From positions 1 through 47,814 of the forward strand of contig CACZMI010000023.1 of the NCBI GenBank assembly GCA_902782245.1: a stretch of 47,814 nucleotides of DNA, read 5' to 3'. The stretch comes from an uncultured Bacteroidales bacterium. GTDB lineage: Bacteria > Bacteroidota > Bacteroidia > Bacteroidales > Bacteroidaceae. Every line of letters begins with the position of its first letter. The first letter of the stretch is position 1. Shown one piece after another: positions 1 to 47,814 of the stretch. A model generated the notes under the pieces. The model searched no databases, was not told the origin of the DNA, and saw nothing but the letters and a program-made list of their open reading frames with translations. The position numbers and the translations under genes are program-made.

Positions 1-2048
1 CCCTCCTTGATACCGGTCTCCTCGATGGTCTCGTAACGCTTCCAGTCAATCTCGCTGATGTGCAGCAGACCGTCCTTACCGGGCAGGAACTCTACGAACA
101 GACCGTAAGGCATAACTGAACGTACGGTACCGTCATAAACCTCACCAACCTCAGGGATAGCTACGATTGCGCGGATCTTGGCAAGAGCAGCCTCGATGCT
201 GTCGCGGTTTGAAGCGGCAACCTCAATCTTGCCTACTCCGTCAACCTCGTCAATGCTGATGCTGGCACCGGTCTCCTCCTGCATGCCCTGGATGATCTTT
301 CCGCCCGGGCCAATGACTGCGCCGATGAACTCCTTGGGAATGGTAAGGGTCTCGATGCGGGGTGCGTGGGGCTTGAGATCGGCACGAGGCTCTGCAATGG
401 TCTCGGTGATCTTGCTCAGAATATACTCACGTCCGGCCTTGGCCTGAGCCAGAGCCTTCTCAAGAATCTCATATGACAGACCGTCGCACTTGATATCCAT
501 CTGTGTGGCGGTAAGTCCCTTAACGGTACCGGTGGTCTTGAAGTCCATATCACCCAGATGATCCTCATCACCAAGGATATCTGACAGAACAGCGTACTTG
601 TCCTCGCCCGGGTTCTTGATAAGACCCATTGCAATACCTGATACGGGGTTCTTTATCTTTACGCCGGCATCCATCAGAGCCAGTGTACCTGCGCACACGG
701 TAGCCATTGATGAAGAACCGTTGGACTCAAGGATATCGGATACTACGCGTACGCAGTAGGGATAATCCTCAGGAATCTGGCCCTTGAGAGCGCGCCATGC
801 CAGGTGGCCGTGACCAATCTCACGACGTCCCAGACTGCGCTGAGCCTTAGCCTCACCTGTGCAGAAGGGCGGGAAGTTGTAGTGGAGCAGGAAACGCTCG
901 TCGTGCTGATCCAGCACGTCATCCACCATCTTCTCATCGTCCTTGGTACCCAGTGTTACAGAGCACAGAGCCTGTGTCTCACCACGGGTGAATATTGATG
1001 ATCCGTGAGGTCCGGGCAGGTAACCTACCTCGCACCAGATGGGACGGATATCGGTTGTCTTACGGCCATCCAGACGCTTACCCTCATCCAGAACGCAGCG
1101 ACGCATTGCATCGCGCTCTACATCGTGATAGTAGCGGTCTATCAGAGCATCCTTCTCGGCCAGCTCATCCTCAGACATCTCGGGATGTGCTGCATGATAC
1201 TGCTCCTTGAACTCATCGCGTACGGCCTCAAAGTTGGCCTCGCGTGAGTGCTTGTCGGCATTGCCCTGAGCTGCCAGGTCATATGACTTCTGGTAGCAGG
1301 CATCCTTTACAGCCTGACGAAGATCCTCGTCGTTGACCTCGTGGCAGTACTCGCGCTTAACGGTCTTGCCAACCTCCTCGGTCAGTTCCATCTGGATCTT
1401 GCAGTGCTTCTTAATCTCATCGTGAGCGGCCTTCATGGCACCCAGCAGGTCAGACTCGGAAACCTCCTTCATCTCACCCTCAACCATCATGATGTTGTCA
1501 TAGGTTGCGGCAACCATTACATCCATATCGGCCTGCTCAAGCTGCTTGAACGTGGGGTCGATAACGTACTCTCCGTTGATACGGGCTACGCGAACCTCGG
1601 ATATCGGACCCTGGAAAGGTATGTCCGATACAGCCAGTGCTGCTGATGCTGCCAGACCGGCCAGAGCATCAGGCATCTGCTCTCCGTCGGCGGAGAACAG
1701 TATGATGTTTACAAAAACTTCAGCGTGGTAGTTGTCAGGAAACAAAGGACGCAGTGCGCGGTCCACAAGACGGCATGTCAAAATCTCATAGTCAGAGGGA
1801 CGTCCCTCACGTTTGGTAAAGCCGCCGGGATAACGTCCGATTGACGCATACTTTTCTCTGTACTCTACCTGCAGCGGCATGAAATCAGTTCCGGGAACTG
1901 CATCTTTGGCGGCACATACAGTGGCCAGGAGCATAGTTTTGCCACATGTCAGCATCACGGCTCCATCGGCTTGCTTTGCCAGTTTCCCGGTCTCCAGTTT
2001 GATGGTTCTTCCATCAGGAAGCTGGAACTCTTTTGTTACAATTTTCAT
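1..2048 (-). CDS. pnp: Polyribonucleotide nucleotidyltransferase (PNPase), 3' end cut by window
   Basis: PNPase degrades RNA phosphorolytically from the 3' end, as a cytoplasmic trimer. Reading the minus strand from ATG at 2048 gives an open frame of 682 codons to the window edge with no stop. It starts [19 protein letters not shown]. Two RNase PH-like domains are visible (about residues 10-140 and 330-460), the second with [23 protein letters not shown], the SSMA active-site region. A KH domain follows at about 560-620 ([17 protein letters not shown]), then an S1 domain from about 630 ([20 protein letters not shown]). Only the last few dozen residues are missing. It is transcribed divergently from the SIS-domain gene. 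The identification is secure; the truncation is an effect of the window. Confidence 0.97.
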
Positions 2049-2104
2049 CTTTAAAACAATATAAAACCTCTAATAAAAAAATAATCCTATTGGATAAATT
2101 GCGG

Positions 2105-2112
2105 CAAAAATA
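2105..2112 (-). promoter_or_regulatory. Promoter -7 box of pnp (TATTTTTG)
   Basis: On the minus strand the octamer TATTTTTG fits the Bacteroidota -7 consensus TAnnTTTG. It lies 57 bp before the pnp ATG, leaving a leader of about 50 nt. A TTGG about 18 bp further upstream could be the -33 element. Seen directly; its function is inferred. Confidence 0.6.
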
Positions 2113-2123
2113 GTAAAAAACAG

Positions 2124-2151
2124 CCAATAGCCAATAGCCGATGCCCAATAG
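2124..2151. repeat. Three short CCAATAG repeats between divergent promoters
   Basis: CCAATAG occurs at 2124-2130, 2131-2137 and 2145-2151. The first two are in direct tandem and the third is offset by 7 bp. The repeats lie between the pnp -7 box and the -7 box of the next operon, and their complement supplies the TTGG -33-like element of pnp. They could be operator half-sites or simple slippage; nothing else supports a function. Confidence 0.4.
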
Positions 2152-2184
2152 TTTTTACAATATCCCGAATAATATGTATATTTG
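2152..2184 (+). promoter_or_regulatory. Promoter of the SIS-PfkB-LtaS-like operon
   Basis: TATATTTG at 2177-2184 matches TAnnTTTG. A T-rich stretch at 2152-2156, about 21 bp upstream, sits where the -33 TTTG is expected. Transcription would start near 2191, about 28 nt before the ATG at 2219. Confidence 0.6.
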
Positions 2185-2218
2185 CAGACTAAAAATTCAG
2201 AATCTTCATTGAATAACA

Positions 2219-2818
2219 ATGATTGAATCGATTAAAGATATCGTCGCACGTGAGGCACAGGCCATCCTGAACATCCCAATCGGTGACGAATACGAAAAAG
2301 CGGTGAATCTGATTGTTCACCACGTGCATGAGCTTAAAGGAAAACTGATTACAAGCGGAATGGGTAAGGCCGGACAGATCGCTATGAACATAGCTACCAC
2401 CTTCAGTTCCACAGGCACTCCTTCAATTTTTCTTCACCCCAGTGAGGCTCAGCATGGAGATTTGGGCGTTTTGCAGAAAAACGACCTGTTCCTTTTGGTA
2501 TCCAATTCGGGCAAGACCAGAGAAGTTCTTGAACTTATGGAGTTGAGCCTTACACTTGATCCCACTTTGAAATTCATTGTCCTGACAGGCAACACCACCA
2601 GTCCGCTGGCACGTCAGGCCGACATAGTCCTGGGCACCGGTCACCCGGATGAAGTCTGCGCTCTGGGACTGACACCGACCACCAGCACCACCGTCATGAA
2701 CGTGATAGGCGATGTTCTTGTGGTTGAGACTATGAAAAAGATTGGATTTACCGCCGAAGAATACAATAAGCGTCACCACGGAGGTTATCTGGGACTGCGT
2801 TCCAAGAAACTGTTATGA
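2219..2818 (+). CDS. SIS-domain sugar-phosphate isomerase (KpsF/GutQ-like, no CBS domains)
   Basis: A 199-residue protein made of a single SIS fold. Visible landmarks are KLITSGMGKAGQIAMNIATT (phosphosugar-binding loop), SEAQHGDLG, LVSNSGKTREVLEL and ALGLTPTTSTTVMNVIGD, all typical of arabinose-5-phosphate isomerases (KdsD/KpsF/GutQ). Those enzymes convert ribulose 5-phosphate to arabinose 5-phosphate, the first step to Kdo. The classical proteins are about 320 residues because two CBS domains follow the SIS domain. This one stops at the end of the SIS domain (GGYLGLRSKKLL), and short CBS-less forms are known. Its TGA overlaps the ATG of the kinase gene (ATGA), so the two are translationally coupled. 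A different ketose/aldose phosphate substrate is possible, especially given the kinase next door. Confidence 0.85.
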   Translation: MIESIKDIVAREAQAILNIPIGDEYEKAVNLIVHHVHELKGKLITSGMGKAGQIAMNIATTFSSTGTPSIFLHPSEAQHGDLGVLQKNDLFLLVSNSGKTREVLELMELSLTLDPTLKFIVLTGNTTSPLARQADIVLGTGHPDEVCALGLTPTTSTTVMNVIGDVLVVETMKKIGFTAEEYNKRHHGGYLGLRSKKLL

Positions 2819-3741
2819 GAAAGATTTTCGGTATAGGAGAAACCATCTATGACATCCTGTTCCGTCAGGGCCAACCGGTAGCGGCTGTACCTGGCGGTTC
2901 GGTTTTCAACGGATTGATTTCACTTGGCCGCACCGGACTGGGCTGCACTTTCATAACCGAGGTAGGCGATGACCAGGTAGGACAGAACATCCTTGCTTTC
3001 ATGCAGGAGAACGGAATCAACACTGATTACGTATCATGCTACCAGGGTAAGAAAACCGCCATTTCACTGGCGTTTTTGGATGAGAACAACGATGCGCACT
3101 ACAGCTTCTACAAGGATTATCCCAATAACCGTCTGGACTTTGAGATGCCTCTCATCCGGGAGAATGACATAGTGGCTTTCGGAGCATACTTTGCGCTTAA
3201 TCCCGTACTTCAGGAAAAGGTCAAGCCGTTCCTTTATTACGCCAAGAAGCATGGCGCAATCCTTTATTACGACCTGAATTTCCGCGACAACCATGCCCAT
3301 GAGGTCCAGAATCTAAGGGATACATTCAAGGAAAACTTTGCAATCGCAGACATAATACGCGGCAGTCATGAGGACTTCATCAACATCTATGGTCACGACG
3401 ATTGCCATACCATCTACGATCAGGTGTCGGAATTCTGTCCTCGGTTTATCTGTACCCGCGGCAAGGACGGTGTCAACGTGATTGATCATGGACGCGAGTA
3501 TTTTTTCAGCTCACGCCCCATCGTCCCGGTGAGCACCATCGGAGCCGGTGACAATTTCAATGCGGGAATCCTGTACGGCTTGGTAAGAGACAACATAGAC
3601 CGCGCCGGTCTGGAAACGATCACCCAAGACCAATGGAGCCGCCTGATCGGATACGGAATCGAGTTCGGGTCAGAGGCCTGCATGAGCACTTCCAACTACG
3701 TAAGTACTGAATTCGCAAATAAATACAAAATAGGTCGCTGA
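2815..3741 (+). CDS. PfkB-family carbohydrate kinase
   Basis: A 308-residue ribokinase/fructokinase-type kinase. The N-terminal glycine-rich start (GIGETIYDILF, AVPGGSVFNGLISLGRTGL) and GDDQVGQNILAFMQENGINTDYV are PfkB signature 1. STIGAGDNFNAGILYGL near residue 245 is signature 2, with the catalytic Asp in GAGD. It would phosphorylate a sugar or sugar phosphate in the cytoplasm; the sequence does not show which. The start codon overlaps the isomerase stop by 4 bases and the next gene begins one base after its stop. All three are therefore probably one transcript. The neighbouring SIS enzyme suggests a hexose or pentose phosphate pathway feeding the envelope. Confidence 0.88.
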   Translation: MRKIFGIGETIYDILFRQGQPVAAVPGGSVFNGLISLGRTGLGCTFITEVGDDQVGQNILAFMQENGINTDYVSCYQGKKTAISLAFLDENNDAHYSFYKDYPNNRLDFEMPLIRENDIVAFGAYFALNPVLQEKVKPFLYYAKKHGAILYYDLNFRDNHAHEVQNLRDTFKENFAIADIIRGSHEDFINIYGHDDCHTIYDQVSEFCPRFICTRGKDGVNVIDHGREYFFSSRPIVPVSTIGAGDNFNAGILYGLVRDNIDRAGLETITQDQWSRLIGYGIEFGSEACMSTSNYVSTEFANKYKIGR

Positions 3742-3742
3742 A

Positions 3743-5701
3743 ATGGCAGATAGCAGACAAGGAACGGTATTCAGAACTCCTTTCATCATTATGTTAAGGA
3801 ATCTGGCCGTTGTCTATGCTGCTTTCCTTATCTGCCACCCCATTTTCATCTGGTACAACTGGAGTTCATTCCAGGGAGACCTTGCCGGTATGTTATGGCC
3901 GATGCTCAAAGGAGCATTGGTATTTGATACAGCCGGAATAATGTACATAAGCGCTTTGTATGTAGTGCTTATGATGTTCCCGTTCCATTTCAAGGAAAAA
4001 CGTTGGTACTACCGTCTCACCAAGATCATCCTGGTTGTCATGGCTTCGGCCGGAGTACTGGCAAACCTTGTGGACACCGTTTATTTCCCGTACACAGGCT
4101 GCCGCAGTACTCTCCAGGTCCTGGACGAATTCAGCGGTGAAGGCGGCACGCAGATGACATCCATCATACTGCGTTCACTTGCCGACAACTGGTATCTGGT
4201 TCTGGCGTTCATCGCCATCGTGGTACTCCTGTGTCTGCTTATAAAGATTCCTGCAATCCTGCAGTACCGCAAAGTATATGTGTACTACATAGTACGCACC
4301 TGTTGCCTTCTGCTTAGTGCGGTATGTATCCTGGCCGGGATACGCGGCGGATTGGCACATAACATAAGGCCTATCACCATGAGCAACGCCTATCAGTACG
4401 TCAAGACTCCCGCCCAGGCCGCCTCCATTCTCAATACTCCGTTCTGCGTAATCAGAACCATGGGTAATGAGGATATGAAGATACCGGCATACTACGATGA
4501 AAAGGAACTGGAATCAATCTACACCCCTGTGATTTTCCCCGATTCCACCGCAACATTCCGCCCCATGAACGTAGTGGTTCTGATACTTGAAAGTTTCGGT
4601 TCGGAATACATGGAGGCCATGAATCCTGGTACTGACGGAATACATGACTGCGCTCCTTTCATGGATACGCTTATAAACCATTCGCTTACATTCGGGACAT
4701 CGCTGGCCAACGGACGCAAGAGTATAGACGCAATGCCGTCAGTACTGTCAGGAATACCCATGCTCAAGGACCATCTGTTCCTTACGCCCACCATCATGGC
4801 CAAGGAGATAACCGGACTGGCCAAGGAACTTGGGACCAAGGGTTACTACTCGGCATTCTTCCACGGGGCCGATAACGGTTCCATGGGCTTCCAGTCATTC
4901 TCCAGGGTAATAGGCTACAACGACTATTACGGCATGGAGGATTTCCTTAAAAAGCCCGAGTACGGCGGCAGTTCGGTATTTGACGGCTACTGGGCCATCT
5001 GGGACGAGGAGTTCCTGCAGTATATGTGTGATATGATAGGAACCTTCCGTGAGCCTTTCCTGGCATCGGCCTTCACAGCATCATCACATCATCCGTACAA
5101 CGTTCCTGACAGATATAAGGATATTTATCCTACCGAAGGAAATCTGCCAATCTATCGGGGAATCCGCTACTCGGACCATGCGCTTGAACTGTTCTTTGAG
5201 AAAGCTTCAAAGCAGCCTTGGTTCAACAATACCCTGTTCGTGCTGACAGCCGACCATACAAACCTGTCGGAACATCCGGATTACCAGTCCGACTACGGTA
5301 ATTTCCGCGTTCCTATTGTCTTCTACTGTCCATCGGACAGTCTGGTGGGCACACGCCGGGCAATAGCACAGCAATCAGACATATTCCCCTCCGTACTTGG
5401 TTATCTGGGATATGACAAGCCGGTCATCAGTTTCGGCCAGAACCTGTTCAACACCCCTGACAGCCTCACCTGGGCTGCTACCTTCCAGAACGGTCTCTAC
5501 TCATACTATCAGGGAGACTACCTCCTCCAGTTTGACGGCACAAATGAGACAGGTCTGTTTACGTATAAGTCAGACCCCACCCTGAAACAGAATCTTAAAG
5601 GAGCCGCGCCCGACACCGAACAGGAGATGACAAAAAAACTCAAGGCACTGATCCAACAGTACCTTGAGTATATGACAACCAAAGAACTGGTTGTTAATTA
5701 A
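3743..5701 (+). CDS. LtaS-like membrane sulfatase-fold phosphotransferase
   Basis: A 652-residue protein with about five N-terminal membrane segments (roughly residues 17-35, 50-75, 92-112, 150-172, 187-207), followed by a large alkaline-phosphatase/sulfatase-fold domain that would lie in the periplasm. Motifs seen: [14 protein letters not shown] (metal-binding Glu), [19 protein letters not shown] (nucleophile region, with Ser or its neighbour instead of the Thr of LtaS), [22 protein letters not shown] and LTADHTN (metal His/Asp). The family transfers phosphoglycerol or phosphoethanolamine from lipids to glycans. Bacteroidota have no lipoteichoic acid, so the target may be lipid A, a glycolipid or a capsule. 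It is the third gene of its operon. Its TAA overlaps the purT stop, tail to tail. The true donor and acceptor are unknown. Confidence 0.85.
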
Positions 5702-6882
5702 TAAACCTTGACCTTCAACTTGGCGTAAGCCTTCTCCACTTTCTCAAGTGCTTTCTCTACGCTCTCTGCACGGGCCAGGATAACGCCCATACGGCGGTGA
5801 CCCTTGATGAACGGCTTGCCGAAGAAACGTACCTGAACATCGGGTTCGGCCAGGATCTCATCCACATTCTCAAACTCTATCATATCGGTGTCACCCTCAA
5901 CAACGATTGCCTTCGATGCGCTGGGACCAAAGAAATTGATCTTGGGGATAGGCAGGCCAAGGACGGCACGTGCATGAAGTGCGAACTCTGACAGGTCCTG
6001 TGATATCATTGTAACCATACCGGTGTCATGCGGACGGGGTGAAACCTCGCTGAACAGTACGTTGTCACCGCAAACGAACATCTCAACGCCAAAGATACCG
6101 TAACCGCCCAGAGCGTCGGTAATCTTCTTAGCAATGTCCTGAGCCTGAGCCAGAGCCTTGTCGCTCATGGGCTGTGCCTGCCATGACTCGCGGTAGTCGC
6201 CGTCAACCTGATGGTGGCCGATGGGGTTGAGGAATGTTGTGCCGCCGCTGTGACGAACGGTAAGAAGGGTTATCTCGTAGTCAAACTTTACAAAGCCCTC
6301 TACTATAACCTCACCGCCTCCGGCGCGACCGCCCTCCTGGGCGATCTTCCATGATGCATCGGCATCGGCAGGAGTCTTGCATACGCTCTGACCGTGGCCT
6401 GATGAACTCATGATAGGCTTAACGACACAGGGAGTACCGATTTCCTTGATGGCAGCATCGAACTCCTGACGTGTGGCTGCAAAGCGATAGTTTGAAGTGG
6501 GAAGTCCCAGTGTCTCATGAGCCAGCTGGCGGATGCCCTTGCGGTTCATGGTGAGGAATGTGGCATTGGCGGTAGGAATTACATTGTAACCCTCTTTCTC
6601 AAGCTTTACAAGCTCAGGGGTAGCAATGGCCTCTACCTCCGGAATGATCATATCCGGTTTTTCCTTTTCAATAATCTCGCGCAGACGTGCACCGTCAAGC
6701 ATTGACAGAACGTAACTGCGATGAGCCACCTGCATGGCAGGGGCGTTCTCGTAACGGTCGAGTGCTACGACCTCAACTCCATAACGCTGCAATTCAATTG
6801 CAACCTCTTTTCCAAGTTCTCCTGAACCGCAAAGAAGTGCCTTCTTGGCAACCTTGGTAAGCGGTGTTCCGATTTTGACCAT
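5698..6882 (-). CDS. purT: Formate-dependent phosphoribosylglycinamide formyltransferase
   Basis: A 394-residue ATP-grasp enzyme that makes formyl-GAR from GAR, formate and ATP in purine synthesis. The N-terminal part has [23 protein letters not shown] and [21 protein letters not shown]. The ATP-grasp core has [16 protein letters not shown] and [17 protein letters not shown]. The C-terminal part has [30 protein letters not shown], which carries the metal/ATP acidic residues. Length and motifs match PurT throughout. It lies 14 bp downstream of the msbA-like gene on the same strand, probably as its second cistron, and converges with the LtaS-like gene. Confidence 0.96.
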
Positions 6883-6896
6883 GATTTTTATGTTGT

Positions 6897-8741
6897 TTAC
6901 AGTTGCTGCATATCGTTCAGTCTCTTGTAGTAGCCGTTCAGGGCTATCAACTCCTCATGTGTTCCGCGCTCCACAATCTTTCCTTCATGTAAAACGCAAA
7001 TTTCATCGGCATTTTTAATGGTGGACAGGCGGTGGGCTATGGCTATGGTGGTGCGGTCCTTCATAAGGCGTTCCAATGCCTCCTGAACCAGACGCTCCGA
7101 CTCTGTATCCAATGCACTTGTAGCCTCATCCAAAATCAGTATCGGCGGGTTCTTGAGAATGGCGCGGGCAATGCTTATGCGCTGACGCTGACCGCCGGAA
7201 AGAAGACAGCCGCGGTCACCTATGTTGGTGTCGTATCCGTTCTCGGTCTCCATAATGAAGTCATGGGCATTGGCAATCTTGGCTGCCGCAATGACCTGCT
7301 CGCGTGTGGCGTCCTTTACACCGAAAGTGATGTTGTTGTAGAAAGTGTCGTTAAACAGGATTGCCTCCTGATTTACGTTACCCATCAGGCTGCGAAGTGA
7401 CTTGAGCGAGATGTCGCGGATATCCTTTCCGTCAATGGTTATTGAACCCTTGGTTACATCGTAGAAACGCGGAAGCAGATCCACCAGGGTTGATTTTCCT
7501 GAGCCGGACTGTCCCACCAGGGCTATGGTCTTGCCGCGCGGTATGGTGAGGTTCACATCATGAAGTACCTCGCGGTCATCCTCATACGAGAATGATACGC
7601 CCTCATACTTTATCTCATTCTTCAAGGCATCTATCTCAACAGGATTCTCAGGATCCTTGATATCGTTCTCTGCCAGAAGTATCTTGTCCACACGCTCCAA
7701 CGATGCCAGGCCCTTGGGGATAGCATAGCCAGCCTTTGAGAAATCCTTGATAGGATTGATGACGCTGTACAGGATGGTCAGGTAATAGATGAATGTAGGA
7801 CCGTCTATGGGTGCATTGGACGAGTTCAGTATCAGAGTTCCGCCGTACCACAGTACCACCACAATGAGCGCAGTACCCATGAATTCACTTACCGGATGTG
7901 CCAGTGCCTGACGCATGTTGACGCGGTTGGCAGCCTTGCGCAGCTGTTCACTGCTGGATGCAAAACGTTTTGACATCTTGTCCTCTGCAAGGAAAGCCTT
8001 GATGACCCTGAGTCCTCCAAGCGTCTCCTCCAACTCGGACATGGTCTCGCTCCAGAATGATTGAACCACAAGTGAGTTGGCCTTAAGCTTACGGCCTATC
8101 GAACCCATCACCCAGATAATTACCGGACCTATCACCAAAGTGAATATTGTGAGCTGCCAACTGATGGCGATAAGCGTTCCCAAATATACCAGAATGAGTA
8201 TCGGGTTCTTGATAAGCATGTCCAGAGACTGGGTGATGGAGTTTTCTATCTCCGATACATCACCGCTCATACGGGTTATGATATCACCCTTACGCTCCTT
8301 GCTGAAGAATCCCATGGGAAGGCTCAGCACCTTGTCGTAGATCTGTATCCTTATGTCACGAACCACGCCGTTACGCATGGGAACCATTACGGCCGATGAC
8401 CCGAAATAGCAGGCTGTCTTAAAGAACGTCATGATTATGAGCACAAGCCCCAGAATAAGAAGAGTCTTGGCCTCTCCGTATACACTGATGTATTCAGTAA
8501 TCTTGTAAAAGAAATTGTTCTTAAGCACATGGAAGAAGCCTTCCATTCCCTGGGTTTGTGAAAAAGGCACATACTCATATGTCTCAGTGCTTATCTTGAA
8601 CAGAATTCTCAGAATGGGGATCAGCAATGCAAATGAGAATACATTGAGCAATGCCGAAAGGAGATTATACGATACACTGCCTATCAGATTGCGGAGATAG
8701 GGACGTATGAAACGTTTAAGGAACGCAAAAAGCTCTTTCAT
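6897..8741 (-). CDS. msbA: ABC transporter, MsbA-type lipid exporter (fused TMD-NBD)
   Basis: A 614-residue half-transporter. Six membrane segments occupy about residues 15-330, with a long periplasmic loop near 50-80. The nucleotide-binding domain (about 370-614) has Walker [10 protein letters not shown] near 410, signature LSGGQRQR near 518, Walker [13 protein letters not shown] near 538 and the switch His in AIAHRLST. The architecture matches MsbA, the homodimer that flips lipid A-core across the inner membrane. The divergent neighbours are a PAP2 phosphatase and a LpxL-type acyltransferase, which supports a lipid A role. A general multidrug or lipid exporter cannot be excluded. The start at 8741 follows a well-placed TAACTTTG box. 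Confidence 0.88.
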
Positions 8742-8766
8742 TAAGCGAAATCGTTGATTTTATGTG

Positions 8767-8797
8767 CAAAGTTACAAATTTTATACCGCCCCGGAAA
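8767..8797 (-). promoter_or_regulatory. Promoter of msbA-purT (TAACTTTG)
   Basis: On the minus strand TAACTTTG (8774 to 8767) is an exact TAnnTTTG box. A TTTC at 8797-8794, 19 bp upstream, is the likely -33 element. The start site would be near 8760, about 20 nt before the ATG. Confidence 0.65.
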
Positions 8798-8819
8798 CGG
8801 GAAATGCATTATAAATAGG

Positions 8820-8827
8820 TAACTTTG
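8820..8827 (+). promoter_or_regulatory. Promoter -7 box of the OMP-PAP2-lpxL operon (TAACTTTG)
   Basis: TAACTTTG, the same octamer as the divergent msbA promoter 46 bp away. Transcription would begin near 8834. That makes ATG 8834 leaderless and favours ATG 8855 as the start of the downstream gene. Confidence 0.65.
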
Positions 8828-8854
8828 CGCAATATGTTGATAAGTTTTTTACAA

Positions 8855-9892
8855 ATGAACCTTAGAGCCAAACTCTTTATCACCATACTTTCCACGCTGC
8901 TGTGCGTTAACGGATACAGCCAATGGCTGACCGCCGACCTGTACTATGACGGTCTGTTTGACAACCGCGAGTTCAAGGGCGACATGCAGCCGCAGACCAT
9001 TTACGGAATGCGTCTCATGCCGGAGATAGGAATAGATGCCGCCCCCCACAGAATCAGAGTGGGATTCTCCAAGATATGGGAATTCGGAGCTGACGATATC
9101 ATTGACCCTGAAATCATACTGTATTACAGATATAGAGGACCTGTCAGCTATTTCTTCGGAGCTATTCCGCGCAACAATCTCCAACGCCAGCTGCCTGATG
9201 CATTCCTTTACGATTCCATCGCATTTTTTGAGCCTACCATAAAAGGAACCCTGATCCAGTACTCCTGCAGAGATGTTTTTGAAACGGAGCTGTACTGCAA
9301 CTGGTTCAGCCGTCAGACATTCACCGACCGTGAGGCTTTCCGCATAGTATGGGACGGATTTGTGGGCAGCGGCATGTTTGGTGGAGGCTGGTTCGTGGCA
9401 ATGACCCATTTTGCCAACACAATGCAGCACAATCATGCCCTTTACGAGAAGTTCCAGTTCAACCCCTACCTGTCATTTGAATACCCCTCAAAAGAATCAA
9501 TAACCAACTTCAGAGTCAAGGCCGATGCAGGCATGCTGTTTTCAATAGTTCACTGCCGCGCCAATGATTTCTGGTACAACCCCATAGGTTTTCTTGGAGA
9601 TATTCAACTGGGATGGAAGGGCTTCGACATAAAGAGCACCGTATATGCAGGAGGCCCTCAGATGCAATATCTTGATGATCCCGAGGCCGGACTCGCTTTC
9701 CACCGTAGTGACCCGTTCTACAACCATTCATTCTACAACAAGACTGAGTTTGGCGTATTGTTGGTATCTGACAGCAGAGCACAGTTAGGGTTCCGCTGGA
9801 ATCTGCATTTCACGCCTGGCACACCGGTACATAATCAGCAACTGATAACGCTGAAATACCGGATAGGCATGAATAAAAATCTCCATGAATAA
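8855..9892 (+). CDS. Exported beta-barrel-like envelope protein of unknown function
   Basis: I do not recognise a named family. From ATG 8855 the product is 345 residues. It starts MNLRAKLFITILSTLLCVNGYSQ, a clear signal peptide cleaved after about residue 22. The rest is rich in alternating aromatic and polar residues (DLYYDGLFDN, IILYYRYRGPVSYFFGAIP, FQFNPYLSFEYPS, QLGFRWNLHF), as in outer-membrane barrels, and ends near LITLKYRIGM. ATG 8834 or TTG 8825 would extend it, but the promoter box ends at 8827. The PAP2 gene follows directly after the stop with no gap. The context (PAP2, LpxL, divergent MsbA) suggests a role in outer-membrane lipid assembly, which is inference. Confidence 0.7.
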   Translation: MNLRAKLFITILSTLLCVNGYSQWLTADLYYDGLFDNREFKGDMQPQTIYGMRLMPEIGIDAAPHRIRVGFSKIWEFGADDIIDPEIILYYRYRGPVSYFFGAIPRNNLQRQLPDAFLYDSIAFFEPTIKGTLIQYSCRDVFETELYCNWFSRQTFTDREAFRIVWDGFVGSGMFGGGWFVAMTHFANTMQHNHALYEKFQFNPYLSFEYPSKESITNFRVKADAGMLFSIVHCRANDFWYNPIGFLGDIQLGWKGFDIKSTVYAGGPQMQYLDDPEAGLAFHRSDPFYNHSFYNKTEFGVLLVSDSRAQLGFRWNLHFTPGTPVHNQQLITLKYRIGMNKNLHE

Positions 9893-11164
9893 ATGAAGAG
9901 ACTGCTGCTTATATCAATCCTGCTGTTGTCCGCAATGGGTATCAGTGCCGGCATCAATCCGTTCAAGCCGTACAAGCCGCTCAATCAGATTGATTATGCC
10001 CTCAACTGGTCATTAGGATATGACTCCATAAGCGTAGCCTACAAGCCTGAATCATTCACGCAGCGCTCACTGCTTCCGATGGGGTTGCTTTCCACGAGCA
10101 TACTGTACAATGACAACTATCTTGACAAGCGTATCGTCAAGCTTGGAGGCATCTCCCAACCCGCGTTGAAATCGGCCGATATCCTTCAGTACTCGCCCGC
10201 AGCGATAATGTATGCCATGAAGGCCTTCGGTGTAGAGGGACGCAGTGACTGGCGCCGCATGGTTACGGCCGATATCGGATCGGTGGTCATCATGAACCTA
10301 ATAACACGACCCACCAAGCATATTGTAAAGAGGGAACGCCCCGACGGCAGGGCTTTCAACTCATACCCTTCGGGACATACCGCCACCGCATTCATGGCCG
10401 CACAGATGCTGCATAAGGAATACGGTGAGACGCTGAGCCCGTGGATAAGCGTGGCCGGATACGGAATTGCCGCAACCACCGGCATATTCCGCGTCATTGC
10501 CAACCGCCACTGGTGCTCCGATGTGCTGGGTGGTGCCGCAATCGGAATATTCTCGACCGAACTGGCATATGAACTGACTGATCTGCTGTCCGGAGATAAG
10601 GGAATAAAGCGTGCCATTATAGTCCCTGACCTTGAAGACATGCCACGCTGGAAATTCGGACTCTACTCGGACTACAGCATGCAATCCGATGTATTCACTT
10701 CCGACGGATACGGCAACCCCGATGCCAAGCCTGCCTGCTCAATCGGAATTGACGCATCATGGATGCCCTGGTATATAGGTCCCACTTTCCGCGCCGGACT
10801 CACACAGATGAAATGGACTGGCAGCGAGGTAATATACCTGAGTCATCTGGGAAGCGTCAACGATGTCTATACCCTGGGTGCCGGTGTGGATATTGACATC
10901 CCCGTCATTGAAAGGATAACACTTAACGGCCAGGCGATTGCGGGCTATTCTCCAAAGGCCAACAGCTACAGTTTCTTTGCCGACAAGGAGAGAAATCAGC
11001 CGGTGGAATGGTCCATTCCTGCAGGCATGCACTGTTACGGCAACTTAGGAATGACCCTACGGACATCGGCATTCTCAAGTGTCACCATACACGGAGGCAT
11101 TGATTTCTACGACAAGGTCTGGCGCTCATATGTATTAGGTGCCAGGTTCAATTATACTTTCTGA
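9893..11164 (+). CDS. PAP2-family phosphatase with C-terminal outer-membrane-barrel-like half
   Basis: A 423-residue exported protein with signal peptide MKRLLLISILLLSAMGISAG. The PAP2 domain (about 90-230) has all three motifs: KRERPDGR near 146, YPSGHTA near 160 and NRHWCSDVLGG near 203, so the catalytic His residues are present. The family removes phosphate from lipids such as lipid A or undecaprenyl pyrophosphate. The last 180 residues (RWKFGLYSDYSMQSD, WYIGPTFRAGLTQ, VYTLGAGVDIDIP, YVLGARFNYTF) are amphipathic strands ending in Phe, like an outer-membrane barrel. The gene sits between an OMP-like gene and lpxL, 2 bp before the latter. A lipid A phosphatase (LpxE/LpxF-type) is the best guess; undecaprenyl pyrophosphate is the alternative. 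Confidence 0.85.
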   Translation: MKRLLLISILLLSAMGISAGINPFKPYKPLNQIDYALNWSLGYDSISVAYKPESFTQRSLLPMGLLSTSILYNDNYLDKRIVKLGGISQPALKSADILQYSPAAIMYAMKAFGVEGRSDWRRMVTADIGSVVIMNLITRPTKHIVKRERPDGRAFNSYPSGHTATAFMAAQMLHKEYGETLSPWISVAGYGIAATTGIFRVIANRHWCSDVLGGAAIGIFSTELAYELTDLLSGDKGIKRAIIVPDLEDMPRWKFGLYSDYSMQSDVFTSDGYGNPDAKPACSIGIDASWMPWYIGPTFRAGLTQMKWTGSEVIYLSHLGSVNDVYTLGAGVDIDIPVIERITLNGQAIAGYSPKANSYSFFADKERNQPVEWSIPAGMHCYGNLGMTLRTSAFSSVTIHGGIDFYDKVWRSYVLGARFNYTF

Positions 11165-11166
11165 TC

Positions 11167-12108
11167 ATGAGCAAGGTAATCGCATATATCCTGTTTGGAA
11201 TCGTATGGGTGATATCGCTGCTGCCCATGCCTTTCCTGTATCTGTTTGCCGATATCATTTGGCTGCTGATGTATATCTGTCCGCCTCTGAGATACCGCAA
11301 AAAGATTGTGCAGAACAATCTTGCACTTTCATTCCCCGAGAAGGACAGGAAGTGGCTGCACCGGACCGAGCGCCGTTTCTACTATCAGTTCCTGTGTCAG
11401 ATCATGGAAGGTCTCAAGACCGTGTCGGCAAGTAGGCGCTGGGTAAAGCGTCATATGGAGTTCATCGGCTTTGAGCATATCAGGGAAGAGATTCTTAAGG
11501 GCAGATCAGGCATAGGTTATCTGGGACATCTGGGCAACTGGGAACTTATACCATCAATGATGTACCATTTTGAGGACATCGATAATTTCAAGGGATGCCA
11601 GGTTTACCATAAACTTGAAAATCCCGTCATGGAACTCTTCATGCTCAAACTGCGCGGCAAATACGGGACTGAAAGCATACCAATGGAGCATGTCCTGCGC
11701 CGTTTCCTGGAGTACAGGAATTCAGGCAAGACGTTTTTTGTGGGAATGATTGCCGATCAGGTACCCCTTTGGTGGAACACCCATTACTGGACCCAGTTCT
11801 TTCACCGCAAGACACCTGTCTTTACCGGAGCCGAACGTATTGCCAGAAAACTTGATACTCATGTTTGGTATATGTACATCACCCGCAAACGCCGCGGATA
11901 TTACCGCTGTGAGTTCCTGTTGATGTATAACCAGACCAAGGAACTTGATGATTTTGCGGTTACTGAGCGTTACATGCGTCTGCTCGAGGACAACATCAAG
12001 GAATGTCCCGAACTGTGGCTCTGGACCCACAACCGCTGGAAGCGCAACTATGAGGAGTACAGCCAGTGGCTCATGCAGCATCAGAATGCAGACAGGCCAC
12101 GTAACTAG
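11167..12108 (+). CDS. lpxL: Lipid A biosynthesis acyltransferase (LpxL/HtrB family)
   Basis: A 313-residue inner-membrane enzyme of the LpxL/LpxM family, which moves an acyl chain from acyl-ACP to Kdo-lipid A precursor. There is one N-terminal membrane anchor (about 5-35), then the catalytic HxxxxE motif in GHLGNWELIP near residue 118. Further family landmarks are FVGMIADQVP (near 195), PVFTGAERIA and WLWTHNRWKRN at the C-terminus. The start follows the PAP2 stop by 2 bp. It ends 6 bp from the convergent rnhA stop. Being next to a PAP2 phosphatase and opposite MsbA makes a lipid A function very likely. Confidence 0.93.
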   Translation: MSKVIAYILFGIVWVISLLPMPFLYLFADIIWLLMYICPPLRYRKKIVQNNLALSFPEKDRKWLHRTERRFYYQFLCQIMEGLKTVSASRRWVKRHMEFIGFEHIREEILKGRSGIGYLGHLGNWELIPSMMYHFEDIDNFKGCQVYHKLENPVMELFMLKLRGKYGTESIPMEHVLRRFLEYRNSGKTFFVGMIADQVPLWWNTHYWTQFFHRKTPVFTGAERIARKLDTHVWYMYITRKRRGYYRCEFLLMYNQTKELDDFAVTERYMRLLEDNIKECPELWLWTHNRWKRNYEEYSQWLMQHQNADRPRN

Positions 12109-12114
12109 GAAAGA

Positions 12115-12744
12115 TTATTTGCGGCCGAAGTCAGCGGGTATCTCACCCCACTTCCTGGTATCCCACTTGATGATCTGATTACGGTAAGTGTTCTCCCTTA
12201 GCCAACGCTCGGCGCTCTCTATGCGCTGGAACACAGCCTCAGTCTCAGGTGTACGCTCCAGTTTGGTGCGGCACTGTTTCTTGCGCACCCAATCTATCGC
12301 ATTTCGTGAATCGCTGTATAGAGGCCAGTCAAGCCCACGGCTCTTATAGAGCGCCAATGCGTGCACAATAGCCAGAAACTCGCCTATGTTGTTTGTGCCC
12401 AGAATGGGGCCAAAGTGGAATTTCTCCTCCATATCGCCCAGATAGACGGCCCGGTATTCCATCTGACCTGGGTTTCCGCTACAGGCGGCATCAACTGCCA
12501 GTGCCTGACGGATAACCTCAGGCGGCAACGGCTTTTCCTTCTTCTTCCTGCCGGTATGCTCAGGGGTTTTCTTCTCTATGAAATTCTCGGGCGGCAGATT
12601 GATGGCCTCCTCGGCCTCCGCCCTGGTATCAAAGGCTTTGTAAACGGCACCTTTCCATCCTTCTACCTGCTGTCGGCAAGCCTCCCAGGAATCATAGACC
12701 CCAGGATTAAGACCTATCCAGACAACGTAGAATTTCTGTGCCAT
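12115..12744 (-). CDS. rnhA: Ribonuclease H with N-terminal viroplasmin domain
   Basis: A 209-residue enzyme that cuts the RNA strand of RNA-DNA hybrids. Residues 4-45 (FYVVWIGLNPGVYDSWEACR, WKGAVYKAFDTRAEAEEAI) form the caulimovirus viroplasmin/hybrid-binding domain found in eukaryotic-type RNase H1. After a basic linker the catalytic domain has LAVDAACSGNPGQMEY (Asp), GTNNIGEFLAIVHAL (Glu), LYSDSRNAIDWV (Asp) and a terminal IPADFGRK (last Asp). Length is normal for this two-domain form. It lies 2 bp after argS on the same strand and is almost certainly co-transcribed with it. Confidence 0.95.
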   Translation of the reverse strand: MAQKFYVVWIGLNPGVYDSWEACRQQVEGWKGAVYKAFDTRAEAEEAINLPPENFIEKKTPEHTGRKKKEKPLPPEVIRQALAVDAACSGNPGQMEYRAVYLGDMEEKFHFGPILGTNNIGEFLAIVHALALYKSRGLDWPLYSDSRNAIDWVRKKQCRTKLERTPETEAVFQRIESAERWLRENTYRNQIIKWDTRKWGEIPADFGRK

Positions 12745-12746
12745 CT

Positions 12747-14576
12747 TTACATTCGTTCCGGAACCTCGATGCCAAGCAGACCCATACCAAGTTTGATGAT
12801 CTTGCCCACGTTCTGTGCCAGAACCAGACGGAACATCTTAAGGTCAAGGTTAGGCTCATGCATGATGCTGAAATCATGATAGAACTGGTTGAACTCCTTG
12901 GCCAGGTCATAGCAGTAGTTGGCTATCACTGACGGATTGTAATCATCGGCAGCCTGACGGACCACATCCTGGAATCCGTTAAGCAGCTGAATCAGACCAA
13001 TCTCCTTCTCTGATATCTGTGACTTATCATCAGCGTACAGTCTGCCTGATGTCTTGATACCCTCCTCTGCAGCCTTACGCAGAATTGAACAGATACGGGC
13101 ATATGTATACTGGATGAACGGACCGGTATTGCCGTTGAAATCTATGGATTCCTTGGGATTGAATGTCATGTTCTTACGGGCATCGACCTTAAGGATGAAG
13201 TACTTGAGTGCACCCATTCCCACAATGCGCATAATCTCATCCTGCTCCTCCTTAGTCAGGCCGTCCAGCTTGCCCAGTTCGGCCGATGTGGCGCGTGCGG
13301 TCTCTATCATCTCGTCCATCAGGTCATCGGCATCAACCACCGTTCCCTCGCGGCTCTTCATCTTACCCTCCGGAAGTTCAACCATTCCGTATGAGAAGTG
13401 TACCAGGTCCTTGCCCCACTTGAATCCCAGACGGTCAAGCAGTATTGAGAGCACCTGGAAATGGTAGTTCTGCTCGTTACCTACCACGTAAATCATGCGG
13501 TCAATGGGGTAATCCTTGAAACGCAGCTGGGCGGTACCTATATCCTGAGTCATATAGACCGATGTGCCGTCACTGCGCAGCAGCAGTTTCTGGTCCAGGC
13601 CGTTCTCGGCCAGGTCGGCCCATACGGAACCGTCCTCCTTGCGGAAGAACAGGCCCTTCTCAAGACCCTCCATAACGGTTTTCTTACCCTCCAGATAGGT
13701 CTGTGACTCGTAGTATATCTTGTCAAAGCTTACTCCCAGACGCTTGTAAGTCTCATCAAATCCTGCATATACCCAACTGTTCATACGCTCCCAGAGTGCG
13801 CGGACCTCGGGGTCACCAGCCTCCCACTTTACCAGCATGGCGTGTGCCTCCTGCATCAGGGGTGACTCCTTCTCGGCCTTGGCTTTGGCCTCCTCCTGTG
13901 CCTTCTCATCCAATTCTGCAAAGTTGGCAGGCAGCAGGCTCTTTACCTCGGCACGGAAGTGCTTATCGAACTCCACATAATAGTCACCGATCAGATGATC
14001 ACCCTTTTTACCGGTGGATTCCGGAGTAGCGCCGTTACCCCACTTGAGCCATGCAAGCATTGACTTGCAGATATGGATACCGCGGTCGTTGACTATGTTG
14101 GTCTTTACAACCTTGTATCCGTTGGCAGCCATAACGTTTGAAAGCGCACCACCCAGCAGGTTGTTGCGCACGTGGCCAAGATGAAGCGGCTTGTTGGTAT
14201 TGGGGCTTGAATATTCTATCATTACAAGCGGAGAATCCGGTGTGGCCTTACGCAGTCCGAACTGCGGATCATCGTTGATGCCGTTAAGCATATCCACCCA
14301 TGCAGATGTTGAGATGACCAGGTTAAGGAAGCCCTTGATCACATTGTACGAACTAATCTCCTCAACGTTTTCCATGAGCCATACGCCTATCTCGCCGGCA
14401 GTCTGCTCCGGGCCCTTGTGTGACATCTTGAGATAGGGGAATACAACTATTGTCAGATGGCCCTCAAACTCCTTCTTGGTCTTCTGCACCTGGACCGATG
14501 AGGCCTCAATCTCCTGACCGTACAGTGCCTTAATTGCCTGAACGGTCTTTTCAGCTACCAAACTCTCTATTTTCAT
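12747..14576 (-). CDS. argS: Arginyl-tRNA synthetase
   Basis: A 609-residue class I aminoacyl-tRNA synthetase charging tRNA-Arg. The N-terminal Arg-specific domain occupies about 1-115. The HIGH motif is present as PLHLGHVRNNLLGG near 140. The KMSKS position reads EGKMKSREGTVV near 385, the usual degenerate form in this family. The C-terminal anticodon-binding helical domain ends GMGLLGIEVPERM. There is an exact TAACTTTG promoter box 20 bp upstream. A tRNA-Arg gene is also present at 39.9 kb. Confidence 0.97.
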   Translation of the reverse strand: MKIESLVAEKTVQAIKALYGQEIEASSVQVQKTKKEFEGHLTIVVFPYLKMSHKGPEQTAGEIGVWLMENVEEISSYNVIKGFLNLVISTSAWVDMLNGINDDPQFGLRKATPDSPLVMIEYSSPNTNKPLHLGHVRNNLLGGALSNVMAANGYKVVKTNIVNDRGIHICKSMLAWLKWGNGATPESTGKKGDHLIGDYYVEFDKHFRAEVKSLLPANFAELDEKAQEEAKAKAEKESPLMQEAHAMLVKWEAGDPEVRALWERMNSWVYAGFDETYKRLGVSFDKIYYESQTYLEGKKTVMEGLEKGLFFRKEDGSVWADLAENGLDQKLLLRSDGTSVYMTQDIGTAQLRFKDYPIDRMIYVVGNEQNYHFQVLSILLDRLGFKWGKDLVHFSYGMVELPEGKMKSREGTVVDADDLMDEMIETARATSAELGKLDGLTKEEQDEIMRIVGMGALKYFILKVDARKNMTFNPKESIDFNGNTGPFIQYTYARICSILRKAAEEGIKTSGRLYADDKSQISEKEIGLIQLLNGFQDVVRQAADDYNPSVIANYCYDLAKEFNQFYHDFSIMHEPNLDLKMFRLVLAQNVGKIIKLGMGLLGIEVPERM

Positions 14577-14595
14577 ATTATCGTATTATGGACCG

Positions 14596-14603
14596 CAAAG
14601 TTA
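14596..14603 (-). promoter_or_regulatory. Promoter -7 box of argS-rnhA (TAACTTTG)
   Basis: On the minus strand TAACTTTG lies 20 bp before the argS ATG. Only 13 bp separate it from the divergent rhomboid -7 box, so the two promoters overlap back to back and could not easily be occupied together. No good -33 match was seen. Confidence 0.6.
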
Positions 14604-14616
14604 CTGAAAAAATGGC

Positions 14617-14624
14617 TACTTTTG
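14617..14624 (+). promoter_or_regulatory. Promoter -7 box of the rhomboid operon (TACTTTTG)
   Basis: TACTTTTG fits TAnnTTTG and gives a start near 14631, about 23 nt before ATG 14654. An earlier ATG at 14643 is followed at once by a stop (Met-Asn-stop). Confidence 0.6.
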
Positions 14625-14653
14625 CTGTCCATAACATAGTTTATGAATAGAGT

Positions 14654-15343
14654 ATGAATAGACTACCACCCGTAACCAAGAATCTTCTCATCATAAATGT
14701 GCTTTGCTGGATGGGCACCATGGCTTTGGCCAAATACGGAATAGACGTGCACCAACTGCTGGGACTGCATTTCTTCCTGGCTCCCAGTTTCAGGCTCTGG
14801 CAACTTGTAACCTATATGTTTCTCCATGAGGGATTCCAACATATATTCTTCAACATGTTCGCAGTCTGGATGTTCGGCCGCATCATGGAGGTGCAGTGGG
14901 GTTACAAGCGTTTTCTCTGGTTCTACATCATTTGCGGCATCGGAGCAGGACTCATGCAGGAACTTGTCCAACTTTTACAGTATGAGATAACTCTGGCAAG
15001 TTTGGGTGATGAAATCACACCCCAACTCATACAAAAGTTCAGGGAATACATGAATGCATTCCTTACAGTAGGTGCTTCGGGAGCTGTATACGGAATCCTT
15101 CTGGGTTACGGAATGACATTCCCCGATAACCAGATTTTTATAATACCCTTCCCGTTCCCCATCAAGGCCAAGTGGCTGGTGATAGGTTACATAGTTCTGG
15201 AACTGGGACTTGGAATCAGAGACAGTGCCGGCGACAATGTAGCCCACTTTGCCCATCTTGGAGGAATGTTGGCAGGATTCCTGATGATCCTGTACTGGAG
15301 ACATAAGGAACGTAAGGACAACCATATCAAATTCACCTGGTGA
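14654..15343 (+). CDS. Rhomboid-family intramembrane serine protease
   Basis: A 229-residue polytopic protein with about six membrane segments. Rhomboid motifs are complete: HIFFNMFAVWMFG (conserved His/Asn of the oxyanion side), VGASGAVYGILLGYG with the catalytic Ser near residue 141, and HFAHLGGMLAGF with the catalytic His near 200. Such proteases cut substrate membrane segments inside the bilayer; the substrate is unknown. Its TGA overlaps the ATG of a second rhomboid-like gene by one base (TGATG), so the two are coupled. A pair like this, followed by an EEP-family gene, reads as one transcript. Confidence 0.93.
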   Translation: MNRLPPVTKNLLIINVLCWMGTMALAKYGIDVHQLLGLHFFLAPSFRLWQLVTYMFLHEGFQHIFFNMFAVWMFGRIMEVQWGYKRFLWFYIICGIGAGLMQELVQLLQYEITLASLGDEITPQLIQKFREYMNAFLTVGASGAVYGILLGYGMTFPDNQIFIIPFPFPIKAKWLVIGYIVLELGLGIRDSAGDNVAHFAHLGGMLAGFLMILYWRHKERKDNHIKFTW

Positions 15344-16053
15344 TGAGTCTGCTTGACGAACTTATATCCAAATTCCGATCGGGCGACATAGTGACACGTC
15401 TGGTGTTCATCAACTGTGCCGTATTCCTGGCCATGCTGCTGATGGATATCAACTTCACACTGTTCTCATTCGGTGAGGACCGATATGCATACATCGTGTG
15501 CAACTACCCATGGAGCCCCTACCTGCTTATCAGAAGGCCCTGGAGCATTGTAACGTCACTCTTTGCCAGTTGGGGCCTGTGGCACCTCATATTCAACATG
15601 ATTATCCTGTACTGGCTGGGAAACGTGTTCATGCGGTACTTCACATCAAACAACCTGCGCGGACTTTACATATTGGGCGGAATTGCAGGAATGGCCGTTT
15701 TCACCGGAGTATTCATGCTCTTCCCCTCGCTTCAGCTCAAGGACTGGACAGGCAGCACCCCGCTCTGCTCGGCCTGCATACTGGCCTTCTGCACTGCGCT
15801 GGCTTTCCGTGTGCCTGACACCACCGAGCCCATCCCGCTCATCGGTCCGGTCAAGATAAAATACATAGTCATTGCAATTGCCATCGTCGACGTGGCAATG
15901 CTGCCAAAAGTCAATCCCGCCACAGATCTGGTTCACCTGGGTGCCGCAGCTGTAGGTTGGGCATTCCATTACCTGCTCCGCAAGGGAAAGGATATAACCA
16001 CCCCTGTTACAGCACTTGCAGTCTGGCTGGACAGACTTCTCAGTAAAAAATGA
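15343..16053 (+). CDS. Second rhomboid-like membrane protein with altered active-site motif
   Basis: 236 residues from ATG 15343; a GTG at 15340 would add one residue, but the TGATG junction favours the ATG. The overall layout is rhomboid: an N-terminal anchor, a long loop with YPWSPYLLIRRPWSIVTSLF, then WHLIFNMIILYWLGNVF (the His/Asn pair), and TDLVHLGAAAVGWAF with a His at the catalytic position near 194. The GxSG loop instead reads STPLCSACILAF near 140. A Ser is still there, but the Gly before it is Leu. It may be a weak protease or a pseudoprotease partner of the upstream rhomboid. It overlaps the next gene by 4 bases (ATGA). Confidence 0.82.
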   Translation: MSLLDELISKFRSGDIVTRLVFINCAVFLAMLLMDINFTLFSFGEDRYAYIVCNYPWSPYLLIRRPWSIVTSLFASWGLWHLIFNMIILYWLGNVFMRYFTSNNLRGLYILGGIAGMAVFTGVFMLFPSLQLKDWTGSTPLCSACILAFCTALAFRVPDTTEPIPLIGPVKIKYIVIAIAIVDVAMLPKVNPATDLVHLGAAAVGWAFHYLLRKGKDITTPVTALAVWLDRLLSKK

Positions 16054-17129
16054 AGTTTTTAGGAAAACTGTTGGCATATCCTCTTCTGGCTGTCAATATA
16101 CTGATTGCACTGCTCCTTATATTCAGTTGCTACGGTTCAATGGCAGCCCCTATAGGAAAGTGGCCCTTTGCCTCACTATCCGGATTGGCATTTCCGTTCC
16201 TTTTCTCCCTGAATCTGGCATTTCTGATTCTGTGGCTGCTTACATGGAAAAAAGGTGCGCTTGTGCCACTGGCAACCATACTGATTTGTCTGATTCCCAC
16301 ATTACGGTATTTCCCCCTGCATCCGTTCAAGTCACATAATGTAAAGGAACCGTATTTAACCGTAATATCCTACAACACTGAAGGGTTTGGCATAGACGAC
16401 AACAAAGACTGGACGCTAAGCAATCCGGTACTGGATTATATCCTGGAACTTGATGCCGATATGGTATTCGTCCAGGAGGCAACACGTGATATAATCAACA
16501 AGGCGTCAAGTGACAGGAAAGTCACTTCCATCTACCCTTACATAGGAGTATCAGCAGCTTCTTCGAGCGAGGCCTATTTTTCAAAGTATCCTGTAACAGG
16601 CAGTGAAACCATAAACTTTGAGAACTCCGGCAACGGCTGTCTGTATCTGAAAGTCCTTGTTGGCGGTGACACTCTGGCCGTATTTAACTGCCATCTTCAG
16701 TCCAACAAACTTAAGGACACCGAGATTTCGGAATATCATAAATTCATAAAGAACCCTACCGACAGCACACACTACAAGGCATCCAAGAGAGTACTCAAAA
16801 ACCTTCTTGAATCAACCTCACAAAGAGCCGGTCAGGCGCGCATGATTGCAGACCGCGCCAGAAAAGAGACAGCAAAATATGTGATTGTATGCGGAGACTT
16901 CAATGACACCCCGCTCTCATACTCCCATCATGTTTTCAACCGTTTCATGACCGATGCTTATGCCAAATCCGGCGTTGGAATGGGCATAACCTATCACGAG
17001 CACAGACTCTACTACCGGATAGACCACATATTCTGCAGCAGCAACATCACCCCCCTGCACACCCGGATAGACCGCACCCGGAAAGACAGTGACCACTATC
17101 CCGTAATAAGCCGGCTAAGGCTGCAGTAA
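16050..17129 (+). CDS. Membrane-anchored endonuclease/exonuclease/phosphatase-family hydrolase
   Basis: A 359-residue protein. Three hydrophobic segments (about 5-30, 40-65, 70-92) precede an EEP domain. EEP landmarks: VISYNTEGFG, MVFVQEATRD (metal Glu), FNCHLQS (His), VCGDFNDTPLSYSHH (Asp/Asn), YRIDHIFCS and DSDHYPVISRL (final Asp-His pair). The catalytic set for Mg-dependent phosphodiester hydrolysis is complete. Substrates in this superfamily range from DNA to phospholipids and inositol phosphates. With the membrane anchor and the rhomboid operon, a lipid or envelope substrate seems more likely than DNA. It ends one base before the convergent GH2 stop. Confidence 0.9.
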   Translation: MKFLGKLLAYPLLAVNILIALLLIFSCYGSMAAPIGKWPFASLSGLAFPFLFSLNLAFLILWLLTWKKGALVPLATILICLIPTLRYFPLHPFKSHNVKEPYLTVISYNTEGFGIDDNKDWTLSNPVLDYILELDADMVFVQEATRDIINKASSDRKVTSIYPYIGVSAASSSEAYFSKYPVTGSETINFENSGNGCLYLKVLVGGDTLAVFNCHLQSNKLKDTEISEYHKFIKNPTDSTHYKASKRVLKNLLESTSQRAGQARMIADRARKETAKYVIVCGDFNDTPLSYSHHVFNRFMTDAYAKSGVGMGITYHEHRLYYRIDHIFCSSNITPLHTRIDRTRKDSDHYPVISRLRLQ

Positions 17130-17130
17130 C

Positions 17131-20406
<3,276 letters not shown>

Positions 20407-20427
20407 TTAATAACACAATAAAACAGT

Positions 20428-23421
20428 ATGCAAAACAAAGGATTCGTAAAGATTTTTGCGATAGCACTGACACTGGTTTGTCTGTTCTATCTCTCCTTTA
20501 CATTCAGGACCCGCAGCATTGAGAACAAAGCTGCCCAGAGTCAGGATGAACAGGCCTATCTTGACTCTGTAATGAACAAAAAGGTCTGGCTGGGTATCTA
20601 TTCATACAAAGAGTGCCGTGAGATGCAGATCGGTCTTGGTCTGGACCTCAAGGGCGGTATGAACGTCATTCTGGAGGTTTCGATACCCGATGTAGTTAAG
20701 GCTCTCGCTGCCAACAGTCAGGATCCCGTATTTATCCAGACTCTCGACGCTGCCAAGAAGCGTTCGGTCAGCAGCCAGGAAAACTTTGTTGACATCTTTG
20801 CCCAGGAATATGCAAGAATTGCCGGCGCAGATGCCAAACTGAGCACTTTCTTTGCCACATCAAACCTCAAGGAGAAAATCAATTCACAGACTCCTAATCA
20901 GGAAATCATAGCAGTCCTCAAGGAAGAGGTTGACGCCGCAGTAGGCAACTCTTTCAACGTTATACGCACCCGTATCGACCGCTTCGGTGTGGCCCAGCCC
21001 AATATCCAGGAGCTTGCCGGCAAGCAGGGCCGTATAATGGTTGAGCTTCCCGGTATCAAGGAGCCCGAGCGTGTACGTAAACTCCTTCAGGGTTCTGCCA
21101 ACCTCGAGTTCTGGGAGACTTACAAACTTTCAGAGATTCAGGACGTTCTGACACGCATTGACTCACGTCTGGCTCAGAAATATGCCGATGAGAACCCCAC
21201 AGAGGCTAAAGAAGAGGCTCCTGCACAGGAGACGGCCCAGAGTTCTGACGGCGACCTTGCCGGTCAGCTGCTTGATAAGGCAGAGAACGAATCTGAAACC
21301 ACAAATGCAGCTCAACTCGAGGCTTTGCGCAAGAGCAATCCTCTCTTTGCCCGTCTGAGTCCCAATCCTTACGGAGACAGTTGGGTAGTAGGTTATGCAC
21401 ATTATTCCGATACCGCCGAGATAAACCGTATGCTTGCAACCTCCGAGGCCAAGTCCATTATCCCGCGCGACCTCAAGTTCATGTGGGGCGTATCACCTAT
21501 GGATGGCTCAGATTCATACTTTGAACTCTACAGCATCAAGAGCGACAACAAGAACGGTCTGCCCGATCTTACAGGTGATGTAATCACTGACTCAAAGGCC
21601 GATTTCCAGCAGAGCGGCAGACCTTGCGTAACCATGGCTATGAATACAGAGGGTGCCCGTCGCTGGGCAGCTCTTACCAAGCAGAATGTTGGACGCGGCA
21701 TAGCCATCGTTCTTGACGGTTATGTTTACAGTGCTCCCAATGTTCAGGGCGAGATTACCGGCGGACGTTCCGAGATTACCGGTAACTTCACAGTAGAGCA
21801 GACTCAGGACCTTGCCAACGTGCTCAAGTCCGGTAAGATGCCCGCTCCCGCCAAGATCGTACAGGAGGATATCGTTGGTCCTTCACTCGGTCAGGAGTCA
21901 ATCCAGAAGGGATTCACATCATTCATTATAGCATTCATCATCCTGATGATCTATATGTGCTGCATATACGGATTTATCCCGGGTATGATTGCAAACGGAG
22001 CCCTGTTGCTCAACTTCTTCTTCACACTGGGTATCCTCACCTCATTCCAGGCTGCCCTGACAATGTCCGGTATCGCAGGTATCGTACTTACCTTAGGTAT
22101 GGCGGTCGATGCCAACGTGCTTATCTATGAGCGCACCAAGGAGGAGCTCAAGAGCGGCAAGAGCGTTCAGTCAGCTTTGACCGACGGTTACAAGAATGCC
22201 TTCTCGGCCATCTTCGACTCTAACTTCACATCAATCATAACAGGTATCATCCTGTTCAACTTCGGTACAGGTCCTATCCGCGGATTCGCCACAACGCTTA
22301 TCATCGGTATCATCTGCTCATTCTTTACCGCAGTGTTCCTGACACGTATCGTTTACGAGCACTACCTGGGTAAGGGCAAACTGCAGAACCTGACATTCAC
22401 CACCGCATTCTCAAAGAACCTGATGCAGAACACTTCAGTCAAGTTCATGGAGGCTGCAAAGAAGTCATTCATAATATTCGGTGCTGCTGCAATAATCTGC
22501 ATTGCATTCCTTGCAACACGCGGACTTAGCAAGAGTATCGACTTTACAGGTGGTCGTAACTTCGTGGTTCAGTTTGAGAATCCGGTTGAGCCTGAGGAGG
22601 TTCGTGATATTCTCCAGGATGTAATCACCGAGGATAATGTCCAGGCTATCGCCCTTGGTACAGATCACAAAACCATCCGTATCTCTACAAACTATCGTAT
22701 TGACGAGGAGTCTGAGACTATCGATTCAGAGATTGAGGAGTTCCTCTTCACCTCTCTCAAGAAGGCCGGCAAACTCAGCTCTGACCTGACACTTGCCACA
22801 TTCATAGATCGTGAGAACCGTGACGGAGGTTCAATCATCAGTTCACAGAAGGTAGGTCCTTCAATAGCCGAGGATATCACACGCGGTGCTATCATCTCAG
22901 TTATCCTGGCTCTGATTGCCATCTTCCTGTACATCCTGATCCGTTTCCGCAACGTGGCTTACTCAGTAGGTGCCATTTTCGCCCTCTGCTTCGATACACT
23001 TATTATAATAGGTATGTATTCTATCTGCTGGGGTTGGATGCCGTTCTCACTTGAGATTGACCAGACATTCATCGGTGCCGTGCTGACAGCTATCGGTTAC
23101 TCCATCAACGATAAGGTGGTTATATTTGACCGTATACGTGAGTTCACAGGTCTGTACACCAAGCGTAACCGCAAGCAGTTGTTTGACGATGCCCTGAACA
23201 CCACTCTGGCACGTACCATCAACACATCAGTAAGTACATTGATCGTGCTGTTGGCTATATTCTTCCTGGGCGGTGACAGCATCCGCAGCTTTGCTTTCGC
23301 AATGATCCTGGGTGTTGTATTCGGCACATGCTCATCACTGTTCGTAGCTGCTCCTACAGCTTACCTGGTTATGAAAAAGACCAAGAAAGAGAAGGATGAG
23401 GTTACTGCTGCCAAGGCATAA
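20428..23421 (+). CDS. secDF: Fused protein translocase subunit SecDF
   Basis: A 997-residue inner-membrane protein that pulls secreted proteins through SecYEG using the proton gradient. The N-terminal SecD part has one membrane segment (about 8-27), GLGLDLKGGMNVILEV, a large periplasmic domain with IRTRIDRFGVAQPNIQ, and the membrane block starting GPSLGQESIQKGF near 490 with GMAVDANVLIYER. The SecF part starts near 660 and has SIDFTGGRNFVVQFE, KVGPSIAEDITRGA, AIGYSINDKVVIFDRIRE and ARTINTSVSTLIVLL. The D1/D4 proton-path Asp residues are visible. The SecD-SecF fusion is normal in Bacteroidota. A terminator follows 25 bp after the stop. Confidence 0.97.
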   Translation: MQNKGFVKIFAIALTLVCLFYLSFTFRTRSIENKAAQSQDEQAYLDSVMNKKVWLGIYSYKECREMQIGLGLDLKGGMNVILEVSIPDVVKALAANSQDPVFIQTLDAAKKRSVSSQENFVDIFAQEYARIAGADAKLSTFFATSNLKEKINSQTPNQEIIAVLKEEVDAAVGNSFNVIRTRIDRFGVAQPNIQELAGKQGRIMVELPGIKEPERVRKLLQGSANLEFWETYKLSEIQDVLTRIDSRLAQKYADENPTEAKEEAPAQETAQSSDGDLAGQLLDKAENESETTNAAQLEALRKSNPLFARLSPNPYGDSWVVGYAHYSDTAEINRMLATSEAKSIIPRDLKFMWGVSPMDGSDSYFELYSIKSDNKNGLPDLTGDVITDSKADFQQSGRPCVTMAMNTEGARRWAALTKQNVGRGIAIVLDGYVYSAPNVQGEITGGRSEITGNFTVEQTQDLANVLKSGKMPAPAKIVQEDIVGPSLGQESIQKGFTSFIIAFIILMIYMCCIYGFIPGMIANGALLLNFFFTLGILTSFQAALTMSGIAGIVLTLGMAVDANVLIYERTKEELKSGKSVQSALTDGYKNAFSAIFDSNFTSIITGIILFNFGTGPIRGFATTLIIGIICSFFTAVFLTRIVYEHYLGKGKLQNLTFTTAFSKNLMQNTSVKFMEAAKKSFIIFGAAAIICIAFLATRGLSKSIDFTGGRNFVVQFENPVEPEEVRDILQDVITEDNVQAIALGTDHKTIRISTNYRIDEESETIDSEIEEFLFTSLKKAGKLSSDLTLATFIDRENRDGGSIISSQKVGPSIAEDITRGAIISVILALIAIFLYILIRFRNVAYSVGAIFALCFDTLIIIGMYSICWGWMPFSLEIDQTFIGAVLTAIGYSINDKVVIFDRIREFTGLYTKRNRKQLFDDALNTTLARTINTSVSTLIVLLAIFFLGGDSIRSFAFAMILGVVFGTCSSLFVAAPTAYLVMKKTKKEKDEVTAAKA

Positions 23422-23445
23422 GGATTAGTACTTCATACTAAAATG

Positions 23446-23480
23446 ACCGGAGTCCGATAATTCAGGCTCCGGTTATTTTT
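23446..23480 (+). terminator. Rho-independent terminator after secDF
   Basis: ACCGGAG (23446-23452) pairs with CTCCGGT (23467-23473) around a 14-nt loop and is followed by a T-rich tract. Confidence 0.85.
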
Positions 23481-23515
23481 TTCTTTAAAAAACTTTTACA
23501 TTTCCATGAAATCAC

Positions 23516-23523
23516 GATATTTG
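23516..23523 (+). promoter_or_regulatory. Near-consensus -7 box (GATATTTG) of the TonB-C protein gene
   Basis: One mismatch to TAnnTTTG at the first base. TTTT at 23494-23497, 18 bp upstream, could be the -33. The start would be near 23530, about 16 nt before ATG 23546. Confidence 0.4.
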
Positions 23524-23545
23524 CATTAACCAATCGTAATTGCAA

Positions 23546-24760
23546 ATGAGAACCAGAATCCTATCAGTAGTCTTATCGGCCATGATATCAATGCCGATAA
23601 TTGCACAAAAGGTCAACACGGACTCTATAAAAGCCCAAATGGACAAGATTGAGGTCACCAATCAGGGAATGAAACAGGTGATTGAGAATTACAAGAAAGG
23701 TGTAATCAAGGGAGATCTTGAAGCCATGAATTCTCTTGCTCAGGAATGCATTACCGGCAAATATGTAAAACCTGATATTGAGATGGGTCTGACTCTGCTG
23801 GAGTCGGCAGCCAATCAGGATTTCACTGAGTCCCAATATAATCTGGGCAGTTACCTGTTTATCTTCTGGGCTCGTCAGCCATCCAGGGACGCTTATTTTG
23901 CCCAAGGCGTAAAATGGCTTAAGAAAGCGGTAAAAGGCGGAGATAACCGTGCCATAATCATGCTGTCCCGCTTTTATTACGAGTACGGCAAATACAAGAA
24001 TGAAATGTCATATGTAGACGGTGGCATACAGATGCTCGAATCGTCATATCCCAAAATAGAAGAGGTTAGCCTTAAGGATGAGCAGGTTCTGAATGCACAA
24101 GGAACACTCGGTAACTTCTATCTGGGCAAATGGCGTATGGAAAAAGACACCCTTGCCTTGCGCAATGCAAAGAAATGGTATCGCACCCTGCTTCAGTCTG
24201 ACCTTCACTTCCCCAACTACACTCAGTATATAGACTCTATGCAGACAGTACTGAGCATGGGTGTTCCACTCAGAATAGATCCGCAGCCCACTGCCGAGCA
24301 GATTGAAGAATCACAAAACAGCGGTGGAATGGGAGGATTCGGCGGAATGGGAGGATTCCCCGGTGGACGCGGCGGATTCCCCGGAGGACAGCCGGGCGGA
24401 CAGCCACAAGGACCCCAAAGACCGCAGGCAAAATTTATCGGAGGAAACCAGGCCATGCAACAGTTTATTCGCTCAAACACCCTCTATCCGGACAATCTCA
24501 AGAGCCAGAAAATCAACGGCCGCGCTACCGTTTCATTCACAATTGACACTGACGGTGCCATAATCAATCCTAAGATTACCAGTCATGCTGTTGTAAACGG
24601 TGTTGAGATATTCGCCATGGACCAGGAAGCACTACGCACCGTAATGATTATGCCCGATTGGATTCCTGCCGATCAGGACGGCACACCTGTCAAGGCAGAA
24701 CACAATACCACTGTCAGCTTTGGCTCAGGTGGCATGGGAGGAATGGGATTCGGTTTTTAA
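23546..24760 (+). CDS. Exported Sel1-repeat protein with Gly-rich linker and TonB C-terminal domain
   Basis: 404 residues from ATG 23546 (an in-frame TTG two codons earlier is unlikely). Signal peptide MRTRILSVVLSAMISMPIIAQ. Residues about 45-235 are helical Sel1/TPR-like repeats (LEAMNSLAQECITGKYVKPD, QGVKWLKKAVKGGDNRAIIML). A low-complexity linker at about 257-295 is made of GGMGGFGG and FPGGQPGG units. The end (about 310-395) looks like a TonB C-terminal domain: INGRATVSFTIDTDGAI, then IFAMDQEALRTVMIMPDWIPA. Unlike real TonB it has no N-terminal membrane anchor coupling to ExbBD. It is therefore a free periplasmic protein that may bind receptors or peptidoglycan rather than transduce energy. 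Monocistronic, with terminators on both sides. Confidence 0.8.
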   Translation: MRTRILSVVLSAMISMPIIAQKVNTDSIKAQMDKIEVTNQGMKQVIENYKKGVIKGDLEAMNSLAQECITGKYVKPDIEMGLTLLESAANQDFTESQYNLGSYLFIFWARQPSRDAYFAQGVKWLKKAVKGGDNRAIIMLSRFYYEYGKYKNEMSYVDGGIQMLESSYPKIEEVSLKDEQVLNAQGTLGNFYLGKWRMEKDTLALRNAKKWYRTLLQSDLHFPNYTQYIDSMQTVLSMGVPLRIDPQPTAEQIEESQNSGGMGGFGGMGGFPGGRGGFPGGQPGGQPQGPQRPQAKFIGGNQAMQQFIRSNTLYPDNLKSQKINGRATVSFTIDTDGAIINPKITSHAVVNGVEIFAMDQEALRTVMIMPDWIPADQDGTPVKAEHNTTVSFGSGGMGGMGFGF

Positions 24761-24779
24761 TTGATACATAAACTATATG

Positions 24780-24806
24780 AAGCCCGGCTATAAACCGGGC
24801 TTTTCT
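24780..24806 (+). terminator. Rho-independent terminator after the TonB-C protein gene
   Basis: AAGCCCGG (24780-24787) and CCGGGCTT (24795-24802) form a perfect 8-bp stem with a 7-nt loop, followed by TTCTTTG. Confidence 0.88.
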
Positions 24807-24920
24807 TTGTTCCTGCATATCCATTGTATATTTTCTTGCATATATGCGGTATTATTAATAATATCATACAGATTGTATACTAAATAGGTTTAAAATTGAA
24901 TAACAAACGGAATATTCTTG

Positions 24921-24928
24921 TAATTTTG
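24921..24928 (+). promoter_or_regulatory. Promoter -7 box of korAB (TAATTTTG)
   Basis: An exact TAnnTTTG box. It gives a start near 24935, so translation from ATG 24972 has a leader of about 37 nt. It also rules out ATG 24936 as the likely start. Confidence 0.6.
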
Positions 24929-24971
24929 CGCCGTTTTGAAATGTATAATCAAAAATCACTATACAAAAGCT

Positions 24972-26807
24972 ATGACAGTTAAAGAATTGGATCAGGTTGT
25001 TGTCCGTTTCTCTGGTGACTCCGGTGACGGAATGCAGTTGGCCGGCAACATCTTCTCTACTGTTTCGGCCACGGTCGGAAACAGTATCAGTACCTTCCCC
25101 GACTACCCTGCCGATATCCGCGCCCCGCAAGGTTCACTTACCGGTGTATCGGGTTTCCAGGTACATATCGGCGCCGGTAAAGTCTATACCCCTGGCGATC
25201 AGTGTGATGTTCTGGTAGCAATGAACGCTGCCGCTCTCAAGACACAACTCAAGTACGCCAAGAAAGACGCCACAATTATCATTGATACAGACGCTTTCAA
25301 GAAGGCTGACTTGGAGAAAGCAGCTTTCCAGACTGAGGATCCGCTTGCAGAGCTTGGTGTTGATCCGGACCGTGTAATTGCATGCCCCCTTACCCAGATG
25401 GTAAAGGATGCTCTTGCAGACAGCGGTATGGATGCCAAGGCTGTTCTCAAGTGCCGCAATATGTTTGCTCTGGGTCTTGTATGCTGGCTTTTCAGCCGCG
25501 ACCTGGAGATAGCATTCAACTATCTGCGTGACAAGTTCGCCAAGAAACCGGAGCTGGCCGAGGCCAACATCAAGGTTATCCAGGCCGGTTATGACTACGG
25601 TCACAACACTCACAGCAGTGCCATGAACGTTTACCGCATCGAATCCAAGCAGAAAGAGCCCGGCCGTTACATGGATATTACCGGTAACAAGGCTACCGCA
25701 TACGGCTTCATCGCCGCTGCCGAGAAGGCAGGCCTCAAACTCTACCTGGGTTCATATCCTATCACTCCCGCAACCGATGTTCTGCATGAACTCTCCAAGC
25801 ACAAGTCACTGGGTGTTACTACCGTTCAGTGCGAGGATGAGATTGCCGGCTGTTCATCGGCCGTAGGTGCATCATTTGCCGGCGCTCTTGCCGTAACTTC
25901 AACATCAGGTCCCGGTATCTGCCTTAAGTCCGAGGCCATGAACCTGGCTGTCATCATGGAACTTCCGCTCGTTGTTCTGGATGTTCAGCGCGGCGGTCCC
26001 GCCACAGGACTTCCCACCAAGTCAGAGCAGACAGACCTTCTGCAGGTACTCTTTGGCCGTAACGGAGAGAGCCCCATGCCGGTAATTGCAGCCACATCAC
26101 CTGTTGACTGCTTTGATGCAGCATACCAGGCAAGTAAGATGGCTCTGGAGCACATGACTCCGGTTGTACTGCTAACCGATGCATTCGTAGCCAACGGATC
26201 GGCTGCATTCAAGCTGCCCAACCTGGCCGATTACCCCGCAATCAATCCTCCTTACGTTCCTGAGGAACTCAAGGGCAAATGGACACCGTATATGCGCGCC
26301 GAGAACGGCACCCGTTACTGGGCAGTTCCCGGTCGTGAGGGATTCACCCACATCCTGGGTGGTCTGGAGAAGGACAATGCAACAGGCGCCATCAGCACCA
26401 ATCCTGAGAACCATGACCTGATGACACGTCTGCGCAAGCAGAAGATTGACAACATCCAGGTTCCTGATCTGGAAGTGATTGGCGATGTTGATGATGCCGA
26501 CCTGCTGATTGTAGGATTCGGCGGAACATACGGACATCTGCGTGCCGCTATGGACGAGCTCCGCGCCCAGGGCAAGAAGGTTGCCCATGCACACTTCAAG
26601 TTCATCAACCCGCTGCCTGCAAATGCCGCTCAGGTACTCACCAAGTACAAGAAGGTGGTTGTAGCCGAGCAGAACATGGGTCAGCTTGCCGCATTCCTGC
26701 GTATGAAGGTTGACGGATTCGTTCCCTATCAGTTCAATCAGGTAAAGGGTCAGCCGTTCGTTGTCAACGAACTGGTTAACGCCTTCAATGAAATCCTTAA
26801 CAAGTAA
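24972..26807 (+). CDS. korA: 2-oxoacid:ferredoxin oxidoreductase, fused gamma-alpha subunit
   Basis: 611 residues from ATG 24972 (MTVKELDQVVVRFSG). The N-terminal third is the gamma domain (FSGDSGDGMQLAGNIFSTVS, SGFQVHIGAG, CDVLVAMNAAALKTQ). The alpha part follows, with LGSYPITPATDVLHELS near 265, VQCEDEIAGCSSAVGASFAG and TSTSGPGICLKSEAMNLAV, then the C-terminal domain ending in LRMKVDGFVPYQFNQVKGQPF. With KorB it forms the thiamine-diphosphate enzyme converting a 2-oxoacid (most likely 2-oxoglutarate) and CoA to acyl-CoA, CO2 and reduced ferredoxin, or the reverse. KorB starts 6 bp downstream. The exact 2-oxoacid cannot be read from the sequence. Confidence 0.93.
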   Translation: MTVKELDQVVVRFSGDSGDGMQLAGNIFSTVSATVGNSISTFPDYPADIRAPQGSLTGVSGFQVHIGAGKVYTPGDQCDVLVAMNAAALKTQLKYAKKDATIIIDTDAFKKADLEKAAFQTEDPLAELGVDPDRVIACPLTQMVKDALADSGMDAKAVLKCRNMFALGLVCWLFSRDLEIAFNYLRDKFAKKPELAEANIKVIQAGYDYGHNTHSSAMNVYRIESKQKEPGRYMDITGNKATAYGFIAAAEKAGLKLYLGSYPITPATDVLHELSKHKSLGVTTVQCEDEIAGCSSAVGASFAGALAVTSTSGPGICLKSEAMNLAVIMELPLVVLDVQRGGPATGLPTKSEQTDLLQVLFGRNGESPMPVIAATSPVDCFDAAYQASKMALEHMTPVVLLTDAFVANGSAAFKLPNLADYPAINPPYVPEELKGKWTPYMRAENGTRYWAVPGREGFTHILGGLEKDNATGAISTNPENHDLMTRLRKQKIDNIQVPDLEVIGDVDDADLLIVGFGGTYGHLRAAMDELRAQGKKVAHAHFKFINPLPANAAQVLTKYKKVVVAEQNMGQLAAFLRMKVDGFVPYQFNQVKGQPFVVNELVNAFNEILNK

Positions 26808-26813
26808 AACAGA

Positions 26814-27812
26814 ATGACTATGGAATATACAGCACAAGATTTCAAGAAGGGACAGCCCCGTTGGTGCCCCGGATGCGGTGACCACTTCTTCCTGGCATCG
26901 CTGCACAAGGCTATGGCCGCTCCATACAATACCGCAGTAATATCAGGTATCGGCTGCTCAAGCCGTCTGCCTCACTACATGGCTACCTACGGCATGAACA
27001 CCATCCACGGACGTGCCGCTGCCATCGCTACCGGCTGCAAGGTTGCCAATCCTGACCTGACCGTATGGCAGGTGTCAGGTGACGGTGACGGACTGGCTAT
27101 CGGCGGTAACCACTTTATCCACGCTAACCGCCGTAACATTAACCTCAATATGATTCTGCTCAACAACCGTATCTACGGTCTTACCAAGGGTCAGTACTCA
27201 CCTACTTCACCCCGCGGCTTTGTGAGCAAGTCAAGCCCTTACGGCACCGTTGAGGATCCGTTCCGTCCGGCAGAGCTCTGCTTTGGTGCACGCGGTCACT
27301 TCTTTGCCCGCGCCGTTGCCACCGATGCTCCCGGCACCGTTGATATCCTCAAGGCTGCATATAACCACAAGGGTGCATCGGTCTGCGAGATCCTGCAGAA
27401 CTGCGTGATTTTCAATAACGGAACCCACGATGCAGTTTACAACAAGGAGGGCCGCGCCAAGAACGCCATCTACGTAAAACACGGTGAGCCCCTGGTATTC
27501 GGTGAGAACAATGAGTTCGGCCTCATGCAGGAGGGATTCGGCCTTAAGGTTGTAAAGATTGGTGAGAACGGCATCACACTTAAGGATATCCTTGTACACG
27601 ATGCCCACTGCCAGGACAACACCCTGCAGCTCAAGCTTGCCCTGATGGGCGACGGCGACGGATTCCCCGTAGCTCTGGGCGTTATCCGCGATGTCGAGGC
27701 TCCCACCTATGACGATGCAGTAACCGCACAGATAGAGGAGGTCAAGGCCGCCAAGAAGTACCACACCTTCAGCGAACTCCTGGAAACCAACGATATCTGG
27801 GAAGTAAAATAG
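26814..27812 (+). CDS. korB: 2-oxoacid:ferredoxin oxidoreductase, beta subunit
   Basis: A 332-residue subunit that binds thiamine diphosphate and a 4Fe-4S cluster. Cluster ligands: WCPGCGD near residue 18, and GIGCSS. The cofactor motif is QVSGDGDGLAIGGNHFIHA with LLNNRIYGLTKGQYSPTS. No ferredoxin-like delta subunit follows, as is usual for the two-subunit Kor type. ATG 26820 is an alternative start two codons later. The TAG stop (27810-27812) is formed by the first bases of the REP-like repeat that begins at 27811, so the gene end abuts that element directly. Confidence 0.94.
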   Translation: MTMEYTAQDFKKGQPRWCPGCGDHFFLASLHKAMAAPYNTAVISGIGCSSRLPHYMATYGMNTIHGRAAAIATGCKVANPDLTVWQVSGDGDGLAIGGNHFIHANRRNINLNMILLNNRIYGLTKGQYSPTSPRGFVSKSSPYGTVEDPFRPAELCFGARGHFFARAVATDAPGTVDILKAAYNHKGASVCEILQNCVIFNNGTHDAVYNKEGRAKNAIYVKHGEPLVFGENNEFGLMQEGFGLKVVKIGENGITLKDILVHDAHCQDNTLQLKLALMGDGDGFPVALGVIRDVEAPTYDDAVTAQIEEVKAAKKYHTFSELLETNDIWEVK

Positions 27813-27894
27813 TACAATTGAGTACAATTGGGGACAGACCCCTTTTGTATCATTTCCGAAATGATACAAAAGGGGTCTGTCCCCATTTGTACTA
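27811..27894. repeat. REPIN-like palindrome: 36-bp inverted repeat plus a 10-bp tandem duplication
   Basis: Positions 27821-27856 pair with 27858-27893 around a single centre base; I count 35 of 36 matches. Each arm contains its own small hairpin, GGGG-N5-CCCC, with loop ACAGA or TCTGT. The left arm is preceded by a tandem copy of AGTACAATTG (27811-27820, 27821-27830). The element fills the 87-bp gap between the convergent korB and GlsB-like genes, so it may act as a bidirectional terminator. A third copy of the half element lies at 45226-45263. The two-arms-plus-half-copy layout resembles REP/REPIN elements mobilised by RAYT transposases; no such transposase is in this window. Confidence 0.9.
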
Positions 27895-27899
27895 TTTTA

Positions 27900-28142
27900 T
27901 CACTTCTTGAAAAGGGATATTATCCAAATCAGTACAACAGCACCGATAACCGCTGTTATAAGAGAGCCGATAACGGTTCCGCCCCAGCTAATGCCAATCC
28001 AACCCAGGATATTACCGCCCAGGAAACCGCCTACTACACCAACCAGCAGATTGATCCAGAAACCAGAACCGCCACCCTTCATAATCTTGCCAGCCAGAAA
28101 ACCAGCCAAGCAACCAATAAGAATAGAAATAATAAGACCCAT
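27900..28142 (-). CDS. GlsB/YeaQ/YmgE-family small membrane protein
   Basis: An 80-residue protein with three hydrophobic, glycine-rich segments: MGLIISILIGCLAGFLAG, FWINLLVGVVGGFLGGNILG and VIGSLITAVIGAVVLIWIISL, with a basic loop KIMKGGG between the first two. This matches the transglycosylase-associated/GlsB family, often linked to envelope or general stress. Its biochemical role is not established. It is alone on the minus strand, with an AT-rich leader and no clear -7 box. Its stop is 7 bp from the REPIN-like palindrome, which probably ends its transcript. Confidence 0.9.
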   Translation of the reverse strand: MGLIISILIGCLAGFLAGKIMKGGGSGFWINLLVGVVGGFLGGNILGWIGISWGGTVIGSLITAVIGAVVLIWIISLFKK

Positions 28143-28226
28143 AATAAAAAAATTAAAAAGTTAGTAATCCCAGAAATACATCATTTACTAAAAAACTCTC
28201 CATTATAGCCCGATTAATGCCTAAGA

Positions 28227-28257
28227 GTTGAAGGTATCCGAAAAAAAAATACTTTTG
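28227..28257 (+). promoter_or_regulatory. Promoter of the TPR-HTH regulator gene
   Basis: TACTTTTG at 28250-28257 fits TAnnTTTG. GTTG at 28227-28230, 19 bp upstream, is a -33 candidate. Transcription would start near 28264, before ATG 28292. Confidence 0.6.
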
Positions 28258-28291
28258 TACAATCATGCAATGAGAATGATCAGTGACTAAT

Positions 28292-29932
28292 ATGAAAGAG
28301 CAGTCTAGACAATTCAAAAAAACTCTCAGTTCATTAATATTGGTTGCCATTGGATGGATTATCATAGGATGTACTGATGAAAGACTCTCTCAGGCAGAAA
28401 TGCTTATGGAGACTGATTCAAAAGCAGCCGACTCCATCCTGATCAACATGCCCATACCAACAAGGCAACGCGACCGCGCCTGGTATGCCGTACTCAAGAC
28501 GCAGGCGGACTACAAACAATACAAACCCATCACATCCGACAGCCTCATTCTGACTGCCACAGACTATTACGGTACTCACCGCAAGAGTTACCGCTCCGCA
28601 ATGGCTTGGTATACCCAGGGGTGCGTGTATAAAGAACTTGGTAATGACTTTTCGGCCATAGATACTTATCTGAGGGCAAAAGATTTATTTCCTGACACAT
28701 TATCGCGTTATTATTCACTTACAGAGATAGAATTAGGAAGCCTCTATCTTAAACATATGATGTTGGATAAAGCTATGCACGCATTCTACTGCAGCTTATT
28801 GAATGGGGAAAGGCTTGATGAACCAAAAATCTATAACTATTCTTACAATGAGCTAGGGTTATGTGCCTTGTACAGTAGAGACTTTTTGCTGGCAGACAGC
28901 ATTTTCACTAGAATATTCATCGATTCTAATTTCTCAAGGAGCATGAGAATAGCATCAGCTCTTAGTCTGGCAAAAATTCAGTTACACTATTATAACAATT
29001 ATCATAAGGCTTTAGAATACGTCAATTATTATCTGAAAACTATAAATGATTATTCTAAAACCGCGGCAGGATTGAGTGTGAAGGCAGATATCTTCTACGA
29101 GATGCAGTTGTTGGATTCAGCCTATTATTATTCAAAAGAATCCTTAAAACATGAATTGGAACTCTATACCAGATGCGCCAATGCTGACCGCCTATCGGAG
29201 CTGTCACCCATTCTTGATAAAGATGAGGAATCGGCAAAATGGCATAGAATATATAAAGAACTGAATGATTCCATAACCAAGATTGAAAGCGCACGTGAAA
29301 TTGAAGAAATCCGATATCAGCACAAGGAGATTGTCACAGGCGAGAAGTATGCCCATCGCCATAAGGTGATTATAATAGTTCTTGCAGGCACTCTATTAAT
29401 GATAACCTTAATACTCTTTTTTATTTATTCCACATTTAAGCATAGAGAAGTAGAGCGGATAATGAAAAAGAAACAAGAACTCCTTAAAGAAGAGGAAGAA
29501 ATCCGCAAAAGCACAATAGAGATGCTTGAATCCAAGATAAAGGATTATTCCGATCATGATCCGGAAGCTAGAGCGTTACTAATAAGGTCATATTCAAACC
29601 GCCTACAGATGTGTAACAGGGCTTTCAGGATGACTTCAGAATACAACATGTTGTCTTCCTTTAAGTTGAACGTCAATGAACTGAATAGGCATGACAAGGA
29701 GACATTATTTAATCAGCTTAAACGTTCTTATCTGGAAACCATAACAGACATGCAGGCAGAAATACCAGAAATAAAAGAAAAAGACATTCTTACTATCATC
29801 CTTAAAAACCAGGGCTTGGGTATTGAACAGATAGCGTCACTTTTTTCCATTACGACGGACTCTGTAAAGAAACGTCTTTACAGGCTATCACAAAAAGTCT
29901 CATCAGATTTTCTTGCCATATATAGCATTTAG
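28292..29932 (+). CDS. Lipoprotein-TPR-transmembrane-HTH regulator
   Basis: 546 residues from ATG 28292 (a GTG at 28283 is less likely). The N-terminus carries a lipoprotein-type signal ending IIIGC, with Cys near residue 27. About 40-340 are helical TPR-like repeats (AMAWYTQGCVYKELGNDFSAI, YNELGLCALYSRDF). A single membrane segment follows at about 357-382 (VIIIVLAGTLLMITLILFFIY), then a charged coiled coil (MKKKQELLKEEEEIRKS). The end is a helix-turn-helix with GLGIEQIASLFSITTDSVKKR near 510-535, like LuxR/sigma-4 HTHs. Sensor outside, DNA-binding part inside: a one-piece membrane regulator of a type common in Bacteroidota. It lies directly upstream of the DUF3244/RHS genes on the same strand and may control them, which is inference. 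Confidence 0.85.
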   Translation: MKEQSRQFKKTLSSLILVAIGWIIIGCTDERLSQAEMLMETDSKAADSILINMPIPTRQRDRAWYAVLKTQADYKQYKPITSDSLILTATDYYGTHRKSYRSAMAWYTQGCVYKELGNDFSAIDTYLRAKDLFPDTLSRYYSLTEIELGSLYLKHMMLDKAMHAFYCSLLNGERLDEPKIYNYSYNELGLCALYSRDFLLADSIFTRIFIDSNFSRSMRIASALSLAKIQLHYYNNYHKALEYVNYYLKTINDYSKTAAGLSVKADIFYEMQLLDSAYYYSKESLKHELELYTRCANADRLSELSPILDKDEESAKWHRIYKELNDSITKIESAREIEEIRYQHKEIVTGEKYAHRHKVIIIVLAGTLLMITLILFFIYSTFKHREVERIMKKKQELLKEEEEIRKSTIEMLESKIKDYSDHDPEARALLIRSYSNRLQMCNRAFRMTSEYNMLSSFKLNVNELNRHDKETLFNQLKRSYLETITDMQAEIPEIKEKDILTIILKNQGLGIEQIASLFSITTDSVKKRLYRLSQKVSSDFLAIYSI

Positions 29933-30007
29933 CAATTGAAAAGAGCCATTCAGGCACCACTGTAAGGCATTTCTTTGAAAATGTCCACTTTTTTGTCCAG
30001 ATAATTC

Positions 30008-30040
30008 TTTGGACATGACCTGATGTTATTCCTATTTTTG
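30008..30040 (+). promoter_or_regulatory. Strong-looking promoter of the DUF3244-RHS gene group
   Basis: TTTG at 30008-30011, a 21-bp spacer and TATTTTTG at 30033-30040: both elements match the Bacteroidota consensus exactly. The start would be near 30047. This is the best-formed promoter in the window and separates the regulator gene from the secreted-protein genes. Confidence 0.7.
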
Positions 30041-30067
30041 AGCATATAACCAAATAAATTGATGTTT

Positions 30068-30424
30068 ATGAAAAAGGTATTATTTTTTGTTTTTATGCTT
30101 ATTATTGGTAATATCGCTCTTCAAGCTGGCGATAACATTCATTTAGTCCAAAATGATCCACCTGTAATAGATCCTGAAGATGCCCCTCGTTCTATTGAGT
30201 GTGAGGTATCGGCATCAATTGATGCCCAGGTGATAACCGTATCATTCAGCGAGCTGACAGCATCGCAGATTGTGGTGAGAGACTCTGCAAATCTGACGGT
30301 ATTTGATCAAACTTATACTTCTGCCTATAGTGCTCAGGCTGACATATCGACACTGCCATCAGGCAGCTACACCTTACATATATATGCGCTCGGGTACTGG
30401 TGGTACGGGCACTTCAACCTTTGA
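30068..30424 (+). CDS. Small exported DUF3244-like protein
   Basis: 118 residues from ATG 30068 (ATG 30062 adds two). Signal peptide MKKVLFFVFMLIIGNIALQA. The mature part has an acidic start (DPPVIDPEDAPRSIECEV) and a beta-sandwich-like body (VITVSFSELTASQIVVRD, TLPSGSYTLHIYALGYWWYG) that fits DUF3244, a family of short exported Bacteroidota proteins without known function. The ending STLPSGSYTLHIY also resembles the last strands of T9SS sorting domains. It is the first gene after a strong promoter and 79 bp upstream of the YD/T9SS-like gene. Confidence 0.75.
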   Translation: MKKVLFFVFMLIIGNIALQAGDNIHLVQNDPPVIDPEDAPRSIECEVSASIDAQVITVSFSELTASQIVVRDSANLTVFDQTYTSAYSAQADISTLPSGSYTLHIYALGYWWYGHFNL

Positions 30425-30503
30425 TAATGCTCAAGAATGACAGTATTTCCCCTATAGTAAAAAATGCCTTGTGTAATCAAATCAACCACTAATAAAAATA
30501 ATT

Positions 30504-30950
30504 ATGAAAAGGACAGACCGGCTACTACAGCCAATCATTCTCTCTTTGTCATTATTGTGCGTCAGACCCGTAATGATACATGCTGACAGAATACAATACA
30601 GTTACGATGCTATAGGCAACCGAATCTTAAGTGAGAGGGAATTACCATTACGCAATAACGGGAATGGTTCTCCTTCAGACACCATATCCAGACACGACAT
30701 GCTGTCCTCTCACCGTATAACAATACTCCCCAATCCTACTGACGGCAGGCTCATAGTTGAAATAACTGGGATAGAGACTGTAGACAATACGTCAATTGTA
30801 GTATATAACAACAATGGCAGCATTGTATACAGCAACGCCCAGATTCAGGCCGAGAACGAGATTGACCTCACACCATGTCCCAGTGGCATGTATCTACTTA
30901 TTATCAAATTAGATAATGAGTCCCAAATATGGAAAATCATCAAAATCTGA
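30504..30950 (+). CDS. Short exported protein: one YD repeat plus T9SS-type C-terminal domain
   Basis: 148 residues. The N-terminal signal region (MKRTDRLLQPIILSLSLLCVRPVMIHA) is followed at once by a single YD/RHS-like repeat, RIQYSYDAIGNRILSERELP. After a polar linker comes a typical type A sorting domain: ITILPNPTDGRLIVEITGIE, VVYNNNGSIVYSN and LTPCPSGMYLLIIKLDNE. The layout is what one expects at the extreme C-terminus of a T9SS-exported RHS protein, but here it is a free gene. It lies 8 bp upstream of the RHS start and is surely co-transcribed. Known: T9SS CTDs direct secretion and cell-surface anchoring. Inferred: it may help surface delivery of the RHS protein, which has no such domain itself. 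Confidence 0.75.
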   Translation: MKRTDRLLQPIILSLSLLCVRPVMIHADRIQYSYDAIGNRILSERELPLRNNGNGSPSDTISRHDMLSSHRITILPNPTDGRLIVEITGIETVDNTSIVVYNNNGSIVYSNAQIQAENEIDLTPCPSGMYLLIIKLDNESQIWKIIKI

Positions 30951-30958
30951 GAATCACC

Positions 30959-33900
30959 ATGAAAATACACTGCACTACAGCTTTGCTCATATCAGCATTG
31001 ATTATGAATTCTGCGATGATTAATGCACAAGATACAGCCGATACCATCATTACAGCTGATGCTGATAGCTTAAAGATTTATTTGCGCCAGTATGAAGGAG
31101 GCAACTTTGCCCCGGAATCGCTTGAATCTTTTGACCCGGATGATCCAAACCAAATTATATTTGGTGATTTCTTTGAACTGCCATTCATTGTAGGAACCAG
31201 GAACACGGATTTCTATTATTATAGTACCAAGAATACTAATTTGTTCACAGATAAGTACCAAGGTATGACAACACGGGATGTGTACTATAAGTTCCAACTT
31301 ACCACACCCATGAATGTGGTCATTACTCACGAAGGGTCAGAACTATACGACACATACGTTTCGCTACTTGACTCAGCTGGTAATATGATAGAAAGCAATG
31401 ACAATTATTCGGGTGACGGGCATTGTTCCAACACATTACACTCCTTTATCCAGCGTCAGCTATCTCCCGGCATCTATTATGTAGTATCGGAAGGTAAGAA
31501 TGCAAACGGGACGATCAAAACCAATATTTATGGCTATGCATCAGAATATGGCTATACCATAGTACCGGCAGCCTACAGCACTGAACCTGGTACAACAGTA
31601 GAAGCCGTAGGCGGTGTGTTCAATGTATCACCTATGGGTGGAGCAACTTATAGTATACCCATTGATGTTCCGCTAGGAGTGGGTGGACTCCAACCGCAAC
31701 TGTCCATTATATATAACAGCCAATCCGGTAACGGATTGTGCGGTTATGGTGCAAGCCTGTCAGGTTTGTCTTCAATAACACGTGCCCCCAAGGATATTCA
31801 TCATGACAACAATGCCAATGGATTAGAATATCTTGCCGATGATGCACTTTATCTGGATGGAGTGCGGCTGATATTGGATGAGAATAGTATTGCAGGACAA
31901 GAAGGAGCTGTTTATTATCCTGAGTCAGACCCGTTCACGCGTGTCATAGCACATGGTACATGTACATCAACAGCAAACAACACGTGGTATGAGGTCCAGA
32001 GCCGCGACGGCATGGTCTATCGGTACGGATATAATCCCGACCTTAATACAGACACACATTCAAGGCTGTCATACACCGATGATTACGGGGCACAGAAAAT
32101 ACACTCATGGTATCTGAGCTATGTCTCACAGCCCACTGGCAATTACATGACCTATGAATATGATATAATAAACCTTTGTGTCTACCCTTACAGGATTAGA
32201 TATGGAAACAATTCTTATCAAAGCAACTCTCTGACTAATACAATTGAGTTCACATATAACGAGGATCGGACAGATTCCATACCTGTCATCTTTGACGGCA
32301 AAAGGGGCAGCATGAAAAGGAGACTCCATTCCATCACAGGTATGACCGGTAGCAGCGTATACCGTACATATACACTAAACTACAACACTACAGGTGATGG
32401 CGTGGCCTGCAAGTTCTCACGCCTGACGAGCGTTACTGAAAAGAACGCGCAGAACCAGACTCTTCCGCCAACTACGGTCTATTGGTCGTATCTACCACCA
32501 ATATCTTATACAGCCTCAGCACTTACTGTTAATCAGCCGACAAATATCAACCCGTTTGTCTCATTCCCGTTTGCGAACCAATCATATATGGCAGGAGACT
32601 TCAACGGAGACGGACGGTCCGATATTGCCGGTATAGCATTAGTCGGAGAGCCCAATAACAATGGGGGGGAAGACTACTATACATATATATACATGTATCA
32701 CTCGACGCTTTCTCAATCGGGAACATCACAATACATATCCGGGACAAATTTTATATTACCGCCAAGTGTTGAATCAGGAAGGATAAAAAGTAATGTTAAC
32801 GCATTGTCGGTCATTGATGTAGATGGTGATGGAATTAATGAACTAATTATACCATATTATGTACAGTCAGGATCGACTGCTGCCCTGGGATTATATGTGT
32901 TAGGGCAGAACTTTTCTGTTGGAGATGGCGGCGGTGCTACAAGTCTTTACAATACCGGTAAACCCCTTTTTACATCTGGAGATATTGACAATGACGGCAG
33001 AACGGATGTGGTATTCATGGAAAAGACTAAAAGGAACGGCAGCTATCCTTTATACTTATGGAAATACAACATAAACTATATCTCCGGTAGCAACGAATTG
33101 GAACATTCGTTGTTTGATATGGATACAGAGACCTCCCTTTCTTTGAGTTCTGCACCTCAGCATGTATACATATCTGACATGAACGGCAATGGCCTGAATG
33201 ATCTCATAGTAATATGCAATAGCGGCTATTCTATCTATTGGAACCAAGGAAACGGAATCTCTGCAAACACTTATTCCGACGCGAACAAAAGTACCGGCAC
33301 CAGCCTCAAGGATGTACATTCGCTGACTCCTGGCGATTATAATGGAGATGGACTGATGGATTTCCTTTCGAACACTAAAGGCTCAAACAATTGGTACTTC
33401 ATTCTTAACAAAGGAAATGGTACTTTCAATGAGACGCTAGCACTTAACATGAGCGTCATTTCAGATCAAAGCTTCACAGAACAAGACAATGACAAACTAA
33501 GTGTTAATGTCGTTGATATGGATAGTGACGGCAAGTCTGACGTAATCATAACCAAAGGGGTCTATAAGAGGAAATCAAACATTTGGGGACATGAATGGGG
33601 AGAATTTGACTATGTCATAACCAAGTGGCTGAATTCAACTGGAGCCACGCTTGTGGAGAAACACTCGGCAACATCAGAACAATCAAGTGACATGTATTCA
33701 AGTAAATACATCACCGGTGATTTTGACGGTGACGGCCGCATGGAACTGGTCAACTACGGTTATGATTGCGTAAACGGGACCAATTCGAACTCCAATCCCG
33801 TATGGCGCATATACAAAAACAGCAACCTTACTGCGCAGAGCGGCAAGGTTACTTCCATAACAGGCGATTATGGCGCCACAATCGGCATAACGTATTCCAC

Positions 33901-36900
33901 ACTCACGGACCCTTCAGTCTATACCAAAGGTGGTAATGACCCCTATCCCGCACCCAGATATACCATACCGCTCAACGTGGTCAGGCTGACTACACAGAAT
34001 AATGGCGCGGCAGGTTTACTGACCACGCTCTACACTTATGAGGGACTCAAGGCACACCTGCGGGGCAGAGGCCTGCTGGGATTCAGCAAGATGGCGGCCA
34101 ACTGCACCACCACAGGCTTGATCTCTGAGAGCGGAGTCACACAATGGAATACTGCGTTCTATATACCAAAGGTAACCTACTCCAAGACCACCGTCGACAG
34201 CAGCTATGCGCAGAACACCACAACCCTTACCATAGCGGACAAGGGACAGAAACGCTATTTTGCATATCCCTCACAGACCGTGGCAAGGGATATGGACGGT
34301 AACACCGTTATCACGGTATGCGCTTATGACACCACATACGGTTATCCCCTGTCTGAGACCACGACCTATGGTACAGGCATGTACCGCACCATCACATATT
34401 CTGACTATGCACTTGCCGGAGGAGCCTATCACCCCCAGACGGTTACTACTGCGCAGAAGCATCAGGATGACGCGTCACCCTTCAGCATAACGGCCAGTTA
34501 TACATACGACAACACAACAGGCCTTGTCACAGACAAGGTTGACAACTACGGTACATCAAAGCCTCTCACCACGCAGTATACCTACGATGTATGGGGTAAC
34601 CTGACCAGCCAGGTGAGCACTGGTAGTGGCATAACGGCTGCCTGCACCACATACTACAGTTATGATGAAACAAGGCGTTTCCCTGCCAGGGTTTATACCA
34701 ACCCGGCCTCGTCTGTACAGAAGTACACCTATGACCTGTGGGGTAACGTGCTGACAGAGCAGGACAGCATCAACTCTTCAGTCAGCAACACCGTGACCCA
34801 TTCCTACAACGGATGGGGGCAATTGGTCAGCACCGTCAGGCCTGACGGTACTGCAACCACCTACACCCGAGGCTGGAACAACAGCGCATTCAAACGTTAC
34901 TACCTGCTTGCACAGGGAACCGCCACCCCTTGGGTCAAGACCTGGTATGACAATCAGGGACGTGAAGTTAAGACTGAGAGCATTGGTCCCGATAACGTTA
35001 GCCTTACCAGCACCACCACCTACAACAGCAAGGGTCTTGCAACCAGCCGTACCGAGACCAGCGGCGACCTGTCACTGACCCACACCTATACCTACGATAC
35101 TCGCGGTAGGGTACTGACCGAAACGGCACCAGGCAACTCCTATACCGCTTACCAGTACGGGAACCGGACGGTTGCTGTCTCTGAGAACAGCCGCACTACC
35201 ACAACTACATACGATGCCTGGGGAAACGTGAAGACAGTCACTGCCCCTGTGTCAGGCATAACCAACACCTACGCCTCAAACGGCGGCATAAGGACTACCG
35301 CATCGGGCGGTGCCACCTGGACTTTCCAGTACGATGACCGCGGCAACCGCAGCTCCATGACCGACCCGGATGCGGGCACCACCACATACACTTATGACGC
35401 ACTGGGGCGTGAGACCAGCAGAACCGATGCACGCGGAGTTGTTTTTGTCACAAAATATGACTACCTTGGCCGCGTGACACAGCAAAAGGCGGACGATTCC
35501 ACCATCAACTACACTTATGGTAGCAGCGGAACAGGTCAGATGCGCCTTATAAGCGAGAGCAACGGCACATGGAGCAAGAACTACACGTATGATGCTTTAG
35601 GCCGTGTCACAGGTGAGACTATGAGCAAGGGTACAGCGTTTACCAGGAGCAGGAGCTACACCTACGGCTCTAACGGGCTGATTGCATCGCGCACCCTGCC
35701 AGGAGGCATGGTGTACAGCTACTCTTATGATCCTTACGGTAACCTTGACGGCATAGACATGGGACCCGGTATAGTTGGGTGGAGCAGTGCCGGCTATACA
35801 GGCCGCCGTACAACGGCCAAGACTGTATTGAACGGTGATACGGAGCATCCTTTCTTCAGGACAGCCACGCTTGACGGTTACGGATTGCCTGACTCCATAA
35901 TAACACTACAGCGGTGGGGACAGAGTTACTGTAGCTACCAGACCGAGGACTATGGGTTTTCTCCACAGACCGGCAACCTTATGTACAGAAGCGGCATTGT
36001 GGGTGGAGGCTACCCGCAGCAGTATACATACGATACGGCGGACCGGCTGACATTGGTACAGGAGGATAACCAGACCATTATGACTATGACATACGCCCAG
36101 AACGGCAACATACTCTCCAAGACCGGTATGGGCAGTTACACCTACGGCTCATCGTCACGGCCTCATGCGGTGACAGAGGTGGACAACACGGACGGCAGCA
36201 TCACACTGCAGGTGCAGGATGTTGGGTTCAACTACTGGAACAAGATGAGTTCTGTCTGGGCTACTGACGAGAATAATTTCTACAGCTACAGCGTAGACTA
36301 CGGCCCGGACCTAAGGAGGGTGTCCAGCGAGATGCACCGTACATACCAGAAACTCTATGAAAAGTTCTACTGGGATGATTACGAGGAGAAGGTGGAGGGC
36401 AGCGACACGCTGCACTACTACTACCTGAACGGCGCAAACGGCCTGGAGGCCCTGCATATCGTAAAGACCAGCCCCAACGCCCAGCCCGTATCACAGACCA
36501 CCAAGGTGGTGACTGACCATCTTGGTAGCATAACGGCCCTCATAGACGAGAGTGACTACGCGTACATTGCCAGATATGACGCATGGGGCAACCGTGAGAT
36601 TGTTATGCCGTTCTGGTTTGACCTCACGTTTGACCGCGGCTACACCGGTCATGAGCATCTGGACCTGCTGGGCCTCATAAACATGAACGGCCGCATGTAC
36701 GACCCGCTGCTGGGCCGTTTCCTCAGCCCGGACCCGTACATCCAGGCTCCAACAGACCCCCAGAACTTCAACCGCTACTCATACTGCCTGAACAATCCGC
36801 TCAAGTACACGGATCCGGATGGGGAGATTATTTGGATGCCCATAATAATTGCAGCTGCAATGGGTGGAGTCCAAGGAACAATGCTTGGTCTTCAAAATGA

Positions 36901-37771
36901 TGCAGAAGGTTGGGATTTGGTTGGTTATATTGCCGGTGGTGCGGCACTTGGCGCTTTGTCGGGCGGTATGGCACAGGGCATGGCGGCAATAGGAGCAAAC
37001 ACTTTCATTACTCAACTTGCATGTAATTCTGTAACCAGTTCATTGGGAGCAGGGATGATGTCCGGATGGGATGGAAAAAGCATGTTGATGGGATTGGGGG
37101 CAGGTTTTATGTCTGGATGTATTTCAGGTGCAATAAGTCTTTCATATGATCCAGTAGGTATGGTGAATGGCATGCTTGCCGATGGTGCCGTTAATGCTGG
37201 GATAGGAGCCTTATCTGGTGGATTCACCGCATCTATCTTTGGAGGAGATTTTTGGGAAGGTGCTCTAAACGGAGCAATCATGGGTGGAATCTCCGGTATG
37301 GCATTTGGTGCCTATAGAGGTTGGGCTAATGCAGAAACGCTCGGTGTGAATCATTGGACAGGTGGCACACTACAGGAGCGTGCACAGGCCTGGGCAAATT
37401 ATTATGGATTACCTGGAGAAATGTTCAACTATTCTAGTCAAGATAAACTAGATGCATATGTTAAAACTCGAGGTAAGGACTACAGATTCTTAAATCAATA
37501 TAATAGAATAGGTGTTTCCATTGATTCCCGTCTAACAATAGATGGCTTTTGTGGCGATACTCGTGATGTAATTTTTTTATCTGCTAAGACAATCAGACAT
37601 TCTCGTTTTGATACTGGATGGAGCAAGGGTACTTTTCACCATGAATATTTTCATAGTTTAAACCTTCAGAACTATGAAAACGAGATAGGCGCCTATATAG
37701 AAGGTTATAAATATGGTGGAAGACGTTATTATGGACATTGTAAATTAAATAATTATGGAATCCCAAAATAA
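30959..37771 (+). CDS. Giant secreted RHS polymorphic-toxin-like protein with C-terminal HExxH domain
   Basis: 2270 residues from ATG 30959; signal peptide MKIHCTTALLISALIMNSAMINAQ. Order: PPC-like domain (about 85-195, DVYYKFQLTTPMNVVITHE); SpvB-like domain (from about 215, SPMGGATYSIPIDVPLGVGG); seven or so FG-GAP/VCBS repeats (about 540-925, such as GDFNGDGRSDIAG and GDIDNDGRTDVVF); TcdB-middle-like segment; many YD repeats (about 1180-1860, YTYDVWGNLTSQ type); RHS core (DHLGSITALIDES, NMNGRMYDPLLGRFLSPDP, NPLKYTDPDGE, near 1850-1954). The variable tip (1957-2270) has a glycine-zipper hydrophobic stretch, then HHEYFHSL near 2228 with a downstream Glu (NEIGAYIEGY), a zincin-type HExxH site. 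Base composition turns AT-rich inside the tip. It overlaps the next gene by 17 bp. The target is unknown. Confidence 0.9.
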   Translation: MKIHCTTALLISALIMNSAMINAQDTADTIITADADSLKIYLRQYEGGNFAPESLESFDPDDPNQIIFGDFFELPFIVGTRNTDFYYYSTKNTNLFTDKYQGMTTRDVYYKFQLTTPMNVVITHEGSELYDTYVSLLDSAGNMIESNDNYSGDGHCSNTLHSFIQRQLSPGIYYVVSEGKNANGTIKTNIYGYASEYGYTIVPAAYSTEPGTTVEAVGGVFNVSPMGGATYSIPIDVPLGVGGLQPQLSIIYNSQSGNGLCGYGASLSGLSSITRAPKDIHHDNNANGLEYLADDALYLDGVRLILDENSIAGQEGAVYYPESDPFTRVIAHGTCTSTANNTWYEVQSRDGMVYRYGYNPDLNTDTHSRLSYTDDYGAQKIHSWYLSYVSQPTGNYMTYEYDIINLCVYPYRIRYGNNSYQSNSLTNTIEFTYNEDRTDSIPVIFDGKRGSMKRRLHSITGMTGSSVYRTYTLNYNTTGDGVACKFSRLTSVTEKNAQNQTLPPTTVYWSYLPPISYTASALTVNQPTNINPFVSFPFANQSYMAGDFNGDGRSDIAGIALVGEPNNNGGEDYYTYIYMYHSTLSQSGTSQYISGTNFILPPSVESGRIKSNVNALSVIDVDGDGINELIIPYYVQSGSTAALGLYVLGQNFSVGDGGGATSLYNTGKPLFTSGDIDNDGRTDVVFMEKTKRNGSYPLYLWKYNINYISGSNELEHSLFDMDTETSLSLSSAPQHVYISDMNGNGLNDLIVICNSGYSIYWNQGNGISANTYSDANKSTGTSLKDVHSLTPGDYNGDGLMDFLSNTKGSNNWYFILNKGNGTFNETLALNMSVISDQSFTEQDNDKLSVNVVDMDSDGKSDVIITKGVYKRKSNIWGHEWGEFDYVITKWLNSTGATLVEKHSATSEQSSDMYSSKYITGDFDGDGRMELVNYGYDCVNGTNSNSNPVWRIYKNSNLTAQSGKVTSITGDYGATIGITYSTLTDPSVYTKGGNDPYPAPRYTIPLNVVRLTTQNNGAAGLLTTLYTYEGLKAHLRGRGLLGFSKMAANCTTTGLISESGVTQWNTAFYIPKVTYSKTTVDSSYAQNTTTLTIADKGQKRYFAYPSQTVARDMDGNTVITVCAYDTTYGYPLSETTTYGTGMYRTITYSDYALAGGAYHPQTVTTAQKHQDDASPFSITASYTYDNTTGLVTDKVDNYGTSKPLTTQYTYDVWGNLTSQVSTGSGITAACTTYYSYDETRRFPARVYTNPASSVQKYTYDLWGNVLTEQDSINSSVSNTVTHSYNGWGQLVSTVRPDGTATTYTRGWNNSAFKRYYLLAQGTATPWVKTWYDNQGREVKTESIGPDNVSLTSTTTYNSKGLATSRTETSGDLSLTHTYTYDTRGRVLTETAPGNSYTAYQYGNRTVAVSENSRTTTTTYDAWGNVKTVTAPVSGITNTYASNGGIRTTASGGATWTFQYDDRGNRSSMTDPDAGTTTYTYDALGRETSRTDARGVVFVTKYDYLGRVTQQKADDSTINYTYGSSGTGQMRLISESNGTWSKNYTYDALGRVTGETMSKGTAFTRSRSYTYGSNGLIASRTLPGGMVYSYSYDPYGNLDGIDMGPGIVGWSSAGYTGRRTTAKTVLNGDTEHPFFRTATLDGYGLPDSIITLQRWGQSYCSYQTEDYGFSPQTGNLMYRSGIVGGGYPQQYTYDTADRLTLVQEDNQTIMTMTYAQNGNILSKTGMGSYTYGSSSRPHAVTEVDNTDGSITLQVQDVGFNYWNKMSSVWATDENNFYSYSVDYGPDLRRVSSEMHRTYQKLYEKFYWDDYEEKVEGSDTLHYYYLNGANGLEALHIVKTSPNAQPVSQTTKVVTDHLGSITALIDESDYAYIARYDAWGNREIVMPFWFDLTFDRGYTGHEHLDLLGLINMNGRMYDPLLGRFLSPDPYIQAPTDPQNFNRYSYCLNNPLKYTDPDGEIIWMPIIIAAAMGGVQGTMLGLQNDAEGWDLVGYIAGGAALGALSGGMAQGMAAIGANTFITQLACNSVTSSLGAGMMSGWDGKSMLMGLGAGFMSGCISGAISLSYDPVGMVNGMLADGAVNAGIGALSGGFTASIFGGDFWEGALNGAIMGGISGMAFGAYRGWANAETLGVNHWTGGTLQERAQAWANYYGLPGEMFNYSSQDKLDAYVKTRGKDYRFLNQYNRIGVSIDSRLTIDGFCGDTRDVIFLSAKTIRHSRFDTGWSKGTFHHEYFHSLNLQNYENEIGAYIEGYKYGGRRYYGHCKLNNYGIPK

Positions 37772-38405
37772 TCTTAATAATCATTATTTGAGAAAGGTAT
37801 TAACTGTTTTTATGTTTGCATTTTTTTGTGGTGTGGTATATCCTTCTTCCGTGAGCAGATATCCTTTTTATTTTGATAAAACATCATATTGGATGAACAT
37901 TTGTGACTACATTGTTAAGGGGAAAATAATTGATAAAAAGGCAGTAGGATACGTTGAAGATGGAGCAGACAATTGTGTCGTTGCTGTAAAAATTGCAATT
38001 ATAGATAGTTTTAATTACGATATTGGAGATACTGTGTGGATATATCCAGATTTGGAACTTTATTTTAACCGACAGAAAAGGATAGATGTAAGCAATCGTG
38101 ATACTGTATGGTCTATTCAATCTGAAGATGTCGATCATGATAGTTGGGTATTTATTAATTATGATAAATACGGGAATTTTAAAACAGGACAATTATGTTT
38201 TTTTAGGTTTCGCAAAGAAGGAGATGCTTACATTTACAGTCTTGCAGATATGTATTTACCAGTACTTGTAGTGAATAATAAAGTAAATGTTAAAATGAAT
38301 AGATGGATTACATTCACAGATATATTTAAACCATTAAATCAACGCAATAAAGTCAACGTTAAGCGATTTGAAAGACAAATAAAGAAAAGATTTCCCTTAA
38401 GATGA
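37755..38405 (+). CDS. Exported protein, candidate immunity partner of the RHS tip (OB/NTR-like)
   Basis: I do not recognise a named family. 216 residues, starting inside the RHS gene (17-bp overlap), so translation is coupled. The N-terminus (YLRKVLTVFMFAFFCGVVYPSS) is a signal peptide or anchor, placing the protein in the periplasm. The body has DYIVKGKIIDKKAVGY, VVAVKIAIIDSFNYDIGDTVWIYP and later beta-rich segments. This pattern resembles the netrin/TIMP-like OB folds seen in some exported bacterial proteins. The tail is very basic (NVKRFERQIKKRFPLR). The gene is clearly more AT-rich than the housekeeping genes. Position right after a polymorphic toxin tip suggests an immunity protein. Confidence in a real gene is high; confidence in the role is about 0.5. 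Confidence 0.75.
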   Translation: MESQNNLNNHYLRKVLTVFMFAFFCGVVYPSSVSRYPFYFDKTSYWMNICDYIVKGKIIDKKAVGYVEDGADNCVVAVKIAIIDSFNYDIGDTVWIYPDLELYFNRQKRIDVSNRDTVWSIQSEDVDHDSWVFINYDKYGNFKTGQLCFFRFRKEGDAYIYSLADMYLPVLVVNNKVNVKMNRWITFTDIFKPLNQRNKVNVKRFERQIKKRFPLR

Positions 38406-38820
38406 AAAAGATAAATATATTATTATATTACTTGTTGGTATGCTATTTATCTCATGTGATTGCCTGGTACACATACAGGGTGTAGTGATTGATTCCAAAA
38501 CCCGATTACCAATTAAAACGCCAAAGGATGAATATAAAGAAATACTATGGGATACTAGAATAAAACCGCATTCATCAAGAGACATTGAACACTGGGGTAA
38601 TTGGATGTATGATTATCCTGATACTACTTTTTTTGGCATTTTCAATACAATTGACCTTGACACCATGTCTCTTGAAGAATTCAAATCAAAGTTTCCTATT
38701 AAACATGAGTTTAAGGTCACATTACAAGATATGATTGATCGTGACTGGACTTTGATTTACCCTCCATCTGAGAAATTATTATGCGTTGGACAAATATTAG
38801 CTATTAGCCGGATTAATTGA
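38402..38820 (+). pseudogene. Small lipoprotein gene, apparently frameshifted near its start
   Basis: ATG 38402 overlaps the previous stop as ATGA and opens MKKINILLYYLLV, a typical lipoprotein signal start, but this frame soon ends in TAG (27 codons). In another frame, from ATG 38440, an open frame continues MLFISCDCLVHIQGVVIDSKTRLPI to 38820 (126 residues). Joined with one frame change near 38435 the two make MKKINILLYYLLVGMLFISC, with a perfect lipobox. The body begins with a carboxypeptidase-regulatory-like strand (QGVVIDSKTRLPI). Either a single-base indel in the AT-rich signal region broke the gene, or translation really starts at 38440. AT-rich like its neighbour; possible second immunity or orphan cargo gene. 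Confidence 0.65.
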
Positions 38821-38847
38821 TGCTCCAAAACAACTGCAACAGCTTTT

Positions 38848-39645
38848 TCAATATAAGAACCCAAACAACCAAAGAGGGATTTTATTTCCACGGCCAAACT
38901 CAACTCCGTCAATGGCCAGAAAACTGTTTTCTATATCCTTAATCTGTTCAAAATTCTTTCCGGCTCCTCCTACTTCAAACAGATACTTTCCGTCTACAAG
39001 AAAATCGCCTTTTGTAGGATAATATACCTCACAGACCCGACTTAGCTGATTATAGAAGAACGATTCTCTAATTGTCCCTATTTCCGGGTTTACTGACAAG
39101 GCATACATAAGATTGGGATTATCCAGGAAGAGCTTATCCGGTGAAGACAGTTTCTTTACGGATTTTGGTTTGGTCTTAAGCTGGCCTATAAGGGCGGCAC
39201 TCTCAAGAAGATCCATAAGTTTAAGTCCCTGCTCGCGATTGGTCTCCAACTGATGATATATCTCTTCCATATTGGGGACAAAAGGAACCTGGGCCGCAAT
39301 AATATAGAGGAGTTTTTTCAACTTCTGGACAGTAGCATACTCAACTTCCGTAACAGCCGGAATATCCTGCTCTATCACTTGGCGGCAGACCTCAGCCAGT
39401 CGATCATTAAATCCCTCAGGGTCTTCCTTATAGAAGGGGTAATAGCCATGCTTGAGATAATCATTGAAATAGCTCAGAACATGGATTTGTTTAGTTATTT
39501 CAGTTGCGATTTCCACGTGATGAGCAATGATGTCTTCCAAACTTATCTTTTCCCAGAATAAGAGGCCTTCAAAGGCAAGATACTCACGGAATGACATCCC
39601 ATGAACGGTGTTCATGGATGTGCGTCTGGAAAGATATAAAAACAA
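38848..39645 (-). pseudogene. C-terminal fragment of an AAA-family ATPase with DUF4143
   Basis: 265 codons from a TTG at 39645, encoding only the end of the common ATP-binding protein family: the region from LYLSRRTSM and VHGMSFREYLAFEG onward, then the winged-helix part (EIYHQLETNREQGLKLMDLLE) and the DUF4143 nuclease-like fold (ESFFYNQLSRVCEVYYPTKGDFLVDGKYLFEVGG). Complete members are roughly 380-420 residues and start with a Walker A P-loop. Here the P-loop and Walker B part are absent. Reading further upstream, the frame stays open with no recognisable ATPase sequence until TGA at 39748-39750. It is therefore a 5'-truncated relic, next to the inverted tRNA fragment. The C-terminus looks intact. 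Confidence 0.8.
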
Positions 39646-39752
39646 TCTTGGAAGATTGACATGAATCCTTCCATATAAAACAATTAATTTATGGCGAAGC
39701 CATCCCGACTGGAAGGAGGCCTTTCGCGTTAGAGAAATAAAAAAAGGTCAGG

Positions 39753-39876
39753 AGTTTCCTGAACTTTAAATTTGGGTTATAACATAAAGGAAAATAAGTG
39801 ATAAAGTATAACCTTATCACCCATTCTACCAGTACCTCCGCTGGGAATCGAACCCAAATTTAAAGTTTAGGAAACT
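39753..39876. repeat. Inverted repeat of part of the tRNA-Arg gene (26 bp, one mismatch)
   Basis: 39753-39778 is the reverse complement of 39851-39876 with one mismatch (25 of 26). The latter copy is the anticodon arm, variable loop and start of the T arm of tRNA-Arg. The spacer is 72 bp and contains the rest of the tRNA 3' end and a small hairpin. The stray copy sits at the broken end of the ATPase fragment, as expected for a recombination or integration scar. No integrase or transposase is nearby. Confidence 0.85.
39785..39820 (-). terminator. Probable terminator of tRNA-Arg
   Basis: GTGATAA (39798-39804) and TTATCAC (39814-39820) form a 7-bp stem with a 9-nt loop. On the minus strand it is followed by a T-rich stretch, TTATTTTCC. 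It lies about 13 bp after the tRNA 3' end. Confidence 0.5.
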
Positions 39877-39904
39877 TCCGTTCTATCCATTGAACTACAG
39901 AGGC
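39833..39904 (-). tRNA. tRNA-Arg (anticodon CCU)
   Basis: On the minus strand, 72 nt fold into a full cloverleaf. Acceptor GCCTCTG pairs with CGGAGGT (first pair G-U). The D arm is GTTC/GAAC with loop AATGGATA. The anticodon stem GAAGT/ACTTT closes the loop TTCCTAA, giving anticodon CCT. The T arm is TTGGG/CCCAG with loop TTCGATT. The discriminator base is A; CCA is not encoded, as is common in Bacteroidota. The anticodon arm and variable loop are duplicated in inverted orientation about 100 bp downstream. Confidence 0.92.
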
Positions 39905-39951
39905 AAACAGGTTTTCAACCTATTCGGCCGCGAAGATACTGCTTTTTTGCT

Positions 39952-39959
39952 TAAGTTTG
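39952..39959 (+). promoter_or_regulatory. Promoter -7 box of the GH127-esterase gene (TAAGTTTG)
   Basis: An exact TAnnTTTG box, with the start near 39966, about 20 nt before the ATGs at 39983 and 39989. It makes the longer frame that begins inside the tRNA gene untenable. Confidence 0.6.
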
Positions 39960-39988
39960 CAAGAAAAGAGACTAAACCGCTTATGAGT

Positions 39989-42823
39989 ATGAAATCAATC
40001 GTCAAAACAACCCTTTATGTTTCTATAGTAGCCATAGGCATAAGCCTTGTAGCAGCCAAGAAAGCCGATAAACCCAGTTATCCCATAGGTAACGTACCTT
40101 TTACACAAGTCAAGGTGGCACCCGAGACCTTTTGGGGTGACCGCATCCGTCAGAGCCGCGAGGTAACCATCCCGTTGGCTTTCAGCAAATGTGAGGAGAC
40201 GGACCGCTACACAAACTTTGAGCATGCCGCCGCCAAGATGGCCGAGACAGCCCGCGGCGACAACAGCAGCAACTACCGCCCCACCCAGTTCCCGTTTGAT
40301 GACACCGATGTCTACAAGACAATTGAGGGGGCAAGCTATCTGCTCCAGACATACCCCGACAAGAAACTGGAAGCCTATATTGACAGCATACTTGACATAG
40401 TGGCTGCCGCACAGGAGCCGGACGGCTACCTCTATACCGCCCGCACCATGAATCCCGCCCATCCGCACGATTGGTCAGGACCTACCCGCTGGAGTGCCGA
40501 GGAGAGCGGCAGCCATGAGCTATACAATCTGGGGCACATGGTAGAGGGCGCCATAGCCCACTATCAGGCCACCGGAAGCCGCAAATTCCTGGATATTGCT
40601 ATAAAATATGCAGACTGCGTATGCCGTGAGATAGGTTACGGAGAGGGTCAAAAGGTTATAGTTCCCGGACATCAGATTGCCGAGATGGCACTTGCCAAAC
40701 TCTACCTGGTAACAGGTGATAAGAAGTATCTGGACGAGGCCAAACTGTTCCTGGACAACAAGGGCAAGACCGCCCGCAAGGACACATATGACCAGTCACA
40801 CAAACCCGTCATTGAGCAGGATGAGGCCGTAGGACATGCCGTCCGCGCCGGTTACATGTACTCCGGTATGGCCGATGTAGCCGCACTTACGGGCGATAAG
40901 TCATACATCGATGCCATTGACCGCATCTGGGACAATATGGTGGGCAAGAAGATGTACCTGACCGGAGGCATCGGCTCAACAGGAGGTATTGAAGGGTTCA
41001 CCCAGAACTATGACCTGCCCAACATGAACGGCTACTGTGAGACCTGCGCCGCCATTGCCAATGTCTATACAAACTACCGTCTGTTCCTGCTGCACGGCGA
41101 TGCCAAGTACATGGATGTGCTGGAGCGCGCCCTGTACAACGGTGTTATAAGTGGCGTAAGTCTGGACGGAGGCGGGTTCTTCTACCCCAACCCATTAGAG
41201 AGCCACGGACAGCATCAGCGTCAGGCATGGTTCGGGTGCGCCTGCTGCCCCAGCAACATATGCCGATTCATACCGTCGGTTCCCGGTTACGTATATGCCG
41301 TAAAGGACAACAAGCTGTTTGTAAACCTCTTTATGTCAAACACACTTGCCACCAAGGTGGGCGGCAAGAACGTTCAGATAACCCAATCAACCGAGTATCC
41401 CTGGAACGGTGACATAAAGATTACAGTCGATAAGACTCCCGGCCAGTTCTGCCTTAACATCCGCATACCCGGATGGGTACGCAATCAGGTGGTTCCCACC
41501 GACCTTTACCGTTACTCGGACGGAAAGACCCCTGGCTACACCGTTCAGGTTAACGGAGAGGCCGTAGAGTCCACGCTCCAGGACGGATATTTCGGCATAG
41601 ACCGCAAATGGAAGAAGGGAGATGTGGTAAGCATCCACTTTGACATGGAGCCCCGCATTGTTACCGCTCACCGTCAGGTGGTTGAGGACCGCGGCAAGAT
41701 AGCCGTTGAGCGCGGTCCGCTGGTATATTGCGCCGAATGGGCCGACAACGACTATAACATACTCAACACATCACTTCCTGCAAACTCCGATTTTAAGGTG
41801 ATTCCGTTCAAGATGAACGTTGAGGGACGCGCATACGCAATGAATGCCCTTGAAACCACCGCCTATGACAACTATACAGGCAATGTGGCCCGCGCCAATC
41901 AGGTCAAGCTACGCCTAATCCCCTACTACGCATGGGCACACCGCGGTAACGGCAACATGGAGGTGTGGATGACACGTTACAACCCGCCGGCCCAGGCTGC
42001 ACAGTCTCCTGCCACTCCGCAGGTACCCGAGCCCACAGCCGTAATCAACCTTTGGCCCAACGGCGCTCCTACCGATAACGGACTGACCGGCCCCGAGAGA
42101 GTTATGGATATGCATGTATCCAACGTGACACAGCCCACCCTTACCATTTGGGCTGCACCTAATCCAAACGGACTGGCAGTAATAGCATGCCCGGGCGGTG
42201 GTTACACCGATGTATGGAACGGGTCCGAGGGCAACAACATGGCACAGTGGTACATGGATCAGGGCATAACCCTGGCCGTGCTCAAGTACCGTCTGCCCAA
42301 CGGCCACACCGAGGTTCCACTGGATGACTTGCATGAGGCCATGCGTCTGCTCAAGGCCGATGCCGATAAATACGGTATCAAAAAGATAGGCGTACAGGGA
42401 TGCTCCGCAGGCGGACATCTGGCAGCCACAGCCGCCACCCACTACAACGGTCCGGAACAGCGTCCCGATTTCCAGATACTGTTCTATCCGGTCATCACCA
42501 TGGACAAAACGTTTACCCACATGGGTTCACACAACAACCTGCTGGGCCGTAACGCATCACAGGAGCAAATTGACCTCTACTCAAACGAGAAACAGGTTAC
42601 CCGCGACACCCCGCCCGCATTCATCATGGCCAACTCCGATGACAACCTGGTGCCCGTGCGCAACAGCATAGAGTACTACAACGCCCTGCAGGCCAACCGC
42701 GTACGCTCCGCTCTGCACGTCTATCCCACAGGCGGTCACGGCTGGTGCGCCAATGAAAACTTCGTCTACCGGCAGCAATGGATGAGTGACCTCAAGCAGT
42801 GGCTCTCCCAGCTTGCCAAATGA
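39989..42823 (+). CDS. Exported GH127 beta-L-arabinofuranosidase fused to an alpha/beta-hydrolase esterase
   Basis: 944 residues from ATG 39989 (ATG 39983 adds two), with signal peptide MKSIVKTTLYVSIVAIGISLVAA. The first two thirds are GH127 (DUF1680): an alpha/alpha barrel with ESGSHELYNLGHMVEGAIAHY, YCETCAA near 350 and GCACCPSN near 417. These are the Glu and Cys residues that in studied GH127 enzymes bind zinc and include the catalytic Cys. After a Pro/Ala-rich linker (PPAQAAQSPATPQVPEP) comes an esterase domain from about 684, with oxyanion HGGG-like CPGGGYTD, nucleophile GCSAGGHL near 808, Asp in SDDNLVPV near 884 and His in GGHGWC near 916. One polypeptide could thus remove arabinose and acyl groups from plant cell-wall glycan. 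It is followed by a strong terminator. Confidence 0.9.
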   Translation: MKSIVKTTLYVSIVAIGISLVAAKKADKPSYPIGNVPFTQVKVAPETFWGDRIRQSREVTIPLAFSKCEETDRYTNFEHAAAKMAETARGDNSSNYRPTQFPFDDTDVYKTIEGASYLLQTYPDKKLEAYIDSILDIVAAAQEPDGYLYTARTMNPAHPHDWSGPTRWSAEESGSHELYNLGHMVEGAIAHYQATGSRKFLDIAIKYADCVCREIGYGEGQKVIVPGHQIAEMALAKLYLVTGDKKYLDEAKLFLDNKGKTARKDTYDQSHKPVIEQDEAVGHAVRAGYMYSGMADVAALTGDKSYIDAIDRIWDNMVGKKMYLTGGIGSTGGIEGFTQNYDLPNMNGYCETCAAIANVYTNYRLFLLHGDAKYMDVLERALYNGVISGVSLDGGGFFYPNPLESHGQHQRQAWFGCACCPSNICRFIPSVPGYVYAVKDNKLFVNLFMSNTLATKVGGKNVQITQSTEYPWNGDIKITVDKTPGQFCLNIRIPGWVRNQVVPTDLYRYSDGKTPGYTVQVNGEAVESTLQDGYFGIDRKWKKGDVVSIHFDMEPRIVTAHRQVVEDRGKIAVERGPLVYCAEWADNDYNILNTSLPANSDFKVIPFKMNVEGRAYAMNALETTAYDNYTGNVARANQVKLRLIPYYAWAHRGNGNMEVWMTRYNPPAQAAQSPATPQVPEPTAVINLWPNGAPTDNGLTGPERVMDMHVSNVTQPTLTIWAAPNPNGLAVIACPGGGYTDVWNGSEGNNMAQWYMDQGITLAVLKYRLPNGHTEVPLDDLHEAMRLLKADADKYGIKKIGVQGCSAGGHLAATAATHYNGPEQRPDFQILFYPVITMDKTFTHMGSHNNLLGRNASQEQIDLYSNEKQVTRDTPPAFIMANSDDNLVPVRNSIEYYNALQANRVRSALHVYPTGGHGWCANENFVYRQQWMSDLKQWLSQLAK

Positions 42824-42826
42824 TAC

Positions 42827-42868
42827 AAAAAAGGAGGGTTCCGCAATCGGAACCCCCTCTTTTTTTCT
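42827..42868. terminator. Bidirectional terminator between convergent GH127-esterase and GH3 genes
   Basis: GGGTTCCG (42836-42843) pairs with CGGAACCC (42848-42855) around CAAT. An A-run precedes the stem and a T-run follows it, so it works for both strands. It fills most of the 56-bp gap. Confidence 0.88.
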
Positions 42869-42879
42869 GCTGATTGTTA

Positions 42880-45195
42880 TCAGCGGATTGCAATCTCCTG
42901 GATGGGCTGCTGCGGGAGCAGGAGTTTCTCTACCTTCCAGTTTTTGGCCTTGCCGTTGAATGTTGCGGTGGCGCGGATATCGGTTGCGCTGGCACCGAAC
43001 TTTACGGTATATTTGCCGGCTGCGGTCTGCCACTCGGATGCCTCCTCGTTGAAGCTGGCCAGGGTGTATGCATCGGCCTTGAAGGTCAGGGTCTGGCTCT
43101 CACCGGGCTGCAGCAGACGGGTCTTGCCGAATGCCTTGAGCTCTGACTCGGGCTTGACAAGTCCGCCGTCAGGAGCGCTCACGTAAATCTCAACGGCCTC
43201 CTTGCCGGCTACCTTACCGGTGTTCTTTACGGTGATGGTTGCCTCAAAACCGCCGTCCTTGGCCTTTACCGTGGGCTTGCTGTACTCAAATGTGGTGTAG
43301 CTCAGTCCGTAACCGAACGGATAAGAAACCTCCACGCCTGCGGTATTGAAATAACGGTAACCAACCCAGATGCCCTCGGCATATGTGGTGTAGTCTATGT
43401 TACGTGTACCAGCATTCTGCTGTCCTCCGCGACCTCCGCCAAAGCCACCGAATCCGCCCTGCTGCTGACGTGCCTGTTGGCCGGTGTAGGGGAAATTCTG
43501 TGATGAAGGTATGTCCAGATATGAGAGCGGGAATGACATGGAGAGCTTGCCGGAAGGATTTGACTTACCGATGAGTATATCGGCCACAGAGTTGCCCACC
43601 TCCTGTCCGGGTGTCCAGGCCAACAGGATGGCATCGGGCTGTGACTTCCATGAAGCGGTCTCAATGACACCACCTATGTTCATTACCACCGTGACTTTCT
43701 TACCGGCCTTGTGGAACTCGTTGCAGACATCACGGATAAGTGAGCGCTCTATGTCAGTAAGCTCAAAGTCATCAACCATACGGCGGTCATCACCCTCACC
43801 GGCGTTACGGCCTATCACGATGACGGCAGCGTCATTACGCTGTGCGCAAGACTGGATGGCATTCTGGCTGATGGCTACCTCAGGGAGTACAGCCTCACCA
43901 AGCATGACATTGCGGCCACCACCTCCCATACCCAGGGCACTCTGGCTTGCCACGTAGTCACGGTGCTTGGCATAGAAATCGGCCAGACGTGAATCAAGCG
44001 TGAAACCGGCACCCTCCAGACCCTCGCTGATGTTGCGGATATAGGGCTTGTTCACGTTACCCGATCCGGTACCGCCTGCTATTGACTTATATGCGCTCAG
44101 ACCAAAGAGTGCAATGTTACCCTTGGCCTCCATAGGCAGGTTGCCGTTGTTCTTGAGCAGCACCATACCCTCGGGGGCTGATTCGCGGACCATTCTGGCA
44201 TGACCGTCCAGGTCAGGCTTGTTAGAGTACTTGTAACCTTTGAAATTAGGAGTCTTTACGATATACTCCAGCATACGGCGTACGTTGCGGTCCAGATCGG
44301 CCACGTCAAGGGTTCCGTTGTTTACAGCCTCCACTATACGCTGTGTCTCGGAAGCTGCACCCGGCTCCATCAGGTCATTGCCTGCATGTACGGCATTGAC
44401 TGTTCCAGCCTTGTTGCCCCAGTCAGTCATTACTATGCCCTGATAGCCCCACTCATCACGCAGGAAACCTGTCAGCAGGTCATGACTCTGCTGTGTATAG
44501 GTGCCGTTAATCTTGTTGTATGATGACATGATGGTCCAGGGCTTGGCTTCACGGATAGTGATCTCAAAGTTCTTGAGATAGAGCTCACGCAGGGCACGCT
44601 GACCTATGCGGGCATCGTTCTCGCTACGGTTAATCTCCTGGTCATTACCGGCAAAGTGCTTTACCGATACACCCACATCATTCTTCTGGATACCTTTTAC
44701 GTATGCGGCCGATATCTTGCCGCTCAGCAGCGGATCCTCGCTGAAATACTCAAAGTTACGGCCGCAGAGAGGGTTGCGGTGAAGGTTCATACCTGGAGCC
44801 AGCAGTACATCGACACCGTACTCATGAACCTCCTGGCCCATGGCGGTGGTAAGCTGCTCCACAAGTTCCGTGTTCCATGTACAGGCCAGAACCGTGCCTA
44901 CGGGGAATCCTGTGCAGTAATAGGTCTGGCTGTCACCCTGACGGGTAGGTGATATGCGCAGTCCGGCAGGACCGTCGGCAAGAACTGTTGCGGGTATTCC
45001 TAGACGGGTGATGGCTTGTGTACCTCCGGCTGCACCGGGAACACTGTTTGCCCTTCCACCCACTACAAGGGTGGCTTTCTCCTCCAGGGTCATGGCCTTG
45101 AGCACTTCATCAATGTTGTCGGCACTCAGTTTGGGCTGTGCCCACGCCACAGCACCGCATATCACGGCTGTGGCAGTCAATAAGGTTTTCTTCAT
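42880..45195 (-). CDS. Exported GH3 beta-glucosidase/beta-xylosidase
   Basis: A 771-residue enzyme; signal peptide MKKTLLTATAVICGAVAWAQ. The GH3 N-terminal barrel has EKATLVVGGRAN, the GMNLHRNPLCGRNFEYFSEDP substrate loop, VKHFAGNDQEINR and the nucleophile Asp in GIVMTDWGN near 254. The second domain has APEGMVLLKNNGNLPM and GRNAGEGDDRRM. A C-terminal fibronectin-III-like domain has ATITVKNTGKVAGKEAVEIYV. A glycine-rich stretch (GGFGGFGGGRGG, about 580-600) interrupts the loop that follows FPYTGQ. GH3 enzymes remove terminal beta-glucose or beta-xylose (some alpha-L-arabinofuranose). The specificity is not readable here. The neighbours suggest hemicellulose breakdown in the periplasm. Confidence 0.92.
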   Translation of the reverse strand: MKKTLLTATAVICGAVAWAQPKLSADNIDEVLKAMTLEEKATLVVGGRANSVPGAAGGTQAITRLGIPATVLADGPAGLRISPTRQGDSQTYYCTGFPVGTVLACTWNTELVEQLTTAMGQEVHEYGVDVLLAPGMNLHRNPLCGRNFEYFSEDPLLSGKISAAYVKGIQKNDVGVSVKHFAGNDQEINRSENDARIGQRALRELYLKNFEITIREAKPWTIMSSYNKINGTYTQQSHDLLTGFLRDEWGYQGIVMTDWGNKAGTVNAVHAGNDLMEPGAASETQRIVEAVNNGTLDVADLDRNVRRMLEYIVKTPNFKGYKYSNKPDLDGHARMVRESAPEGMVLLKNNGNLPMEAKGNIALFGLSAYKSIAGGTGSGNVNKPYIRNISEGLEGAGFTLDSRLADFYAKHRDYVASQSALGMGGGGRNVMLGEAVLPEVAISQNAIQSCAQRNDAAVIVIGRNAGEGDDRRMVDDFELTDIERSLIRDVCNEFHKAGKKVTVVMNIGGVIETASWKSQPDAILLAWTPGQEVGNSVADILIGKSNPSGKLSMSFPLSYLDIPSSQNFPYTGQQARQQQGGFGGFGGGRGGQQNAGTRNIDYTTYAEGIWVGYRYFNTAGVEVSYPFGYGLSYTTFEYSKPTVKAKDGGFEATITVKNTGKVAGKEAVEIYVSAPDGGLVKPESELKAFGKTRLLQPGESQTLTFKADAYTLASFNEEASEWQTAAGKYTVKFGASATDIRATATFNGKAKNWKVEKLLLPQQPIQEIAIR

Positions 45196-45225
45196 AAGAA
45201 TAGGTTAATAATCAGACTGTTAATT

Positions 45226-45263
45226 GAAAATGATACAAAAGGGGACAGACCCCTTTTGTACTA
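45226..45263. repeat. Half copy of the REP-like element, forming an 11-bp hairpin
   Basis: The stretch matches one arm of the 27.8-kb palindrome in both flanks (AAATGATACAAAAGGGG and TTTGTACTA), but the central five bases read ACAGA where that arm reads TCTGT. TACAAAAGGGG (45234-45244) pairs perfectly with CCCCTTTTGTA (45250-45260). It begins right at the TAG stop of upp, so it probably serves as its terminator, and lies 30 bp before the GH3 start. Confidence 0.88.
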
Positions 45264-45911
45264 TTTTTCGCCGAAGCAGAGGTCGCCGGCATCACCAAGG
45301 CCCGGTATGATGTAGGCGTGGCTGTTGAGTTCGGGGTCAACTGCGGCGCACCAAAGGGTAGTGATGTCCTGCGGGAACATCTTGCATACGTAGTCTACAC
45401 CTGCCTGAGCGGCAATTACTGAGCACAGATGGATGCGTGCGGGTGTTCCCTTGAGCAGAAGAGCACGGTAAGCCAGATACATACTGTTACCGGTAGCCAG
45501 CATGGGGTCAACCAGAATCAGGGTCTTGCCGTCCAGTTTTGGCGATGCCATGTACTCAATGTGAACATCAAAATTCACCTCATCCAGATATTTACGGTAG
45601 GCCGATACAAACGCGTTCTCGCAGTGGTCAAAGTAGTTGTGGAAACCCTGATGCAGGGGCAGTCCGGCGCGGAATACGGTACCCAGAACGATATCCTCCT
45701 CAGGAACGTTGATGGTCGATACTCCAAGCGGGGTCTGGACATCCTTTGTCACGTAGTTGAGTTTCTTACTTACCTCAAGGGCCATGATTTCACCTATGCG
45801 CTCCAGGTTGCGGCGGAAACGTAGTTGGTCCTTCTGGATGTTGACATCACGAATCTCAGCGATGAACTGGTTGAGAATACTGTTTTGCTTGTTAAAATCA
45901 ATAACTTCCAT
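45261..45911 (-). CDS. upp: Uracil phosphoribosyltransferase
   Basis: A 216-residue salvage enzyme making UMP from uracil and PRPP in the cytoplasm. The PRPP loop is KTLILVDPMLATGNSMYLAY near 130-150. The family-specific uracil-binding tail is PGLGDAGDLCFGEK at the C-terminus. EEDIVLGTVFRAGLPLHQGF holds the conserved Arg loop. The length is typical. It is transcribed alone from a TACATTTG box. Its TAG stop overlaps the edge of the REP-like element, as korB's does. It interrupts an otherwise glycan-degrading gene set without functional connection. Confidence 0.95.
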   Translation of the reverse strand: MEVIDFNKQNSILNQFIAEIRDVNIQKDQLRFRRNLERIGEIMALEVSKKLNYVTKDVQTPLGVSTINVPEEDIVLGTVFRAGLPLHQGFHNYFDHCENAFVSAYRKYLDEVNFDVHIEYMASPKLDGKTLILVDPMLATGNSMYLAYRALLLKGTPARIHLCSVIAAQAGVDYVCKMFPQDITTLWCAAVDPELNSHAYIIPGLGDAGDLCFGEK

Positions 45912-45958
45912 ATTGTTTTTATCTTATTGTAGTCCTGTTTCTATGGGCCAAAATCCAA

Positions 45959-45966
45959 CAAATGTA
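45959..45966 (-). promoter_or_regulatory. Promoter -7 box of upp (TACATTTG)
   Basis: TACATTTG on the minus strand is an exact TAnnTTTG box, giving a leader of about 40 nt. Confidence 0.6.
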
Positions 45967-46052
45967 CATAATTCAAAGTAAAAACAACCATTATTATGAT
46001 TAAAATGGGTATCTTCAAACCCCGAAAATTATAAACAACACCAATATACATT

Positions 46053-47814
46053 ATGAGAATCAAGAATCTGACTCTTCTCCTCGTAGCAGCCGCTATGACA
46101 GGAGCCATCAGCGCCCAGCCGGGCGGAATGGGACAGCAGGCCCCATCAACAGTTATCAATCCCAATAACACAGTGACTTTCAACTACTCAAACCGCAACG
46201 CCAAATCCGTAAAGGTATGGACCCAGTTCAGCGAGAGCGTGGAGATGACCAAAGGCGCAAACGGAGTGTGGACCGCAACCATCGGACCGGCCGAGCCCGA
46301 TATCTACCCCTATCATTTTGAGGTGGACGGAATAAGCGTAATGGACCCGCAGTGCCCCGAGTGGTTCCCCAACGAGACTTTCAAGAACAGCCTTCTGGAT
46401 ATGCGCGCCGACAAGCTGAGCGCACTCAAGGACGTTCCGCACGGAAGCGTGGATTACCTTAATTACTGGTCACCCGGACTGGGAATGCACATCCCCGTGA
46501 TAGTATATACCCCGCCGTTCTACGATGACCCCAAGAACAAGGACAAGAAATACCCCGTGATGTACCTTATAAGCGGTACCACCGATACCGAGGAGGTATA
46601 TTTCAAGGTTGGTAAGATGAACCTCATACTGGACAACCTGATTGCAGAAGGTAAGGCCAAGGAGATGATCCTGGTACTTCCCTACGGTAACGCCACACTG
46701 CTCAAGACCGAGCGTCAGCCCCAGCCCCAGGGCGGCCGTGGCGGATTCGGTGGAATGGGCGGCTTTGGCGGAATGGGCGGAGGTTACAACTTCAATGCCG
46801 ATTTCACCGATGTATTGATGCCCTTTGTTGAGAGCAACTACCGCACCATCAACGATGCCGACCATCGCGGTATAGGCGGATTCTCACGCGGCGGCAACCA
46901 GGGTATGGCCATCGGACTTGCCAATCTGGACAAGTTCTCATACCTGTGCTCATACAGCTCGTTCACTCAGGTCCGTGACAGCCAGTTTGAGGATTCAGAG
47001 GCTTTCAACAAGAAGGTACACCTGTTCTGGCTGGGCATAGGCACCGATGATTTCCTGTACGGAAACTCCAAGGACCTGATGCAGATGCTTGACCGCCATA
47101 ACATCAAGAACGTCAAGGTCTTCACTCACGATAAGTACGGCCACACCTGGATGAACGCCCGCTACTGGCTGGAGAAGTCATTCCCTCTGCTGTTCCAGGA
47201 TCAGGCAGTCATTGACAAGGCAGTTGCCGAGAGCATGAGCCTTGAGGAGGCCGAGAAGGTACGTCTGGAGAAGTTGGGCGGTGCAGAGCCTTCACGTCTT
47301 ACCGGATCACTAATGTCAAGCCTCTTCCCCGCAGGCGTAAAGTCACCGGAGTACAATGCCGACGGCACAGTTACATTCCGCTGCCAGGCTCCCGATGCCC
47401 AGAAGGTTGAACTGGACTGCCAGATGCTTGCCTCAAGAGCTGCCATGGAGAAGGATGACCGCGGTGTATGGAGCATCACCGTAACTCCCCCCGCTCCCGA
47501 TATCTACCCCTACGCATTCGTTATAGACGGCACACAGGTGGCCGATCCCAACAACATGCATATGTTCCCCAACGAGAACTTCAAGTACAGCCTTGTTGAT
47601 GTACGCGGTGAGGCTCCGTCTGTTCAGGATATCCAGCAGGATGTTCCCCACGGCAAGGTGGCATACCGCTACTACTTCTCAAAGGCTTGCGGCATAGAGC
47701 GCCCCATGTGCGTATATACTCCCGCCGGTTATGATCCCAACGGCAAGGAAAAACTGCCCGTTCTGTATCTGATTCATGGTATGACCGATACCTACGAGAC
47801 CTGGTTCAAGGTAG
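46053..47814 (+). CDS. Exported tandem CBM48-CE1 esterase, 3' end cut by window
   Basis: 587 codons run to the window end without a stop. Signal peptide MRIKNLTLLLVAAAMTGAISAQ. Module 1: a CBM48-like early-set domain (about 35-115, NTVTFNYSNRNAKSVKVWTQ, DIYPYHFEVDG), then an esterase-D/CE1 alpha/beta-hydrolase (YPVMYLISGTTDTEEVYFKV, nucleophile in IGGFSRGGNQG near 277, His in KYGHTWMNAR near 362). A glycine-rich insert (GGRGGFGGMGGFGG) lies at about 228-245. Module 2 starts near 430 and repeats the pattern: VTFRCQAPDAQKVELDC, DIYPYAFVIDG and YLIHGMTDTYETWFKV. The family includes feruloyl and acetyl esterases acting on arabinoxylan. The two modules are related but not identical, so an old internal duplication is likely. 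No clear -7 box was found. Confidence 0.88.
   Translation, partial: MRIKNLTLLLVAAAMTGAISAQPGGMGQQAPSTVINPNNTVTFNYSNRNAKSVKVWTQFSESVEMTKGANGVWTATIGPAEPDIYPYHFEVDGISVMDPQCPEWFPNETFKNSLLDMRADKLSALKDVPHGSVDYLNYWSPGLGMHIPVIVYTPPFYDDPKNKDKKYPVMYLISGTTDTEEVYFKVGKMNLILDNLIAEGKAKEMILVLPYGNATLLKTERQPQPQGGRGGFGGMGGFGGMGGGYNFNADFTDVLMPFVESNYRTINDADHRGIGGFSRGGNQGMAIGLANLDKFSYLCSYSSFTQVRDSQFEDSEAFNKKVHLFWLGIGTDDFLYGNSKDLMQMLDRHNIKNVKVFTHDKYGHTWMNARYWLEKSFPLLFQDQAVIDKAVAESMSLEEAEKVRLEKLGGAEPSRLTGSLMSSLFPAGVKSPEYNADGTVTFRCQAPDAQKVELDCQMLASRAAMEKDDRGVWSITVTPPAPDIYPYAFVIDGTQVADPNNMHMFPNENFKYSLVDVRGEAPSVQDIQQDVPHGKVAYRYYFSKACGIERPMCVYTPAGYDPNGKEKLPVLYLIHGMTDTYETWFKV

Follow-up and report, generated by a model that had tools for sequence, protein, structure and literature searches.

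The window, a stretch of 47,814 nucleotides from an uncultured Bacteroidales bacterium that was analysed at its full length, is one entire contig (C23) of a genome of 98 contigs that is 86% complete. It carries a gene for an Rhs protein, whose open frame (30929-37771) spans 2280 amino acids and whose likely start at 30959 gives a product of 2270 residues (30959-37768). Within this protein the SpvB domain occupies residues 225-402, the Rhs core model TIGR03696 spans residues 1873-1955, and the DPDGE signature, residues 1952-1956, has its last base at 36826. The stretch before the SpvB domain (residues about 17-198) has more than one matching place in each of two related loci, L102 and L103, and relatives therefore seem to have it as a repeated N-terminal domain. 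The features of the locus are collected in Table 1. We take the TPR-type protein upstream to be regulator-like, and in some relatives, by eye, small ORFs resembling the DUF3244 gene precede the Rhs gene. A tRNA-Arg (cct) gene at 39832-39904, about 1 kb behind the low-GC toxin and immunity stretch, is a possible integration landmark.

Table 1. Features of the Rhs locus and its flanks, in positions of the window.
Feature	Position	Strand	Evidence or remark
TPR-type protein	28283..29929	+	Weak TPR matches under curated cut-offs; precedes the toxin operon; uncertain whether part of the system
DUF3244 protein	30059..30421	+	PF11589, E 3.5e-10; start resembles a signal peptide by eye; precedes the Rhs gene
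Companion protein	30504..30947	+	TIGR04183, E 6.7e-13; PF18962, E 3.4e-11; type IX type A sorting tail
Rhs constant part	30959..36826	+	Signal-peptide-like start, SpvB, FG-GAP repeats, YD/RHS repeats, Rhs core
Gly/Ala/Met-rich linker	36827..37348	+	174 residues with GxxxG repeats; module common to unrelated tips
NHWTG boundary motif	37349..37363	+	N-x-W-T-G at the linker/toxin junction
Toxin domain	37364..37768	+	135 amino acids; predicted minimal zincin metallopeptidase, from motif and context
HEYFH (residues 2228-2232)	37640..37654	+	Predicted zinc ligands His2228 and His2232; predicted catalytic Glu2229
NEIGAY (residues 2241-2246)	37679..37696	+	Glu2242, or Glu2240 close by, predicted as third zinc ligand
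P0003	37755..38402	+	Exported protein, candidate cognate immunity; gene next after the toxin
P0004	38440..38817	+	Candidate leftover or orphan immunity gene; possible distant relative of HEYGH-tip lipoproteins, possibly broken

Exchange of the Rhs tip and its linker

A sequence-only reading of this DNA had proposed that the protein changes abruptly after DPDGE, that base composition shifts at the same point, and that the tip is the part exchanged among polymorphic Rhs toxins. All of this was borne out. The tip comprises residues 1957-2270 (314 amino acids), beginning one codon before the place given by that reading, and GC3 is 66% in the Rhs part and drops to 34% over the linker and to 23% over the toxin part; total GC goes down in steps through the same three segments, from 54% to 48% and 35%. 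Low GC alone is no marker of the tip, because the N-terminal half of the Rhs protein is AT-richer as well (GC 43%, GC3 about 44%). The sharp loss of similarity after DPDGE that homologous Rhs proteins were expected to display was seen in both DNA and protein. The genome's own second Rhs copy and two genomes of the same genus (L099, L101, and L118) remain similar in nucleotide sequence up to 36826, the last base of DPDGE. Similarity stops at 36810 for L100, at 36816 for L102, and at 36834 and 36871 for two pieces of L117; L124, a locus without an Rhs gene, gave no match. At the protein level, identity to L099, which is of the same genus and bears another tip, is 90-93% over residues 220-950, 72% over residues 1860-1957, and about 20% beyond.

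The same pattern holds over a wider sample. Relatives of the last 100 core residues occur in 26 of 201 family genomes (E up to 1e-10, own genome included), and tips were read at the 30 loci returned out of 32 places, again including our own. These loci are not all independent, as L033 and L058 share one tip and the tips of L045 and L046 are nearly the same. In the other 29 loci the matched part of the core is 46-84% identical to ours, and none of their 29 tips matched the toxin part by blastp at E below 0.1. The core is thus constant and the C-terminal region differs among relatives; judged by sequence, the tip is the exchangeable, predicted toxin end of a polymorphic Rhs protein.

The stretch directly behind the core is Gly/Ala/Met-rich, as had been claimed: these residues make up 46% of the segment encoded by 36830-37348, compared to 17% of the core. 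The linker contains 17 GxxxG motifs, against a mean of 8.4 in shuffled versions, and none of 5000 shuffles reached 17. In composition-adjusted blastp against the 29 other tips the linker matched two, L034 (E 6e-10) and L057 (E 1.5e-5), and the match to L057 extends to its W-T-G motif; with the adjustment switched off the linker matches more tips, and composition alone may account for these extra matches. The C-terminal parts of L034 and L057 are unrelated to the toxin part found here, and linker and toxin part are separate modules. Of the 29 other tips, 9 have a boundary motif of the form [N/S/R/P]-x-W-[T/D/N]-G, and all 10 HEYGH tips, a group described below, lack it. By eye, the ends behind such W-T-G-type linkers include ones that we take to be HNH-like and ART-like. 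Thus, the linker seems to be a general-purpose carrier segment and, since similar linkers precede unrelated domains, it is no part of the protease mechanism proposed below.

The HEYFH domain and the genes behind it

Both motifs on which the sequence-only reading had based its prediction, HEYFH and a downstream NEIGAY, were found in the tip (Table 1). HExxH arose in 0.3% of 200,000 shuffled tips, and HExxH followed by [DN]ExxA within 40 residues in 4 of 200,000, for a pattern chosen after the sequence had been seen. HEYFH and YENEIGAY provide the combination by which zincins are recognised, HExxH and a downstream third ligand, the latter a predicted one. Of the proposal that the tip is a metallopeptidase toxin, the motif and its context stood, whereas matches to Pfam or NCBIfam families, or significant ones to the PDB, were not obtained: the 313 residues encoded from 36830 gave no hits to Pfam, NCBIfam, or PDB sequences up to E 1, and the last 148 residues matched no Pfam family up to E 10, thus neither Peptidase M91 (PF14891) nor the Tox-MPTase families, which we take Pfam to hold. 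A PDB sequence search with the last 148 residues up to E 10 returned four matches, a phytase and three of myroilysin, presumably a zinc protease, all at E 0.79 or worse; the three myroilysin matches (E 1.5 or worse) did not align the HExxH motifs and were given no weight. VgrG2b, assumed to be present in the PDB copy, was absent from the matches up to E 10. From motif and context, the tip is likely a metallopeptidase toxin.

We searched for relatives of the toxin domain in several genome samples that overlap each other. Only the domain itself was found among 399 family genomes. Matches including our own numbered 27 (E up to 0.1) among 393 order genomes, 5 (E up to 0.02) among 395 phylum genomes, and 5 (E up to 0.05) among 37 genus genomes, with all others at E 0.002 or worse in the first of these samples and at E 0.0027 or worse in the other two. 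When the 36 weak-match loci were scanned for HExxH in frames of at least 60 residues at the match, three were positive (L028, L031, and L098), with no [DN]ExxA in the 40 residues shown; the weak matches L005 and L009, read as ORFs, proved by eye to be other proteins. Searches for relatives of the domain yielded 27 pattern stretches in genome_contigs, none of which was confirmed, and no relatives in viral contigs, plasmids, or phages. A motif scan of the HExxH...[DN]ExxA type found 24 stretches in genome_contigs, of which 12 were in frame and 4 were Rhs tips by eye, and 8 loci in viral contigs, of which 4 were in frame and none was an Rhs tip by eye. A profile search with the HELFH tips, the four Rhs tips obtained by that genome_contigs scan, returned two viral loci in very large frames, which were left unused.

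AlphaFold modelled the domain alone with a pLDDT of 33, and with a pLDDT of 40 when four HELFH sequences were added. This second model, having been fed motif-selected sequences, is too weak to count, and shows helices over TFHHEYFHSLNL and the ENEIGAYIEGY region. Its Foldseek matches, methyltransferases and botulinum light chains among them, had E values of 2.6 or worse and TM scores of at most 0.19 by query length, and were treated as meaningless because the model is poor. On all these comparisons the toxin domain, like the protein P0003 encoded behind it, is outside all families tested.

The first ATG of P0003 (37755) overlaps the toxin gene, and an in-frame TTG at 37788, a possible start just behind that gene, lies shortly ahead of the signal peptide that is visible by eye at the start of the protein. 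P0003 is 43% identical over 189 amino acids to a gene product of the genome G119, and a search of 369 family genomes gave five matches (G000, our own genome; G119; G255; G278; G298). The match in G278 covers 25 residues only, in the signal peptide region, and that in G298 is weak and in a phage-like neighbourhood by eye; both were judged to be chance. This leaves a family of four members, strong in G000, G119, and G255 and more distant at G119:C10, all four of which start with a signal peptide by eye. The relatives belong to two sister genomes, G119 and G255, that do not have this toxin. One copy in G119 lies behind a HEYGH tip and the lipoprotein of that tip, the relative in G255 stands amid small genes with no Rhs gene on the 16 kb covered, and that at G119:C10 has no toxin within the 4.4 kb to the contig end. 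Among 198 order genomes the search found P0003 itself and two weak matches judged to be chance (3 in all), and plasmids and viral contigs held no homologue. A pattern had suggested an NTR/TIMP-like inhibitor, which was unsupported in profile searches. Orphan immunity genes are known in Bacteroidales from work on type VI secretion (T6SS) (PMC10470768), and the toxin-free relatives of P0003 look like such genes directed against a circulating toxin. P0003 is probably the immunity protein that protects the producer, a candidate role that its position and its toxin-free occurrence fit.

The next gene, P0004, resembles the lipoproteins encoded behind HEYGH tips, with a pairwise E of 5e-7 to one of them and a weak match (E 0.0053) to their profile, to which two other ORFs scored nearly equally (0.0064 and 0.0066). 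Given this possible kinship, P0004 is perhaps the leftover of an earlier or foreign pair. Ahead of it, at 38402-38470, a lysine-rich start and a lipobox-like stretch were seen by eye in different frames, and P0004 may therefore be broken or mis-assembled. A lipoprotein gene follows 9 of 10 HEYGH tips and 0 of 15 other tips, as scored with a profile made from five sequences (L099, L102, L103, L108, and L117); four of the nine positive loci hold profile genes, and a fifth (L058) has nearly the L099 gene. The second Rhs end of the same genome, on contig C67 (L118 1-5058) and cut by the contig end, also combines a metallopeptidase-like HEYGH tip with a lipoprotein gene, and its tip protein is identical to a tip in genome G189. 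C67 additionally carries transposase-like genes, presumably IS66-like. Behind a HEYGH tip in both L108 and L109, from about 9040, lie three consecutive lipoprotein genes that resemble each other, the last of them truncated at the locus end. A grouping of HEYFH and HEYGH tips into one family was rejected (hhalign probability 1%).

Site of action and delivery

We compared the first gene after the tip across 29 loci, made up of 25 long tips and four HELFH tips; five of the 30 tips were shorter than 150 residues (L038, L039, L040, L051, and L052) and were left out of this count and of the lipoprotein count. A signal-peptide-like start was scored by a hydropathy rule of our own, with the start codon free within 400 bases and in the same way for both groups. 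Such a start was present in 15 of 15 HExxH loci, our own included, compared to 5 of 14 others (Fisher p 2e-4, for loci that are not independent), a pattern suggesting that the toxin's site of action can be predicted from whether the next gene encodes a signal peptide. In one locus (L105, about 9160-9870) an ART-like tip (L060) is followed by a macrodomain-like gene, an arrangement that we take to be reminiscent of DarT/DarG.

For VgrG2b, the HExxH domain expressed in E. coli does no harm in the cytoplasm but is toxic when sent to the periplasm, and the cognate immunity protein, PA0261, needs its own signal peptide (PMC6899460). The signal peptides of the next genes, together with this precedent, hence make a periplasmic protease toxin the best reading, and we consider it reasonably probable that the locus encodes a polymorphic Rhs toxin with a periplasmic zinc metallopeptidase tip and with P0003 as its exported immunity protein. 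The N-terminal signal and the Rhs shell would carry the tip out of the cell, probably by Sec and then by type IX secretion with the sorting-tail companion, and the Gly-rich linker, ending at NHWTG, would connect shell and toxin. The last 135 residues are predicted to form a small zinc metallopeptidase fold using His2228, Glu2229, His2232, and a Glu of the YENE motif, and the protease may cut a protein of the cell envelope once in a competing relative's periplasm. P0003 would bind the protease in the producer's own periplasm and thereby protect it.

The linker invites other explanations. Its excess of GxxxG motifs would also suit a tip in which the Gly-rich stretch is itself toxic, inserting into membranes and causing leakage, with the HEYFH domain as a helper, release, or anchoring domain; a GxxxG stretch permeabilises membranes in Tde1 (PMC10240207). 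However, linkers of this type are also found ahead of C-terminal domains that are unrelated, as a carrier segment would be, and the highest 19-residue window of the linker, sampled every five residues, reaches 1.54 on the Kyte-Doolittle scale, with none above 1.6, the usual transmembrane threshold, and we regard this explanation as unlikely. By analogy with Tde1 (PMC10240207), membrane crossing through the linker is plausible, and the linker might bring a protease toxin through the inner membrane to act in the cytoplasm. Seven tips with W-T-G-type linkers lack a signal-peptide-like next gene (L044, L048, L055, L057, L059, L060, and L061), as cytoplasmic action would predict, and the absence of a linker of this kind from the other zincin-like tips seen counts against a periplasmic site. 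On the other side, P0003 and its three relatives bear signal peptides, and some loci with GxxxG-rich linkers do have a signal-peptide-like start on the next gene (L034, L043, L049, and L050). An exported immunity candidate points to the periplasm, so that passage through the inner membrane would be unneeded, and cytoplasmic action appears to us fairly unlikely.

The tip might, finally, be a toxin that has decayed or lost its activity, or a surface tip without toxicity, with HEYFH being incidental. That it has no homologue in any searched collection and that the adjoining P0004 looks partly broken would agree with decay. However, no stop interrupts the frame, neither motif is damaged, and sister genomes have conserved the P0003 family; we hold this explanation to be quite unlikely.

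For delivery, the Rhs protein itself has no C-terminal type IX sorting tail by Pfam and NCBIfam; the tail is on the companion encoded directly upstream, which also has a signal-peptide-like start and one YD-like motif (YSYDAIGNR, by eye), and whose gene runs past 30929, the first ATG in the Rhs reading frame. Relatives of the companion lie directly upstream of Rhs in 10 of the 17 loci that hold an Rhs start (L099-L104, L106, L107, L110, and L114; phmmer E up to 1e-4). The genome encodes a full-length SprA of the type IX system, and a search for the T6SS sheath protein VipB found no match in it while detecting the control in E. coli. SpvB-type Rhs genes stand beside type IX sorting-domain genes in Apibacter, where an association with the type IX system (T9SS) has been proposed (PMC8125069), and TANFOR toxins are hypothesised T9SS substrates (PMC7073777). 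Delivery by type IX secretion is likely, and the companion is a possible carrier in trans that would bear the toxin via its own YD motif; our literature search found no paper joining Rhs, type IX secretion, and the YD repeat. A bolder and doubtful proposal is that the Rhs toxin, tail-less because its toxin end must be free, borrows a sorting tail, with the companion docking into the Rhs shell by its YD motif and taking the entire toxin across the type IX translocon, and that the tip founds a new family of periplasmic protease toxins neutralised by a new family of exported inhibitors (P0003).

Rhs/SpvB-type toxins are present in Bacteroidota, and their exit route and site of action have been little tested. 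The locus offers a small testable pair, a 135-residue protease candidate and an exported inhibitor candidate, and marks the exact core, linker, and toxin junctions; furthermore, type IX delivery can be tested directly through the sorting-tail companion.

Comparison with known systems

Metallopeptidase tips on Rhs proteins are established (PMC3482391). Like Tox-MPTase1-5 and Tox-HopH1 (Zhang et al. 2012, PMC3482391), some of which occur in Bacteroidetes and with TcdB/TcaC-type export, the tip described here is an Rhs-borne C-terminal HExxH domain; unlike them, it has no Pfam match up to E 10. The HELFH...NEVEAY Rhs tips (L070, L077, L083, and L086, from Bacteroidales and Fibrobacter MAGs) share HExFH followed by NExxAY and a signal-bearing next gene, but by eye have no Gly linker, and their motif spacing is longer. 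These tips were found by scanning for the motif, and the shared motif is therefore no independent evidence; a profile comparison gave 8.5-9.6%, and we do not count the two groups as shown relatives. The L086 HELFH tip passes the M91 cut-off in Pfam (E 3.5e-7), two others fall below it, and one has no score. HEYGH tips, including the second copy on C67, have the same Rhs core, HExxH, and an exported candidate immunity protein, but differ in having no W-T-G boundary and another immunity family.

The architecture and the neighbouring type IX sorting domain recall the SpvB/TcdB-type Rhs loci of Apibacter (PMC8125069), which are from another genus; section 9 of that paper makes no mention of a YD motif in the companion or of this tip type. 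Searches of the literature for a metallopeptidase toxin, an immunity protein, Rhs, and the periplasm in combination found no paper, which does not imply absence from print. The closest parallel in action is VgrG2b/PA0261 (Tpe/Tpi; PMC6899460), which likewise places HExxH at the C-terminus of a delivery protein and pairs it with an immunity protein bearing a signal peptide. In contrast to VgrG2b of P. aeruginosa, the carrier here is an SpvB/Rhs protein rather than a T6SS spike, no PDB sequence match was obtained, and the activity is a predicted one. We favour a tip that would act in the periplasm as a metallopeptidase, similar in action to VgrG2b, with no kinship to VgrG2b implied.
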